From: Alkalidesulfovibrio alkalitolerans DSM 16529
GTDB taxonomy: Bacteria > Desulfobacterota > Desulfovibrionia > Desulfovibrionales > Desulfovibrionaceae
Direction of reading: 5' to 3'
DNA length: 64,000 bases
NCBI RefSeq assembly: GCF_000422245.1
Contig: NZ_ATHI01000005.1
Span: forward strand, 269,946-333,945
Under the pieces are notes generated by a model. It was not told the DNA's origin. It saw only the letters and a list, made by a program, of their open reading frames with translations, and ran no database searches. The position numbers and the translations under genes are program-made. Shown here piece by piece: positions 1-64,000 of the stretch. Numbering within the stretch: the stretch's first letter is position 1; every line of letters starts with the position of its first letter.

Positions 1-1086
1 CTCGATGCGCGAGAGGTCCAAAAGGTCGTTCAAAAGCTGGGCGAGACGGTCCGAGGAGCGCAGCGCCATCTGCACGTACTGCCGTTGGTTGACGTCCAGC
101 GGCGTCATCTCCAAAAGCTCCATCATGCCCAGAATGCCGCTCAACGGGGTGCGCAGTTCGTGGCTCATGTTGGCCAGGAACTCCGACTTGGCCTTGTTGG
201 CGGTCTCGGCCGCCTTCTTGGCCTCGACCAGGGCCTGTTCGCCCAGCTTCCGCGAGGTGATGTCCCGGATCGTGCCGATCTTCCGCACGGCCTGTCCTCG
301 CCCGTCGGACTGGAACGTGCCCACGTCGTGCACCCATCGCTCCTGCCCGTCGTTCATCCGTATGATCTTGTATTCCTTGTCGAAGCGCCCGCCTTCATGC
401 TGACCCAGACCGTGCAGCCGCACAACCTCGTCCCGCCATTGAGGGTGGATCAACGACGGCCAGACATCCAGAGAATGCCGCTCCTTCCGGGGAATGCCCA
501 ACAGATCGTTGAACACGGCCGAGCCCCCGAAGGAACTGTCCGCGAAATCGACGACATAGCTGCCGATCCGCGCCGCCTCCTGGGACTCGCGCAACATCTT
601 CTCGCTTTCGCGCAGGGCTTCCATGGCCCGACGGTTTTCAGCCTGGAGCCTGAACGCGGCCATCTTGTCCGCCAGCCTGCGCGCGAAGACCTTGTAGAGT
701 CTGCGGTCCCGGTCATCCATGGGCCTGGCCTGCTCGAAGAAGACGACGACCTCGTCCTCGCCCCCCTCGTTGAAGACCAGCCTGAGCAGCCGGGACTCGT
801 CCACGACGCCGTCAAGCCTGGCTTGCGCCTGATCGAGCGTGGCGACTCCCCAGGCGGCGGTCAGACGCCGGGCACGACCGCTGCCGGAAATCATCCCGAA
901 ACAGCGGGCCCCGAAAAGTCGCGTCACCTTCTCGACCGCCTCCGCGGCAAGCTGCTCCTCGGATTCGGTGAAGGCCAACCCGGAAAGCTCGTGCAACGCG
1001 GAAAGCTCGGCCAGCAGCAAGGCCTGCGTCTGCGCGCCCGGCTCCCGTCCAGGGGCGTCTTCGTCATGCGGAAAAATCATGTTCAT
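1..1086 (-). CDS. PAS-domain sensor histidine kinase, C-terminus beyond window edge
   Basis: Membrane-independent sensor kinase fragment of 362 residues. I translated it by hand because it runs off the window. Start ATG at 1084-1086 overlaps the upstream FIST stop by one base (TGATG), implying translational coupling. The N-terminal 130 residues look GAF-like. A PAS/PAC domain follows (about 165-285, ending in [10 protein letters not shown]), then a HisKA domain with the phospho-acceptor motif [13 protein letters not shown], His at about 309. The ATPase domain, and any receiver, lie outside the window. No transmembrane segment is visible in this part, so a cytoplasmic sensor is likely. The coupled FIST protein is the obvious candidate partner for signal detection. 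Confidence 0.88.
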
Positions 1087-2213
1087 CAGGTGCTTCCCAC
1101 CGCCACCACTGTCGTTTTGTTGTGAAACAACGGCACGTTGTCATGACTCCCGATTTCTCCGAAGGTCAGCGCGCCGAGAATGGGAAGGTCAGGCCCGACC
1201 GTCTCGCACAGGGCGCGTATCTCCTCGTCGAACCTGTCTCCCATGAGCATCGCTCTGGAAATACAGTCGAAAAGCAGCATGAACATCGGCTTCCCGCCGG
1301 GAAGGATGGCGGCCCGAGCGGCCTTCCTAGCTGTGTCGATGAGCCCTTCTATGCTGCATTCCATCACGTAGCCCACGGCCTGCGAGGGTATCTCCGTAAT
1401 GAAGTCGATGCTGTCGTCGTCGTTGACCCGTAGCGGGTCTCGGATGACGAACTGACCGGAAATGTTCGGAAATCCAAGCGGATGTTCCATGGCCGCGTAG
1501 GCGAACCGATCCCTTTGGCCCAAGCCCAGACGCCGGGCATACTCCTGAAACGCGGGCGCTCCGTTGATCTCGTACACCCGCTTGTCCTCGGACCGACTGA
1601 TGGCCAAGGGGTCTCCCATGGGGGTCCAGCCGTGCCCGATGCCCACGCCGACCTCAAGCCCGTGCACAAGAGTCACGGCCAGGGCGTCGCGGGACACGCC
1701 TTGTTCCGTGAACTGGTGGGTCTGGAAAAACTTGAGGTTGTCGCCCGCGCCGCCGCCGATGTACTGGAAATCCGGTCCGAGCTGGCTGTAGAGGCCGCGC
1801 AGCATCTTCGGCAGATTGGCCTGGAACCCGTCGGGCATGACGATTGCGGTGCCGCTCGAAAGCCCGCTTTCGCGGGCCGCGCGCCCCGCTTTCTGCCCGA
1901 TGCCGTAGGGATCGCGGCCAAGATCGTTCTGCAGGGTGGTCACGGCCTCAAAATCACCGTTCAGGGCCAAAACGCCCACGCCCTGGGAGTGAAGTCCTGC
2001 GGCGGTGATCACACCGCCGCAGCAAAACCCCGCGATGCGCGAGGAACCCACGACGGCCCGGACCCCGGCGAGAACCTGCTCCGGGTCATAAGCGTCCGTG
2101 ATGAAGACGAGAGTCAGGACCGGTGGGCCGCAAGCCGCCACGGCGCATTTTGCGGCCTCACGGCCTGCGGCAAGGGACTCCTCGTGCCCGCTGAACGACG
2201 CGCCCGCTTTCAT
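1086..2213 (-). CDS. FIST N/C-domain sensory protein
   Basis: 375-residue protein matching the FIST architecture: an N-terminal FIST half (about 25-215, with a Gly/Cys-rich GFCCGGVI segment) and a FIST_C half (about 225-360, ending GALTFGEIG before a final beta segment). FIST domains are thought to bind small ligands such as amino acids and to feed two-component or chemotaxis systems. Start ATG is preceded by GGGAGG at normal spacing. It is the first gene of a two-gene unit with the histidine kinase. Ligand unknown. Confidence 0.85.
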
Positions 2214-2403
2214 GGCTTCCTCCCGTCAAACGACGCGGTCGGCGAGCGAAAAGGTCCGACTCCTTCGATCATCCCGCGACGACGCCGTGGTCTGCTTCTG
2301 GATAGCCCGAAACGCAAGCCCCTGCAATTGCGACAGGAACACGCAGAGCGCAAGGCTCGGCAGGGAGGCGCGGGAAAACCCGCGCCTCGTTGAGAAGAAA
2401 GCC
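2214..2403. other. Intergenic region between aminopeptidase and FIST gene
   Basis: 190-bp gap without a convincing gene. Both flanking genes are on the minus strand, so it holds the FIST promoter (not clearly recognisable) and the 3' end of the aminopeptidase transcript, with the hairpin at 2365-2388. Confidence 0.6.
2365..2388 (-). terminator. Hairpin downstream of aminopeptidase gene
   Basis: Perfect 10-bp stem (GAGGCGCGGG / CCCGCGCCTC) with an AAAA loop, 16 bp past the aminopeptidase stop codon. No T-run follows directly, so it may be an mRNA-stabilising or Rho-assisted end rather than a classical intrinsic terminator. Confidence 0.55.
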
Positions 2404-3798
2404 CTACGACTTCAAAAACGCGGTCAGGGCCAGGGTGGTCGCGTACAAATCGGCCTTGGAGGCCAGTTCGAAGGGCGCGTGCATGGACAGGATGGGCGGG
2501 CCGAAGTCGATGATGTCCATGCCGTAGGCAGCCAGATACTTGGCCACGGTGCCGCCGCCGCCCTGGTCCACCTTGCCCAGTTCGGCCATCTGCCAGGGGA
2601 TACCCGCGCCGTCCAGAAGGTTGCGCAGCCAGCCCACGTATTCGGCGTGGGCGTCGTTGGCCATGTACTTGCCGCCGTGACCCGTGAACTTGCAGAAGGT
2701 GGGGCCGTAGCCCAGCAGCGAGGCGTTCAGCCGCTCGTGCAGCTCCTGGTACTCCGGGTCCACGGCCGCGTGCACGTCGGCCGAGATGGCCTTGGCGTTC
2801 ATGAGCGCGGTGCGGGCCTTGGTCTTGGGCTCCCAGGCCTCGATGAGCTCGTCGAGGCAGTATTCGAAGAACATGGACTTGGCGCCGGTGGAGCCGTCCG
2901 AGCCGATCTCCTCCTTGTCCCAGAGAATGACGATCTGCGTGTGCTCGGGGGTTTTGGCGTCCATCAGGGCGCGCAGGGAGGCGAAGCAGCTTATGCGGTC
3001 GTCGTGGCCGTAGCCGCCGATGAGCGATCCGTCCAGCCCCACGAGCCGCGCGGGCCCGGCGGGCACGGCCTGCAACTCGGCGCTGTAGAAGTCGTCCTCC
3101 ACGATGCCGAAGCGCTCGTTGAGAAGCGTGAGCACGGTCTTCTTGACGCGGCCCTTGCCGTTCTCGTCGTCCTTCTTCTCGGCCGGGGCGGGCATGTGGC
3201 CGAGCACGATGGACAGCTTTTCGGCGTCGAAGGCCTCGGAGAGCTTCTGCTCGGCCTGCTTGCGGGCCAGATGCGGCAGGAGGTCTGCGATGGTGAAGAC
3301 GGGATCGCGCGGGTCCTCGCCCAGCACCACCTCCACCACCCGGCCGTCCTTCAGGGCCACCACACCGTGCAGGGCCAGCGGCCGCGCCAGCCACTGGTAC
3401 TTGCGGATACCGCCGTAGTAGTGGGTCTTGGCCAGCCCCACCTGCACCTCCTCGAAGAGCGGGTGCTGCTTGAGGTCGATGCGCGGGGTGTCGCAGTGCG
3501 CGCCCGCGAGGCGGAAGCCCTCGGACAGGGGCCGCTTGCCCCGGCGGGCCAGGAGGATGGTCTTGCCGCGCATGACGCGAAACCACCGGCCGCTCGCGGC
3601 GTCCTCGGAGAAGCCGTTCTTTTCGGCCAGGGCGCGGGCGTAGTCCACGGTCTCGCGCTCGGTCTTGCAGGCCGTGAGGAAGGTCATGTAGTCGTCGGCC
3701 AGCTTGTCCATGGCCTTGCGGTGCTTGGGGGTTGCATACACGTCCCACGCCGAGCGGGGCTTGGATTCGAGTTCGGGGGTCTTTTTCTTGGCGGCCAT
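2404..3798 (-). CDS. M18 family metallo-aminopeptidase
   Basis: 464-residue cytosolic aminopeptidase of the M18 (aspartyl/aminopeptidase I) family, which removes N-terminal residues from peptides using two metal ions. Visible signature elements: AGAHCDTPRID with the first metal His at about 101, GGYGHDDRISCF with the bridging Asp, and WDKEEIGSDGSTGA with the catalytic Glu pair. Length is typical for the family. It lies 14 bp downstream of selA on the same strand, so co-transcription is possible, but no functional link to selenium is evident. The N-terminal MAAKKK start has no competing in-frame start. Confidence 0.92.
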   Translation of the reverse strand: MAAKKKTPELESKPRSAWDVYATPKHRKAMDKLADDYMTFLTACKTERETVDYARALAEKNGFSEDAASGRWFRVMRGKTILLARRGKRPLSEGFRLAGAHCDTPRIDLKQHPLFEEVQVGLAKTHYYGGIRKYQWLARPLALHGVVALKDGRVVEVVLGEDPRDPVFTIADLLPHLARKQAEQKLSEAFDAEKLSIVLGHMPAPAEKKDDENGKGRVKKTVLTLLNERFGIVEDDFYSAELQAVPAGPARLVGLDGSLIGGYGHDDRISCFASLRALMDAKTPEHTQIVILWDKEEIGSDGSTGAKSMFFEYCLDELIEAWEPKTKARTALMNAKAISADVHAAVDPEYQELHERLNASLLGYGPTFCKFTGHGGKYMANDAHAEYVGWLRNLLDGAGIPWQMAELGKVDQGGGGTVAKYLAAYGMDIIDFGPPILSMHAPFELASKADLYATTLALTAFLKS

Positions 3799-3812
3799 GC
3801 GGCGTTCGCTCC

Positions 3813-5243
3813 TTAGGGATTGTCCGGATTAGGGGTCGCGGCGGCGAAGCCCTGGGCAAGGGCTTCGGCGACCAGGGGAAATTCGTCGCGGCGAAGGGTT
3901 CTGGGATCGAGCATGAGCGCGCCGCGCTCCACGCGACCCACGAGCGGCGGGTCCGTGGCCAGGAGCGCCTGACGCAGGTTCTCCGCGCGCACGGGCGCGG
4001 CCGGGGTCAGCTCCACCAGGCTCGTGGGCAGGTCGAACTCGGGGAACGAGCCGCCGCCCACGCGCGAGACGCCCGGCGCGACGCGCACCCCGGCCAGCCC
4101 GGCAAGCGCCGTGCGCAGCCGCGCGGCCAGGGCGCGGGCCTTGGCGCGCAGTTCGTTTGGCGCGGCCGTGATCATGGCCAGGGTCGGTATCTCGGCCCGG
4201 GCGCGCTCGGGATCGAGGTAAAGGCGCAGCGTGGCCTCCAGCGCGGCCAGGGTCATCTTGTCGATGCGCAGGGCACGGTTGAGTGGGTTCTTCTTGATCT
4301 TGTCGATCCATTCCGCCCGGCCCACGATGATTCCGGCCTGCGGCCCGCCCAGAACCTTGTCGCCCGAAAACGTCACGATGTCCGCGCCCGAGGCCACGGT
4401 CCGCTGCACCGTGGGCTCCTCCAGGGACAGGCCCGCGGCCTGGCGGAAATCGAAGAAGCTGCCGCTGCCCAGGTCCTCGACCACGGGGATGCCGCGCGCG
4501 CGGCCGAGCGACACGAGGTCCTCCAGCGGAACCTCCTTGGTGAAGCCGATGATGCGGAAATTCGAGCAATGCACCTTGAGCAGCATGCCCGTGTTCTCGG
4601 TGATGGCCTGCTCGTAATCGCGCAGGTGGGTGCGGTTGGTGGCTCCCACCTCGACCAGTTCGGCCCCGGAGCGGCGCATCACGTCCGGGATGCGGAAGGA
4701 GCCGCCGATCTCCACGAGCTGCCCGCGCGAGACCACGACCTCGCGGCCCTTGGCCAGGGTGTCCAGGACGATGAGCACGGCCGCGGCGTTGTTGTTGACC
4801 ACCAGGGCGGCCTCGGCCCCGGTGATGCGGCAGATGAGCTTCTCCACGTGCGCGTAGCGGCTGCCGCGCGCGCCCGTGGAAAGGTCGAACTCCAGGTTCG
4901 AGTAGTTGCGGCAGGCGTCCGTCACGGCCCGCGTCGCGGCCTCGGCCAGGCAGGAGCGGCCGAGGTTGGTGTGGATGACCACGCCCGTGGCGTTCAGCAC
5001 GCGGCGAAAATGCGGCCTCGCCCCCCTGCGCACGAAGGCGAGCAGACGCGGCAAAAGGCGCTCCATAGACAGGTCGGATTCGTCGCGCACCGCCCCGGCC
5101 CTGATCTCCTCGCGCAAGAGGTCGAGAAAGGCGTCGGCCAAGTCGCGCACCAGGGCGCGCGGCAGGGCGGACAACTCGGGATCGTCCGCGAGGTGGCGCA
5201 AAAGGCGGTCCATGGACGGCAGGTGTCGGAAGAGCGCGGACAC
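3813..5243 (-). CDS. selA: L-seryl-tRNA(Sec) selenium transferase
   Basis: PLP enzyme that converts Ser-tRNA(Sec) into Sec-tRNA(Sec) using selenophosphate. 476 residues, matching the SelA family. The PLP lysine is in TFSGDKVLGGPQAG (Lys about 296), and the N-terminal helical tRNA-binding region and the NATGVVIHTNLGRS segment are conserved. GTG start at 5241-5243 with GGAGCC upstream; an ATG 10 codons later is less well placed. It ends 14 bp before the aminopeptidase gene and starts 15 bp after folC. Its presence shows the organism decodes UGA as selenocysteine, which bears on the gene at 56300-56551. selB is not in the window. Confidence 0.95.
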   Translation of the reverse strand: MSALFRHLPSMDRLLRHLADDPELSALPRALVRDLADAFLDLLREEIRAGAVRDESDLSMERLLPRLLAFVRRGARPHFRRVLNATGVVIHTNLGRSCLAEAATRAVTDACRNYSNLEFDLSTGARGSRYAHVEKLICRITGAEAALVVNNNAAAVLIVLDTLAKGREVVVSRGQLVEIGGSFRIPDVMRRSGAELVEVGATNRTHLRDYEQAITENTGMLLKVHCSNFRIIGFTKEVPLEDLVSLGRARGIPVVEDLGSGSFFDFRQAAGLSLEEPTVQRTVASGADIVTFSGDKVLGGPQAGIIVGRAEWIDKIKKNPLNRALRIDKMTLAALEATLRLYLDPERARAEIPTLAMITAAPNELRAKARALAARLRTALAGLAGVRVAPGVSRVGGGSFPEFDLPTSLVELTPAAPVRAENLRQALLATDPPLVGRVERGALMLDPRTLRRDEFPLVAEALAQGFAAATPNPDNP

Positions 5244-5258
5244 GCAGGCTCCTTTGGC

Positions 5259-6530
5259 TCAGTCGTGCGGGGGAAGCAACAGCCGAGGGTGTTTTGTAAA
5301 GAACTCCCCCAGCAAATACAAGGAGCCGCAGACCAGCACCAGCCCGTGTTCGGCGGTCAGGGCCAGGGCCGTGTCCAGCGAGGCCACGGGCACGGCGCGC
5401 GGCCCGATGATCCGGGCCACGGCCGCGTGGTCGCTCTCGCGGCCGGAAACGTTCAGGCGCGGCACCACGACCGGCCCCTCGCTGAGCGCGAGCACCAACG
5501 GCGCGAGGCCTTGCACGTCCTTGTCCGCGAAGCAGGCGAAGACCACGGCCCCTGGCCGCTGGCCCGACTCTTCAAGGGCCGCGCCCAGGGCCGCGAGTCC
5601 CGGCGCGTTGTGCGCGCCGTCGAGGATGAGGGCCGCATGTCCCTCGCCAGCGGGCACGCGCTGCATGCGGCCCGGCAAAAAGGCCGTGGCCAGGGCGCGG
5701 GCCTCGGCCTTAGGGTCGGACAAAACGCCCAAGGGCCCGGCCGCGCGGCGGAAGGCGGCCAGGGCCAGGGCCACGTTCTGGCGCTGGTGCGGCCCGTCAA
5801 GGCCAAGCGGCGTGCCCGGCGGCAATGGCTCGACGACCTCCAAAGGACAGCCGAGGAGCCGCGCTTGGTTTTCGAGTTCGCGCATGGCCTCGGGCTCTTG
5901 CCGCGCGCAGAGCACCGGCAGGCCCGGCCGCATGGCCCCGGCCTTGTCGCGGGCGATGCTCGCGATGTCGGGCCCGAGCACCTTCATGTGGTCCAGGCCG
6001 ATGGAAGTGAAGACGAGCAGATCGCGTGAAAGCGCCGTGACCGCGTCGAAGCGGCCGCCCAGGCCCGCCTCCAGCACGGCCGCGCGCACCGGCTCGCTGC
6101 CGGGGTCGTCCGGAGTGGCGGGAGCGGCGGGAGCGGCGGCGAAGGCGGAAAGCGCCAGGGCGGTCAGGAATTCGAAATATGTGAGGCCAAGCTCCCCGGC
6201 CGGTTCGGCGATGCGGTTGGCGGCCGCGAGGAACGCATCCTCCGGGAGGGGACGGCCGTCGCGCTTGACGCGCTCGCGCACGTCGCAAAAGTGCGGCGAG
6301 GCGTAAAGCCCGGTCTCGACGCCGTGGGCGCGCAAGAGTGCGTCGAGAAAGGCGCAGGTGGAACCCTTGCCGTTGGTGCCGACCACGTGCAAGGCGTAAA
6401 ACGGCGGCCGCGAGAGGCCCGTCCGTTCGAGAAAACGCTCCATGCGGCCGAGCGAAAGATCCATGTGGAACAGGCCCAGGGCGTCCAGATGGGACAGCAG
6501 TGCGTCGTATGTGGCGAAGCGCTTTGGCAT
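5259..6530 (-). CDS. folC: Bifunctional folylpolyglutamate synthase/dihydrofolate synthase
   Basis: Mur-ligase-like ATP enzyme that adds glutamate to dihydropteroate and to folates. The P-loop GTNGKGST is near residue 45, followed by family motifs YFEFLTALAL and EAGLGGRFDAV, then the C-terminal ligase domain. I chose ATG at 6528-6530 (423 residues, MPKRFATYDALL). A longer TTG start at 6572 would add an unalignable extension whose upstream sequence falls inside the terminator at 6575-6603. Same strand as selA and the aminopeptidase, with 15 bp to selA, so a three-gene transcript is likely. Confidence 0.93.
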   Translation of the reverse strand: MPKRFATYDALLSHLDALGLFHMDLSLGRMERFLERTGLSRPPFYALHVVGTNGKGSTCAFLDALLRAHGVETGLYASPHFCDVRERVKRDGRPLPEDAFLAAANRIAEPAGELGLTYFEFLTALALSAFAAAPAAPATPDDPGSEPVRAAVLEAGLGGRFDAVTALSRDLLVFTSIGLDHMKVLGPDIASIARDKAGAMRPGLPVLCARQEPEAMRELENQARLLGCPLEVVEPLPPGTPLGLDGPHQRQNVALALAAFRRAAGPLGVLSDPKAEARALATAFLPGRMQRVPAGEGHAALILDGAHNAPGLAALGAALEESGQRPGAVVFACFADKDVQGLAPLVLALSEGPVVVPRLNVSGRESDHAAVARIIGPRAVPVASLDTALALTAEHGLVLVCGSLYLLGEFFTKHPRLLLPPHD

Positions 6531-6574
6531 GGCGTCTTTGGGCGCTCTACATGCGGGCGAGGGCGGAAGCAAGG

Positions 6575-6603
6575 CCCGCCCGGCCTGTGGCGGGCCGGGC
6601 GGG
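6575..6603 (-). terminator. Hairpin terminator after rubrerythrin
   Basis: Perfect 11-bp GC stem (CCCGCCCGGCC / GGCCGGGCGGG) with a 7-nt loop, lying 29 bp past the rubrerythrin stop and before folC. It separates the perR-rbr unit from the folC unit. Confidence 0.7.
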
Positions 6604-6632
6604 TGGAGGCGTGAGGCGCTTGGAGGCGTGTT

Positions 6633-7208
6633 CTACCAGTTGGTGGCCAAAAGCTCGAAGTGGGCGCGCGGATGGATGCAGGCCGGACACAGATCCGGGG
6701 CCTCGGGACCGTCGTGAACGAAGCCGCAGTTGCGGCAGCGCCACGTGGTCGCGACCTCGCGCTTGAAGACGCGGCCTTCCTTGATGTTCGCGGCGAAATC
6801 GAGGAAGCGGCGCTCGTGGAACTTCTCAGCCACGGCGATGTTCATGAAAACCTTGGCGATTTCGTCGAAGCCTTCCTCCTGGGCGATCTTTGCGAAGCCG
6901 GGGTACATCTCTGAATACTCGTGATGCTCGCCCTCGGCCGAAGCGATGAGGTTGGAGCGCGTGTCGGCGATGATTCCGGCCGGAAACGCGCCGCTGATCT
7001 CAACTTCGCCGCCCTCCAGGAACTTGAAGAGGCGCTTGGCGTGCTCCTTCTCCTGCTCGGCCGTCTCGACGAAGATGTCAGCGATCTGCACGAAACCTTC
7101 TCCCTTGGCCTTGCTGCCGAAGAAGGTGTAGCGGTTGCGCGCCTGGGACTCGCCCGCGAAGGCGGTCAGAAGGTTGCGTTCGGTGCGGGTGTTCTTCAGG
7201 GATTTCAT
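6633..7208 (-). CDS. rbr: Rubrerythrin
   Basis: 191-residue non-haem diiron peroxidase that reduces hydrogen peroxide in anaerobes. The N-terminal ferritin-like four-helix domain supplies the Glu/His ligands (AFAGESQARNRYTFF, TAEQEKEHAKR, EGEHHEYSEMYP, VAEKFHERRF). The C-terminal rubredoxin-like domain has CRNCG at about 160 and CPAC about 13 residues later, binding a single Fe(Cys)4. GAGAGCACAC lies ahead of the ATG. It starts 12 bp after the PerR-like regulator on the same strand, the arrangement known from Desulfovibrio peroxide-stress operons. A separate rubredoxin-like gene (rdl) of that operon type is absent here. Confidence 0.97.
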   Translation of the reverse strand: MKSLKNTRTERNLLTAFAGESQARNRYTFFGSKAKGEGFVQIADIFVETAEQEKEHAKRLFKFLEGGEVEISGAFPAGIIADTRSNLIASAEGEHHEYSEMYPGFAKIAQEEGFDEIAKVFMNIAVAEKFHERRFLDFAANIKEGRVFKREVATTWRCRNCGFVHDGPEAPDLCPACIHPRAHFELLATNW

Positions 7209-7220
7209 GTGTGCTCTCCT

Positions 7221-7727
7221 TTAGCGTGGTTGTATGTGTCCCCCGGCGCGGCGGCACGGGGAGGGGCTGGCTTCGGGTCCTGCGGCGCAGGCGCGGCATG
7301 TCCCGGTGAGCTTGACTTGGACGTGCTCGGCGCGAAAGCCTGTGCCCGCGTCGGCCAGGCCCGCGATGTCGAACCCCTCGGGCAGATCGACATCCTCGAT
7401 GCGGCCGCAGACGCGGCACACGAGGTGCGCGTGCGGCTCGTCCGTGCGGCCGTCGAAGCGGCGCTCGTGGCCGAGGTCGAGTTCCTGGATCACCCCGGCC
7501 TGGATCAGGCTGTTCAGGGTGTTGTAGACCGTGGCCTTGCTCATCCAGGGCAGTTCCAGGGCCGCGCGGGCATGCACCGATTCGGCGCTCGGATGCGAGG
7601 AGTCATCGGCCAGGAGGCGCACGATGGCCTCTCGCTGCGGCGTGACGCGAAGCCCGCTTCGCCGCATGCACTCGATCATCCGGCCTGCCCGGCCCTGAGT
7701 GGTGTTTTCGTGCGTGGTCTGGTTCAT
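7221..7727 (-). CDS. perR: Fur-family transcriptional regulator, PerR-like
   Basis: 168-residue Fur-superfamily repressor. Winged-helix DNA-binding domain about 20-95 (LRVTPQREAIVRLL, SKATVYNTLNSLIQAGVI). The C-terminal dimer domain contains the His-rich PHAHLVC metal region and two CxxC zinc pairs (CRVCG and CRAC). Start chosen as ATG 7725-7727; an upstream in-frame ATG at 7751 falls inside the operator and lacks a ribosome site. Immediate linkage to rbr and the palindrome at 7750-7772 support a peroxide-responsive, self-regulated PerR. The Arg/Pro-rich 20-residue C-terminal tail (CAAGPEASPSP onward) is unusual. PerR rather than Fur or Zur is inferred from context. Confidence 0.88.
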   Translation of the reverse strand: MNQTTHENTTQGRAGRMIECMRRSGLRVTPQREAIVRLLADDSSHPSAESVHARAALELPWMSKATVYNTLNSLIQAGVIQELDLGHERRFDGRTDEPHAHLVCRVCGRIEDVDLPEGFDIAGLADAGTGFRAEHVQVKLTGTCRACAAGPEASPSPCRRAGGHIQPR

Positions 7728-7749
7728 GTCGTGCTCATTTGTTGGATTC

Positions 7750-7772
7750 ATTCTAAAATAAGAATGATTCTT
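7750..7772 (-). promoter_or_regulatory. Fur/PerR-type operator ahead of perR-rbr
   Basis: Two overlapping palindromes: ATTCT-N6-AGAAT at 7750-7765 and AAGAAT-G-ATTCTT at 7760-7772. AT-rich 6-1-6 repeats overlapping each other are the usual shape of Fur-family boxes. It sits 23-45 bp ahead of the chosen perR start, consistent with autoregulation. Confidence 0.75.
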
Positions 7773-8148
7773 GTCAACAACTTTTTGAAAAAAGAGCGGC
7801 TTTTTTCTTCCGGAGCGTTTTAGGCAAGGCATCATCGCGCAATTTATGAATAAATTTCCGCACATCCAAAAAAGTGAGAAAGGTCGAAAAAAGGCGGCTC
7901 GTCCCGCGAACGATGGAGGTGCTTCCTTGGAGGATCGGTCGTGGTCCTGGGTAAAGGCTCGTCCGTGCATATTGGTGACGAGGCGCGCGGCATTCCCGCC
8001 TTGACCGCCCTCCCCCGCCCGGTTTATGGATTTTCCCCGCTTTCGCCCTGGGGCGGAATCGGTGTAGCATGCCCCATCGGCCTTCCCGAGGCGGCAAAAT
8101 GGCACCCCAGGCCGCTCCGGTCGGGAATGCCGCCGCGCCAAACCATAC
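7773..8148. other. Intergenic region between perR and tRNA-Arg
   Basis: About 375 bp with no convincing gene on either strand. It contains an AT palindrome at 7787-7807 (GAAAAAAG-agcgg-CTTTTTTC), the promoter side of perR, and presumably the tRNA promoter near its right end (a TTGACC at about 8001 has no good -10). Nothing else recognised. Confidence 0.5.
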
Positions 8149-8225
8149 GCGCCCGTAGCTCAGGTGGATAGAGCAGGAGCCTTCTAAGCTCTTGGTCGGG
8201 GGTTCGAATCCTCCCGGGCGCGCCA
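8149..8225 (+). tRNA. tRNA-Arg (anticodon UCU)
   Basis: 77-nt tRNA including encoded CCA. Acceptor stem GCGCCCG/CGGGCGC, D arm GCTC-loop-GAGC, anticodon stem GGAGC/GCTCT with loop CTTCTAA (anticodon TCT, reads AGA), T arm GGGGG-TTCGAAT-CCTCC (one G-U pair), discriminator G. AGA is rare in the neighbouring GC-rich genes. Confidence 0.97.
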
Positions 8226-8236
8226 CGCCATCACAA

Positions 8237-8280
8237 TGCAGGCGTTTCTGTGAACACGGAAACGCCTGCATTTATTTTTT
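8237..8280 (+). terminator. Intrinsic terminator after tRNA-Arg
   Basis: Stem TGCAGGCGTTTC / GAAACGCCTGCA (12 bp, 10-nt loop) followed by TTTATTTTTTA. It ends tRNA-Arg transcription and isolates it from the radical SAM operon. Confidence 0.92.
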
Positions 8281-8338
8281 ACGCTGCCAAATGGGCAGCT
8301 TCATTACCAGAAGAATACATCACGTTCCTCAAATTTCT

Positions 8339-8366
8339 TTGACGAAGACAGTTATTAATGTATAAT
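8339..8366 (+). promoter_or_regulatory. Sigma-70-type promoter for the radical SAM/peptide operon
   Basis: TTGACG (8339-8344), 16-bp spacer, TATAAT (8361-8366). It is one of the best consensus matches in the window and lies in a conspicuously AT-rich stretch. It points at the gene starting at 8436. Confidence 0.8.
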
Positions 8367-8397
8367 ATCTTACAATAATAGTGCCTATATACGCACC

Positions 8398-8422
8398 ATA
8401 AAGCATGTTCATCATGCTTTAT
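8398..8422 (+). promoter_or_regulatory. 10-bp inverted repeat in the 5' leader of the radical SAM gene
   Basis: Perfect inverted repeat ATAAAGCATG-ttcat-CATGCTTTAT, 31 bp past the -10 box and immediately ahead of the ribosome site GGGAGA (8425-8430). It could be a repressor operator or an mRNA hairpin controlling initiation. No T-run follows, so it is not a terminator. Confidence 0.65.
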
Positions 8423-8435
8423 ATGGGAGAAAATC

Positions 8436-9761
8436 ATGTTCCCATTCAGCCATGAACAATTTCTACCATGCACACTTCAAGAACTCATAGAAGTCCGCGA
8501 GAGACTCCCATTTGCCGATGTCCACGCCCCGCTCCATCTTACAGACGATATGGATGCATATGAATTACACTCGGGATTTCTCGTCGAAGGAAGCCAGGGT
8601 GTCTTCTGCGTTTCGTCTTTGCGTCTGCTCCGGGAAGCAAGTTCTGGAAAAAGCGCGCATGAAATCGCACGATCCCCAGACGACCTCACAGAGCTCGAAC
8701 ACCTCCATAGATACGGCGTCATCAGAACCGGAAACGGTGGCAGCGGAAAATTGATCACCCATGAGGCTGGGAACGAGTTTTCACGGTTGTATGAGAATCG
8801 GAACCTGACGTGGTTCTCCTACATTCCGCAGAAGATCGAGATGGATATCACCACAAAGTGCAACCTGCGATGCATTCATTGCTCCCGGGAGGCGTCTCCG
8901 GAGGCAAGGCAGGGAAGCATGACGCTTGAGGACTACATCCGGATTATCGAACAAGCTGCGGAAATCGGCGTACCGAACTTGACGGTCATGGGAGGAGAAC
9001 CCACCACCCATCCCGAATTCATCGAACTGGCCCTGATCGCGCGAGTGGCCGGGGTCAAGAGCCTTTCGACGAGCACGAACGGCTGGCTGGTCGACGCCGC
9101 GCTGGCGCACAAGATGGCCCGTCTTTTCGGATCGGTCCAGGTCAGCCTGCACGGCGCGAAAAGCGCGACGCACGACGCCATTGTCGGTCGCAAAGGCGCA
9201 TTCGAGCGCGCGGTGCGCGCGCTTTCGCTGTTGCGCGACGAGGGCGTGGCCTCGCTGAACATCTCCTTCTCGGTCATGCGACAAAACGCGACCGAGATTT
9301 CGGCCATGGTCGAACTGGCCAAGGATCTGGGCATAACCGAACTGCGCTTCCTGGTGCTCACCCCCGAGGGTAGGGCCCTGAACCTTTCGACCTGGGGCGA
9401 GGACGAAAAACGGGAAATCGCCGATCAGCTTGGCGGCTTGCGCGTGGCCTTCGGCAACTGCGTGGACATAAGCGCGGGCGGTTTCCCGCCCTACGACGGC
9501 ATATCGAAGACAGCCGCGTTCTACGGCTGCCCGGCGGGAAGAAACCTGCTCTACATAGACGCGCAAGGCCGCGCCAAGCCTTGCCATTGCACCGGCATCG
9601 ACCTCGGCGACGTTCGCGAATCCCCCTTGCTTGATCTGTGGCACAGCAAACCAATGCAATCCTTGCGTTCCAGACTCGATTGCTGCGAATACAGTCAGGT
9701 CTGCGCTGGGGGCTGTCTTGGCAATGAGGAATGGCTGCAAAAATTCTTTCACCATGCATGA
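8436..9761 (+). CDS. Radical SAM/SPASM enzyme, probable peptide maturase
   Basis: 441 residues. Residues about 35-100 resemble a PqqD/RRE-type winged-helix peptide-recognition domain (GVFCVSSLRLLREA, HRYGVI), though the match is weak. The radical SAM core has KCNLRCIHC (Cys 142, 146, 149) and the SAM-binding MGGEPTTHPE. The C-terminal SPASM region includes GCPAG, PCHC, CCEYSQVC and AGGC (Cys 416-427 among them), which would hold auxiliary 4Fe-4S clusters. Such enzymes install crosslinks or epimerise residues in ribosomal peptides. Start ATG has GGGAGA eight bases upstream. The stop is 10 bp before the Cys-repeat peptide gene, its likely substrate. I do not recognise a named subfamily. The 5' third is more AT-rich than its neighbours, suggesting transfer. 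Confidence 0.88.
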   Translation: MFPFSHEQFLPCTLQELIEVRERLPFADVHAPLHLTDDMDAYELHSGFLVEGSQGVFCVSSLRLLREASSGKSAHEIARSPDDLTELEHLHRYGVIRTGNGGSGKLITHEAGNEFSRLYENRNLTWFSYIPQKIEMDITTKCNLRCIHCSREASPEARQGSMTLEDYIRIIEQAAEIGVPNLTVMGGEPTTHPEFIELALIARVAGVKSLSTSTNGWLVDAALAHKMARLFGSVQVSLHGAKSATHDAIVGRKGAFERAVRALSLLRDEGVASLNISFSVMRQNATEISAMVELAKDLGITELRFLVLTPEGRALNLSTWGEDEKREIADQLGGLRVAFGNCVDISAGGFPPYDGISKTAAFYGCPAGRNLLYIDAQGRAKPCHCTGIDLGDVRESPLLDLWHSKPMQSLRSRLDCCEYSQVCAGGCLGNEEWLQKFFHHA

Positions 9762-9771
9762 GGAGGACAAG

Positions 9772-10071
9772 ATGGACGCAAGAATGGAAATGGCGGTTCG
9801 CGACATCATTCGCGAGGAGTTCACGCGCCTGCGCAACTCGCTGACAGGCGTGCCGGGCGGCCTGGCATCGGACTGCGGATGCTTCTACGACCAGGGATGT
9901 TGTCGCGACCAAGGGTGTTGCAACGACAAAGGATGCTGTGGGCAAAAGAACCTCGGCAAGCTCGACGAACTCACATCGGGCCGGTTCGACGTTCTGCAGG
10001 AATTCATTCTCTCCAACAAGGAACCGATCATCAAGTTTTTCAAGGAGCGCGGCGTAGAGGTCAATCTTTAG
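9772..10071 (+). CDS. Cys-repeat peptide, candidate substrate of the adjacent radical SAM enzyme
   Basis: 99-residue peptide. I chose ATG 9772 because AGGAGG lies at 9761-9766 with a 5-nt spacer; an upstream ATG at 9754 would overlap the maturase stop. Residues 1-30 form a charged amphipathic leader-like stretch ending GVPGG. Residues 35-56 hold all eight Cys (35, 37, 43, 44, 49, 50, 55, 56) within three tandem six-residue units, YDQGCC-RDQGCC-NDKGCC. Residues 60-99 are a Cys-free helical tail. Unlike typical RiPP precursors, the Cys core is central, not C-terminal. Alternatives are a metal-binding protein or a partner that is not modified. No family recognised. Confidence 0.8.
   Translation: MDARMEMAVRDIIREEFTRLRNSLTGVPGGLASDCGCFYDQGCCRDQGCCNDKGCCGQKNLGKLDELTSGRFDVLQEFILSNKEPIIKFFKERGVEVNL
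9886..9939 (+). repeat. Three tandem 18-bp coding repeats (GCC motif)
   Basis: Units 9886-9903, 9904-9921 and 9922-9939 encode xDQGCC, xDQGCC, xDKGCC. The units differ at synonymous positions (TGT/TGC, CAG/CAA, GGA/GGG), so the protein repeat has been maintained after duplication rather than copied recently. Confidence 0.85.
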
Positions 10072-10195
10072 CGCAATCCCCACGACATCCGACAGCCCAT
10101 GTTCTGCCGGGAGCGAAGCGTCCGCGAACCTGTTGCGCGGTCCACGCGCCATATTTTTGCGCCCACACGGGCGAACCAGGAACGCGGTGTGAAAA

Positions 10196-10238
10196 AACGG
10201 CCGCCCTGGATTACTCCGGGGCGGCCGTGTGTTTTCTC
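10196..10238 (+). terminator. Terminator after the Cys-repeat peptide gene
   Basis: Stem ACGGCCGCCC (10197-10206) / GGGCGGCCGT (10219-10228), 12-nt loop, followed by GTGTTTTCTCTC. A-run on the left side (GAAAAAACGG) makes it usable from the minus strand too, where it could end the RDD gene at 10345. Confidence 0.85.
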
Positions 10239-10244
10239 TCCAGA

Positions 10245-10286
10245 GATTTCGCGCCTGGGATTTCGCGCCTGGGATTTCGCGCCTGG
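10245..10286. repeat. Three perfect tandem copies of a 14-bp unit
   Basis: GATTTCGCGCCTGG repeated three times without mismatch, in the 3' intergenic space between the peptide gene terminator and the RDD gene. No coding function. It looks like a simple slippage-prone microsatellite. Confidence 0.9.
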
Positions 10287-10344
10287 GCGGCACTCGCGGG
10301 CTCATGTCCCGCCTTGATGCGTGTGGCGCGTGTGCAGCGGTCTG

Positions 10345-10836
10345 CTAGTCGGGCCTGCGCACCACCAGGGTCCCGGCGATGTAGTCGTGCAGGGCCTGCT
10401 TTCTGGGCGTGAAGGCGGCCATGAGGTAGCCCAGCAGGAAAATGAGGCCGGAAAGCAGCTTGCCGAAGTAGCGCAGCGTGGCGCGGCCAAAGCTCAGCCG
10501 CCGCCCGTCCATGTCCGTGACCACGATGCCCATCATCCGCTTGCCGAAGGTGGCCTGGTGGGCCGACGACTCCTGCAGGGCATAGTACCCCCAGGAAAGG
10601 CACAAGGCGATGATCATGCCCATGGTGTCGTCACGCGTCAGTTCCTCGCCGCTGACGTTCTCCACGCCGCCGAAGTCGAGGAAATAGGTCAGCGCGAACG
10701 TCACGACGAACAAAATTCCCTGGTCCGCGATGTAGGCCCCCAGGCGCTGCATGAAACTCGCGTATCCGCCGTTGCGCCCGGCTTCCGCCGCGCGCCGCGC
10801 CTTCAATTCTTCCCAGCCGTCGTCGTTCCTGTCCAT
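10345..10836 (-). CDS. RDD family membrane protein
   Basis: 163-residue integral membrane protein. Features of the RDD domain: GAYIADQGILFVV early (Arg/Asp of helix 1), GYYALQESSAHQATFGKRMMGI in the middle, and a final hydrophobic pair ending in the LHDYIAGTLVV motif. About three to four transmembrane segments. ATG start at 10834-10836; an open frame continues upstream but is not conserved-looking. Function of RDD proteins is mostly unknown (ion transport has been shown for some). It stands alone, convergent with the peptide operon. Confidence 0.82.
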   Translation of the reverse strand: MDRNDDGWEELKARRAAEAGRNGGYASFMQRLGAYIADQGILFVVTFALTYFLDFGGVENVSGEELTRDDTMGMIIALCLSWGYYALQESSAHQATFGKRMMGIVVTDMDGRRLSFGRATLRYFGKLLSGLIFLLGYLMAAFTPRKQALHDYIAGTLVVRRPD

Positions 10837-11062
10837 CGAGCCTCCCGTGGGCGGCCAAAGCCTCGCGGCCCGGCCCTGATCCGTCAGGATATAGGCCCCA
10901 AGCCCATGCGAACGCAAGCCCCGCGCGGCCCGAAACCCACGATTCGCCGCTTTGCGGCCACGGCGGCCCGTCTCCCCGCACACTCGCGGCGGAAGGCCGT
11001 TTTCAGCGTCATGAGCACGGCGGGCATTGCCAAAACGCCCGGCTGCCGCCATAGTGCGGCCC

Positions 11063-12178
11063 ATGCGCGCCATACAGGTGGTCAACGTCCGGTTCTTCAA
11101 CGCCACGGCCTGGTACGGCCTGTACCTGACCCGCCTCATGCGCGAGGCCGGGCACCAGGCGCTGGTCATCGGGCTGCCGGATACCGAAAGCTTCGAGGTG
11201 GCGCGCGAATGGGGCATCGAGCCCGTGCCCATGGACATGAACACCACCCACCCCGGCCGCCTCCTGGCCCTGTACCGCGAGATGGCCGACCTCGTACGCG
11301 ATTTCCGACCGCACGTGGTCAACTGCCATCGCGGCGAATCCTTCCTGCTCTGGGGGCTCCTTAAGCGCGCCACGCGCTCCTTCGCCCTGGTGCGCACGCG
11401 CGGCGACCAGCGCCTGCCCAGGAACAACCTGCCCAACCGCTGGCTGCACCGCGATGTGGCCGACGCCGTGGTGGCCACCAACTCCTCCATGGCCCGGCAC
11501 TTCATCCAGGCCATGGGCCTGCCCTCGGAAAAGGTCTGGACCATCCTGGGCGGAGTGGACACCGGCCGCTTCCGCTTCGACCCCGAGGGCCGCGCGCGCG
11601 TGCGCGCCGAGTTCGGCTTCGCGCCCGAGGACGTGGTGGTGGGCATCGTGGGCCGATTCGACCCGGTCAAGGGGCAGGAGGATCTAATCCGCGCGGCCGG
11701 GGAGGCCAGACGCCTGGGCGGCTGCAGCTTCAAGCTCTTCTTCGTGGGCTTCGATTCCATCACCGGCAGCGGCGAGATCAAGGAATGGTGCCGCCGCGAA
11801 GGCGTGGACGACATCGCCCGCCTTTCGGGGGCGCGAAAGGACGTGGCCGCCTGCCTCTCGGCCCTGGATATGGGCGTGTGCGCCTCGCGCTACTCCGAGA
11901 CCATCGCCCGCGCGCCCATGGAGATCATGGCCTGCGGCAGGCCGCTTATCGCCACGCGGGTGGGCGTGCTGCCCGACCTGGTGCCGCCCTCGGCCCTGGC
12001 CGCGCCATCCGACCCCGAAGACCTCGGCCGCCTGTTGCACAAGGCCCTGACCCGGCCCGACTGGCTGAAGGCCGTGCAGGTGGACGAGCAGCGCATCATG
12101 GCCCAGTATTCGGGCAAGGATTTCCTCAACCAGACCCTGAGCCTCTACCAGGGACTGACATCCGGACTGCACGCCTGA
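11063..12178 (+). CDS. Glycosyltransferase, GT4-type (GT-B fold)
   Basis: 371 residues from the ATG at 11063 (MRAIQVVNVRFFN). A TTG 12 codons upstream is possible but adds no fold element. The N-terminal acceptor domain is followed by the nucleotide-sugar domain with VGIVGRFDPVKGQEDLI, the E-x7-E-like segment ETIARAPMEIMACGRPLIA, and PSDPEDLGRLL. Probably transfers a sugar onto lipid A core or a polysaccharide at the inner membrane. The next glycosyltransferase gene begins 9 bp later, so the two probably act on the same glycan. Acceptor and sugar cannot be told from sequence. Confidence 0.88.
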   Translation: MRAIQVVNVRFFNATAWYGLYLTRLMREAGHQALVIGLPDTESFEVAREWGIEPVPMDMNTTHPGRLLALYREMADLVRDFRPHVVNCHRGESFLLWGLLKRATRSFALVRTRGDQRLPRNNLPNRWLHRDVADAVVATNSSMARHFIQAMGLPSEKVWTILGGVDTGRFRFDPEGRARVRAEFGFAPEDVVVGIVGRFDPVKGQEDLIRAAGEARRLGGCSFKLFFVGFDSITGSGEIKEWCRREGVDDIARLSGARKDVAACLSALDMGVCASRYSETIARAPMEIMACGRPLIATRVGVLPDLVPPSALAAPSDPEDLGRLLHKALTRPDWLKAVQVDEQRIMAQYSGKDFLNQTLSLYQGLTSGLHA

Positions 12179-12186
12179 GAGCACGC

Positions 12187-12969
12187 ATGCGAGAACCCGT
12201 CACCGCCGTGATCCTGACCTTCAACGGCCAGCGCCTGCTGCGCGAATGCCTGCAAAGCCTCGACTTCTGCGACGAGATCGTGGTCGTGGACTCGGGCAGC
12301 ACGGACGAGACCCTGGCCATCGCCGCCGAGTTCGGCGCGCGCGTGCTGCACCGCGCCTGGGAAGGCACGATCCCGCAGTTCCGCTTTGCCTTTACGCACG
12401 TGGCCACGCCCTGGGTGGTGACCCTGGACCAGGACGAATACTGCTCGCCGGAACTGCGGCAAGCCATCGTCCAGGCGCTCGAAAACCCCGGCAGCGCGTG
12501 CGGCTTCTACGTCAAGCGGCGCTCGTTCTACCTCGACCGCTTCCTCAAACATTCGGGCTGGTATCCGGACTGGCTGTTCAGGGTCTTCCGCATGGACGGC
12601 TTCGAGCTCAAGGGCACGCTGCCGCACGAGGAGTTCCGGCCCAAGGGCGAGGCGGGCCGCATCCACGAGGACATCGTCCACTATCCTTATGAGGATCTGG
12701 CCGAGCACCTGCGCAAGATCGCGGCCTACACCAAGACCTCGGCCGGGATCATGTACGCGCGTGGCAAGCGCTGCGGCGTGGCCGGGGCCTGCCTGCGGGC
12801 GCTTGGCCGCTTCGTGAAGAAGTACGTGTTCAAGCTCGGCTTCCTCGACGGCCGCGCGGGCTTCGTCCTGGCGCTGTACGACATGCTCTACGTCTTCCAG
12901 AAGTACCTGCTCCTGGAGGAGATGCGGCTGCGCGACGAGAAGACGGGCAAGCCCTCTTCCCGCTCCTGA
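12187..12969 (+). CDS. Glycosyltransferase family 2, WaaE/KdtX-like
   Basis: 260 residues; ATG preceded by GAGAG. GT-A fold: VILTFNGQRLLRECL at the N-terminus, DEIVVVDSGSTDET nucleotide binding, and TLDQDEYCS in the position of the DxD-type motif. The middle (HSGWYPDWLFRVFR, LPHEEF) matches the LPS core beta-glucosyltransferase group (WaaE/KdtX). A basic C-terminal segment with an amphipathic stretch probably touches the membrane. Forms a two-gene unit with the GT4 gene and is followed by a strong hairpin. Confidence 0.88.
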   Translation: MREPVTAVILTFNGQRLLRECLQSLDFCDEIVVVDSGSTDETLAIAAEFGARVLHRAWEGTIPQFRFAFTHVATPWVVTLDQDEYCSPELRQAIVQALENPGSACGFYVKRRSFYLDRFLKHSGWYPDWLFRVFRMDGFELKGTLPHEEFRPKGEAGRIHEDIVHYPYEDLAEHLRKIAAYTKTSAGIMYARGKRCGVAGACLRALGRFVKKYVFKLGFLDGRAGFVLALYDMLYVFQKYLLLEEMRLRDEKTGKPSSRS

Positions 12970-13019
12970 CCCATTCCTGAGCCGTCCCTCGCATCGACCG
13001 CCTTCCCAGGCTGCCACGG

Positions 13020-13103
13020 AAAAACGGCGCGGCCATCGGGCGCGTTTTGAGCAAAATCGAAGCCCCTCCCTGGCGTCCGGACCGCCCGGACGCAAGGGAG
13101 GGG
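13020..13103 (+). terminator. Hairpins after the glycosyltransferase pair
   Basis: A short AAAACGGCGC / GCGCGTTTT hairpin (about 13020-13048) is followed by a long one at 13063-13103. The long one has arms CCCCTCCCT-x-GCGTCCGG and CCGGACGC-x-AGGGAGGGG. Either could end the plus-strand operon, and the long one also faces the end of the minus-strand gene at 13190. Confidence 0.7.
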
Positions 13104-13189
13104 TGTGACGGTGACTCAGGCAACCGTGTCGCTCGGCGGCCCAAGACTTGCTGGCTGTATTCCCGTGCGGCGCGCCTCGCGGCGGTCCG

Positions 13190-13483
13190 CTAGGCTTTGC
13201 GCCCGAACAGGCCGCCCTTGAGCGTGTGGGCGGCAAGGATGCTCTTTTGCGATTCGTAGAAAGGATCGCTCTTGCCGCTGAACGGGTCCGTGTTCATGAG
13301 GTCGAGCGTGCCCGAGACCAGGGCCGCGCCGAACGAGGCCTTGTCCACCGGCGCATGCGAGAACGCCCCGCGCCCGCCCATGTAGTCGAGTGTCTTGGTC
13401 ACCACGGCCGCGCCGAACGTCTGCCTGCCCACGGGAGCGAAGCCCCCGAAACCACCCATCGCGCCCATTTTCTCGATGCCCAT
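13190..13483 (-). CDS. Small uncharacterised protein with internal duplication
   Basis: 97 residues from the ATG at 13483, chosen because GGAGG sits six bases upstream; a longer frame to 13522 lacks this. Two imperfect repeats are clear: PVGRQTFGAAVVTKTLDYM and PVDKASFGAALVSGTLDLM, separated by about ten residues, each preceded by Phe/Ala. Gly/Met-rich start, basic end (GLFGRKA). No Cys, no signal peptide, no transmembrane segment. The repeats faintly recall short motility-associated proteins of the YjfB kind, but I cannot assign a family. Confidence 0.65.
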   Translation of the reverse strand: MGIEKMGAMGGFGGFAPVGRQTFGAAVVTKTLDYMGGRGAFSHAPVDKASFGAALVSGTLDLMNTDPFSGKSDPFYESQKSILAAHTLKGGLFGRKA

Positions 13484-13604
13484 GACGAGCCTCCGGCAAA
13501 AGCGTAAATTATCCCTTTTCATGCCTATCGGCCGAAAAGGCGCAATTCTTTAGGCGCTCGAAAAAATTTCCGGCCGAGGGACAGCCGACGCCTTAAGGCG
13601 CCTG

Positions 13605-14411
13605 TCACGCGCGGCCGCTTCTGACCACCTCAAGGGCGCGCTCCACGTCCCATTCGTCGTGCACCACGCGCGAGAGCGCCTTGACCAGGAGTTCCGGCCG
13701 GTCGTGCTGAAAGACGTTGCGGCCGATGGACAGCCCCGCGCATCCGGCCAGGCAGGCGTCGTGCGCCATGGTCAAAAGCGCCGCGTCGTCGTCCAGGCGC
13801 GGGCCGCCCGCGATGACCACCGGCACGCAGCAGGCCTCCACCACGCGGGCGAAGCTCTCCATGTCGCCGGTATAGGCGCACTTGACCACGTCGGCCCCGA
13901 GTTCCACGGCCACGCGCGCGGCGTGGGCCACCACGGCCGGGTCGTACTCGTTCACGATGTGCGGCCCGCGCGCGTACATCATGGCCAACACCGGCATGCC
14001 CCACTCGGCCGCGCGCGAGCAGACCATCCCGAGGTCGGCCAGCATGTCGCGCTCGCGCTCGTCGCCCAGGTTCACGTGCACCGAGACGCCGTCCGCGCCA
14101 AGCTTGATGGCGTCCTCCACGCTGGCCACGAGCGTCTTCGCGCCGGGAAAGGGAGACAGGGAGGTGGAAGCCGAGAGGTGGACGATGAGTCCGATGTCCT
14201 TGCCGTAGCCGCGATGGGTGCAGCGAGGCATGCCCTTGTGCATGAGCACGGCGTTGGCCCCGCCTTCGGCCACGCGATCCACCGAGCCCTTGAAGTCGTG
14301 CATGCCCTTGATGGGCCCCACGGTCACGCCGTGGTCCATGGGCACGATCACCGTGCGCCGCGTGTTGCGATTGAGAATGCGTTCGAGGCGGACGGCCTTT
14401 CCGAGAAGCAT
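13605..14411 (-). CDS. 2-amino-3,7-dideoxy-D-threo-hept-6-ulosonate synthase / class I aldolase-like (AroA')
   Basis: 268-residue TIM-barrel aldolase of the archaeal class I FBP aldolase/ADH-synthase family. In archaea and Desulfovibrio-type bacteria this enzyme, with dehydroquinate synthase II, replaces the usual DAHP route into the shikimate pathway. Motifs: IVPMDHGVTVGP near 25, a Schiff-base Lys in ADVVKCAYTGD at about 178, and a phosphate-binding end AGGPRLDDD with GLSIGRNVFQ. GGAGG five bases ahead of ATG. A Phe-rich leader and terminator lie upstream, fitting aromatic amino-acid control. The partner aroB' gene is not adjacent. A plain fructose-bisphosphate aldolase is the alternative; the leader argues against it. 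Confidence 0.85.
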   Translation of the reverse strand: MLLGKAVRLERILNRNTRRTVIVPMDHGVTVGPIKGMHDFKGSVDRVAEGGANAVLMHKGMPRCTHRGYGKDIGLIVHLSASTSLSPFPGAKTLVASVEDAIKLGADGVSVHVNLGDERERDMLADLGMVCSRAAEWGMPVLAMMYARGPHIVNEYDPAVVAHAARVAVELGADVVKCAYTGDMESFARVVEACCVPVVIAGGPRLDDDAALLTMAHDACLAGCAGLSIGRNVFQHDRPELLVKALSRVVHDEWDVERALEVVRSGRA

Positions 14412-14471
14412 GCGAACCTCCGTTCACGTGTTTGCCCGAAAGGAGGCCGCAAGGCGGCTCGCGGTCCCAAA

Positions 14472-14510
14472 CGAAAGGGGCCGCGAGCGTGATGCCCGCG
14501 GCCCCTTTCG
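14472..14510 (-). terminator. Attenuator terminator ahead of the aldolase gene
   Basis: Perfect 14-bp stem (14472-14485 with 14497-14510; CGAAAGGGGCCGCG / CGCGGCCCCTTTCG) followed on the minus strand by TTT. It lies 60 bp upstream of the aldolase ATG and 20 bp after the leader-peptide stop. The promoter-proximal arm (14494-14503) can alternatively pair over 10 bp with 14550-14559 inside the leader ORF, the expected antiterminator. Confidence 0.85.
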
Positions 14511-14529
14511 GATCGTTCGCCGGGTGTGG

Positions 14530-14628
14530 CTACCCTGCGCGCTCCCCGTGGCCGCGGGCGCTTCTAAAGAAGAAAAAGCCGAAAAAGACGGCTTGGAAGC
14601 GGGTTCTGGCGGCGGGGTTCGTGCGCAT
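14530..14628 (-). CDS. Phe-rich leader peptide of an attenuator
   Basis: 32-residue open frame read by hand. It has AGGAG seven bases ahead of the ATG. Residues 11-21 contain seven Phe (FQAVFFGFFFF), then Arg/Gly/Ala and TAG. The Phe codons stand just ahead of the segment 14550-14559 (minus-strand GCCCGCGGCC) that pairs with the terminator arm. Starved ribosomes stalling on Phe would free it and prevent termination, as in the E. coli pheA leader. The gene controlled is the shikimate-entry aldolase at 13605-14411. The peptide itself probably has no function. Promoter not certain: a GATAAT lies at 14688-14693 (minus) without a good -35. Confidence 0.85.
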   Translation of the reverse strand: MRTNPAARTRFQAVFFGFFFFRSARGHGERAG

Positions 14629-14780
14629 GGAAATTCTCCTATGCCCACAAGGCCCGGCCTGTCAATGCATCGCCCGGGTTTCACGAAATTATCATCTCCG
14701 GTTCTTCTTTCCTCGTGGCATGACCCGTGATAAAGACCCAAACTATCCAAAACCATAGACGCATCCGAGGGGACCTCCCG

Positions 14781-17375
<2,595 letters not shown>

Positions 17376-17522
17376 GCACCCTTCCTGGATGGGGGCCATG
17401 CCACGGATGGCGGACATGGCGCTGCCAAAATGAGCGCAATACGTGTTTTCCCCAATTGATTGCGTCCTGAAAAGGCGGTAGGCGCTGAATCGGGGGAGCA
17501 ATCATTTGCGCGGGAGTGGATG
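17376..17522. other. Short intergenic region after glgP
   Basis: About 145 bp. It has an imperfect GCCATG...CATGGC repeat around 17397-17430 that may be the glgP end. No gene seen. Confidence 0.4.
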
Positions 17523-17723
17523 ATGAACGGACTGGGAGCTGACCTGAACAGGCTGAAGCTTCGCCGGGCCAGGGAAGCGCTGGAAAAGGCCCGTTCGAGC
17601 GTGGCGGTCGTGGAGTGCCCGTGCTGTGGCGCGCATCTTCTGGTCGAATGCTGCGACGATCAGGTCATGGTCTATTGCGGCCACTGCCTTTTCACGGCGT
17701 CGGACAACACCTGCCGGGAATAG
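17523..17723 (+). CDS. Small zinc-ribbon-like protein
   Basis: 66 residues from the second of two adjacent ATGs (17520, 17523); GGGAG fits the second better. A basic helical N-terminus (LNRLKLRRAREALEKARSS) precedes a treble-clef-like Cys set: CPCC, ECC, CGHC and a final Cys. This is typical of small zinc ribbons, possibly nucleic-acid or protein binding. Not recognised as a named family. Convergent with nothing; the FmdB-type gene follows 145 bp downstream on the same strand. Confidence 0.6.
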   Translation: MNGLGADLNRLKLRRAREALEKARSSVAVVECPCCGAHLLVECCDDQVMVYCGHCLFTASDNTCRE

Positions 17724-17868
17724 CAGGCCGTCTCAAAAGCCCCGCCCGCAGCCGGGCATGGCCGGATCATCCCGATTCCGCCCGGATCGGGCGCGGATGC
17801 GGCTTTGCGGCTTGACTTTCGCGCTCATGGTCCTATCCTCGCAGGGATTTTCCCAACGAGGTGACGCC

Positions 17869-18138
17869 ATGCCCATGTACGAATATTCCTGTGCCGCCTG
17901 CGGCGTCGAGTTCGAGGAACTCGGCAGCCTGCGCGACGAGTCCTGCCCGCCCTGCCCGGCCTGCGCCAGCGTCGAGACGAAACGGCTCGTCTCCCGCCAT
18001 TCCCTGAAGACCGGCGTGCCCCCCATCAAGGGGCTCGACACCATCAAGCAGATTCATCCCAATGCGCGTCCCGCGCACCTCAACCGCGGCCCCGGCGGTC
18101 CTACCGGTTGCGGCGGCTGCAAGCCAAGCGGCGGTTGA
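17869..18138 (+). CDS. FmdB-family zinc ribbon protein
   Basis: 89 residues; GAGGTG ahead of the ATG. MPMYEYSCAACGVEFEEL with a second CPPCPAC pair forms the FmdB/regulatory zinc-ribbon domain (about 1-42). The tail is Gly-rich and ends with a CGGC pair. The family was named from a putative regulator of formylmethanofuran dehydrogenase; the actual role is unknown. Stands alone. Confidence 0.85.
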   Translation: MPMYEYSCAACGVEFEELGSLRDESCPPCPACASVETKRLVSRHSLKTGVPPIKGLDTIKQIHPNARPAHLNRGPGGPTGCGGCKPSGG

Positions 18139-18249
18139 GGCGTGTAATCCCGGCTCCCCGTGCGGGCGCCTTCAAACACTCGTAACGCAAGACCAATCGC
18201 TTCGCCCTGAGGGACAATTGCCCTGGGACGGCTCTGCCGTTTCATGCGG

Positions 18250-18618
18250 TCAAGCTGCCTGCGAATCCGGCTGAAAAATGCTGAAGGCGTTGCCTTCGGG
18301 ATCTTCGCAATAGGCCATGTAGCCGATGCCGGGGATGGCGCGGCGCGGCACGATGACCCTGCCTCCGGCCGCGACGACCCGATTCAGGGCCTCGTCCACC
18401 GAGGACGTGTGAATGGTCGGCGTTCCCGTGACCCGATGGGCGGGTCGTTTGCCCACGCGGCCGAAGATCAGGCTCTGTCCGTCATCCAGGCCGTCGCGCA
18501 GCCAATAATTCTCACCCCGGGAGTCCCGGACGAAATCGAGCCCGAAGGCTTGGGCGTAGAACCCGGCCATACGCTCGGGATTGTCCGCAAAAACGTCGAA
18601 ATGCACCATTCTTTCCAT
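18250..18618 (-). CDS. VOC (glyoxalase/bleomycin-resistance) superfamily protein
   Basis: 122 residues from ATG 18618 (GGAGGT upstream). Two beta-alpha-beta-beta-beta modules: VHFDVFADNPERMAGFYAQAF and a second module ending YCEDPEGNAFSIFQ, the hallmark end of VOC proteins with a Glu metal ligand region. Substrate not predictable; many such singletons are lactoylglutathione-lyase-like or have unknown roles. No neighbouring pathway gene. Confidence 0.85.
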   Translation of the reverse strand: MERMVHFDVFADNPERMAGFYAQAFGLDFVRDSRGENYWLRDGLDDGQSLIFGRVGKRPAHRVTGTPTIHTSSVDEALNRVVAAGGRVIVPRRAIPGIGYMAYCEDPEGNAFSIFQPDSQAA

Positions 18619-18897
18619 ATCCCGCACCTCCTGCGCCGCCAACGGTAAACAATCGGTTCCGCCCGCTTGGCCGCCGCGCATACTCCCCCAAAATAATCCA
18701 AGGATAAGGGGGCTAGATTACTATCCTGCCACAGAACACAAAAAAGTACAGCCGTCTTTCGTCACGACGGCCTCTTTTTGTGGAGCGCAACTCCATTATG
18801 TATGGAAAATCGACAGATTGTGGCAAAAATGCAACAACAGCCTCCCGCGCGGAAGCGCGGGTGAAGACGGAGAGCAGGCGGTTCCGGACGGATTTTT
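18619..18897. other. Intergenic region between VOC gene and secreted small protein
   Basis: About 280 bp carrying the VOC promoter side and the bidirectional terminator at 18751-18780. No further gene seen. Confidence 0.5.
18742..18780 (-). terminator. Terminator of the ftsZ-distal radical SAM/secreted protein unit
   Basis: Stem GCCGTC (18751-18756) / GACGGC (18766-18771) with T-rich flanks on both sides: CTTTTTTG-type on the minus strand and CTCTTTTTG on the plus strand. It lies about 120 bp past the secreted-protein stop. Confidence 0.75.
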
Positions 18898-19128
18898 CTA
18901 GCGACCTCTGTGCGAGGCGAGCCGGTTCAGGAGCAGATACGAAGCGAGTCCACGCTGATCGATCCGGCAGACCTCATCCTCGGCCAAAACCTTGACTTCA
19001 CTTGTCTTTTCGGCAACTTCCCGCTCGATCGTCGAAACGCAGAAAGATGCCTGCGCAGGAGCGAAAACCCAGGCGCTGATGGCCACGGCAAGAGATGCAA
19101 AGGCTATAATTATCAGATTGTTACGCAT
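18898..19128 (-). CDS. Small secreted protein coupled to the upstream radical SAM gene
   Basis: 76 residues; AAGGAG lies inside the end of the upstream gene and only one base separates that gene's TGA from this ATG. A Sec signal peptide is evident (about 1-27, cleavage after PAQA). The mature part of about 49 residues carries two Cys (SFCVST, DEVCRID), which could form a disulfide, and a charged middle (EREVAEKTSEVK). No family recognised. Tight coupling suggests the two products are needed together, but the upstream enzyme is cytosolic. Confidence 0.72.
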   Translation of the reverse strand: MRNNLIIIAFASLAVAISAWVFAPAQASFCVSTIEREVAEKTSEVKVLAEDEVCRIDQRGLASYLLLNRLASHRGR

Positions 19129-19129
19129 T

Positions 19130-20803
19130 TCAAGTACTCCTTCTTCCCTGTTTCGGCGACAGGCCGCACCGTCCACACGGGCCGCACCCTTCCGCTGGGC
19201 ATATTCCGCCCGCGCGGCAGTCCAGATAGCCCTGCCATTCCTTCCACAGGTGGGCGCGCGAGACGCCCGGGTCAATGACCTCCCAGGGAAATAACTCTCC
19301 CTGGCTTTTCTCCAGCAAATACCGTGCCGTATCGACACCCCACGCCTTGAGCGCAGCCCGCCAACTCCCACGTCGCGCCGCCAACTCGGCGAGATCGAAC
19401 ACCGCCTCGTCGCCGCGCGCCAAGAGCCCTTGGAGCCGGGCCGCGAATGGCGATTCGCCCTCCACGCGCATGCCCTTGAAGGGGCGGCACGCGACCCTGA
19501 CCTGCTCGATGCGACGCGAGAGGTCTTCCTCACTCGCCATGGCAGCCCATTGCAGCGGCGTGAAAGGCTTTGGAACCAGCGGCGACACCGAGAGCACAAG
19601 AAGCTCAAGCCCCGACCCCTTCCTGCCTCGGCCACGTTCGCGGGCCTCCTGAACGCGGGCCATGAAACCGGCCAGTTCCTCGTAGTCTGCATCCTCCTCG
19701 CCGGGCCAGCCCACGATCAGATAAAGCTTGAGCTTGTTGAAGCGTAGTCGGCTCACCGTCTCCACGACCCGAAGCAGGGCTTCGCTGTCGAGCCGTTTCC
19801 CGGCCGCGCGGCGAAGCCGCTCGCTCGGAGCCTCCAGCGCCAGGGTCAAGCTGCGCGCGCCCGTGTCGCGCAGGAATTGCAGAAAATCGTCGTCCAGGCC
19901 GTCGGCCCGCACCGAGGACAGGGAAAAGGCGGTCTTGCGCTCCCTGAGCCAGAGTAAAAATTCGCGCAGGTCGGGCCAATCCGTGAGGGCAGTGCCTACG
20001 AGCCCCACCTTGCGCGGGTTCGCAGCCTCGACCAGTTCCTTCAGGCGCGAAAGTGTGGCTCGACGGGGTGGGCGATAGATGGACCCGGCGGCGCAGAAAC
20101 GGCAGCCGTATGGGCAGCCGCGGTTGACCTCGACCAGGAACATGTCGCGGAAGGCCGCCTCGGAACTGACGAAGGAGGAATAGGCCGGATCGTGCAGGAT
20201 GGGCCCGATGCCGCCCGCAATGCGGCGGCGCACGGGAACTTCTGATCTCCCCGGAGCGTAGATGCCGGGCATGGAGGCGATGCGCGAAAGGGCATCGGCC
20301 TTGTCCGCGCCCGCGAAGAACGCCCCGCGTACGGCGGATGCAGTGTCCGCGAGGCCGTCCTCGGCCTCCCCCACGAAGAATGCGTCGGCGAGCGGCGCCA
20401 GAGGAGCCGGATTGAGGAAGGCCACGGGCCCGCCCACGAGCACCAGCGGCCATCCGGGCCTCTCGGCCCGGCGGGGAGGGATCCCGGCCGCATCGAGCAT
20501 CTCGATGACGGTCTTGAACTCCTCCTCGAAATTCACGGAGATGCAGATCAGGGGAAAATCACGCAGGGGAAGGCCGGAATCGAGGGACACGGGCTCTTGC
20601 CCTCGCTTGGGAGCGAAGACGCGCTCCACGCGCACTCCCGGCTCTCGCGCCAGGATGCGCCAGGCCGACTGCCAGCCCAGGGTCGAGAGGGCCAATCCGG
20701 CCTCGCCCGGAAAAACCAGGGCAACGGGAAGTCTGCCGCCCGGATCGGGCAGTTCGGGGGCCGCTCGGCCGTGAAACTGGATCGCCTGGTCAGCCGTCGT
20801 CAC
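19130..20803 (-). CDS. B12-binding-type radical SAM protein
   Basis: 557 residues from GTG 20803 (AGGAGG seven bases upstream). The N-terminal 200 residues form a Rossmann-like cobalamin-binding-type domain (LICISVNFEEEF, VLVGGPVAF). The radical SAM core has VNRGCPYGCRFCAAG, and the C-terminus has a Cys cluster CPAEGCGPCGRCG that may bind an additional cluster or a metal. This resembles the uncharacterised family of B12-binding radical SAM proteins similar to YgiQ/TIGR03960. Directly downstream of ftsZ, but separated from it by a hairpin, and coupled to the secreted protein at 18898. Substrate unknown. Confidence 0.82.
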   Translation of the reverse strand: MTTADQAIQFHGRAAPELPDPGGRLPVALVFPGEAGLALSTLGWQSAWRILAREPGVRVERVFAPKRGQEPVSLDSGLPLRDFPLICISVNFEEEFKTVIEMLDAAGIPPRRAERPGWPLVLVGGPVAFLNPAPLAPLADAFFVGEAEDGLADTASAVRGAFFAGADKADALSRIASMPGIYAPGRSEVPVRRRIAGGIGPILHDPAYSSFVSSEAAFRDMFLVEVNRGCPYGCRFCAAGSIYRPPRRATLSRLKELVEAANPRKVGLVGTALTDWPDLREFLLWLRERKTAFSLSSVRADGLDDDFLQFLRDTGARSLTLALEAPSERLRRAAGKRLDSEALLRVVETVSRLRFNKLKLYLIVGWPGEEDADYEELAGFMARVQEARERGRGRKGSGLELLVLSVSPLVPKPFTPLQWAAMASEEDLSRRIEQVRVACRPFKGMRVEGESPFAARLQGLLARGDEAVFDLAELAARRGSWRAALKAWGVDTARYLLEKSQGELFPWEVIDPGVSRAHLWKEWQGYLDCRAGGICPAEGCGPCGRCGLSPKQGRRST

Positions 20804-20884
20804 CCGTTCGCCTCCTCCCGTTTCAAGTCCGCATGCCCGCTCTCTCCCGCCGCTCGGCAGGAGTCGTCCATGCGGCCCAAAGGG

Positions 20885-20918
20885 CCCGGGGGGCGTTTTC
20901 CGCATGCCGCCCCCCGGG
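20885..20918 (-). terminator. Hairpin at the end of the dcw cluster
   Basis: 11-bp perfect stem CCCGGGGGGCG / CGCCCCCCGGG with a 12-nt loop, 16 bp past the ftsZ stop. Only CCCTTT follows on the minus strand, so termination may be partial. Confidence 0.65.
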
Positions 20919-20933
20919 GAGGACCATGTATGC

Positions 20934-22208
20934 TTAATCCGCCTGCTTGCGGATGAAGCTCGGGATCTCGAACTCTTCCTCGTCGAACAGGAAATCCTCC
21001 TCGCCGGGGGCCGCGCCCACCGCCTTGGCCTTGGGCTGCGCCCTGGGCGCCGCCTCGGCGGCCTCGGCTCCGAGGGTCTTTTGCCTGCGCAAGTAAGCGG
21101 GGATGGCCAAGTCTTCATGACTGATGGCGCCGGTGGCCCCGCGCGGCCTGATCTGCCCGGCCTGCGCCGCCGGTTGCGCGGCCGCGGGCACGGTCGCCTT
21201 GCGGCCGCCGCCGCGGATGGTGGTCAGCCTGCCGCCGGACTGGCCCTCGGCTTCTTCCTTCTCGATGCCCGTGGCGATGACGGTGATGCGCATCTCGTCG
21301 CCCGCCTCGGCGTCGAAGACCGTGCCGAAGAATATCTGCGCGTCCTCATGGGCGGCCTCGGACACGGTGTTGGCGGCCTCGGAGACCTCGTCGATGGTCA
21401 TGTCCGGCCCGCAGGTGATGTTGATGAGCACGCCTCGCGCGCCATCGATGGTCACGTCTTCGAGCAGGGGGCTGGTGATGGCCTTGAGCGCGGCCTCCTT
21501 GGCCCTGTTCTCGCCGCGCGCGATGCCCGTGCCCATGAGCGCGAGGCCAGACTCGCTCATCACGGCTTTGACATCCGCGAAGTCGAGGTTGATCAGGCCG
21601 TGGACCATGATCAGGTCGGAGATGCCTTTGACCGCGTAGTACAGCACTTCGTCGGCCTTCTTGAGCATCTCGATGAAGGTCGCCTTCTTGGAGGCCAGGG
21701 AAAGCAGCCGGTCGTTGGGGATGGTGATCAGCGAGTCCACGTGCTGGCCGAACTCCTGGATGCCTTTCTCGGCCTGCTGCAACCGCTTCTTGCCTTCGAA
21801 GAAAAAGGGCTTGGTGACCACGCCCACGGTCAGGCAGCCCATCTCGCGGGCCACCTGGGCGATGACCGGCGCGGCTCCGGTGCCGGTGCCGCCGCCCATG
21901 CCGGCGGTCACGAAGACCATGTCCGAATCGCCGATGGCCTGACGGATCTGCTCGATGCTCTCCATGGCCGAACTGCGGCCGATTTCGGGGTTGGCGCCTG
22001 CGCCAAGGCCCTTGGTCAGCTTGTCGCCGAGCTGAATCTTGAATTCCGCCTTGGAGCGGTTCATGGCCTGGCAGTCGGTGTTCGCGGTGATGAAGGTCAC
22101 GCCGCGAAGCTGCGATTCGATCATGTTGTTCACGGCGTTTCCGCCGCCGCCGCCCACGCCGATGACTTTTATCTTGGCGTTGTTGTCAGTGATGAGTTCA
22201 AGTTCCAT
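20934..22208 (-). CDS. ftsZ: Cell division GTPase FtsZ
   Basis: 424-residue tubulin homologue forming the Z-ring. Visible: [14 protein letters not shown], the tubulin signature [13 protein letters not shown], and the T7-loop [12 protein letters not shown] variable Ala/Pro linker follows, then the conserved C-terminal peptide [10 protein letters not shown] that binds FtsA and other partners. AAGGAGG precedes the ATG. Last gene of the dcw cluster, 51 bp after ftsA. Confidence 0.98.
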
Positions 22209-22259
22209 GGTCGGTCCTCCTTGATCCCCTCTGGTCCTGTTGGTTCCCTGATCCGAGCC

Positions 22260-23492
22260 CTACTTGATGTCCGTGAACCACTTGCGCATGGTTCCCAGGA
22301 TGCGGTTGAAGACGTTGTCGTCGCGGATGCGGAACCGCTGCTCCACGCCTTCCTTCTCCGCCCCGTACATGAGCAGCCCCACGGCCGTCGCATACATGGG
22401 CGAATTGACCACATCCTTCAGTCCGCCGACGTTTTGCGGGTAGCCCACGCGCGTCGGCAGGTTGAAGATTTGCTCCGCCAGTTCCTGGCAGCCCTCGATG
22501 AGCGAGGTGCCGCCGGTCAGAACCACCCCTGCCGCCACGCCGTTCTTGAACCCCGAACGGACCAACTCCTGGTCCACGAGGGTCAAAATCTCTTCCACGC
22601 GCGGCTCGCAGATCTCGGCCAGCACCTGGCGCGAGAGCCTGCGGGCTTCGCGGCCGCCCACGCTGGGCACCTCGATGACCTCGTCGGAACGGACCATCTC
22701 GGCCAGGGCGCAGCCGTGCCTGACCTTGATCTTCTCGGCCGCGACCATGGGCGTGCGCAGGCCGAAGGCGATGTCGTTGGTCAGGTTCGTGCCGCCAAGC
22801 GCCAACACTCCCGTGTGCTTGATGGAGTCGTTGGAAAAGACCGCGATGTCCGTGGTGCCGCCGCCGATGTCCACCAGGGCCACGCCGATCTCGCGTTCCT
22901 CCTCGGTGAGCACGGCCTTGGCCGAGGCCATGGATTCGAGCACGATCTCGGCCACGTCCAGCCCCGAGCGGTGGCAGGAGCGCACGATGTTCTGGGCCGA
23001 GGTCACCGCGCCGGTGACGATGTGCACCTTCACTTCCAGGCGCACGCCCGCCATGCCCAGGGGATCGGCTATGCCCCGCTGGTCGTCCACGATGAATTCC
23101 TGCGGCAGGATGTGGATGACCTCGCGGTCCAGCGGGATGGCCACGGCCTTGGCCGCGTCGATGACCCGTTCCACGTCCTTGGAGGCCACCTCGCCACCCT
23201 TGACCGCGATCACGCCGTGGGAGTTGAAGCCCTTGATGTGGCTGCCCGCGATGCCCGCGTAGACCGAGCGGATCTCGCACCCGGCCATCAGTTCGGCCTC
23301 CTCGATGGCCTTCTTGATGGACTGCACGGTCTGCTCGATGTTCACCACAACACCCTTGCGCAGTCCCGTGGACGGGCTCGTCCCGATACCCACGATATCG
23401 ACGCTCTCGGGTCCAAGCTCGCCCACCACCGCGCAGACCTTGGTGGTGCCGATGTCCAGTCCGACGACGAGTTCACCTTTCGACTTGGCCAT
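22260..23492 (-). CDS. ftsA: Cell division protein FtsA
   Basis: 410-residue actin-like protein tethering FtsZ to the membrane. ATPase fold motifs: VVGLDIGTTKVCAVVG (phosphate 1), VALVDIGGGTTDIAVF (phosphate 2) and VVLTGGTSLIEG (adenosine). The C-terminal amphipathic helix is represented by the last residues (RILGTMRKWFTDIK). Upstream of ftsZ by 51 bp. Separated from ftsQ by a 180-bp gap filled by a dispersed repeat, which is unusual within a dcw cluster. Confidence 0.97.
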   Translation of the reverse strand: MAKSKGELVVGLDIGTTKVCAVVGELGPESVDIVGIGTSPSTGLRKGVVVNIEQTVQSIKKAIEEAELMAGCEIRSVYAGIAGSHIKGFNSHGVIAVKGGEVASKDVERVIDAAKAVAIPLDREVIHILPQEFIVDDQRGIADPLGMAGVRLEVKVHIVTGAVTSAQNIVRSCHRSGLDVAEIVLESMASAKAVLTEEEREIGVALVDIGGGTTDIAVFSNDSIKHTGVLALGGTNLTNDIAFGLRTPMVAAEKIKVRHGCALAEMVRSDEVIEVPSVGGREARRLSRQVLAEICEPRVEEILTLVDQELVRSGFKNGVAAGVVLTGGTSLIEGCQELAEQIFNLPTRVGYPQNVGGLKDVVNSPMYATAVGLLMYGAEKEGVEQRFRIRDDNVFNRILGTMRKWFTDIK

Positions 23493-23550
23493 GTCCTTTC
23501 GTCCTTTTCTTCGGAGGCGTCAGCAAACTGCCCCAAAACACCGTTTTGCA

Positions 23551-23670
23551 GGCTGTTCAAAAAGCGCCAGATGCAAGGCGCGCAAAAAATTCACGGCCGA
23601 CGCGCGGTTTGACCTGCGCGAAGGTCTGAATTTTTTGCAGCAGCGAAGCAGATGGTGTTTTTTCAACAGC
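23551..23670. repeat. Dispersed palindromic repeat, copy A (ftsQ-ftsA gap)
   Basis: Imperfect palindrome. Left end GGCTGTTCAAAAAGCGCCAGATGCAAGGCGC, middle CACGGCCGACGCGCGG, right end GCAGCGAAGCAGATGGTG followed by TTTTTTCAACAGC. The internal arms AAAAAATTCA and TGAATTTTTT pair. It begins right after the ftsQ stop region and fills the gap to ftsA. The transcript could fold it into a long stem. Confidence 0.85.
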
Positions 23671-23673
23671 ATG

Positions 23674-24552
23674 CTAGCTCCCCGTCTTTTCCAGGCGCAC
23701 CCAGACCCTGCCGCCCGAGGCGTGCAGGCTGCGCGCGAAATCCCATTCACCCCGCCGACCCAGATCCGAGGCCACCGAGGCCAGGCGGTCCAACCCCGCC
23801 TCCCAATCGGCCAGATCCAGGGCCAACGACCGTCCATCCGCGAGCAGCAGCGTGAGACTGCCGCCGCCCGCCTGCATCCATTCCACGTCGCGCAGGGCGA
23901 AAAACCAGCGCCCCTTGCCCGCCTCGGCGGCGAAACGCGGCATGTCGTCGAGCCAGCGCTCCGCGCCCGGCATCAGGTCCAGCACGGGCAGCGAGGCGAA
24001 GCGGGCCGTCTCGATGGGCGCAATCAGTTCGCCGCGCGCGTCGGCGTAAAAGAGTGTGTCCCCGCGCCGCACCCAGAAGGCCGCCTCCTTCTCGCGCACG
24101 AGAATGCGCAGCGTGCCGGGGAGCACCCGCTCGACCGTCACCGAGGCGATCCACGGATCGGCCACGAGCCGCTGCTCCACGTCGTACATGTTCAGGTCGA
24201 TGGAGTTGTCGCCCTGCGCCACGCCGGAGAGAGCGAGTATCTCGGCGTCGCCCATACGGCTGTTGCCCTCGATTTCGATGGCCGTGAGCGCGAAATACGG
24301 GTGAACGCTGAGCCAGCGGTAGCCGTAGATGAGTCCGAGGCTGACGAGGGCCACGAACGCCAACGCCAGGCATAGGGTCAAGAGCCGCGTGATCATTCGT
24401 CCCGCGCCGCGCGCGACCTTCACGACGGCCCCGCCTTCGCCCTTGGGGGGCGGATAGCGGTTGGGAATCTTCCTGGCCTTGGCCGGCTTGCTTCCGCCGT
24501 TGCGGGAAAGCTGGACGCGGCTCTCACGCCGCGAAAGCACCAGGGAACTCAT
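23674..24552 (-). CDS. ftsQ: Cell division protein FtsQ
   Basis: 292-residue bitopic membrane protein of the divisome. A basic cytoplasmic N-terminus of about 50 residues is followed by one transmembrane helix (LLTLCLALAFVALVSLGLIY, about 57-76). A POTRA domain follows (YFALTAIEIEGNSRMGDAEIL) and then the beta domain (WIASVTVERVLPGTLRILVREKEAAFW). The start overlaps the murB stop by four bases (ATGA). Confidence 0.95.
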   Translation of the reverse strand: MSSLVLSRRESRVQLSRNGGSKPAKARKIPNRYPPPKGEGGAVVKVARGAGRMITRLLTLCLALAFVALVSLGLIYGYRWLSVHPYFALTAIEIEGNSRMGDAEILALSGVAQGDNSIDLNMYDVEQRLVADPWIASVTVERVLPGTLRILVREKEAAFWVRRGDTLFYADARGELIAPIETARFASLPVLDLMPGAERWLDDMPRFAAEAGKGRWFFALRDVEWMQAGGGSLTLLLADGRSLALDLADWEAGLDRLASVASDLGRRGEWDFARSLHASGGRVWVRLEKTGS

Positions 24553-25427
24553 CCGACGACCTTCACTTCGAGTTCCAGCTCGATGCCGAAACGCTCGCGC
24601 ACGGCCGCCCCGGCCAGAGCGATGAGCTCCAGGGCCTGTTCGGCCGTGCCCCCGCCCGTGTTGACGAGGAAGTTGGCGTGCATCTCTGAGAGCGCCATGC
24701 CGCCAACCGACCGGCCGCGAAAGCCGACCTTGTCCAGAAGCCTGCCAGCGCTCTCGCCCGCAGGGTTCTTGAAGACGCAGCCGCAGGTGGCCGCGGCCAG
24801 GGGCTGCACGGCTTTCTTGCGGGCGAAGTATTCGGCCATTTCGGCCCGGATGGCGCCTGGATCGGCCGCATCGAGCACGAGTTCGGCCTCAAGCGCCAAG
24901 AAGAAGCCCGACTCGCCCTCGGGCGCGAAACGGCGATAGCCCGCCTCCCACTGGTGAGCCTCGATCCAACGCAGCCCGCGCTCGCGCGAATAGACGAGCA
25001 GCCGCGCCAGACGGTCGCAAAAGCTTTGGCCCCAGGAGCCCGCGTTCATGGCCACGGCCCCGCCCACGGACCCGGGAATGCCGCGCAGTCTGGCAAGGCC
25101 CGAAAGCCCCTGCGAGGCCAGCCAGTTCAGAAACGAGGGGAGCTTGAGTCCCGTGCCCACGCGAACGATTTTCCCGCCCTCGGCCTCGCCCACGATCATC
25201 GGACCGGTGGCCACGCGCGAGCTGACCAGGACGATGCCCAGGTCGCCGTCACGGGCCAGGATGTTCGACCCCGCGCCAAAGGCCAGCGGCTCGCCGCCGA
25301 GTTCGTCGAGCGCAAGGGCGAGTTCTTCCGCGTCCGTGGCCTCGCGCACCACGGCCTCGGCCAGGGCAGTGCCGCCGAGTCGAAGCGTCGTGCGCTTGGC
25401 AAGGGAGACGTCGCGGAAGATGTCCAT
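24549..25427 (-). CDS. murB: UDP-N-acetylenolpyruvoylglucosamine reductase MurB
   Basis: 292-residue FAD enzyme reducing UDP-GlcNAc-enolpyruvate to UDP-MurNAc. Motifs: TTLRLGGTA, FGAGSNILARDGDLG (FAD), LRGIPGSVGGAVAMNAGSWG, and CGCVFKNPAGESAGRLLDKVGFRG with catalytic Ser. The shorter loop pattern fits type II MurB. ATG 25427 lies four bases after the murC stop. Confidence 0.97.
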   Translation of the reverse strand: MDIFRDVSLAKRTTLRLGGTALAEAVVREATDAEELALALDELGGEPLAFGAGSNILARDGDLGIVLVSSRVATGPMIVGEAEGGKIVRVGTGLKLPSFLNWLASQGLSGLARLRGIPGSVGGAVAMNAGSWGQSFCDRLARLLVYSRERGLRWIEAHQWEAGYRRFAPEGESGFFLALEAELVLDAADPGAIRAEMAEYFARKKAVQPLAAATCGCVFKNPAGESAGRLLDKVGFRGRSVGGMALSEMHANFLVNTGGGTAEQALELIALAGAAVRERFGIELELEVKVVG

Positions 25428-25431
25428 GCGC

Positions 25432-26802
25432 TTACGCCTGCTCCAGGTAGCGGGGGCCAAGGGTGGTGATGTTGCCCGCGCCGAGCGTGAGCAACAGGTC
25501 GCGCGGCCTGAGAATGTTGGGCAGTGCGGCCAGCATTTCATCCAGGCTCTGGAAATATTCGACCGCGGTCTTGCTCACCTGACGCACGCCCTGGGCCAAG
25601 CTCTGGCCCGAGACGCCGGGGATCGGGGCCTCGGAGGCCGCGTAGATCTCAGTGAGCAAAAGCAGGTCGCAGTTCTCGAAGACCGTGCAGAACTCGCCGA
25701 ACAGGGCCTGCGTGCGGGTGAAGCGGTGCGGCTGGAAGGCCACTACCAGACGACGGTCCGGATAGCAGGCCCGGGCGGTTTCGAGCGTGGCCCTGATCTC
25801 TGCCGGGTGGTGCCCGTAGTCGTCCACCACCAGCACGCCGCGCTTCTCACCCTTGATTTCGAAGCGGCGGCCCACGCCGCCGAAGCCCGCCAGGGCCTCC
25901 ACGACCTTCTCCTTGGGCAGCCCGGCCTCGATGGCCACGCCGATGACGCCAAGGGCGTTCAGAATGTTGTGCCTGCCCGGCTGGTTCAGGGTCACGTCAG
26001 CCCAGTGCTCGCCGTGCACGAAAACCCGGAAGATGCCGCGAAGCCCGGACTGCACGACCTGAGCGCGAATGGCGTTGTCCTTGCCGAAGCCATAGGTCAG
26101 CACGCGGCGACGCACGCGGGGCAGGAGCCTGCGCACGCCGGGGTCGTCGCCGCAGACCACGTTCAGTCCATAGAACGGCGTGGAGTTCATGAACTGCACG
26201 AAGGCTTCGTCGATCTCCTCGATGCCGCCGGTGTAGTGGTCGAGATGGTCGGCATCGACGTTGGTGACCACGGTGAGCATGGGCGTGAGGCACAAGAACG
26301 AGCCGTCGGATTCGTCGGCCTCGGCGATCAGGTATTCACCCTCGCCCAGGTAGGCGTTGGAACCGTAAGCGTTGAGCCTGCCGCCGATGATCACCGTGGG
26401 GTCGAGCCCGGCGGCGGCGAAGACCTCGGCCATGAGCGAGGTGGTGGTGGTCTTGCCATGCGTTCCGGCCACGGCGATGCCCGATTTCAGGCGCATCAGC
26501 TCGGCCAGCATCTCGGCGCGCGGGATCACGGGGATACCGCGTTCGCGGGCGACTTCGAGTTCGGGATTCGAATCGGGGATGGCCGTGGACTTGACCACCA
26601 CATCCACGTTCTCGGCCACGTTGTCCGGGCCGTGGCCGATGAAGACCGTGGCCCCGAGCTTCATCAGCCGCTTGGTGACCTGCCCCATGGCCACGTCCGA
26701 GCCGGACACCGCGTAGCCCTGGTTGAGGAGCACCTCGGCGATGCCGCTCATGCCGGAGCCGCCAATGCCGATCATGTGAATGTGTCTGACCTTGGTGCGC
26801 AT
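25432..26802 (-). CDS. murC: UDP-N-acetylmuramate-L-alanine ligase MurC
   Basis: 456 residues; GAGGAGAGAC ahead of ATG 26802. Mur ligase adding L-Ala to UDP-MurNAc. N-terminal [18 protein letters not shown] binds UDP-sugar, the P-loop is [11 protein letters not shown], then EADESDGSF and [13 protein letters not shown]. Eight bases separate it from murG upstream. Confidence 0.97.
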
Positions 26803-26810
26803 GTCTCTCC

Positions 26811-27902
26811 TCAGGCCGAAGCGGCCAGCCTCTCGAGCTCGTCCACCACGGCGGCGGCCGCGTCCGGGCGGCCCTCGGCCCTGGCGGCGCGGGCCATGAG
26901 CAAAAGTTTTTCCGGATCGCCGAAAAGCCCGAGCACGATCTCGGCCAGCCGCTCGGGCGTGGCCTCGTTCTCGGGCAACAGCTCGGCCGCGCCGCGAGAG
27001 GCCAAGTACCGGGCGTTGACGGTCTGATGATCGTGCGTGGCGTACGGGAAAGGCACGAGAATCGAAGGCCTGCCCGCCACGGTCAGCTCGGCCAGGGTCG
27101 TGGCCCCGGCGCGTCCGGCCACCAGATCGGCCCAGGCGTAGGCCTCGGCCATGTCCTCGACGAAGGGCGCGACGCGCGGCGGCTCGCCTCCCTGGGCTGC
27201 GTAGATCGAGGCCACTCGCTCGTGGTCCGCCGCGCCGGTCTGGTGCCACAACTTCACGCCGCGCTGCGCAAGCCGCGGCCAGGCCGCGGCCACGGCGGAG
27301 TTGAGGGCTCGCGCGCCCTGGCTGCCGCCAAGGACCAGAAGATGCGCGCCGCCGCTCCCGCTCTCGCGTTCACCCGCCCCGCGCACGGCCGTGATGGCGG
27401 CGCGCACCGGATTGCCCGTGCGCACGGTCTTGTCCGAGTCGAAAGCGCCCTGCTCGTCGGGATAGGTCATGAGCACGCGGTCCGCGAGGCGGCCGAGCAG
27501 CCTGTTGGCCGCGCCCGGCACGGAATTCTGCTCGTGGACGGCCGTGGGCACGCGGCAGAGTCGCGCCGCCACGACCGGGCAAAAGCCCGCGTAGCCGCCG
27601 AACCCGGCCACCACCTGGGGCTTCTCGCGCGCCACGATCCCCCGGGCCAGCACGATCCCGCGCGCGAGCCCCGCCAGGGCGCCCACGGCGCGAAGCCCCC
27701 GGCCGAGCACGCCGCGCACGGGCAGGCCCGTGAATTCGAGTCCGGCCTTCGCGGCAAGCTCCTTCTCGGGTCCGTAAGCGCCGCCGATGAAATGCACCCG
27801 CGCCGATGGCTCGCGGCGTCTGATCTCCTCGGCCACGGCCAGGGCCGGGAAGATGTGGCCGCCCGTGCCGCCCGTGGTCAGGATGACGCGCGAAAGCTTC
27901 AT
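26811..27902 (-). CDS. murG: UDP-GlcNAc:lipid I transferase MurG
   Basis: 363 residues. GT28 enzyme making lipid II on the inner face of the membrane. [20 protein letters not shown] at the N-terminus, [28 protein letters not shown], and the UDP-GlcNAc site [24 protein letters not shown]. Start overlaps the ftsW stop by four bases. Confidence 0.97.
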
Positions 27903-29074
27903 GCCGCGCCTCCCATGGCCGCCGGGCCCAGGGCCTGGACCGTGCGCTCGCCCTGCCTGCCGGGCCGGGCCGTGCGCGAGAGGTTGAGCAAAAGCCCGAG
28001 GCAGACGAAAGACATGACCACCTGCGAGCCGCCGTAGCTCAGGAAGGGCATGGGCACGCCCTTGGGCGGCACGGTGCCGAGCACCACCGCCAGATTCATG
28101 AGGAACCCGAGCCCTAGGACCAGGGTCAGGCCGTAGGCCGTGAAGCGGTCGCGCAGGTCGTCCTGGCGCAGCGCCGTCAGGAACGAGCGCCAGAGGATGA
28201 TGCCGATCAACACGAAGACCACGGAGACGCCCAGGAATCCCGTCTCCTCGCCGACCACGGCCATCAGGAAGTCGTTGTGCGCCTCGGGCAGGAAGAAGAG
28301 CTTCTGCCGCCCCGCGCCGAGCCCCACGCCGGTGATCCGGCCCGCGCCGAAGGCGTACAGCGACTGCACGAGCTGATACCCGGTGTTGCCCGCGTCTTGG
28401 AATGGGTCCAGGAAGGCCAGCATGCGCTTCAGGCGGTAGGGCGAGTGCAGGATGAGCATTACGGCCGCGCCGCAGGCCAGGGCGAAGGTCATGAAAAGGT
28501 AGACGAAGCGCGTGCCGCCGGCCAGACACATGAGGAAGAGCAGCGCGCAGAGCATGGCCGCGCCACCGAAGTCGGGCTGGGCCAGAAGCAGCATGGCCAA
28601 AAGCCCCGTGACCGCGAAGGGCGGGATGAAGCCGATGGCGAAGGACTGCACCTTGTCCTGCTTGCCCGCGAAGAAATAGGCCAGATAGAGCACCAGGGCC
28701 ACCTTGGCCATCTCCAGGGGCTGCACGGAGAGCGGCCCGAGCCTGAGCCAACGCTTGGCGCCGTTGACCTCCACGCCCAGGGGCGAGAAGGCCGTGGCCA
28801 GAAACAGCGCGATGACCAGGGCCAGCCAGATGTACACGCCGCCGTGCACGACGCGCCGGGGAATCACGGCGCAAGCGGCCATGCAGACCGCGCCGACGGC
28901 GCAGAACAGGGCTTGGCGATGGAAGAAATGGTATTTCGCGCCGAAGAAGCGCTCGGCCATGATGCCCGAGGCGGAGAGGACCATGATCAGGCCGAAGGCC
29001 GCAAGCAGGAGACCGGCCGCGAGCAGCCACCAGTCCACGCCCAGGGCGTTTGCAGTCTTCGCTTCGGCGCTCAC
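27899..29074 (-). CDS. ftsW: SEDS-family peptidoglycan polymerase FtsW
   Basis: 391 residues from GTG 29074 (GGAG upstream), overlapping the murD stop as GTGA. About ten transmembrane helices. SEDS landmarks: VNGAKRWLRLGPLSVQPLEMAKVALVLYLAYF, the catalytic-loop LAQPDFGGAAM with Asp, GLGAGRQKLFFLPEAHNDFLMAVVGEE, and PFLSYGGSQVVM near the C-terminus. Works with the transpeptidase encoded at 34334-36319 at the septum. Confidence 0.96.
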   Translation of the reverse strand: MSAEAKTANALGVDWWLLAAGLLLAAFGLIMVLSASGIMAERFFGAKYHFFHRQALFCAVGAVCMAACAVIPRRVVHGGVYIWLALVIALFLATAFSPLGVEVNGAKRWLRLGPLSVQPLEMAKVALVLYLAYFFAGKQDKVQSFAIGFIPPFAVTGLLAMLLLAQPDFGGAAMLCALLFLMCLAGGTRFVYLFMTFALACGAAVMLILHSPYRLKRMLAFLDPFQDAGNTGYQLVQSLYAFGAGRITGVGLGAGRQKLFFLPEAHNDFLMAVVGEETGFLGVSVVFVLIGIILWRSFLTALRQDDLRDRFTAYGLTLVLGLGFLMNLAVVLGTVPPKGVPMPFLSYGGSQVVMSFVCLGLLLNLSRTARPGRQGERTVQALGPAAMGGAA

Positions 29075-30372
29075 GCGAGCTCCTTGGCCACGCGCGCGAA
29101 ATCGCGGCCGCGCGCGGTGTAGTCGGTGTACAGGTCGAAACTCGACGTGCCCGGAGAGAGCAGGATCACGTCGCCCTCGGCGGAATCGGCAAAGGCCTTG
29201 CGCACGGCCTCTTCCAGGGTCGCGTGCCAAGTCAGCGGCACCACGCCCTTCCAGGCGGGCTCAAAGATCTCGCGGCTGGCCCCGAACAGCGCCACCGAGG
29301 CGGCGTGCTCGCGCAGAAGCGGCACGAGCAGGGCCGGGTCGCCGCCCTTGTACTTGCCGCCCGCCAAAAGCCGCACGGGTCTGTCGAAGGAACGCAGGGC
29401 CGCGGCCACGGCCTCGAAGGTGGTGGCCTTGGAGTCGTTGACGAAGAGCCTGCCGTTCACCTCGGCCACGGCCTCCAGGCGGTGGGGCTTGGGCGAGAAG
29501 GCGGCCACGGCCGCGCGCGCCTGCTCCTCGGTCACGCCGAAGGGACGCACGGCCAGCCAGGCGGCCTCCATATTGGCCTTGTTGTGCGGGCCGATGAGCC
29601 GCGACACGGCCGAGAAGCGTTCCGTGGGCACGAAATAGACGCGCGCGGCCCTGGTGAACTCGCGGCCTTCCAGTTCGTCCTTCATCTCCAGCGGGACCAC
29701 GGCCAAATCGCCGGCGTCCTGCCGGGCGAAGATGCGCAGCTTGGCCTGGAGGTACTCCTCCATGTCCGCGTGCCAGTCCAGGTGGTTGGGCGAGAAGTTG
29801 AGCAGCACGGCCACGCGCGGCCTGAAGGAGCGGCAGTTCTGGAGTTGGAAGCTCGACACTTCGAGCACCACCACGTCGGCCTTCTCCCCGTTCACGCCCT
29901 CCAGGAGGTAGGTCGAGGGCGGGGTGCCGATGTTGCCGCCCAGAAAGACTTTCTTGCCCGCCTCTTCGAGCATGCGCGCGACGAGGCTGACCGTGGTCGT
30001 CTTGCCGTTGGTACCCGTGACGGCGATGACGGGCTCGGAGAGAAACCACGAGGCCAGCTCGATCTCGGCCATGATTTTCTGCTCGGGCACGTCGGCCAGC
30101 ACCTCGCCCAGACTCGCCCTGGCGATGCCAGGCGAAAGCACGACCATGTCGGCCCCGGCGAATTGCTCCCTGGTGTGCGCGCCGCTCTCGAAGGCCACGC
30201 CGGTTTCTTCAACGAAGGCCTTGACGGCCTCGCCCGGCTCTGCGGAGTCCAGGAGCCTGACCGTGGCCCCGAGCGCCAAAAGCAGCCGCGCGGCCGCGCG
30301 GCCCGAGGCCCCGGCTCCGACCACCACGGCCTTGTGGCCCGCGAGTTGTCCGCTGTGTATCAGTTCGCGCAC
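29071..30372 (-). CDS. murD: UDP-MurNAc-L-Ala:D-glutamate ligase MurD
   Basis: 433-residue Mur ligase adding D-Glu. N-terminal Rossmann KAVVVGAGASGRAAARLLL, P-loop VTGTNGKTTTVSL, NFSPNHLDWHADMEEY and NDSKATTFEAVAAAL. Ends within ftsW (4-bp overlap) and starts 13 bp after the mraY stop. Confidence 0.97.
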   Translation of the reverse strand: MRELIHSGQLAGHKAVVVGAGASGRAAARLLLALGATVRLLDSAEPGEAVKAFVEETGVAFESGAHTREQFAGADMVVLSPGIARASLGEVLADVPEQKIMAEIELASWFLSEPVIAVTGTNGKTTTVSLVARMLEEAGKKVFLGGNIGTPPSTYLLEGVNGEKADVVVLEVSSFQLQNCRSFRPRVAVLLNFSPNHLDWHADMEEYLQAKLRIFARQDAGDLAVVPLEMKDELEGREFTRAARVYFVPTERFSAVSRLIGPHNKANMEAAWLAVRPFGVTEEQARAAVAAFSPKPHRLEAVAEVNGRLFVNDSKATTFEAVAAALRSFDRPVRLLAGGKYKGGDPALLVPLLREHAASVALFGASREIFEPAWKGVVPLTWHATLEEAVRKAFADSAEGDVILLSPGTSSFDLYTDYTARGRDFARVAKELA

Positions 30373-30385
30373 GTCGTTCGTCCCG

Positions 30386-31462
30386 TCAACGCAGTTTCAG
30401 CGTGCTCAGGGCCACCAGGGCGAAGAGCACGGATATGATCCAGAACCGGATGATGATCTTTGACTCGGGAATGCCTTTCATCTCGAAATGATGGTGCAGC
30501 GGGGCCATGCGGAAGATGCGCTTGCCGCCCGTCATCTTGAAGTAGCCGACCTGGACGATGACCGAGAGTGTCTCGATGACGAACAGCCCGCCCACGAGCA
30601 CCAGCAACAACTCCTGCTTGGCCGTGACGGCCACGAAGCCCAAAGCCCCGCCGAGCGAAAGCGAGCCCACGTCGCCCATGAAGACCTGGGCCGGATAGGC
30701 GTTGAACCACAAAAAACCGAGGCCCGCGCCCAACAGCGCGGCGCAAAAGACCGTGATCTCGCCCACGCCCGGCACGTAGGGCACCTGAAGATATTCGGCC
30801 ATGCGCACGTTACCCGCCACGTAGACGAAGACCCCGAAGACCACGGCCGCGATGACCGTGGGCACGATGGCCAGTCCGTCCAGGCCGTCGGTCAGGTTCA
30901 CTCCGTTGGAGGCCCCGACCATGACCAGCACCGCGAAGGGGATGTAGAGCAGTCCCAGGTCGGGCTGCACGTTCTTGAAGAATGGCACGGCAAGCCGCGT
31001 GGAGTAGGCCGGATCGTCGAGCAGGAGAAAGACGGCCAGGGCCGCGATAAACACCTGGCCGATAAACTTGGCCTTGGCCGAAAGCCCTTTGTTCTGTTTC
31101 TTGCAGACCTTCAGATAGTCGTCGTAGAGCCCCACGAGGCCGAATCCAGTGAAAACCAGGAGAGCCAGCCACACGCGGGGGTTGGCCACGTCGGCCCAGA
31201 GCAGCGTGGCCGGAAGCACGGCGAACATGATGAGCAGGCCGCCCATGGTCGGCGTGCCAGCCTTGCTCGCGTGGGCCTTTACGTCCTCGTGGATGCACTG
31301 GCCGCACTTGAGCTTGGTCAGCCAGCGGATCACGGCCGGGCCCACGGCAATGGCGATGATCAGCGCAGTGAGGAAGGCGTAGATCGAGCGGAACGTAATG
31401 TAGCGGAAAACGTTCAGCGCGCCGAACTGGTCCGAGAGGGGGACGAGCAGGTTGTAAAGCAT
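30386..31462 (-). CDS. mraY: Phospho-MurNAc-pentapeptide transferase MraY
   Basis: 358-residue membrane enzyme making lipid I from undecaprenyl phosphate. Ten or so transmembrane helices. Family motifs: [28 protein letters not shown] with the conserved Asp pair, [13 protein letters not shown], and [12 protein letters not shown] at the end. Start codon abuts the murF stop with no gap. Confidence 0.98.
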
Positions 31463-32878
31463 CTAGGATTCACCCTCCCCGGCGCGCAGGCCGTTTTCGA
31501 GCAGCGCGCAGAACTCTTCCATGCGGCAGGAACGCGAGCCCTTGACGAGGACCACGCCATCGCAGCCCTCGCGGGCCACGAATCCTGCCCAGGCTGCGGC
31601 GAAATCCTCGGGACTTTGCACGGCCACAAACAGGCCACGCCAGGATTCGCCGCCAAGACCCAGGCGAACGTCCTCGGCCCGCTCACCCCGCCAGAAGACG
31701 GCCCGCACGGCCGTCTTGGCAATGAAACGGCCGAGGTCGCGGTGAGCTTCAACGGCGCTCTCGCCAAGTTCGAGCATGTCGCCCAGCACCAGCACCAGCG
31801 GACGTCCGGCGGCCATGCCCTCGGCGCAGGCGATGGCCCGGCGCATGGAGAGCGGATTGGCGTTATAGGTGTCGTCGATGAGAGTGGACCCGCCGATCTC
31901 GCGGCAGCTGAAGCGCCCTTCCACGGCCACGGCGCGCGTAAGCGTCCGCGCGGTTTCGTCCGGCGTGAATCCAGCCAGCGCGGCCACGGCGAAGACCGCG
32001 CCCACGTTCTCGGCGAAGTGCTCGCCAGGATAGGGAAGCTCGCAGGATATCTTCTCGCCCATAACCGAGAGTTCGAAGCGACCCAGGCCCGGTCCGGCCG
32101 GTCCACGCCACAGGCAGACCACGTCGCCCGTGACGTCCTCGCGCGTGGACAGGGCCACGAGCGGCACGCCGTGGGCGCAGGCGGCCTCCCACAGATCGGG
32201 GTGACTGCGATTGATCACGGCCGTTCCGCCTTCGCGCACGAAACCCACCAGGGCGGCCTTGGCCTTGGCCACGCCCTTGAGGTCGCCCAGACCCTCCAGA
32301 TGCGCGGGGCCGATGTTGTGGATCACGGCCACGTCGGGAAGGGCGATGGCGCCAAGCTCCTCCATGTCGCCGCGCCTGCTGATGCCAAGCTCCATGACCC
32401 AGTAGTCTTCTTCGCCGCTGGTTCCCAAGATGGACAGGGGCAGGCCGAGCTGATTGTTGAAATTCTTGTGGTTTCTGGCCACCGTGAAGCGTGTGGAGAG
32501 GGTCGTTGCGAGCATCTCCTTGAGCGTCGTCTTGCCCGCCGATCCGGTCACGGCGATGACGCGCGAACGGCGCGACAAGCGCCAAGCCCGGGCCAGGACA
32601 CCGAGCGCCGCCAGTACGTCGCGCACCACGAGCACCGGAGCTGCGACGTGTGGCAGGGGCCGCGACGCGAGCACCGCGCCCGCGCCCTTTTCCACAGCCT
32701 GGGCCGCGAAGTCGTGGCCGTCGGCCCGCTCGCCCGGCAGGCAGGCGAAAAGATCGCCCTCGCGCGCCTCGCGGCTGTCCACCACCACCCGGCGCAACTC
32801 GCGCGCGAGTTCGGCGGCCGAAAGGCCGGTCGGATCGGCCGCCGTGACGGCGGCTATCTCGGCCACGCTCAAGAGCAT
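31463..32878 (-). CDS. murF: UDP-MurNAc-tripeptide:D-Ala-D-Ala ligase MurF
   Basis: 471-residue Mur ligase completing the pentapeptide. N-terminal substrate domain (VVVDSREAREGDLFACL), P-loop VTGSAGKTTLKEML, KNFNNQLGLPLSIL, NIGPAHLEGLGDL, and DDTYNANPLSMRRAI. Overlaps the murE stop by ten bases. D-Ala-D-Ala ligase (ddl) is not in the cluster. Confidence 0.97.
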   Translation of the reverse strand: MLLSVAEIAAVTAADPTGLSAAELARELRRVVVDSREAREGDLFACLPGERADGHDFAAQAVEKGAGAVLASRPLPHVAAPVLVVRDVLAALGVLARAWRLSRRSRVIAVTGSAGKTTLKEMLATTLSTRFTVARNHKNFNNQLGLPLSILGTSGEEDYWVMELGISRRGDMEELGAIALPDVAVIHNIGPAHLEGLGDLKGVAKAKAALVGFVREGGTAVINRSHPDLWEAACAHGVPLVALSTREDVTGDVVCLWRGPAGPGLGRFELSVMGEKISCELPYPGEHFAENVGAVFAVAALAGFTPDETARTLTRAVAVEGRFSCREIGGSTLIDDTYNANPLSMRRAIACAEGMAAGRPLVLVLGDMLELGESAVEAHRDLGRFIAKTAVRAVFWRGERAEDVRLGLGGESWRGLFVAVQSPEDFAAAWAGFVAREGCDGVVLVKGSRSCRMEEFCALLENGLRAGEGES

Positions 32879-34332
32879 TGCAGCACCTCGCGCACCACGT
32901 TGGCGTCATTGAAGGGGAATTTCAGGTCACCGATCTGCTGGTACATCTCGTGCCCTTTTCCAGCCACGACCAAAACGTCCTCGGGGCCGATCTCCTTGAG
33001 CGCCAGACGGATGGCCTCGCGTCGGTCGACCTCCTCAATGATCCGCTTGCAGCTGGAAAGGCCGGGACGCACGTCGTCCATAATCCGCAAGGGGTCCTCG
33101 TGACGGGGATTGTCCGAGGTCAGCACGGCCACGTCGGCCCACTTGCACACGGCGCGGCCCATGAGCGGCCGCTTGGTGCGGTCGCGGTCGCCGCCACAGC
33201 CGAAAACCACGTAAAGCTTGCGCGGACCGATGGCGGTGATGGCCGCGAGCACGTTCTCCAGAGCATCGGGCGTGTGGGCGTAGTCCACGAAAACGTTCAG
33301 CCCTTTGTCGTTGGGCACCCGTTCGAGTCTGCCTGGCACGCCATGAAAGCCTTCCAATTCCTTCACGGCCTTCAGCGGCAGCCCGAGCGACAGCCCCGCG
33401 GCGAAGGCGGCCAGAAGGTTCTGGGCGTTGTGGCGACCGACGAGCGGCGTGGTGAAGGCGATCTTGCGGTCCTCCCAGAGCACTTCCATTTGCATGCCCG
33501 CGGCTGTGGAGGAAATCAGGCGGCCCTGCAGAGGCTTGAAGTCGCCCTGGGGCGGCTCGGTCAGCCCGTAGCCCATGGCGCCGGGGATCGTCTTCAGGAG
33601 TGCGGCGCAGGAAGGATCGTCCCAGTTGAGCACGGCCGTGCCTTGCGGCGCGGCGTATTCGGTGAACAGCCGCGTCTTGGCCGCGAAGTAGGCCTCCATG
33701 GTTCCGTGATAGTCTAGGTGGTCCTGGGTCAGGTTGGTCATCACGGCCACGTCAAAGGACAACCCGGCCACGCGACCCTGGTCCAGGGCATGGGAGGAAG
33801 CCTCCATGACCACAGCCTCGACCTTGGCGCGGGCCATGTTGGCCAGAAGCTCGTGCAGCTTCCAGCAGTCCGGCGTGGTCAACTGCGATTCGAGGACCAC
33901 GCCGGGCCAGCGGTAGTTGATGGTCCCAAGCACCCCGACGCGGCGGTTGTTGGCGTGCATCAGGTATTCGATGAGGTAGGTGGTGGTCGTCTTTCCGTTG
34001 GTGCCGGTGACGCCCACGAGCTTGAAGGGATGCGCGTCCGTCTTGAAGAAGGCCCGGGCCAGCTCGCCCAGGGCGCGCGAAGGATCGGGCCTGAGCACGA
34101 GCTCGGCCCCAGTCTCGCGGGCAAGGTCCGCGGGCCAGCCCTCGGCGCTCTTGGCCACCACGTAGCCCGCACCGCGACGAAGCGCCTCGGGAATGTAGGC
34201 AGAGCCGTCCACCCGCGCGCCGGGCAGAGCCACGAAAACATCGCCGGGCCTGATCTTGCCCGAATGGGTCCAGACCATCAGCCCCCGCCCCACGCGGTCC
34301 AAAAGCTCGCTCCACCGGCTGTCGGTCGTCAT
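32869..34332 (-). CDS. murE: UDP-MurNAc-L-Ala-D-Glu:meso-diaminopimelate ligase MurE
   Basis: 487 residues from ATG 34332 (MTTDSRWSELLDRV), one base after the upstream stop. An in-frame ATG at 34347 within that gene is an alternative. P-loop GVTGTNGKTTTTYL, MEASSHALDQGRV, NLTQDHLDYHGTMEAYFAAK, and the amino-acid-specificity motif SDNPRHEDP. DNPR marks addition of meso-diaminopimelate, as expected in a Gram-negative. The start is translationally coupled to ftsI. Confidence 0.97.
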   Translation of the reverse strand: MTTDSRWSELLDRVGRGLMVWTHSGKIRPGDVFVALPGARVDGSAYIPEALRRGAGYVVAKSAEGWPADLARETGAELVLRPDPSRALGELARAFFKTDAHPFKLVGVTGTNGKTTTTYLIEYLMHANNRRVGVLGTINYRWPGVVLESQLTTPDCWKLHELLANMARAKVEAVVMEASSHALDQGRVAGLSFDVAVMTNLTQDHLDYHGTMEAYFAAKTRLFTEYAAPQGTAVLNWDDPSCAALLKTIPGAMGYGLTEPPQGDFKPLQGRLISSTAAGMQMEVLWEDRKIAFTTPLVGRHNAQNLLAAFAAGLSLGLPLKAVKELEGFHGVPGRLERVPNDKGLNVFVDYAHTPDALENVLAAITAIGPRKLYVVFGCGGDRDRTKRPLMGRAVCKWADVAVLTSDNPRHEDPLRIMDDVRPGLSSCKRIIEEVDRREAIRLALKEIGPEDVLVVAGKGHEMYQQIGDLKFPFNDANVVREVLQCS

Positions 34333-34333
34333 T

Positions 34334-36319
34334 TCAGGATTCCGCATGGCCTTTCAGCCGCAGGGTGAATGGTTGGGCCGCCTTGGGCCAAGCCGTGCCA
34401 GGCGTGGGGGACTGCCCCGCCACGACCGCGCCGTTTCCTTCGACAAGCGGTACGACACCCTGACGCACCAGAATTTCCACCGCTTTGCGCAGCGGCAGGC
34501 CGCGCAGATCAGGCACCTTGCCTTCGGGAACAGGCTGCGCCTCACGCACGACCCTGGCGGAAACCTCGTTCGAGGGAACGGCGAGGGCCGCGAGCTCAAC
34601 CGGCGCGTTGTCCTGGCCGGGCAGTTCGCAGGCGTAGGCCAGCGCGCCCAAGGCCACGTCGTGCACCACGGGCAGGGCCACGGTGGAGCCGTAGAAGGCA
34701 CGCGAGGGATCGTCCACCAAGGCCATGATCAGGTACTTGGGCTTGTCGCCGGGATAAAAGCCGACGAAGGAGGAAATGTAGTTGCGGCCGTAGCCGCCCT
34801 CGGGCAGTGGCTTTTGCGCCGTGCCGGTCTTGCCGCCCACGACGAGGCCGTCGATGCGCGCGCGCACGCCCGTGCCGTCCTTGTGCACCACGTCGACCAT
34901 CATCCGCCGCACGGCACGAGCCACGTCCTCGTCGAAAACTCGCTCTCCGGGCTCGGATTCCGAGACGATTGGGCTCTTGACCAGCTTCAATTCGCGCGTC
35001 ACGCCATCGTTGGCCAGGCACAAGAAGGCCCTGGCCATCTGCAGAACCGTGACGCCGATGCCTTGGCCGAAGGAGATGGCCGCAATATCCATCTCGCGCC
35101 ATTTTTCGGGAGCCCGCATGAGCCCCTTGGACGCGCCGGGCAGGGCCAGTCCGGGCCGTTCGCCGAAACCGAGCCGGGAAAGATACGAGGCATAGCGCTT
35201 CGCACCGAGTTCCAGGCCGATCTTGGCCGAGCCGATGTTCGAGGAATAGCGCATGATCTCGTCCACGGTCAGCCACTCGTAAGCGTGAATGTCGTCGCGG
35301 ATGGTATGGCGGCCGAGCTTCCAGCGTCCGTTTTCGCAGTAGTAACGGCTCTGGGGCGTGATTTTCTTTTCCTGGAGCGCTGCGGCGACGAGGAAGGGCT
35401 TGAAGGTCGAGCCGGGCTCAAAGATGTCCATGGCCGCGCGGTTGCGCCACAGGTCGGCGTTCTGGCGGCGATAGACGTTGGGATTGAAGAACGGGTAATG
35501 GGCCAGGGCCAGGATTTCGCCCGAGGCCACGTCCACGACGACGCACACTCCGGCGCGGCCGTTGAAATGCTCCACCGAGCGGGCCAGAGCCGTCTCGGCC
35601 AGATCCTGGATGTGTGCGTCCAGGGTCAGCACCACGTCGCGGCCCCGGATGTTGACCTCGCGGCCCTGGTCGTCGAGATAGAGGCGGTTACCCGAGGCGT
35701 CACGCTGTACGAGGAAATCCGCCCGTCCGCCCGCGAGCACGGAGTCCATGGAGCGTTCCACGCCTTCGAGCCCGTTGTCGTCCACTCCGGCGAAGCCGAG
35801 CACCTGCCCGGCGAGATGGTTGTTGGGATACAGCCGCCCGAACTCCGGAGTCAGGTAGACACCCTTGAACTTCCGCTCCGCAAGGACGGCGGCCGCGCGG
35901 TCGTCGATCTGCCTGGCGACCCAGACGAAGTCCCTGGAGCGGACGAGTTTTTGCCGCAACTCGCCCACGGGCTGGCGAAGCACCTCGGCGAGGTGGCGGA
36001 TCATGGCGTCGAGATTCTCGACCTCGCCGGGACGCACGTACACGGAGTTGAAGCGCACGCTGCGGGCCAAACTGCGGCCGTTGCGGTCCAGGATGTCGCC
36101 GCGCTCGCCGCGCTCGAAGCTCCCCATGACGTGCTGGCGGCGGGCCTTCTCGGCCAGTTCCTCGCCCTGCACGAGTTGCACCTGCCCCGCGCGTGCCCAC
36201 AGCGCGACCCAGGTCAGGCCGAAAAGCACGGCCACAACCACGATCCGCCAGCGCCCACTGCCGGGACGGGCGGTTTTCGCGACAGGCGCGGGCTTCTTTC
36301 TGGGATTTCGCATGCTCAT
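34334..36319 (-). CDS. ftsI: Septal peptidoglycan transpeptidase (class B PBP) with C-terminal PASTA domain
   Basis: 661 residues. One N-terminal transmembrane helix (RWRIVVVAVLFGLTWVALWA, about 23-42) is followed by the PBP dimerisation domain (ERGDILDRNGRSLARS). The transpeptidase domain has STFK (FEPGSTFKPFL), SSN (RYSSNIG) and KTG (GGKTGTAQK). The last 60 residues form a PASTA domain (KVPDLRGLPLRKAVEIL). PASTA is absent from E. coli FtsI but occurs in Desulfovibrio-like and Gram-positive PBPs. Periplasmic, partner of FtsW. Confidence 0.95.
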   Translation of the reverse strand: MSMRNPRKKPAPVAKTARPGSGRWRIVVVAVLFGLTWVALWARAGQVQLVQGEELAEKARRQHVMGSFERGERGDILDRNGRSLARSVRFNSVYVRPGEVENLDAMIRHLAEVLRQPVGELRQKLVRSRDFVWVARQIDDRAAAVLAERKFKGVYLTPEFGRLYPNNHLAGQVLGFAGVDDNGLEGVERSMDSVLAGGRADFLVQRDASGNRLYLDDQGREVNIRGRDVVLTLDAHIQDLAETALARSVEHFNGRAGVCVVVDVASGEILALAHYPFFNPNVYRRQNADLWRNRAAMDIFEPGSTFKPFLVAAALQEKKITPQSRYYCENGRWKLGRHTIRDDIHAYEWLTVDEIMRYSSNIGSAKIGLELGAKRYASYLSRLGFGERPGLALPGASKGLMRAPEKWREMDIAAISFGQGIGVTVLQMARAFLCLANDGVTRELKLVKSPIVSESEPGERVFDEDVARAVRRMMVDVVHKDGTGVRARIDGLVVGGKTGTAQKPLPEGGYGRNYISSFVGFYPGDKPKYLIMALVDDPSRAFYGSTVALPVVHDVALGALAYACELPGQDNAPVELAALAVPSNEVSARVVREAQPVPEGKVPDLRGLPLRKAVEILVRQGVVPLVEGNGAVVAGQSPTPGTAWPKAAQPFTLRLKGHAES

Positions 36320-36324
36320 GCGCT

Positions 36325-36624
36325 TCAGGGCCTTTGGCCCGCCTCCAGGTGCCTGATCTGGCCGGGACGCGCCTGCGCCAGATCGAAATCCTTGGCCAGC
36401 TTGCGAAGCCGCTGCGGAGAGAGCAGGTTGCCCTTCTCCACCTCCAGCTTGGCCACCAGGCTCGACTTGTCCTCAAGTTCCCGCTCCAGGCGCTCGATGC
36501 GGTAGGCCATGTCCCAGCGCTCGATGTTCAGCCACACGAGCGAGAGGCCCACGGCCAGAAGCAGGACGAGCAGCCCTGCGAAACAGGCCAGTTCGCGCTT
36601 TCCCGCACCCTCGGCCCTAGCCAT
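36325..36624 (-). CDS. ftsL: FtsL-like divisome protein
   Basis: 99 residues from ATG 36624, overlapping the rsmH stop by eight bases. One transmembrane helix (LACFAGLLVLLLAVGLSLVW) is followed by a periplasmic leucine-zipper-like coiled coil (YRIERLERELEDKSSLVAKL) and a short tail. Sequence is poorly conserved in the family; position between rsmH and ftsI and topology support the call. Confidence 0.85.
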   Translation of the reverse strand: MARAEGAGKRELACFAGLLVLLLAVGLSLVWLNIERWDMAYRIERLERELEDKSSLVAKLEVEKGNLLSPQRLRKLAKDFDLAQARPGQIRHLEAGQRP

Positions 36625-37597
36625 CGAAAGTCTCCGGCGCCAGGCGCTCGGCCACACGCAGCTTGGCGGAGCGCGAGCGGGGGTTGCGCATCATCTCGTC
36701 CTCGTCCGGGATGAGCGGCTTCTTCGTCACCAGCCTGAGCCTGGGCGCGATGCCGCAGGTGCACAGCGGCTGACGCGGCGGGCAGACGCAGCCCTTGGCC
36801 TCGTCGCGGAAAAACCGCTTGACCATGCGGTCCTCCAGCGAATGGAAGGAGATGACCGCCACGCGGCCGCCAGGAGCCAGTCGCTCGGGGATGCGGTTCA
36901 AAAAGCGTTCGAGTTCGCCCAGTTCGTCGTTGACCGCCAGCCGCAGGGCCTGGAAGGTGCGTGTGGCCGGGTGGTTCCTGGCCGTGCGCCGCCACTTGGC
37001 GGGATAGGCGCTCTCCACGATGACCGCGAGACGGGCCGTGGTCTCGATCTCGGCCTCCTCGCGCGCGGCCACGATGGCCTTGGCGATGCGCCCGGCCATG
37101 GGTTCTTCGCCCAACTCGCCGATGATCTGGCGCAGCCGCTCGAACGAGGCCTTGTTCACCAGCGCCGAGGCCGGAGCCGCGCCGGACGTGGGGTCCATGC
37201 GCATGTCCAAGGGGCCGTCGCGCAGAAAGGAAAAGCCTCGCTCGGGTACGTCGAGCTGCATGCTCGACACGCCGAGGTCCACAAGCGCCCCATCGAGAAA
37301 TTCCCAGCCGACCTCATCCATGGCGTCTTCGAAACGGCTGAACGGCCCATGCCAAGCCGTGAAACGGTCGCCGCAGTCGCGCAGACGCTCGCGCGCGCGC
37401 GAAAGCGCCTCCTCGTCGCGATCAAGCCCCAGAAGGCGCGCCGTGGGCTCGGCGTCGAGCACGAGCCGCGCATGGCCGCCAAGGCCGAGCGTTCCGTCGA
37501 GGTACCTGCCGTGAGGGCGCAGCGAAAGAGCCGCGACGACTTGGGCGGGCATGACAGGGAGATGCCCCCACTCGCCCGTCCCGCATTCCCGGGCCAT
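36617..37597 (-). CDS. rsmH: 16S rRNA (cytosine(1402)-N4)-methyltransferase RsmH
   Basis: 326-residue SAM methyltransferase (formerly MraW) modifying C1402 in the ribosomal P site. HLPVMPAQVVAAL at the start, SAM-binding YLDGTLGLGGHARLVL, ALVDLGVSSMQLD, and C-terminal ISFHSLEDRMVKRFFRD. Starts immediately after the mraZ stop, with no gap. Confidence 0.97.
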   Translation of the reverse strand: MARECGTGEWGHLPVMPAQVVAALSLRPHGRYLDGTLGLGGHARLVLDAEPTARLLGLDRDEEALSRARERLRDCGDRFTAWHGPFSRFEDAMDEVGWEFLDGALVDLGVSSMQLDVPERGFSFLRDGPLDMRMDPTSGAAPASALVNKASFERLRQIIGELGEEPMAGRIAKAIVAAREEAEIETTARLAVIVESAYPAKWRRTARNHPATRTFQALRLAVNDELGELERFLNRIPERLAPGGRVAVISFHSLEDRMVKRFFRDEAKGCVCPPRQPLCTCGIAPRLRLVTKKPLIPDEDEMMRNPRSRSAKLRVAERLAPETFDG

Positions 37598-38047
37598 CTA
37601 AAATCCCACCTCGACGCCGGTGGCTGCTATGGCGTCGGCCACGTCGTCGAAATCCTGGGCCTCGATTTCCTCGAAGGCCTCACGGTTCCAGATTTCGAAT
37701 TTGATGCCCACGCCCACGAGGATCACTTCCTTGTCCAGGCGCGCGTAGGTGCGAAGACTCTGCGGGATGAGGACCCGGCCCTGCCGGTCCAGTTCCAATA
37801 TCTCGGAGCCGCCGATGAAGACGCGCATGAAATTGCGGATCTGCCGGCTGGGGTTCTTGATCTGGGTGAACTTGGCCTGGACTTGGTTCCACTCGGACAG
37901 GGAATAGCCCACCACACAGCCGTCGTACTTGGTGAGCACGAGCTTGCCCCCGGAACCCCCGGCATCGAGGATTTCCCGGAAATCGGGCGGCAACATGAGC
38001 CTGCCCTTGGGGTCTATACTGCGGTGGGAATGTCCCCGAAACATCAT
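37598..38047 (-). CDS. mraZ: Transcriptional regulator MraZ
   Basis: 149 residues with two SpoVT/AbrB-like MraZ domains. FRGHSHRSIDPKGRLMLP begins the first and LDRQGRVLIPQSLRTYARL the second. MraZ forms rings that bind direct repeats ahead of its own gene and repress the dcw cluster. Matching repeats are visible at 38064-38088. First gene of the cluster. Two adjacent ATGs give MMFRG; either could start. Confidence 0.96.
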   Translation of the reverse strand: MMFRGHSHRSIDPKGRLMLPPDFREILDAGGSGGKLVLTKYDGCVVGYSLSEWNQVQAKFTQIKNPSRQIRNFMRVFIGGSEILELDRQGRVLIPQSLRTYARLDKEVILVGVGIKFEIWNREAFEEIEAQDFDDVADAIAATGVEVGF

Positions 38048-38063
38048 TTTCCTGCCCTAGCTT

Positions 38064-38088
38064 CCTACTATTTACCACTCTTTCCCAC
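38064..38088 (-). promoter_or_regulatory. MraZ operator ahead of the dcw cluster
   Basis: Read on the minus strand: GTGGG, GTGGT, GTAGG, each starting exactly ten bases after the last (38084-38088, 38074-38078, 38064-38068). Direct repeats of this kind with five-base spacers are the known MraZ recognition pattern. A TTGACT lies about 30 bp further upstream, so the operator overlaps or follows the promoter. Confidence 0.82.
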
Positions 38089-38456
38089 AAACCTTTCGTG
38101 GATGGCCCCGAAAAAGTCAACCCCTGGCGTGGAGAAAACGAAAACATTTTTCACAGGGGCGCGAATGCAAGAATGTATCTATTTTTTTCTACATATATAT
38201 CAAATATATAAATGCATTATCCCGCAAATACAAAAAAACATCGTGGGATATGCGACGGCCTCGGATTGCTGGCGAACTCCGTCTTCCAGGCCACTCAAAC
38301 AACCTCGGACGGACGGCGTATGAAAAACAAAACATAACGCCATTTTAGACGCTTTGAGGTGTGAATTTCTCTCGCAACGACACGGCAGTGGGGCTATTAG
38401 CGCGGCCTGGGAGTTTCGCAAGATATGGGCGTCTTCTCTCCTTTCCCCCTGGAAGT
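38089..38456. other. AT-rich intergenic region between mraZ and pyk
   Basis: About 370 bp without a gene. It includes an unusually A/T-rich tract at 38165-38240 with ATATATAT runs, and then ordinary composition. It probably carries the divergent promoters of the dcw cluster and pyk. AT tracts of this kind are often bent DNA or nucleoid-protein sites. Confidence 0.6.
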
Positions 38457-38480
38457 GTGGTATAAAGTGGGATAGGTGGG
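38457..38480 (+). promoter_or_regulatory. MraZ-like GTGGG repeats ahead of pyk
   Basis: Plus-strand GTGGT (38457-38461), GTGGG (38467-38471) and GTGGG (38476-38480), spaced ten and nine bases. They overlap a TATAAA (38461-38466) that could be a -10 box. The pattern matches the operator at 38064-38088, but one spacer is a base short, so binding is a guess. Confidence 0.5.
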
Positions 38481-38540
38481 AAAAGAGGCCGCCTTTTTCC
38501 ATTTTCCGACGGGCGGCGCAAGGACTTCCGGAGGATGCCG

Positions 38541-39947
38541 ATGCGCACCAAGATCATGGCCACTGTCGGCCCCGCCAGCCGCGACGAGGATACACTCGCG
38601 AGGCTTGTGGGCGCAGGAATCAGGCTGTTCCGGCTGAACTTCTCGCACGGAAGCGCGGCCGATTTCGCGCCCGTGGTGGAACGGCTGCGCGCCGTGGAAG
38701 TCAGGCTCGGCGAGGATCTGACCCTGATGATGGACCTCTCCGGCCCCAAGCTGCGCACATGTGAATCGGCCGAGGTGGAAGTGGCCCAGGGGCAGGAAGT
38801 GCTCATGGGCCTGCCCGGCCACGGTGCAGCGGCCGCCCTGCCCTTCATTTGCCTGGACATGCCCGACGTGCTGGCGGCCCTCTCCATCGGCGACGAGGTG
38901 GCCCTCTCCGACGGCATGCTGCGCTTCACGGTGGAGGGTCGTCCCGAGGAGGGGCTCGTGCTGCTCAAGGCCCTGAACGCTGGCTTCGCCCCGCCGCGCA
39001 AGGGCGTGGCTTTTCCCGACCTGGATCTTTCCATCGCCAGCCTGACCGCCAAAGACATGGAGGATATAGCTGGCGGCGTGGCCCTGGGACTGGACGCCGT
39101 GGCCGTCTCCTTCGTGGGCGGCCCCGACGAGATAGCGCTGGTACGCTCGCGCATGGCCGAACTGGGCGCGTCGCTGCCCGTCATCGCCAAGGTCGAGCGA
39201 CGCGCGGCCGTGGGCCGCCTCGACGCGCTCATCGAGGCGTCGGACGCCATTATGGTCGCGCGCGGCGACCTGGGCGTGGAATACCCGCCCGCCAGGCTTC
39301 CCGCGCTGCAAAAACGTATCATCGCCGCTTGCAACGCAGTAGGCAAACCTGTAATCGTTGCGACACAAATGCTCTTGAGCATGGTCTCGGGCCCCATGCC
39401 TACAAGGGCCGAGACGACGGACGTGGCCAACGCCATCCTCGACGGCGCGGACTGCCTGATGCTCTCCGAGGAGACGGCCATCGGCCGCGACCCGGTGCGC
39501 GTGGTCCGGACCATGCGCGACATCGCGCATGACGCGGAGGAATACCTCTTTTCCGAGAGGTCGCCAAAGGCCCACGCTGCGGACGAGAGCGTGGAGCGCG
39601 TGCTCGCCGCCTCGGCCTGTACCCTGGCCGAGAGGCTGGATGCGGCCGCGCTCGTGGCCCACACCATGAGCGGCGGGACGGCGCGGCTTCTGGCCATGCG
39701 CAGGCCCAGGCAGCCCATCAAGGCGCTTTCGCCGGACCCGGCCGTGCGGCGCTTTCTGAATTTCTCCTGGGGGGTCAGGCCGCGCCCCGCCCCCCTGGAA
39801 CACGAAGCGCACCTCGAACGGGCCGAGGCCTTCGTGGACGCCTCGCCGGACGTGCCCGACGGCGCCTTTTGCGTGATCCTGGCGGGACAGCCCAAGCGCG
39901 GCCGGTCCAGCACCAGGACGAACGTGGTCAAACTCTACCGGAAATGA
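38541..39947 (+). CDS. pyk: Pyruvate kinase
   Basis: 468 residues from ATG 38541. GGAGG lies six bases ahead of it but directly abuts the ATG at 38535, so the later start is better. Converts PEP and ADP to pyruvate and ATP. MRTKIMATVGPASRDEDT, LFRLNFSHGS, MDLSGPKLRT, VIAKVERRAAV, MVARGDLGVE and TDVANAILDGADCLMLSEETAIG are all conserved. The B domain is present, and the C-terminal domain ends GRSSTRTNVVKLY. Its upstream region carries MraZ-like repeats. The HD-domain gene follows 17 bp later. Confidence 0.96.
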   Translation: MRTKIMATVGPASRDEDTLARLVGAGIRLFRLNFSHGSAADFAPVVERLRAVEVRLGEDLTLMMDLSGPKLRTCESAEVEVAQGQEVLMGLPGHGAAAALPFICLDMPDVLAALSIGDEVALSDGMLRFTVEGRPEEGLVLLKALNAGFAPPRKGVAFPDLDLSIASLTAKDMEDIAGGVALGLDAVAVSFVGGPDEIALVRSRMAELGASLPVIAKVERRAAVGRLDALIEASDAIMVARGDLGVEYPPARLPALQKRIIAACNAVGKPVIVATQMLLSMVSGPMPTRAETTDVANAILDGADCLMLSEETAIGRDPVRVVRTMRDIAHDAEEYLFSERSPKAHAADESVERVLAASACTLAERLDAAALVAHTMSGGTARLLAMRRPRQPIKALSPDPAVRRFLNFSWGVRPRPAPLEHEAHLERAEAFVDASPDVPDGAFCVILAGQPKRGRSSTRTNVVKLYRK

Positions 39948-39964
39948 GCCGGAACGGAGCACCG

Positions 39965-40975
39965 ATGGCCAGCAAGAAGCTTACCGATGTCCCGGACCAC
40001 CTGAACGAGGAATACTACCAGATCAGCCCGGACATCCTGGAAAGCTTCTCGAAATTCCGCCCCCCGCTGGACATTTTCCGCTTCAAGGAGGAAGTGGCCC
40101 GCATCGAGCCCTTCTACCGCGTGGGCGAACGCCTGGACAAGGAGCGCATCGACGAACTGGCCCGCCTGACGCGCGAGGGCTTCAGCTTCGTCTCGCGCGT
40201 GGATCACCCCGTCTATGTCAAGCACATCGCCCACCAACTCGATCTGGTGCTCGTGGATAAGAACCTCAAGGAGCGCGAGATCGCGGACATCTTCGCCGAG
40301 GCTCTGGGCATGCGGCTGGAGGGTTTTTTCGAGCAGCCCGTGAAAGCGGCCCTTGACCGTCTGAACGAAGACCTGATGGTGCTCACCGAATACCTGTGGA
40401 ACGACGTCTACCGCATCCGGGCGCTCTTGCGCCGCCTGCGCCGCGAACACACCCTGGCCAACCACGCGCTCAACTGCGGCCTGGTTGGGCTCGGCCTGTT
40501 CCTCAAGATCAACGAATCCGAGATCGGCAAAGAGATCACGCGCAAGACCTTCGACCACGTGACGCTCGGCCTGTTCCTGCACGACCTGGGCATGAGCAAG
40601 ATCCCGCTCTTCATCCGCAACAAGACCCAGGCGCTCTCGCGCGACGAACAGCAGAAGATACTGAACCATACCCTGGTGGGCCGGGAGATGCTCTCCAAGC
40701 TCGACCTGCGCTACAAGGAGGTCGAGGCCTGCCTGGGCGAGCACCACGAACGGCTCGACGGCTCGGGCTACCCGCAAAAGCTCAAGGGCCGCGAGATCTC
40801 GCCTCTGGGGCGCCTGTGCGCGGTGGTGGACTCCTATTGCGCCATGATCACCGACCGCGCCCACGCCAAGGCCATGGAGCCCGCCGAGGCGGCCAAGATC
40901 CTGGCCGAGGACCAGCGCCGCTACGACCCGCGCTTCACCCTGCCGCTTCAGGCCATGGTCCTGGCCGGGCGCTGA
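39965..40975 (+). CDS. HD-GYP-type domain protein
   Basis: 336 residues; GGAG five bases upstream. The N-terminal 150 residues are helical, without a recognised sensor fold. The C-terminal HD-GYP-like domain has HTLANHALN, HDLGMSKIP (HD pair; the usual HDIGK Lys is shifted), NHTLVGREML, HHERLDGSGYP and AVVDSYCAMITDR. This family hydrolyses cyclic di-GMP, though the GYP motif proper is the DGSGYP segment only. Probable two-gene transcript with pyk. Activity would need testing because of the shifted motif. Confidence 0.8.
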   Translation: MASKKLTDVPDHLNEEYYQISPDILESFSKFRPPLDIFRFKEEVARIEPFYRVGERLDKERIDELARLTREGFSFVSRVDHPVYVKHIAHQLDLVLVDKNLKEREIADIFAEALGMRLEGFFEQPVKAALDRLNEDLMVLTEYLWNDVYRIRALLRRLRREHTLANHALNCGLVGLGLFLKINESEIGKEITRKTFDHVTLGLFLHDLGMSKIPLFIRNKTQALSRDEQQKILNHTLVGREMLSKLDLRYKEVEACLGEHHERLDGSGYPQKLKGREISPLGRLCAVVDSYCAMITDRAHAKAMEPAEAAKILAEDQRRYDPRFTLPLQAMVLAGR

Positions 40976-41020
40976 ACGCCCGCCGCCATCGCGGATTTTT
41001 CACGCCCCGCCTAGCCCCGC

Positions 41021-42253
41021 CTAGCTGCGGAGGGCCTGGATGGGATCCAGCTTGGCGGCCTGGCGCGCGGGCCGAAGCCCGAAGATGAGGCCGATGGCCA
41101 CGGCCGAGCCCATGGAGAGCAGGAATATCTTGAAGGAGAGCTGGATTTCGAGGATTTCCAGCCGTTCCAGAAGCTGCCCGAGCGAGAGCCCGAGCACCTG
41201 CCCGAGCAACGCGCCAAGGAGCGTCAAGGCCACGGCCTCGCACAGGAACTGGGTCATGATCGCCCCGGACCGCGCCCCGAAGGCGCGGCGGATGCCGATC
41301 TCCTGGGCGCGCTCGCTGACCGAGAGGTAGAAGAGGTTGGCCAGCACGAAGCCGCCCACGAGGATCGCCACGGTGGCGGTCACGCCCAGGAAAGCCACGA
41401 GGCTCCCCCGGAGCATGGACAGAAATTTGAGAATTTCGTCCGCCGTGAGGATGGTGAAATCGTCGGGCTGTCCAGGTGCAAGATTGTGCAGTTTTCGTAG
41501 ATAACTGCGCAAATTTTCGACGTTCGCGTGCATATTGTGCACATCATGAAACTTGACGCGCAGCGATCGGAAGTATTGGCGGTCCAACCCGAACCGCTGT
41601 TGCAAGGTGGTGATGGGCGCGACCAGGCGGTTGTCCACACTCACGCCGTGCCCGGTGGTCAGGCCGCGCTCGGAGAGGAGCCCGATCACGGTCAGGGGCG
41701 TGCCATTGGCCTGAATGGTCTTGCCCAGCGGCGATTCGTCGCCGAAGAGATCGCGGGCGACCTCCGCGCCAAGGATGGTCACCTTGGCGGCCCTGAGGAT
41801 GTCTTCCTCGTTCAGGTCGCGGCCTTCGCTGAGCGGCCAGTTCCAGGCCGTGGCGTAATTCTCGGTGGCGCCGATGATAAGGCTGGCCGTGGTATTGCGG
41901 TTGCCGTACCGCAGCGAGATGTTGCCCACCGCGCGCAGTGGCACGACAAGATAGGCCCCGGGCAGGGATTGGCGCAAGGCGCGCACGTCGCTCCAGGTCA
42001 GGCTCATGGTGCGTCTGCCAAGGGCGCGGCTGAAGATGTCCCCGCCGATGACGAATGCGGCGTCCGGGCCGAAGGAGTCGGTCATCTCGATGGCCTTTCG
42101 CTGCGCCCCGTCCACGGCCGCGACGATGATCGTGAGCGAAGCGATGCCAAGCCCCGTGGCCACGATGACGAACAGCGAGCGCAGCCTGAAAGCCCAAAGC
42201 GAGATCAGGGCCATGCGCGCAAGGCGCATGAACTGCATGAGCCTGCTAGCCAT
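41021..42253 (-). CDS. ABC transporter permease, MacB/FtsX type
   Basis: 410 residues. Four transmembrane helices: one near the N-terminus (LRSLFVIVATGLGIASLTIIVAAV), then a large periplasmic MacB_PCD domain (about 45-280), and three at the end (VAFLGVTATVAILVGGFVLANLF onward). ARRAFGARSGAIMTQFLCEAVAL is typical of the FtsX/MacB coupling helix. Third gene of a three-gene exporter unit, overlapping the ATPase gene by eight bases. Likely exports a lipid, peptide or drug via an outer-membrane channel. Confidence 0.9.
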   Translation of the reverse strand: MASRLMQFMRLARMALISLWAFRLRSLFVIVATGLGIASLTIIVAAVDGAQRKAIEMTDSFGPDAAFVIGGDIFSRALGRRTMSLTWSDVRALRQSLPGAYLVVPLRAVGNISLRYGNRNTTASLIIGATENYATAWNWPLSEGRDLNEEDILRAAKVTILGAEVARDLFGDESPLGKTIQANGTPLTVIGLLSERGLTTGHGVSVDNRLVAPITTLQQRFGLDRQYFRSLRVKFHDVHNMHANVENLRSYLRKLHNLAPGQPDDFTILTADEILKFLSMLRGSLVAFLGVTATVAILVGGFVLANLFYLSVSERAQEIGIRRAFGARSGAIMTQFLCEAVALTLLGALLGQVLGLSLGQLLERLEILEIQLSFKIFLLSMGSAVAIGLIFGLRPARQAAKLDPIQALRS

Positions 42254-42929
42254 GGGAGACGAGTCCGTCGGTGACGACGACGCGGCGCGACGCGTAGGCC
42301 GCGGTCGCTTCTTCGTGGGTCACGACGACCACGGTCGTGCCCTGTGTTTGATTGATGGAAGCGATGAGGTCCATGATCTCGACGCTGGTAGTGGAGTCGA
42401 GTTGGCCCGTGGGTTCGTCGGCGAGCAGCATGCGCGGCTGGTTGACCAGGGCCCGGGCCAGGGCCACGCGCTGCTGCTGTCCACCAGAAAGCTGCGTGGG
42501 TCGAAAATCCATGCGGTCGGCAAGCCCCACCATGGACAGGAGCCGCTGGGCCCGCTCGCGCACCTCGCGCTCGGGCGCGGAAGAATACTGCGCGGGCAGC
42601 ATAACGTTGTGCAAAGCCGATATGTAGGGGATGAGGTAGAAGCTCTGGAAGACGAATCCGATGAGTCGGCCGCGCGCTTCGCTCTGCTCGTCGTCGGTGA
42701 GATCGGAGACGTCGCGGCCGTCCAGTTCGTAGGTTCCCGAGGTGGGCCGGTCCAAGAGCCCCAGAATGTGCAGGAGCGTGGATTTGCCCGAACCCGAGGG
42801 GCCTTGCAGGGCCACAAACTCACCCGCGCCGATCAAAAGCGATATCCCCTTGAGGATTTCGACATCCAGCCCCTCCTGGCTGTAGGTCTTGCGGATGTCC
42901 TTCAGCCGGACGAGCGTGTCGCCGCTCAT
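42246..42929 (-). CDS. ABC transporter ATP-binding protein, MacB/LolD type
   Basis: 227 residues from ATG 42929. Walker [17 protein letters not shown]-loop [15 protein letters not shown], signature [16 protein letters not shown], Walker [14 protein letters not shown]-loop VVVTHEEA. The [12 protein letters not shown] insert is typical of MacB/LolD. The start overlaps the adaptor stop by four bases. Confidence 0.94.
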
Positions 42930-44161
42930 TTGCCGCCCCTGGTGAGCATCGCGGCGGGGAGCACTACCTGCGTTGCCACCACGTCGCCCTCGGAAAGACC
43001 CTCGATCACTTCGCTCTTTTCGAGCCCCTGCAGGCCGAGCACGGGCTGCACGCGCCGCACGGCCGCGCCCTGCCCGCCCACGAAGACGTATTGCGTGTCG
43101 CCGACCCACTTGAGGGCGTTGTTGGGCAGGGCCAGGACGTCCTTGCGGACCTCGACCACGATCTTGCACTGCGTGGTCATGTCCGGCCTAAGCCGCAGGG
43201 CCTGCTCCTCGTTCAGGGTCACGATGGCCAGATAATAGACGATGTTGTCGCGAATCTCGGGCTGGGGATAGATGCGGTCCACGGTTCCGGTGAAGAGTTC
43301 GCCGGGCTGGGCATCCACGGAGAATTCCACGTCCTGGCCGGGCTTGACCAGCCCCACGTCGGTCTCGTCCACGTAGATCCACATCTCAAGACGCGCAGGA
43401 TCGATGACCGTGATCAGGTTGGAAACCTGAAGCCCCGAGACCACGGTTTCTCCCTCCTGGGCCGTGACCTGCGAGACGATCCCGGTGATGGGCGAGATGA
43501 TGCGCTTGTAGGACAGCCGCACGGCCAACGTTTCAAGGTTTGCCTCGGCTTCGAGCATGGCTTTTTGCGCCTTGATGCGCTCCTGGGCGAACTCCTCGCG
43601 CAGCCGGTTCACGGTCAGTTCGCGCGCCGCCACCCGGTTGCGGGAAGAAAGCGTCTCTTGCCGCGCCCGGTCCAGTTCGTCCTGGGCTTGCAGCGCCTGT
43701 TCCACCAGTCGCTGCTGACGGGAGAAATTCGTCTCGGCGTATTCGAGTTCGGCCTGGGCCTCGCGCAGGGCCGCCTCGGACTCCCGTATCTGAAGGGGAA
43801 AGACGGTCTCCACGCGGTTCAATTCGGCCCTGGCGCGAAGCAGCCTGGCCTCGGCCTCAATGCGTTGGGCCTCTTCCTCGCGGGCGTCGATGAGGGCGAT
43901 GAGATCGCCCCTGGTCACAGAGTCGCCGACCCTGACGAACATGCGCTCGATGACCCCCGAGGTGCGCGCGCCGATCTTGACCTCGGCCCCGACCATGGCC
44001 TTGACGATGCCCGTGGCTTCCAGGACCTTGCGCACGTCGCCACGCTGCACGGTGGCCGTGGCCAGCACCTGCACCTGGTCGGACTTGCCCGTGCCGAACA
44101 CGAAGTAGCCGCCTGTCGCCAGGACGGCCAGGACGAGAATGATGACGATGATTTTCTTCAT
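42926..44161 (-). CDS. Periplasmic adaptor (membrane fusion protein), MacA/HlyD type
   Basis: 411 residues. An N-terminal hydrophobic anchor (IIVIILVLAVLATGGYFVFG) is followed by a lipoyl-like half (GVIERMFVRVGDSVTRGDLIALIDA), a long coiled-coil hairpin (about 85-190, rich in Glu/Arg/Ala), the second lipoyl half (IISPITGIVSQVTAQEGE), and a beta-barrel (MWIYVDETDVGLVKPGQDVEF). First gene of the exporter unit; links the ABC pump to an outer-membrane protein not encoded here. Confidence 0.93.
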   Translation of the reverse strand: MKKIIVIILVLAVLATGGYFVFGTGKSDQVQVLATATVQRGDVRKVLEATGIVKAMVGAEVKIGARTSGVIERMFVRVGDSVTRGDLIALIDAREEEAQRIEAEARLLRARAELNRVETVFPLQIRESEAALREAQAELEYAETNFSRQQRLVEQALQAQDELDRARQETLSSRNRVAARELTVNRLREEFAQERIKAQKAMLEAEANLETLAVRLSYKRIISPITGIVSQVTAQEGETVVSGLQVSNLITVIDPARLEMWIYVDETDVGLVKPGQDVEFSVDAQPGELFTGTVDRIYPQPEIRDNIVYYLAIVTLNEEQALRLRPDMTTQCKIVVEVRKDVLALPNNALKWVGDTQYVFVGGQGAAVRRVQPVLGLQGLEKSEVIEGLSEGDVVATQVVLPAAMLTRGGK

Positions 44162-44251
44162 TTTCTGGCGCTCCGGGAAGGAGCTTCAAGCAGGAATCGT
44201 GCCTCGCCGCAAACGCGTCGCGCGACACGCACCGTATGTCCGATCCGCACG

Positions 44252-45904
44252 CTACACCCCCGCCGCCGCAAAAACGCCGCCCACCAAAGCCTGGGCCTCT
44301 TGCTTGAGCCGTTCGAGGTGTTCCGGCCCAAGGAAGCTCTCCACGTAGATCTTGTAGATGTCCTCGGTGCCGGAGGGGCGGGCCGCGAACCAGCCGTTGT
44401 CCGTGACGACCTTCAGGCCGCCGATGGATGCCCCGCCCTCCGGGGCGCGGGTCAAGACGGCCCGGATGGGCTCGCCCGCAAGCTCGGCGGCCGTGACCGT
44501 CTCGGGCGACATCCGAGCCAGAATTTCGCGCCGGGCGCGGTCGGCCGGGGCCTGAAGGCGCTCGTAGAGCGGCTCGCCATGCTCCCTGGTCAGCCGGGCG
44601 TAGTGCTCACCGGGATCGCGGCCCGTGGCGGCGGTGATCTCCATGGCCAACAGGCACATGATCACGCCGTCCTTGTCCGTGGTCCAGACCGTGCCGTCGC
44701 GTCGCAGAAACGACGCGCCCGCGCTCTCCTCGCCGCCAAAGCCGTAGCTGCCGTCAAGAAGCCCCTTCACGAACCATTTGAAGCCCACCGGCACCTCGGC
44801 CAGTTCGCGGCCGAGCGCCCTGGCCACACGGTCGATCATGGACGAGGAGACAAGGGTCTTGCCGACCTTGGCCGCGGGGCTCCACGTAGGCCGGTTCCGG
44901 AAAAGGTAGTCGATGGCCACGGAAAGGTAGTGGTTGGGGTTCATGAGCCCGGCTCCGCGCGTGACGATGCCGTGGCGGTCGGTGTCCGGATCGTTGCCGA
45001 AGGCGAGGTCGAAACGGTCCTTCATCTCCAGGAGCCCGGCCATGGCGTAGGGCGAGGAACAGTCCATGCGCAGCTTGCCGTCGCGGTCCACACGCATGAA
45101 GCCGAAAGTGGGGTCCACGACCGGATTCACGATCTCGACGTCGAGGCCGTAGTGCTCGGCCAGGGCGGCCCAGTGGGCCACGGACGCGCCCCCGAGCGGG
45201 TCCACGCCAACGCTGAGCTTCGCGCCCTTCACGGCCTGCATGTCCACGACGTTTTCCAGGTCGCGCACGTAAGGCATGACCAAGTCGGCGGCATGGGTAC
45301 AGGGCGCGGCCAGGGCCTTTTGCCAGGTCGTGCGACGCACGCCCCGGCCGCCCTCGGCCAGGATCTCGTTGGCCCGCTTCTCGATCCAGCCCGTGACCTC
45401 GGTATCGGCCGGGCCGCCCTCGGGCGGGTTGTACTTGAAGCCGCCGTCCTCGGGCGGGTTGTGGGAGGGCGTGATGACCACGCCGTCGGCCCGCTGTCCG
45501 GCCTTGTCGCGGTTGTGGGTCAGGATGGCGTGGGAGACCACGGGCGTGGGCGTGTAGCCGAGCCCCTCCTGGATCACGGTCTGCACGCCGTTGGCCGCGA
45601 AGACCTCGAGCGCGGTCATGCGCGCGGGCTCGGACAGGGCGTGGGTGTCGGCCCCGCAGAAGAGCGGCCCGGCGATGCCCTTCATGGCCCGGTAGTCGCA
45701 CACGGCCTGGGACACGGCCAGGATGTGGGCCTCGTTGAAGGAGCCTAAGAGCGAGGATCCGCGATGGCCCGAGGTGCCGAAGGAGACGCGCTGGCCGGGA
45801 TCGTCCGGGTTGGGCGCGGTTTCGTAATAGGCGGCCACGAGGCGCGGGACGTTGACCAGGATGTCGTGCGAGGCGGGCTTTCCGGCCAGGGGATGCAGGG
45901 GCAT
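44252..45904 (-). CDS. pgm: Phosphoglucomutase (alpha-D-glucose phosphate-specific)
   Basis: 550 residues; AGGAGC ahead of ATG 45904. Interconverts glucose-1-phosphate and glucose-6-phosphate. [22 protein letters not shown], the phosphoserine loop [19 protein letters not shown], metal-binding DPDTDRHG, sugar-binding [16 protein letters not shown], and the phosphate-binding end [12 protein letters not shown]. Length fits the type I enzyme. It closes the glycogen route from glgP. Confidence 0.97.
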
Positions 45905-46032
45905 GGGCGCTCCTTGGGATTCGGTATCGATACGCCGTTCAGTGTAGCAACGGGAGCGGGCGAAGGAAAGGGAGTCATTCGCAAAATGACATGCAAAACC
46001 GCGCAACCCTGACCACCGCCAGATTCCGCTCT

Positions 46033-46158
46033 CCGGACCGCTGAAAAAGCGTCAGATGCAAGGCGCAAGGAAAATCCAGGTCCGACGCGTATTACCAATA
46101 CGCGAGGGCCTGGATTTTCCGCAGCAACGCAGCAGATGGCGCTTTTTCAGCGGTCCGG
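46033..46158. repeat. Dispersed palindromic repeat, copy B
   Basis: Long inverted repeat between pgm and the mutase gene. The outer arms CCGGACCGCTGAAAAAGCG and GCGCTTTTTCAGCGGTCCGG pair almost perfectly. The middle arms GGAAAATCCAGG and CCTGGATTTTCC also pair, and the centre CGCGTAT/ATACGCG forms the tip. It shares CAGATGCAAGGCGCAAG and GCAGCAGATGG with the other copies. Read from the minus strand it directly follows the mutase stop and could terminate it. Confidence 0.9.
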
Positions 46159-46166
46159 CCTGCCGG

Positions 46167-47525
46167 TCACTCAGTGAGCCAACTAGCGATAGCCCCTTCG
46201 ACCTCCGCGCGCATGCGCGAAAGCCCCTCGGCCGATTCGGCCTCGAAGCGCAGCACGATGACGTTCTGGGTGTTGGAGGCGCGCACCAGGGCCCAGCCGT
46301 CCGGAAAATCGATGCGGATGCCGTCGATGTCCGTGGACGGATAGCGCTCCCTGAAATGGGCCACGGCCCGGGCCACGAGGCCGAACTTGCGTTCCTCGGG
46401 CACCTCCATGCGGATCTCCGGGGTGTGGTGCGTCTTCGGCCAGTCGGCCAGCAGCCGCGAGGCGGGCGTCTGCGTCGCCGCCAGCACCTCGCACAGGCGC
46501 GCGGCCGCATACAGGGCGTCGTCGAAGCCGAAGAAGCGGTTGGCGAAGAACATGTGGCCGCTCATCTCGCCGCCGAAGGCCGCGCCGGTCTCGGCCATTT
46601 TGGCCTTCATCAGGGAATGGCCCGTGGCGGCCATGAGCGCGCGGCCGCCGCGGGTCTCGACGTCGCGGAAATAGCGGTGCGAACATTTGACGTCGCCAAG
46701 GATCAGCGCGCCGGGCTCCTCGGCCAGCACCTGGCGGGCGAAGATCGCGGCCAGTTCGTCGCCGTAGAGGAGCCGCCCGGTCTCGTCGCACACGGCCAGG
46801 CGGTCGGCGTCGCCGTCCAGGCCGAGCCCGGCCTCGGCCCCGCTCGCGCGGACCAGTTCGGCGCACTGGGCCATGTTCTCGGGAATGGTCGGATCGGGGT
46901 GGTGGTTGGGGAAATCGCCGTCCGGCTCGGTGAAGAGTTCCACCACCTCGGCCCCCACGGCGCGAAGAAGGCCCGCGGCCACGAGCCCGCCCGCGCCGTT
47001 GCCGCCGTCGAGCACCACCTTCACGGGCCGCGCGAGGCGTACGAGCCCCGAAAGCTCCTCGATGTAGCTCGGCACGGGATCGTAGCGCGAGACGATGCCG
47101 CGTCCGTCCGGAAACCCGCCCCGGAGCATGAGGTCGCGGATGGCCGCGATGTCGTCGCCGTGGATGGTCGTCGCCCCGGCCCAAACCTTGAAGCCGTTGT
47201 ACTCGGGAGGGTTGTGGCTGGCCGTGACCATCACCCCGGCGCGAAGATTCAGGCGCGCGCAGGCCCAGTAGAAGACCGGGGTCGGGACCATGTCCAGCAC
47301 CAGGACGTCCACGCCCGTGGAGGCGAGGCCCCGCGCGCAGGCGTCGAGATAGCCGGGCGAGGAATGCCGGGCGTCGCGCCCCAGCGCGGCGCGAAAAAGC
47401 CCGCGCGAGATGAAGAAGGCGCCGCAGGCGCGGCCGAACATTTCAACCCACTCGGGGTCGAAATCAACGTCCACCACGCCGCGGACATCATATGCCCTGA
47501 AAACGCCGGGAGCGACTGGCTTCAT
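46167..47525 (-). CDS. Phosphomannomutase/phosphoglucomutase (AlgC/ManB type)
   Basis: 452 residues from ATG 47525, which has GGAGA six bases upstream; an ATG two codons earlier abuts it. Alpha-D-phosphohexomutase supplying mannose-1-P or glucose-1-P for LPS and polysaccharides. FRAYDVRGVVDVDFDPEW, GRDARHSSP, phosphoserine TASHNPPEYNGFK, metal DGDADRLAV, GGEMSGH and the phosphate-binding RASNTQNVIVLRFE. The final motif differs from the usual RxSGTE (NTQN), as in AlgC-type enzymes. Divergent from hflK. Confidence 0.93.
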   Translation of the reverse strand: MKPVAPGVFRAYDVRGVVDVDFDPEWVEMFGRACGAFFISRGLFRAALGRDARHSSPGYLDACARGLASTGVDVLVLDMVPTPVFYWACARLNLRAGVMVTASHNPPEYNGFKVWAGATTIHGDDIAAIRDLMLRGGFPDGRGIVSRYDPVPSYIEELSGLVRLARPVKVVLDGGNGAGGLVAAGLLRAVGAEVVELFTEPDGDFPNHHPDPTIPENMAQCAELVRASGAEAGLGLDGDADRLAVCDETGRLLYGDELAAIFARQVLAEEPGALILGDVKCSHRYFRDVETRGGRALMAATGHSLMKAKMAETGAAFGGEMSGHMFFANRFFGFDDALYAAARLCEVLAATQTPASRLLADWPKTHHTPEIRMEVPEERKFGLVARAVAHFRERYPSTDIDGIRIDFPDGWALVRASNTQNVIVLRFEAESAEGLSRMRAEVEGAIASWLTE

Positions 47526-47617
47526 GCGCATTCTCCAAAACGAAGGCGGCGCGCCGCGAAACGGCGGGCCGACCGGATTTGCTTGACCGCCGTCGCGGCA
47601 GCGTTTATCGAATTAAC

Positions 47618-48703
47618 ATGAATTGGGACTGGGATAAACTGCAAGATCGGCGACGGCGCACCCAAGGACCGTCCATGCCCGACATGGACCAACTCGGGGA
47701 CAGGTTCAAGAAATTTCAAAACCTGAACTTCGGAGGCGGCGGCGCCAAATGGGTCGTCATCGTCGCGGTTCTCCTGTGGCTCGCCTCGGGGATCTACCTC
47801 GTGCAGCCCGACGAAGTCGGCGTGGTCAAACGCTTCGGCGCGTTCGACCGCATCACCTCGCCCGGTCCGCACTACCATCTGCCCTTCCCCATCGAGAGCG
47901 CGATGACTCCGAAGGTCACCGAGATTCGGCGGCTCGAGATCGGATTCCGCTCCGGCACGCAGGAAGCGGGCCTGTTCACCGCCGGTCGGGGAGTTTCGAA
48001 CCCGCGCTCGGTTCCCAGTGAATCGCTGATGCTCACGGGCGACGAAAACATCGTCAACGTGCAGTTCATCGTGCAGTACCAAATCCGCGAGCCCGTGGAC
48101 TTCCTCTTCAACATCGACCGGCAGTCCGAGACGGTGAAGAGCGCGGCCGAGGCCGCCATGCGCGAGGTCGTGGGCAAGAACACCATCGACGCCGTGCTGA
48201 CCACCGAAAAACAGGCCGTTCAGCAAAGCACCCGCGAACTGCTGCAGGACGTGCTCGACAGCTACAACGCAGGCATCCGCGTGGTGGCCGTGCAGTTGCA
48301 GGACGTCTATCCGCCCGACGAGGTCATCGAGTCCTTCAAGGACGTGGCCTCGGCCCGCGAGGACCGGATGCGCTTCATCAACGAGGCGGACGCCTACAGG
48401 AACGACCTGATCCCCCGCGCGCGCGGCCAGGCGGCCGCGGTCATCAACGAGGCCCAGGCCTACAAGGAGTCCAAAGTGCTCCGCTCGCAGGGCGACTCGG
48501 CGCGCTTCGCCTCCATCCTCGACGAATACCAGAAGGCCCGCGACATCACTCGCAAGCGCCTGTACATTGAAACCATGGAAGAGGTGCTCTCCAACCCCGA
48601 GATGGAGAAGATCATCCTTCCCGACCAGACCGCGTCGCGTACGCTGCCCTACCTGCCCTTGCCCGGCAGCGCGCCGCGCGCTCCCAGGGAGGCCGGGAAA
48701 TGA
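47618..48703 (+). CDS. hflK: FtsH protease regulator HflK
   Basis: 361 residues from ATG 47618 (MNWDWDKLQDRRRR). One N-terminal transmembrane helix (WVVIVAVLLWLASGIYLV) precedes the periplasmic SPFH/band-7 domain (VQPDEVGVVKRFGAFD, GLFTA...SLMLTGDENIVNVQFIVQY) and the coiled-coil tail (ARGQAAAVINEAQAYKE). With HflC it forms a cage around FtsH. No clear Shine-Dalgarno; the next start inside is unlikely. Confidence 0.94.
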   Translation: MNWDWDKLQDRRRRTQGPSMPDMDQLGDRFKKFQNLNFGGGGAKWVVIVAVLLWLASGIYLVQPDEVGVVKRFGAFDRITSPGPHYHLPFPIESAMTPKVTEIRRLEIGFRSGTQEAGLFTAGRGVSNPRSVPSESLMLTGDENIVNVQFIVQYQIREPVDFLFNIDRQSETVKSAAEAAMREVVGKNTIDAVLTTEKQAVQQSTRELLQDVLDSYNAGIRVVAVQLQDVYPPDEVIESFKDVASAREDRMRFINEADAYRNDLIPRARGQAAAVINEAQAYKESKVLRSQGDSARFASILDEYQKARDITRKRLYIETMEEVLSNPEMEKIILPDQTASRTLPYLPLPGSAPRAPREAGK

Positions 48704-49548
48704 ACAAGAAACCCATGCTCATCATCGTGGCCCTGGCCGCACTCTTCATCCTCGGCCAGCAGTGCCTGTTCGTGGTCGATCAGACCGAGCGGGCCATCGT
48801 GCTCCAACTCGGCCGCCCGCTCGACGGCGTGCGCGAACCGGGACTGCACTTCAAACTGCCCTTCGTGCAAAACGCCGTCCTCTTCGACATTCGCGTGCTC
48901 GACTACGACACCAAGCCCTCCGAGGTCATCACCAGGGACAAGAAGACCATGGTGGTGGACAACTACGTCAAATGGCGCATCGTGGAGCCCTTGCAGTTCT
49001 ACCGCACGGTGCGCACCATCCCGCGCGCCGAGGCGCGCATGGACGACATCGTCTACTCCGAGATGCGCGAGGCGCTCGGCCGCTTCTCGCTCATCGAGAT
49101 CGTGGCCATGAACCGCGCCGAGATCATGCAGCAGGTCACGGCCTCGTCCAAGCTGCTGCTCGAAGAACTCGGCGTGGAGATTCTGGACGTGCGCATCAAG
49201 GGCACGGACCTGCCCGCCGAGAACGAACGCGCCATCTTCGGCCGCATGCGCGCCGAGCGTGAGCGCGAAGCCAAGCAGTACCGCTCCGAAGGCATGGAGG
49301 AGGCGGCCAAGATCAAGGCCGCCACGGACAGAGAGCGCAGCATCATCCTCGCCGAGGCCGAGCGTCAGGGCGAGATCCTGCGCGGCGAAGGCGACGCCGA
49401 TGCGACCCGCATCTACGCGGAGACGCTCTCGCGCAACCCGGACTTCTACGAGTTCAACCGGAGCCTTGAGGCCTACCGGCAGAGCATGAAGTCCAACGCG
49501 CGCATCATCCTCACGCCTGAAAGCCCGTTCCTCAAGTACATGAGATAG
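48700..49548 (+). CDS. hflC: FtsH protease regulator HflC
   Basis: 282 residues, overlapping hflK by four bases (ATGA). Signal-anchor (MLIIVALAALFILGQQCLFVV), SPFH domain (VDQTERAIVLQLGRPLDGV, KPSEVITRDKKTMVVDNYVKW), and a coiled-coil end with AEAERQGEILRGEGDADA and the hallmark FLKYMR. Ends with an intrinsic terminator. Confidence 0.96.
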   Translation: MNKKPMLIIVALAALFILGQQCLFVVDQTERAIVLQLGRPLDGVREPGLHFKLPFVQNAVLFDIRVLDYDTKPSEVITRDKKTMVVDNYVKWRIVEPLQFYRTVRTIPRAEARMDDIVYSEMREALGRFSLIEIVAMNRAEIMQQVTASSKLLLEELGVEILDVRIKGTDLPAENERAIFGRMRAEREREAKQYRSEGMEEAAKIKAATDRERSIILAEAERQGEILRGEGDADATRIYAETLSRNPDFYEFNRSLEAYRQSMKSNARIILTPESPFLKYMR

Positions 49549-49581
49549 CTCCGGGCCAAGGCCCGCGACCAGGATCATACC

Positions 49582-49607
49582 AAAGGCCCCTTCACGGGGC
49601 CTTTTTT
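49582..49607 (+). terminator. Intrinsic terminator of hflKC
   Basis: Stem AAAGGCCCC / GGGGCCTTT with a TTCAC loop and a TTTTTT run, 33 bp past the hflC stop. Confidence 0.93.
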
Positions 49608-49638
49608 CATGGGCGGCAGCTTGCTGCCACCCCTTTTC

Positions 49639-49735
49639 AGGCTGCTCAAAAAGGCTCAGATGCAAGGCGCAAGAAAGCGCCGGGCCCGACGCGTATCAAA
49701 GAATACGCGAGGGATCGGCGCGTTCGCGGCAGCCA
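49639..49735. repeat. Dispersed palindromic repeat, copy C (right end degraded)
   Basis: AGGCTGCTCAAAAAGGCTCAGATGCAAGGCGCAAG at the left, GACGCGTATCAAAGAATACGCG in the middle as in copy B, and a truncated right arm (GCGGCAGCC). Lies between hflC and enolase terminators. Confidence 0.75.
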
Positions 49736-49753
49736 GGACTTTATGGCCGCCCA

Positions 49754-49785
49754 AAAAAAGCGCCGCCCCTTGCGGGACGGCGCTC
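49754..49785 (-). terminator. Intrinsic terminator of enolase
   Basis: 11-bp stem AGCGCCGTCCC / GGGGCGGCGCT (one T-G pair), GCAA loop, TTTTTTT run on the minus strand, 29 bp past the enolase stop. Confidence 0.93.
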
Positions 49786-49813
49786 GGATCGAACGGGGAT
49801 GGCTGGATTCGGT

Positions 49814-51956
<2,143 letters not shown>

Positions 51957-51981
51957 GCGTGGTTCCATGCGCGGCAAGACG

Positions 51982-52296
51982 CTAGCGGGCCTCGCAACGG
52001 CCCTCGCATTCGACGAAGCGCTCGTTGCATAGGACGTCGTAGTCGATGCCGCGCTTGGCCTCGTCGCAGGGGCCGCACCAGAAAAGGCCGCACTGTCCGC
52101 CCACGAGCCGGATGGAGCCCATGTAGTCTCCGGGCTTGCTCGCGATCTCCAGGAGGAAGAAGCTCGGGTCGGCCTTGGGCGTTTTGTAGCAGCCCATGCC
52201 GTAGCTCGGGCAGAAGCCGCCCGCCATCGCGGGCGCGGAGGTCCACAGCAAAAGGGCCGCTAGCACGGTCGGCGCGAAAACTTTCAAAAGCCTCAT
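51982..52296 (-). CDS. Small Cys-rich secreted protein
   Basis: 104 residues; GGAGGACGCC ahead of ATG 52296. Sec signal peptide about 1-25 (cleavage after AMA). The mature 79 residues contain eight Cys: GFC, GMGC, GGQC, LFWC, GPC, VLC, VEC and GRC. Even number and spread suggest four disulfides or metal/haem-like coordination, although no CxxCH is present. Uncharacterised family. It lies 25 bp ahead of coaX on the same strand. Confidence 0.72.
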   Translation of the reverse strand: MRLLKVFAPTVLAALLLWTSAPAMAGGFCPSYGMGCYKTPKADPSFFLLEIASKPGDYMGSIRLVGGQCGLFWCGPCDEAKRGIDYDVLCNERFVECEGRCEAR

Positions 52297-52399
52297 GGCG
52301 TCCTCCTTCAGGGCAGGCACGCCCCATCGTGTACAATGGGCCACGCGCCATGGCAAGACGCGCGGCGCATCGTCACCCGTTCTTGACACGCCGGGACCG

Positions 52400-53377
52400 T
52401 CACAGCCACTTTTTGCTCTTGAAGTAGACGTAGGGCAGCACGGCCGAGACCACCATCAGCCCGAGCGCCAGCGGATAGCCGAACTCATGCGCAAGTTCGG
52501 GCATGTGCGCGAAGTTCATGCCGTAGATGCTGGCGATGAGCGTGGGCGGCAGGAAGACCACGGCCGCGACCGAGAATATCTTGATGATGTTGTTCTGCTG
52601 GATGTTGATCATCCCCAGCGAGGCGTCCAGAAGGAAGGTGATCTTGCTGGAGAGAAAGCCCACGTGGTCTATGAGCGAGGCCGTGTCGCGACCCAGGGTG
52701 CGCAGCCGCTCGGGAAAGTCCTGAGCGGGCAGGTGCGGCCCGGCCGCCTGGCCGAGGAACATGACCATGCGGCTGATGCTGGCCAGCGACTCGCGGAGCT
52801 TGGTGACGTGGTCGCCCTCGATGCCGATGTCGGTGATGGCCTGATGCAGGTCCAGCCCGCCCGGTCCTTTGCCCTGGCGGAAGATGCGGTGCGAGATGTC
52901 GTTGGCTCCGTTGCCCGTGGCCTCAACGATGTCGGCCAGACGGTCCACGATGGCTTCGAGCAGTCCGAGCATCAGGTCCGGGCTCGTCTCTCCGCCCGCG
53001 ATCCCCTTGCGCAGCCTGGCCGCAAAGACCTCGAAGGGTCTCGGCTCGGTGTAGCGCAGGGTCACGAGCCGCTGCCCGGCGAGGATGAAGGTGATGGCGG
53101 CCGCGTCGATATGGTCGGGCTCCAGGCGCGAGAGGATGGTCGCGGTCATGTAGACCGCCCCGTTCTCCTGGTAGAGTCGGCTCGATGCCTCGATCTCCTG
53201 CATCTCCTCTCGCGTGGGTACGTCCGCGCCGATGGCCCTGGCCACGAACGCCTTCTCGTCCTCGCCGGGCGAGGCCAAATCGAGCCACACGGCTCCCTCG
53301 GGCAGTGCCAGGTCCGTTTCACCCCGCACCTGCCGTGCCTCCCATTTGCCGTTCTTGAAAGCATGGATCGTGATCAT
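52400..53377 (-). CDS. corA: CorA-family divalent cation transporter
   Basis: 325 residues. Long cytoplasmic N-terminal domain, then two transmembrane helices at the C-terminus. The signature YGMNF is at the end of the first (FSVAAVVFLPPTLIASIYGMNF), and PELAHEFGYPLAL is the short loop. KKWL end fits the basic C-terminus. Pentameric Mg2+/Co2+/Ni2+ channel in the inner membrane; some relatives export Zn2+ (ZntB), so the ion is uncertain. Confidence 0.92.
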   Translation of the reverse strand: MITIHAFKNGKWEARQVRGETDLALPEGAVWLDLASPGEDEKAFVARAIGADVPTREEMQEIEASSRLYQENGAVYMTATILSRLEPDHIDAAAITFILAGQRLVTLRYTEPRPFEVFAARLRKGIAGGETSPDLMLGLLEAIVDRLADIVEATGNGANDISHRIFRQGKGPGGLDLHQAITDIGIEGDHVTKLRESLASISRMVMFLGQAAGPHLPAQDFPERLRTLGRDTASLIDHVGFLSSKITFLLDASLGMINIQQNNIIKIFSVAAVVFLPPTLIASIYGMNFAHMPELAHEFGYPLALGLMVVSAVLPYVYFKSKKWL

Positions 53378-53415
53378 TGCGCGCCTCCCGCGTGGCCATC
53401 CATTGGGGCGGTCCG

Positions 53416-54555
53416 CTAGCCGTCCGCATCCCCGAGCAATCGCTCCAATATCAGGTTCGAGACGAGCATGCCGCCCGTGGTCAGGCGCACGTAGTCCCGG
53501 GTGATGCGCACGAGCCCGTGCTGCCGAAGCCCCGTCAACAGCCGCGAGTGTTCGCGCACGAAACTCCTGCCCGTGGCCCGACCATAGGCCTTGAGCGAAA
53601 GACCCCGCGCGGTGCGCAAGGAAAGCATGATCGTCTCACGCAGCCTCTCCCGCTCGGAAAGCTGCTCAGCGTTCCCGCCTGTGGTCCCGGCCAGGGCCGC
53701 CTTGGCCCAGGCCGAAAGCTCGCGCGGGTTCTCCCAGCGTCTGCCGGACACCGTGGACACGGCCGAGGGGCCCACGCCGAGGTAGTCCCTGCCCTCCCAA
53801 TAGCCCATGTTGTGACGACAGACGAAGCCCATGCGGGCGAAATTGGATATCTCGTAATGCAAAAAGCCGGCGGACTCCAGAAAGGACGTGCCGTTGACGA
53901 ACATACGCGCCTGCTCGCCCTCGTCGGGTAGAGGGAGTTCCTCGGCATCGAGACGCGCGGCCAAGGGCGTGCCGGGCTCCCGAGTCAGGGAATAGCAGGA
54001 CAGATGCTCGGGCCGCAGGTTCTCGGCCACGAAGCGAAGCTGCCTGAGCCAGGTGGCCAAACGCTGGCCGGGCAGGCCCCAGATGAAATCCAGGCTCAGG
54101 TTACGGAAACCCGCCGCGCGCGCAGCCTCCACGGCGGCCAGCGCCTGGGCGCGGGTGTGCGGCCTGCCCAGAAGTTCGAGGTCCGCATCCGAAAGGCTCT
54201 GCACGCCCAGCGACAGCCTGTTGACCCCAAGACCCCGCAAATCCTGCAAGAGCCAGACGTCCACGGAGTCGGGGTTGGCCTCGGTCGTGAACTCGATGCC
54301 GCGCGGCAGATCGAAATGCCGACCGATCGCGGCCACCAGCCGCTCCCACAGCCAGACGGGCATGAGCGTGGGCGTTCCGCCGCCCACGTACACGGTGTCG
54401 AGCCTCGGCCGCCCGTGCCTCCTGCCCAGCGCCTCGATCTCGGCCAGCGCGGCCCGCTCGAAAAGCGCCAGGTCATCCCCCTGGGGGACCTTGGAGTAGA
54501 AGGCGCAATAGGCGCACTTGGCGCGGCAGAAGGGAACGTGCAGGTAGAGCAGCAT
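53416..54555 (-). CDS. hemW: HemW-type radical SAM protein (haem chaperone)
   Basis: 379 residues from ATG 54555. Radical SAM motif CRAKCAYCAF near the N-terminus. It lacks the extra N-terminal Cys of true HemN and is shorter than HemN. GGGTPTLMP, NRLSLGVQSLSDADLELLGR, YEISNFARMGFVCRHNMGYWEGRDYLGVGPSA and the C-terminal winged-helix HemN_C region. HemW proteins bind haem and insert it into respiratory enzymes; coproporphyrinogen oxidase activity is not expected. Confidence 0.92.
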   Translation of the reverse strand: MLLYLHVPFCRAKCAYCAFYSKVPQGDDLALFERAALAEIEALGRRHGRPRLDTVYVGGGTPTLMPVWLWERLVAAIGRHFDLPRGIEFTTEANPDSVDVWLLQDLRGLGVNRLSLGVQSLSDADLELLGRPHTRAQALAAVEAARAAGFRNLSLDFIWGLPGQRLATWLRQLRFVAENLRPEHLSCYSLTREPGTPLAARLDAEELPLPDEGEQARMFVNGTSFLESAGFLHYEISNFARMGFVCRHNMGYWEGRDYLGVGPSAVSTVSGRRWENPRELSAWAKAALAGTTGGNAEQLSERERLRETIMLSLRTARGLSLKAYGRATGRSFVREHSRLLTGLRQHGLVRITRDYVRLTTGGMLVSNLILERLLGDADG

Positions 54556-54767
54556 GAGCCGCCATTGTAGCCGCGTGGGCGGCGATGGCAAGGACGCTCT
54601 TGGACCGGGCCTTTGCCCATGCCCAAGTGGTCCGCCAAAAATAGAACATCCAGAGGGAAAAGAAAATCGCTTGCACCTCTCCTATTTTCGTGCCAAAGGG
54701 GAAATAAGGAAAAAGATACGCGGAACCTTTCCCTACCCTAACGGTCTGAAATCTACGGGAGGGCGAC
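54556..54767. other. Divergent intergenic region hemW / hypothetical gene
   Basis: About 210 bp; somewhat AT-richer in the middle (54630-54720). Must hold promoters for both flanking genes. No clear -35/-10 pair or repeat found. Confidence 0.5.
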
Positions 54768-55067
54768 ATGCAAACCATCTATGTGCAACAAGCAGCCGGT
54801 GTCGGAGCCTTCTTTGGCTTTACCCTCGAAGAACTGGCCTTGAAGGGGCCCATACTGGCCTGCCGCCCCGAGCGCGGCGTAGTCGTGATCTGGGAAGACC
54901 ACGAGGAATTCGTGCTCTACACCTTGTGGCGGGCCTACGCCATGCCCGAGGACAACGATCTGGCACTGTACGCCTATGCCGACAACATGCCCGCGCGCGG
55001 CCTGACCATGCCCGAGATGATCGAGGCGGCGCAGAACTGGGTGGAGGGCTGGCTGGACGAACTTTAG
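54768..55067 (+). CDS. Uncharacterised 99-residue acidic protein
   Basis: GGGAGGGCGAC leads directly to the ATG. Soluble and acidic, with no signal peptide or transmembrane helix. Predicted as a compact alpha/beta fold (QAAGVGAFFGFTLEELALKG, VVVIWEDHEEFVLYTLW) ending in a helical WVEGWLDEL. One Cys only. No family recognised. Single-gene unit followed by a GC hairpin (GGGCCCTTCCCGC / GCGGGAAGCGGCCC, about 55074-55137). Confidence 0.7.
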   Translation: MQTIYVQQAAGVGAFFGFTLEELALKGPILACRPERGVVVIWEDHEEFVLYTLWRAYAMPEDNDLALYAYADNMPARGLTMPEMIEAAQNWVEGWLDEL

Positions 55068-55195
55068 TCCCACGGGGGCCCTTCCCGCTCCGTCCGCCTC
55101 CAGGCGCACGCCCGCGCAAAGGGGCGGGAAGCGGCCCAACTGCGCATGCTTCCCAGTGGCTGGGATTCGTGTGCGCACAACCCGGTGCCGTCCTG

Positions 55196-55275
55196 GACGG
55201 CTCAAAACGTGCCGGATGCAAGACACAAGAAAAGTTCAAGGCACCAAGCAGATGGTGTTTTTGTGTGCGGCCTGC
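55196..55275. repeat. Dispersed palindromic repeat, copy D (short, diverged)
   Basis: Retains ACGGCTCAAAACGTGCCGGATGCAAGACACAAGAAAAGTTCA and the right end CAAGCAGATGGTGTTTTTGTGTGC, lacking the middle part. Identified by the paired GATGCAAG and AGCAGATGGTGTTTTT elements. Confidence 0.6.
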
Positions 55276-55616
55276 TAGACGGTGCGACCGGTCTTCTTCT
55301 GCGGTTCGAGAAACACGGCCGTGCCGTAGCAGGTGAAGTGGCGCTCGCCCTCGGGGTGGAAGGCCACGGACTCGCGGTAGCCCACGATGGCGTCGGCCCC
55401 GGCCTCCAGGGCCGAGTTGACCAGCCCGTAGAAGGCCGTGTCCGCCGAAAACGAGCGCGAGGCCACCAAGCCGAAAACCCACTTGATCTCGCGCCCCTCG
55501 ACGCGCTCGGTGGTCACGATCTTGACGCGGCCGTTGAAATAGGCGTTGCGCGCGGCCTCGTAGCGCTGCTCGTCCACCTCGTCCCCGGGCCGCTTCTTCC
55601 CGCCGAAAAAGACCAT
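55275..55616 (-). CDS. YbjQ/UPF0145-like protein
   Basis: 113 residues. An N-terminal charged segment is followed by the YbjQ-like core: KIVTTERVEGREIKWVFGLVASRS, ALEAGADAIVGYRESV and a final strand CYGTAVFLE. This family is often called heavy-metal-binding-domain protein and forms pentameric rings; function unknown. It is flanked on both sides by dispersed repeats D and E. Confidence 0.75.
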   Translation of the reverse strand: MVFFGGKKRPGDEVDEQRYEAARNAYFNGRVKIVTTERVEGREIKWVFGLVASRSFSADTAFYGLVNSALEAGADAIVGYRESVAFHPEGERHFTCYGTAVFLEPQKKTGRTV

Positions 55617-55634
55617 ATCGCCATCCTTTCAGGC

Positions 55635-55766
55635 TGTTGTCAGGCCGTTGAAAAACTCCATCTGCCGCGTTGCGGCGAAAAGTTCAAAGCCGACGCGCCA
55701 TTTGCCCTGCGCGAAAACTTGAGCTTTTCGCCGCGGCGCAGCAGATGGCGCGTCCTCAGCGGCCTG
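55635..55766. repeat. Dispersed palindromic repeat, copy E
   Basis: CAGGCCGTTGAAAAACTCCATCTGCCGCGTTGCGGCGAAAAGTTCAAA at the left, CCGACGCGCC in the middle, AACTTGAGCTTTTCGCCGCGGCGCAGCAGATGGCG...CAGCGGCCTG at the right. Here both ends carry the CATCTGC/GCAGATG element, so it is the most symmetrical copy. Its right end reaches into the stop of the next minus-strand gene. Confidence 0.85.
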
Positions 55767-56010
55767 ATCCTTTGCGCCCTTTCGCCGCAGGAACCGAACC
55801 GTCGGCGCGGCGGTTGCGCTCCGTGATCATCTCCACAAGGCCCGAGAGGTCGTCGCCGCGCGCCTTGCCAGGCTCCGTGCGGCGCGCGGCCCCGGCCGCT
55901 CCGCTCCCTTCCCCGTGCCGGAAAAGCTCGGTCCGCATCTGGCGCAGTTCCTCGCGCATCTCGCGCTGCAGGGCCAGTATCTCCCGCAACAGGCGCTCTT
56001 CTTCGCTCAT
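55756..56010 (-). CDS. Small coiled-coil protein of unknown function
   Basis: 84 residues. The N-terminal half is a strongly charged heptad-like helix (LLREILALQREMREELRQMRTEL), and the rest is Gly/Ala/Arg-rich and probably disordered. No Cys, no signal peptide. Its last codons overlap repeat copy E. The start overlaps the upstream gene's stop by four bases (ATGA). Confidence 0.6.
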   Translation of the reverse strand: MSEEERLLREILALQREMREELRQMRTELFRHGEGSGAAGAARRTEPGKARGDDLSGLVEMITERNRRADGSVPAAKGRKGSGR

Positions 56011-56270
56011 AGCGTGTCGTCCACGATGCGGCCCACGGTGGAAAAAACCTCGGCGTTCATGGTCCGCGAAGTAATGGGGCCGTTGCGCAGCGCGAAGGAG
56101 GCGTTCTCGGAGGCGCGCAAGTGTTCGAGCAGCCTTTCCGTATGGCGCAAGAGCATCTCCAGCATGGGCACGAACTTCGGGGCCAACCCTGGGGCGTCGT
56201 CCGGAATGTGGACGGGCGTTGTCGGGCGCATGCCCACTTGTACCTCAACCGGCCGGGAATTCAAGTCCAT
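56007..56270 (-). CDS. Small protein of unknown function, coupled to the coiled-coil gene
   Basis: 87 residues. A mid-protein helix (PKFVPMLEMLLRHTERLLEHLRASEN) and a C-terminal helix suggest a soluble helical protein. No motif recognised. Four-base overlap with the following gene indicates a two-gene unit. It is divergent from the UGA-containing gene at 56300, with only 29 bp between. Confidence 0.6.
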   Translation of the reverse strand: MDLNSRPVEVQVGMRPTTPVHIPDDAPGLAPKFVPMLEMLLRHTERLLEHLRASENASFALRNGPITSRTMNAEVFSTVGRIVDDTL

Positions 56271-56299
56271 GCGGCTTGCGGTCGGGCGGGGGTTGTGGC

Positions 56300-56551
56300 A
56301 TGACCGCGCACGCCATGACGAACATCCCTTCCACGCCCCACTCCGGCCCAGAATCCGGCCACAACGAGCGGCCCGCGCGGCCCGGCCACTGTCCCGCCTG
56401 CGACGGCCGCCTCATCCCCTGCCGCCGCTGACGCGAGGTCTCGTTGCGCTGCACGGCGTGCGGCGCTCTCTATTCCCTTCGCACCCACAGTCACCTTCTG
56501 GACGACGAACTGGAGGACCGCATGGCCTCCATCTTCTCCGACCGCTGCTGA
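56300..56551 (+). CDS. Candidate selenoprotein: small dual-CxxC protein with in-frame UGA
   Basis: Conventional reading stops at TGA 56429-56431 after 43 residues, but the frame stays open for 39 more codons and supplies the second half of a zinc-ribbon-like fold. Before the UGA: GHCPACDGRLIPCRR. After it: REVSLRCTACGALYSL and an acidic helix ending SDRC. Total 83 residues, residue 44 being Sec (or Trp lost to a stop). A 9-bp hairpin at 56446-56466 with loop GGC begins 14 nt after the UGA. selA lies in the same window. I recall a curated family of dual-CxxC small selenoproteins in such bacteria, not checked. No strong ribosome site precedes ATG 56300. Pseudogene is the main alternative. Confidence 0.6.
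56446..56466 (+). promoter_or_regulatory. Candidate bacterial SECIS hairpin
   Basis: Stem GCGCTGCAC (56446-56454) with GTGCGGCGC (56458-56466), nine pairs including one T-G, loop GGC. The loop starts 24 nt after the last base of the UGA and opens with G, which fits the loose bacterial SECIS model. GC-rich sequence forms such stems by chance fairly often. Confidence 0.45.
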
Positions 56552-56651
56552 CCCAAGCGCGGCGGCTCTTTCCCGGCCGGTTTACAGCCCATGGCCTGCC
56601 CTGGTAAAAGTTACTGGTCGAACGGGCTCAACCAGGGGGGAATGGTTCGGC

Positions 56652-57632
56652 ATGCGTCTGATGCGTCTTCTTCCATGCGTCGCGGCCCTGGCCGCCCTTG
56701 TCGCCGTGGCGAGCCCGCTCTCCGCGACAAAGGGAGACGTCTGGCGGCCGCTCATGGAACGGCTGGTCGAGGACGGCCTGCCCGGCGACTACGTGGAACG
56801 GCTCTTCGCCCGGTCCGAGGTCTCGTTTCAGCCGCGGGTCATGGCCCGTAAGATGATCTCCCTGCTCAGGATCAAAACCGCCGAGCCGCCTCCCCAGCCT
56901 GTTGCCCCGCCCCCGCCATCCCGGGCCGGAGAAGCCCCGCGCGAGCCCGCCAAGCCCGCCCCGCCGCCGCGCCCAAAGGTCTACGAGCGTTACATGCAGC
57001 CCGCGCTTTTGGCCAACGCCCAACGCTTCATGGAGGACCACACCGACGTCCTGCAGGCGGCCGAGAACGAGCGCGGCGTGGAGCGAGAGGTGCTGGTGGC
57101 CATCATGCTCGTGGAGACGCGGCTGGGCTCCTATCTGGGCAAGGGCAACGCCTTCGTGAACCTGGCCTCCATGGCCCTGGCCGAAGATTTCCTGCTCGTG
57201 CAGGCCTATCTGCCCATGAACTCCCTGACCCCGGACCTGCGCCAATGGCTGGTCCGGCGCACGCTCCAAAAGGCCAACTGGGCCTACGAGGAACTGCTGG
57301 CCTTCATCAGCTTCGCCATGGCCTCGGGGCTCGATCCGCTGAACGTGCCCAGTTCCCCCTACGGAGCCATCGGCCTTTGCCAGTTCATGCCCTCCAACGC
57401 CGTGCGCTTCGGGGTGGACGGCGACGGCGACGGCACGGTCGATCTCTTCTCGCCCGCCGACGCACTACACTCCATCGCCAACTACCTGGCCTTCCACGGC
57501 TGGCGGCCGGGCCTCTCCGAGGAGCGCCAGGAGCGGCTGATCATGCATTACAACCGCGACAGCCGCTACGCGCGCACCGTGGTCGTCATCGCCCAGCACC
57601 TGGCCAAGGCCAGGGCCGCCCGCCAGGGCTGA
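56652..57632 (+). CDS. Lytic murein transglycosylase, MltB-like
   Basis: 326 residues with a Sec signal peptide (about 1-25, ending PLSA). A short N-terminal helical part (WRPLMERLVEDGLPGDYVERLF) precedes a Pro-rich linker (about 76-108). The SLT_2/MltB catalytic domain has the catalytic Glu in AIMLVETRLGSYLGKGNAFVNL, then SPYGAIGLCQFMPSNAVRFGVDGDGDG and HYNRDSRYARTV. Cleaves glycan strands, making anhydro-MurNAc ends. No lipobox Cys, so it is probably soluble in the periplasm. Confidence 0.92.
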   Translation: MRLMRLLPCVAALAALVAVASPLSATKGDVWRPLMERLVEDGLPGDYVERLFARSEVSFQPRVMARKMISLLRIKTAEPPPQPVAPPPPSRAGEAPREPAKPAPPPRPKVYERYMQPALLANAQRFMEDHTDVLQAAENERGVEREVLVAIMLVETRLGSYLGKGNAFVNLASMALAEDFLLVQAYLPMNSLTPDLRQWLVRRTLQKANWAYEELLAFISFAMASGLDPLNVPSSPYGAIGLCQFMPSNAVRFGVDGDGDGTVDLFSPADALHSIANYLAFHGWRPGLSEERQERLIMHYNRDSRYARTVVVIAQHLAKARAARQG

Positions 57633-57671
57633 CGCCCGGCGCTTTTCGTCAAGAGGAGAAACGGCCCGGAC

Positions 57672-58982
57672 TCAGGCGTCTCTTTCGGGCGGCACGCGCA
57701 CGCGCGAAAGCACCACCATGCCCAGAAGGAAGAAGACCGCAATGACCAGCACCGCGGGCCGCGAGCTGCCGGTCCAGTGGCGCATCAGCGCGAAGATCAG
57801 CGGGCCGCCCACGGCCGAAAACTTGGTGACCACCGAGAAATACCCGAAATAACGGGCCGAAGCCTCGCGCGGCACGAGCTTGGCGTAGAGCGAGCGCGAA
57901 AGCGCCTGCGAACCGCCGAGCACCAGCCCCACGAAGCCGCCGAGCACGAAGAACTGCACGGCCGTCTCGATGACGTAGGCGCAGCCCGCCACCCCCGTCC
58001 ACACGGCCAGGGCGACCATGATCGCCGCCTTGGTGCCGATGCGCCCGGCCAGCCGCGCGAAAAGCAGCGAGCCGGCGAAAGCCACGGCCTGGATGACCAG
58101 CAGCGTGATCATCAACTCCGTGGTCGCCAGCCCGAGTTCCTCCGCGCCATAGATGGTGGCCATGCTGATGGTCGTCTGGATGCCGTCGTTATAGAGCAGA
58201 TAGGCCAGCAGGAAGACCGAGGCCGGGCCGCCATGCAACAGCGTGCGCGCCGTGGCCACGGCCTCGTCCACGCCGTGGCGCACGATGTGCGCGATCCCCT
58301 TGCCGTTGCCCGTGGGCGCGTCGCGAAGCGCCAGGAACGTGGGCACGGAGAACCCGGCCCACCACAGCGCGGCCGTAGCGATGGATATCTGCGCGGCCTG
58401 GCCCTGGGTGAGTCCCAGTCGCTCGTGCAGGGCCATGAGAACGAGGCAGAGCAGGAAGTGCAGCCCGCCCCCGATGTACCCGTAGGCGTAGCCCCGGCCG
58501 GAGACCGTGTCGGTCTGCGAATCGGGCACGATGCGCGGCAGGAAGGCGTCGTAGAAGACGTTGGCGCTGTTGAAGCTGGCCTGGGCCAGGGCGAAGAGGA
58601 GCATGGCGGCCACGACGTCGCCGGGCCCCTGGAAGCCGAGGCCGAAGGCCGAGGCCGCGCCGAGCAGGCAGAAGAGGCGCAGGAACGAGCCCGCCCGGCC
58701 CGTGAGGTCGGCGGCCGCGCCGAGCACCGGCGCGAACATGAACACTGCCAGGGCGGAAAGGCCCACGGTCAGCCCCCACAAGGTGGTGGCGCTGACGTTC
58801 GTGCCGAAGACGTCGTAGCCCTCGGGCCCCACGATCCCGGCCGCGAACCAGGCGGGCAGCACGGCCGTGGCCACGGTCAGGATGTAGGCCGAGTTGGCCC
58901 AGTCGTACATGCACCAGGCGCGCACGACCTTCGGGTCGGCGTGCGGCCCGGCGGCCTTGTCTGGCGTGGATTTCAGGGGCAT
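57672..58982 (-). CDS. MFS transporter, Atg22/UMF1 family
   Basis: 436 residues with about twelve transmembrane helices. The N-terminal WCMYDWANSAYILTVATAVLP motif and the LFALAQASFNSANVFYDAFLPRIV segment are characteristic of the UMF1 (Atg22-like) subfamily. Likely effluxes amino acids or another small solute; substrate not predictable. Stands alone. Confidence 0.9.
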   Translation of the reverse strand: MPLKSTPDKAAGPHADPKVVRAWCMYDWANSAYILTVATAVLPAWFAAGIVGPEGYDVFGTNVSATTLWGLTVGLSALAVFMFAPVLGAAADLTGRAGSFLRLFCLLGAASAFGLGFQGPGDVVAAMLLFALAQASFNSANVFYDAFLPRIVPDSQTDTVSGRGYAYGYIGGGLHFLLCLVLMALHERLGLTQGQAAQISIATAALWWAGFSVPTFLALRDAPTGNGKGIAHIVRHGVDEAVATARTLLHGGPASVFLLAYLLYNDGIQTTISMATIYGAEELGLATTELMITLLVIQAVAFAGSLLFARLAGRIGTKAAIMVALAVWTGVAGCAYVIETAVQFFVLGGFVGLVLGGSQALSRSLYAKLVPREASARYFGYFSVVTKFSAVGGPLIFALMRHWTGSSRPAVLVIAVFFLLGMVVLSRVRVPPERDA

Positions 58983-59062
58983 CGTGGCCAGTGTACCGGC
59001 TTTCGCGTCCCGATCAAGCCGAAACCGCGTCCCGTTCCGGGATTTTCACGCCGTAGAGGCTG

Positions 59063-59731
59063 TCACGCCAAAACGCGGCTCGCCCAGATCACCCGGCCGA
59101 CGAGGCGCAGCGCGCCGGTTACGGGCGCGGACGCGGGCAGCTCCATGGCCGCGACGTGCGGGTCGTTCGCCGCGAGCAGGATCTTTCCGGGGCGGCGCTC
59201 GATGCGCCTTACGAGCGCCGCGCCGTCCACGGCGCAGACCATGACCGCACCGGCCGAGGCCTCGCGCCTGCCCTGGTCCACGAGCAGCGCGTCGCCAGGC
59301 AAGAGCCCCGGCGCCATGGCCGGGCCGAGCATGGGCATCAGGCACAGGTCGTCGGAATCGCGCACGCCAAGCGAGGCCAACCAGGAGCGCTTAAAGGCCT
59401 GGCCTTCGGCCTCCTCCGACGCGAGCAGCCTGCCGTCGCGTCCGATTTTCGGCTCCGAGCCCGTGGCCGGAACGAGCGCCCATTCACCGCCAAGGCCCCC
59501 GTCGGCCTGCCCAAGCCGCTCCTCGCCAAGCCCCGTCTCCAGCCACACGGGATTGGCCCCGTAAAGCCGCGTCAGCCGCATGTACCAGTCCGAGGGCACG
59601 GCCCCGCGCCGCTTGGCGTCGGTCACGGCGGCACGCTTGACGCCGAGCACGTTCGCAAGCTCGGCCTGGTTGCGGCTGCCCGAGACGTGCATCATGCGGC
59701 CGAGGATGTCTTCGAGAAACAGGCCTTTCAT
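59063..59731 (-). CDS. CI-like repressor with inactive S24 domain
   Basis: 222 residues. The N-terminal CI-type helix-turn-helix (NQAELANVLGVKRAAVTDAKRRGAVPSDWYMRL) is followed by a linker and a C-terminal S24/LexA-like domain (CLMPMLGPAMAPGLLPGDALLVDQ, AGAVMVCAVDGAALVRRIERR). The usual catalytic Ser (GDSM) is replaced by Ala in GPAMAP, and the Lys is replaced by Arg (LVRRI). Autocleavage is therefore not expected; the domain probably only dimerises. Possibly a domesticated phage repressor. No prophage genes adjoin it. Confidence 0.85.
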   Translation of the reverse strand: MKGLFLEDILGRMMHVSGSRNQAELANVLGVKRAAVTDAKRRGAVPSDWYMRLTRLYGANPVWLETGLGEERLGQADGGLGGEWALVPATGSEPKIGRDGRLLASEEAEGQAFKRSWLASLGVRDSDDLCLMPMLGPAMAPGLLPGDALLVDQGRREASAGAVMVCAVDGAALVRRIERRPGKILLAANDPHVAAMELPASAPVTGALRLVGRVIWASRVLA

Positions 59732-59884
59732 CGCTCCCTCCCGGTTTCGGGCCGCACTGTGGCTTTCGGAACCGCCTCATGTCAAGGCCTTGCGGACAAG
59801 GCTGTCCTGCAAAAACATACGTTCGTTCACGAAACGACTCGCCGGGTCTTTACCTCGCGCCGGGGCGTGGCTATAGTGCACATC

Positions 59885-60682
59885 ATGAAGACGTTCCGCG
59901 CGCGCCTTTTTCTTATCCTTGCGGCCCTGGTGCTGCCCCTTTTGCTGGCCTACTGCGCCACCACGCCCTACACCGGCCGCACGCAGATCATGATGGTCAG
60001 CCAAAGTGAGGAGTTGGCGCTCGGCGAACAGGCTGCGCGGGAAATCCTCAAGGAAGAGAAACTGAGCCAGGACCCCGCGATCAACGCCCAGGTCAGACGC
60101 ATCGGCGAGCGCATTGCGGCCGTGTCCTCGCGCCCGGACTTCAAGTGGGAATTCTTCGTCATTGACAAGGACGTGGCCAACGCCTTCGTTCTGCCGGGAG
60201 GCAAGGTCTTCGTCTACACTGGCATCCTCAAGTACGCCACCGACGATGCGGAACTGGCCACGGTCATGGGCCACGAGGTGGCCCATGCGTTGCTACGCCA
60301 CGGCGCGGAGCGCATGAGCATGGCCATGGCAGCCCAGGGCGTGGGCACCATCGGGGCCATCGCCATCGGCGGCGCAGCAGGCTCGGGCGCGGGCCAGGTC
60401 TTCGCGCAGTCCTACGGCCTCGCGGCCAACGTCGGCGTGATCCTGCCCTTCTCCCGCCGCCAGGAGGAGGAGGCCGACCATGTGGGCCTCAGGCTCATGG
60501 CCGAAGCCGGATACGACCCCGCCAAGGCGCTGGAATTCTGGCAGAACATGGCCGACGACGAGGACGCCGCCAAGCGGCCGCCGACCTTCCTCTCCACCCA
60601 CCCGGCCACCCAAGACCGCATCGAGAACATCCGAGCCCTTGTCCCATGGGCGCGCGGATTCTACCGCCCCCGCACCTCGTAG
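59885..60682 (+). CDS. M48-family metalloprotease lipoprotein
   Basis: 265 residues. Lipoprotein signal peptide with lipobox LLAYC (Cys about 23), then the zinc motif HEVAHALLRHG and the third ligand EEEADHVGLRLM. Similar to LoiP/BepA-type periplasmic proteases. THPATQDRIENI is typical at the C-terminus. Probably an outer-membrane-quality-control protease; the substrate is unknown. Confidence 0.92.
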   Translation: MKTFRARLFLILAALVLPLLLAYCATTPYTGRTQIMMVSQSEELALGEQAAREILKEEKLSQDPAINAQVRRIGERIAAVSSRPDFKWEFFVIDKDVANAFVLPGGKVFVYTGILKYATDDAELATVMGHEVAHALLRHGAERMSMAMAAQGVGTIGAIAIGGAAGSGAGQVFAQSYGLAANVGVILPFSRRQEEEADHVGLRLMAEAGYDPAKALEFWQNMADDEDAAKRPPTFLSTHPATQDRIENIRALVPWARGFYRPRTS

Positions 60683-60782
60683 GGTTTTCCCTCCCTTTAC
60701 ACCATCGCGCGCGTGGGGCATTGTGCCGCCACGGTAAATGGCCGCCGGAGCCCTTTCGGCTCCGGCTTCCATAGGGGGACGC

Positions 60783-62681
60783 ATGGACAAAACGCGCATC
60801 CTCGTGGTGGACGACGAGCGCATCATCGCCATGGACATCCGCCGCACGCTCGAGCGGCTTGGATACGAAGTGCCCGCCACGGCCGCCTCCGGCGAGGAGG
60901 CCGTGTCCCTGGCCGGAGAAACCCGGCCGGATCTGGTGCTCATGGACATCAGCCTCGGAGAGGGCATGGACGGCATCGAAGCCGCGGCTCACATCAAGGC
61001 GTTGTTCAATGTCCCCATCATCTTCCTGACCGCCTACTCCGACGACGAGACCCTGGCCCGCGCCACGGCCGAGCAGCCTTTCGGATTTCTGGTCAAGCCC
61101 TTCGAGGAGCGCGAACTGCACTCCAGCATTGCCGTGGCCCTGACCAAACACGAACTCGAACGCAAACTGCGCGAAGCCAAGCAGCAGGCCGAATCCGCGA
61201 GCCGCGCCAAGTCGGCCTTCCTGGCCAACATGAGCCACGAGATCAGGACGCCCATGAACGGCATCATCGGCATGACCAACCTGCTCGCGGATACCCGCCT
61301 CGACGCCGAGCAGCGCGAGTTCCTGACCATCATAAAGGAGTCGGCCCAGTCTCTGCTCGGCCTGCTCAACGATCTGCTCGACCTTTCCAAGATCGAGGCT
61401 GGCCGCGTGGAATTGGAGGAGGAGCCCTTCGAGTTGCGCGCCTGCGTGGACGGTGTCATGCGCGCCCTGCGCGGCCAGGCGGCGGTCAAACGGCTGGAGC
61501 TTTCCTGGGACGTGGCCCCGGATGTGCCCGACAACCTCCTCGGCGATGCGGACAAGCTCAGGCAGGTGCTTTACAATATAGTAGGCAACGGGGTGAAGTT
61601 CACGGACAGCGGGCGAGTGGAGATGCGGGCCGAACTCGTGGACCTGAGCAACGCCGGAGCGCTGTTGCGCTTCACGGTGCGCGACACGGGCCAGGGTATC
61701 CCCAAGGCCAAGGCGCAGGAGATATTCCAAAGCTTTACCCAGTGCGAGAATTACCTTACCCGCCGCCATGGCGGAGCTGGCGTGGGTTTGGCTATCTCCT
61801 GCCGGATATTGGAACTTTTCGGCGGAGGCATCACGGTGGAGAGCGAACCTGGCAAGGGCAGCGCCTTCGTCTTCACCGCCAGGTTCCGCACCCACGCGCG
61901 CCCCGCGATCAGGGATTCATACGGAGACGCCGCGCTGCTGGCCGAAAAGAGCGTGCTCCTGGTCGAGGACAACATCGCCAACCGACACATGGCCCGGACG
62001 CTGCTGCAGCAGGCCGGGGCCAATGTCCTGGAGGCCGGAAACGGCCGCGAGGCGTTGACGCTCCTGGCCACGTACGCGGACGCGATCGACGTGGTGCTCA
62101 TGGACATTGAAATGCCGGTCATGGACGGCGTGACAGCCATCCGTCTCATTCGCGCGAGCAAGGCCCCAGGGGTCGACCCGAACGTGCCGGTGGTCGCACT
62201 CGCGGGACACGTCATGAAGGGCGACCGGGAACGCTTCATCGCAGCCGGAGCCAACGCCTATCTGACCAAGCCCCTGGACGCTAAAAGCCTTCTGGCTACC
62301 GTTTCGGACCTGGCCCGAAACGATGAAGCCAGACGCACGAGGGCGCAGGCCAAACCGCCCACCGCCCGCGAGATCCGGCTCCTGCGAGAGTCCGGCATGT
62401 CGCCCGGAGCGCTTGCGGCCTTCGCGAACAACGTCCGCTCGTCCATGGAGGCGCTCGACGCGGCAGTTGCGGCCCTTGACCGCGAAAGCGCGGCCAAGGC
62501 GGCCAAAAACGTGCGGGACGCAGCAGCCGGAATCGGAGCGGAACTCGTACAGGATCTGGCCGAGCGGCTTGTCGTCCAGAGTGCTTCGGCTCCCGCACGG
62601 CTCCTGGCCGCCGAAGCCGGACTGCTCGAAGCGGGCGTCTCGGCCACGTTGGCGGCCATCGAATCGCGCCCCGGCGGCTGA
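60783..62681 (+). CDS. Hybrid sensor kinase: receiver-HisKA-HATPase-receiver with degenerate HPt
   Basis: 632 residues from ATG 60783 (AGGGGGAC upstream). An N-terminal receiver (about 1-120, VVDDE...[10 protein letters not shown] with phospho-Asp, LVKPFEE) precedes a HisKA with [16 protein letters not shown] and a HATPase ([31 protein letters not shown]). A second receiver ([29 protein letters not shown]) follows. The last 100 residues resemble an HPt domain, but the His is replaced by Asn ([16 protein letters not shown]). Signal enters through the first receiver, not a membrane sensor. Output partner not adjacent. Confidence 0.9.
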
Positions 62682-62732
62682 CCAAACCCGCCGGGACGCC
62701 CCGAAACCAGCCCGACAAGGAAGAGACGGGCC

Positions 62733-63248
62733 CTAGACCGCGGCCTTCGCCGCTTCGATGGCGGCTGCGTAGTCCGGCTCCTGGGTCACTTCCTTCACGA
62801 GCTGCACGTAGGTCACGCGGCCCTTGCGATCCACCACGAAGACGGCCCGCGCAAGCAGCCTGAGCTCCTTGATGAGCACGCCCCAGTTGAGGCCGAAGGA
62901 GGCCTCGCGATGGTCCGAGAGGGTGACGAGGCGCTCCACGCCCTGAGCCCCGCACCAGCGCTTCTGGGCGAATGGCAGGTCCATGCTCACGGTAAGCATG
63001 ACGATGTCGTCCGAAAGACTCCCGGCCTCCTTATTGAAACGCTTGGTCTCCAACTCGCAGACAGGGGTGTCCAGTGAAGGCACGCTGGCGATGATCAGCA
63101 CCTTTCCGGCGTAGTCGGCCAGCCGCTTTTCCTTCAACTCATTGTCCACGACCGTGAAATCCGGAGCCTTGTCGCCTGCGGCGACGAGATCGCCGAGCAG
63201 CGTCAGGGGGTTGCCGTGCAGGGTCACGGCGTTTGCGCGTTCGTTCAT
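62733..63248 (-). CDS. tpx: Thiol peroxidase (Tpx)
   Basis: 171 residues from ATG 63248. Periplasmic-type peroxiredoxin reducing hydroperoxides. The peroxidatic Cys is in VPSLDTPVCELETKRF and the resolving Cys in FAQKRWCGAQG, both typical of atypical two-Cys Tpx. No signal peptide, so a cytoplasmic location is likely here. Complements rubrerythrin in peroxide defence. Confidence 0.96.
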   Translation of the reverse strand: MNERANAVTLHGNPLTLLGDLVAAGDKAPDFTVVDNELKEKRLADYAGKVLIIASVPSLDTPVCELETKRFNKEAGSLSDDIVMLTVSMDLPFAQKRWCGAQGVERLVTLSDHREASFGLNWGVLIKELRLLARAVFVVDRKGRVTYVQLVKEVTQEPDYAAAIEAAKAAV

Positions 63249-63417
63249 GTCAACGTCCTCCCGGGGGTTTTCATGCTCCACCATAGACCAGACTTTCGGG
63301 TTCAAGGCAAGAGACGAGAAGCGAAGCGCCCAGGGGGCACCCAAATCCATCTGCCACGTCGCGGTCCCGCGCCACGCCGTGGTTGACCCCGAGCCGCGCC
63401 AAGGCTAGACAGCCGCG
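63249..63417. other. Divergent promoter region tpx / membrane protein
   Basis: About 170 bp between diverging genes; no recognisable -35/-10 pair, repeat or regulator site. Confidence 0.4.
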
Positions 63418-63942
63418 ATGAACAAAACCATCGCGGCGTGCGTGTGCGCCCTTCTCATCCTGGTCGGCCTGTGGCAGTTCGTGACCTTCTTCCCCGACCT
63501 CCCGGCTCGCGTGATCACGCAGCAGACAGCCACGGGCGAACCATCACTGGTCATCGCCAAGGCTTTTCTGGGGGCCATCTACACCGTCATTCTGCTCGGC
63601 GGTGGAGCCTACTTCCTGGGCGTGGGCCTGCTCCTGCACAAACTGCCCGAGCGCGCCTTCAGAATCCTGCCCGGCCGCGACCACTGGCTGGCCCCGGAGC
63701 GCAAGGCCGAGACCATCCGTTCGGTGTCCACCCACTTCATCTGGCTGGGCAACGCCACCCTGATCATGTTCGTGGGCACGTTCCAGGCCATCTTCAAGGT
63801 CAACATCGACCATGCCGACCTGAATCTGGACCTGATCACCAATTTCCTCACGACCGGATACCTGACTTACATCTTTATCGCCCTGCTTGTGTTCCGCAAC
63901 CGCTTCCGCACGGACAGGCTCCCCAAGGACGACGGGGCTTAG
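63418..63942 (+). CDS. Uncharacterised membrane protein
   Basis: 174 residues. Four hydrophobic segments: about 5-27 (signal-anchor-like, with VCALLILVGLWQFVTFF), 46-72, 107-125, and 145-160. A small periplasmic loop (PDLPARVITQQTATGEPSL) and a basic C-terminus (RFRTDRLPKDDGA). No motif recognised; not near a related gene. The window ends 58 bp after it with no further feature seen. Confidence 0.72.
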   Translation: MNKTIAACVCALLILVGLWQFVTFFPDLPARVITQQTATGEPSLVIAKAFLGAIYTVILLGGGAYFLGVGLLLHKLPERAFRILPGRDHWLAPERKAETIRSVSTHFIWLGNATLIMFVGTFQAIFKVNIDHADLNLDLITNFLTTGYLTYIFIALLVFRNRFRTDRLPKDDGA

Positions 63943-64000
63943 CGGGCCGCCCGAGGCTCCCGTCCGCCGCGTTTCCGCAAAAAGTCGGAGGCCGCCGCGC

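Follow-up and report, generated by a model that had tools for sequence, protein, structure and literature searches.

RRE-SPASM enzymes modify peptides, and the closest described systems differ in the bonds that are formed and in the ligation of the enzyme's iron-sulfur clusters. As described in PMC8326336, in the sactisynthase SkfB and the ranthisynthase CteB an auxiliary cluster leaves a site open to which a substrate thiol can bind, while SuiB makes a carbon-carbon bond and has clusters that are fully ligated. The same source gives Cys-Asp bonds for freyrasin and a beta-thioether between Cys23 and Asn20 for NxxcA. Archaeal radical SAM peptide clusters, among them ranthipeptides and sactipeptides, have already been reported by genome mining (PMC12144867).

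The window that we analyzed is a stretch of 64,000 nucleotides from Alkalidesulfovibrio alkalitolerans DSM 16529 (contig NZ_ATHI01000005.1). It holds a two-gene cassette that a sequence-only reading had proposed as a candidate peptide-modifying system. All of its features lie on the forward strand unless stated otherwise. The first gene (8436..9761) encodes a radical SAM/SPASM enzyme of 441 aa. The second (9772..10071) encodes a peptide of 99 aa, the predicted substrate, whose ATG at 9772 stands 10 bp past the enzyme stop and is preceded by an AGGAGG ribosome site (9761..9766) that touches that stop. The pair follows one promoter-like site: a predicted TTGACG-16-TATAAT (8339..8366) with 11 of 12 consensus matches, one of four such sites between 7500 and 11000, where shuffles gave a mean of 0.9. 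Beyond the terminator-like stem at 10197..10228, which has 14 pairs, 11 of them G-C, and begins 125 bp past the peptide stop, comes an observation of another kind, a GATTTCGCGCCTGG-like 14-bp unit repeated three times in tandem (10242-10283). Terminator-like sites numbered seven, compared with a shuffle mean of 3.8. The promoter-like site, the strong ribosome site, and the terminator-like stem were all found as first read, and so was a 10-bp inverted repeat downstream of the -10 element (8398..8422; ATAAAGCATG-TTCAT-CATGCTTTAT). This repeat lies in the predicted 5' leader, where it may be a hairpin or an operator, and its RNA fold (z -2.2) was equalled by 4 of 200 shuffles. A riboswitch in the leader was rejected, as only the tRNA reached the Rfam gathering score. 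No inverted repeat of at least 8 bp lies upstream of the pair at three other loci (L005, L008, and L022), and two more (L004 and L006) carry different ones. Because it is not common to the other loci, the repeat is not a defining part of the cassette.

The enzyme can be placed among RRE-bearing radical SAM/SPASM maturases by two domains that exceed their Pfam cut-offs and by a third that is predicted. The radical SAM domain (PF04055) scored 85.7 bits against a cut-off of 29.5, and the SPASM domain (PF13186) 35.4 bits against 21.5, which bears out the domain assignment made from the letters. We aligned the enzyme with 19 of its 27 matches, leaving out P0004, a copy of the window's enzyme, as well as P0006, P0018, P0020, P0024, P0028, P0029, and P0030 for their length or divergence. 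The CxxxCxxC cluster motif (C142, C146, and C149; 8859..8882) is invariant in all 20 rows. The weak RRE-like N-terminus that had been suspected fared less evenly. No Pfam RRE or PqqD model matched the enzyme, yet its structural model aligns with SkfB from residue 37 and with SuiB from residue 34. Strands are predicted within residues 32-59 and helices within 63-92, so that an N-terminal RRE, a beta3-alpha3 winged helix spanning residues about 34-110 (8535..8765), is present by prediction. N-terminal to this region we observed an E-Q-x-x-P-C motif, whose Cys (residue 12; 8469-8471) is present in 20 of 20 rows and is possibly a cluster ligand.

Two further features of the enzyme bear on what it might do. 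SPASM domains canonically have seven Cys, and six of these are conserved here (C365, C383, C416, C417, C423, and C427; 9528..9716), five of them being invariant across the 20 rows and C423 present in 19. The seventh is not conserved, which distinguishes the enzyme from SuiB, the streptide maturase, as its fully ligated clusters are described above. Combined with a Cys-rich, acid-spaced substrate, this vacancy would be in keeping with a thioether synthase whose target sites are Asx-x-Gly-Cys. However, 7 of the 20 rows have an extra Cys near the C-terminus, at no conserved place, and this late Cys could serve as a ligand, which argues against an open auxiliary cluster. The closest solved structure to the enzyme model is that of SkfB, but the enzyme differs from the maturase of the sporulation killing factor in family score: against the NCBIfam models for sactipeptide maturases it reached 98.9 bits for StsB (cut-off 625), 77.2 for SkfB (300), and 73.9 for AlbA (850). 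In fact, the enzyme fell well under the cut-off in each of the best 25 of 84 NCBIfam matches, which agrees with the view that it stands outside the named non-peptide families. Assignment to the viperin-like defense family pVip was rejected, since the match (59.3 bits) covers model positions 2-151 of 257 and residues 134-286 only.

The peptide, too, differs from described substrates. Its eight Cys (35, 37, 43, 44, 49, 50, 55, and 56) were correctly placed within residues 35-56, and their confinement to 22 residues exceeds what composition would give: it arose in 10 of 200,000 residue shuffles, while three GCC units arose in none of 200,000. Like the substrates of the ranthipeptide systems freyrasin (PapA/PapB), SCIFF (CteA/CteB), and NxxcA, it is rich in Cys, but it does not follow the SCIFF pattern of six Cys in forty-five residues. 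SkfA, the substrate of SkfB, is not known to have an eight-Cys ladder with a C-terminal tail of this kind. No Pfam or NCBIfam family matched the peptides above its cut-off (the best chance matches had E of 0.008 and 0.015), and no NCBIfam precursor model did so for any of 34 peptides. A match to adenylate kinase (E 0.0081; 15.8 of 373 bits) was taken as chance. A search with seven query peptides returned 31 proteins, none with an E above 6.3e-11, including the window's own peptide and that of L006. In the resulting 34-row alignment, the peptides agree best in the core (mean pairwise identity 0.63), less in the tail (0.37) and the linker (0.30), and least in the leader (0.25). The weak structural model (mean pLDDT 57) gives the core no structure and predicts helices at 72-81 and 83-92 (pLDDT 67-76) in the Cys-free tail (residues 71-99; 9982..10068). 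The Magnetovibrio peptides keep the core without the usual tail.

The GCC triplet, which had been put forward as the design of the peptide, does recur in other genomes. Judged by the alignment, though, it is one variant of a broader pattern, and the common feature of the 34 peptides is a period-three ladder of Cys and acids (residues 34-56; D34 C37 D40 C43 D46 C49 D52 C55; 9871..9939). Ladder Cys 37, 43, and 49 are present in 34 of 34 rows and Cys 55 in 33, counts that are inflated and not independent, since the rows contain near-copies (e.g., P0032/P0052, L022/P0031, and L008/P0033). With the same reservation, D, E, or N stands three positions before these four Cys in 27/34, 34/34, 32/34, and 29/33 rows, and three positions after them in 34/34, 32/34, 30/34, and 24/33; at offsets of 2 or 4 such residues are seldom found (at +4 in 0-7 rows). 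Around this spacing the arrangement varies. Peptides at the bacterial loci have CxC or CxxC followed by three GCC, and others have four GCC. The Methanosarcina type, which includes a protein labelled bacterial (P0043; Candidatus Sulfotelmatobacter), carries DCGC and two GCC, followed by EGKC and, further on, a GC. Since the outermost rungs of this type hold the spacing although they are not GCC units, the ladder appears to be maintained by selection. As a separate matter, two pairs of different GCC peptides have equal longest-contig sizes (P0003 and P0032, 225,119 bases; P0057 and P0059, 3,585), a sign that some genomes may have substrate genes in tandem.

Based on these patterns, the enzyme likely binds the peptide and is predicted to join Cys to acids three positions away by carbon-sulfur bonds, a proposal to which we give roughly even credence. 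The RRE would hold the leader or the tail of the peptide. A 5'-deoxyadenosyl radical would then abstract hydrogen from an acid side chain, and the under-ligated auxiliary Fe-S cluster, whose ligation is read from the sequence, would present the Cys thiolate. Repeated along the ladder, this could close up to four small rings. The simplest site would be Asx-x-Gly-Cys, with Cys bonded to the beta carbon of the residue at -3 as in NxxcA, whose Cys23-Asn20 spacing equals that of the ladder. The second Cys of each CC pair would probably be free or bound to metal. Freyrasin, for its part, has a Cys-Asp link as proposed here with a CX3D spacing, not the +3/-3 spacing of the window peptide.

The direction of the bond is harder to read. 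A 6-residue repeat accounts for part of the ladder, and as a result the -3 and +3 offsets can be separated at the ladder ends only, where the two ends disagree. At the last rung, an acid is commoner before the Cys (29/33) than after it (24/33); at the first rung it is rarer before (27/34) than after (34/34), C37 having no D, E, or N at -3 in 7 of 34 rows. P0003, whose first GCC follows an Asp that has no Cys ahead of it, favors -3, while P0032 and P0052, two of whose four units have Ala and Val at -3, speak against it. Moreover, the Gly that precedes Cys is more invariant than the acid (G42 and G48 have conservation of 1.00 and 1.00, in 34/34 rows, compared with 0.89 for D40 and 0.61 for D46), which favors Gly as the acceptor. 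It is therefore conceivable, if in our view unlikely, that the enzyme is a sactisynthase that joins Cys to the invariant Gly in a neighboring unit at its alpha carbon, leaving the acids for recognition or metal binding. The structural match to SkfB would suit such an activity, and glycine is listed among sactipeptide acceptors in PMC8326336. Nevertheless, the Gly of the last unit shifts in Methanosarcina-type peptides (EGKC), whereas the acid at -3 stays in 29 of 33 rows.

The side-chain thioether reading must also be weighed against the number of thiols. Eight Cys are kept in 23 of 34 peptides (range, 6-10) despite their varied arrangement, and Methanosarcina is among the hosts. One might suppose that the eight thiols hold a metal or an Fe-S cluster, and that the enzyme either modifies the peptide otherwise, by epimerization, oxidation, or a C-C bond, or helps to load the cluster. 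The gene neighborhoods described below would suit a product of this sort. Yet simple metal binding needs no SPASM-class maturase, and we know of no metal motif with such strict Cys/acid spacing. We consider this alternative unlikely.

Evidence that enzyme and peptide belong together comes from their association across genomes. Besides the window we obtained 10 loci: six from a genome-collection scan, one in a Methanosarcina genome, a distant archaeal match, and two viral matches. At all six loci with at least 42% enzyme identity, a GCC-repeat peptide adjoins the enzyme, as had been anticipated. These six are the window, two Methanosarcina MAGs, a 5.75-Mb Methanosarcina genome, a Thermodesulfobacteriota MAG, and Magnetovibrio. 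The same six (the window, L004, L005, L006, L008, and L022) carry the ladder motif GC-x4-GC with D, E, or N at -3, and the peptide gene lies within about 0.4 kb of the enzyme in each, downstream in bacteria and upstream in Methanosarcina. Peptide searches gave matches in 1/59, 3/185, 1/395, and 1/297 genomes, and the enzyme adjoins in all six, so that within the searched genomes (a scope that leaves aside protein-only records such as P0003) the peptide was not found to be widespread without its enzyme. Apart from L004 and L022, which resemble each other by eye, the loci differ in their flanking genes, and since these are not common to the loci, the shared cassette is the enzyme and peptide genes. 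The remark that no transporter or protease is linked held insofar as no exporter or protease gene is common to the six loci, a comparison made by eye from open frames; the product therefore probably stays in the cell. At L008 (8001-9340), the Methanosarcina enzyme occurs in two overlapping frames beside an intact peptide gene, reflecting either an assembly error or a decaying gene. Carriage on plasmids was rejected, the peptide having no match there and the enzyme three partial ones (24-29% identity); so was carriage by viruses, with two partial matches to the enzyme (24 and 27%) and 167 pattern matches to the peptide, none of them confirmed.

The pairing does not extend to every relative of the enzyme. 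In the fetched DNA, none of the five loci of more distant enzymes (L007, L009, L010, L011, and L023) has a GCC-repeat peptide. Three of these (L009, L010, and L011) are partial enzyme matches only, at 24-33%, but at L007 and L023 the relative is full length (35% and 31% identity), so the expectation of a constant neighbor was borne out among the closer loci alone. At L007 (6401-6748; Candidatus Aegiribacteria), a 116-aa open frame that has no Pfam match and is not Cys-rich stands at the end of the enzyme; it may be a different substrate of that enzyme branch. These loci leave some room for the idea that the enzyme acts on something else and that the peptide is an independent small protein traveling with it. 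We find this very improbable given a pairing that occurs in both gene orders and in two domains of life, the lack of peptides apart from enzymes in the searched genomes, the RRE-like domain of the enzyme model, and correlated enzyme and peptide distances. A 28-row enzyme tree placed the relatives without cleanly separating paired from unpaired enzymes: the paired enzymes do not form one clade, and L007 and P0029 fall together with P0023 and the Magnetovibrio pair (89/79, unstarred), a possible sign of partner change in that branch.

The correlation of distances drew on pairs of which half were matched by longest-contig size alone. The enzyme and peptide lists shared eight sizes, among them that of a pair nearly identical to the window's (P0002 and P0004), that of L006, and five that are suggestive only. 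One shared size, 2858, is discordant and may be chance, its peptide being 97% like the Methanosarcina one and its enzyme 51%. The test left out L008, for its broken enzyme, and the 1792 pair, which consists of fragments. Removing the discordant pair, a post hoc step, raised r to 0.86. Smaller sets were weak: the five locus-verified pairs were equalled in 324 of 10,000 permutations, five Methanosarcina-type pairs in 430 of 5,000, and the four other pairs in 611 of 5,000.

How the pair reached its host can be considered from its surroundings. The slot is bordered upstream by a tRNA-Arg (TCT; 8149..8225; ARAGORN and Rfam), with a terminator-like stem 3' of it (8235..8272; inverted repeat I1), and downstream by an RDD-family gene on the opposite strand from 10345. 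Of 59 searched genomes spanning genus, family, and order, only the window's own had a match to either gene, and the enzyme was found in 1 of 395 genomes of the phylum. Third-position GC is 0.68 and 0.73 in the pair compared with 0.84-0.94 in seven neighboring genes. We compared the RDD region in three relatives. Both borders are present in one, of the same genus (L030): the same tRNA-Arg lies with rubrerythrin and Fur genes on one flank, and the RDD gene follows after 4.3 kb that hold a PIN-domain gene, an iron-alcohol-dehydrogenase-like gene, and other open frames. The other two had no tRNA within the DNA piece around the RDD gene. The tRNA-Arg/RDD interval (window 8225-10345; L030:1300-5640) is thus filled by different genes in two genomes of one genus and may be an insertion hotspot. 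We saw no att repeats, and none of the direct repeats between 8100 and 10700 is a tRNA-derived repeat flanking the pair. Nevertheless, rarity in relatives, a variable slot, and foreign composition lead us to infer that the pair was gained beside the tRNA by horizontal transfer.

Our search of the literature, with most subscription journals outside its scope, found no description of this enzyme-peptide pair, nor did we find a thioether topology of the ladder type in the literature searched. A more speculative and rather unlikely view is that the pair represents a new RiPP class, in which the ladder is zipped by one enzyme into up to four small thioether rings while the Cys that stay free form a row for metal or electrons inside the cell, and in which a self-sufficient two-gene cofactor cassette, needing neither protease nor exporter, is passed between methanogenic archaea and bacteria. 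More generally, the pair offers a defined and testable enzyme-substrate candidate with an unusually regular substrate, present in Methanosarcina. If the ladder is a metal site instead, it would represent a peptide-derived intracellular cofactor. If it is crosslinked, a one-enzyme thioether topology would be common to archaea and bacteria, adding new chemistry to natural peptides.
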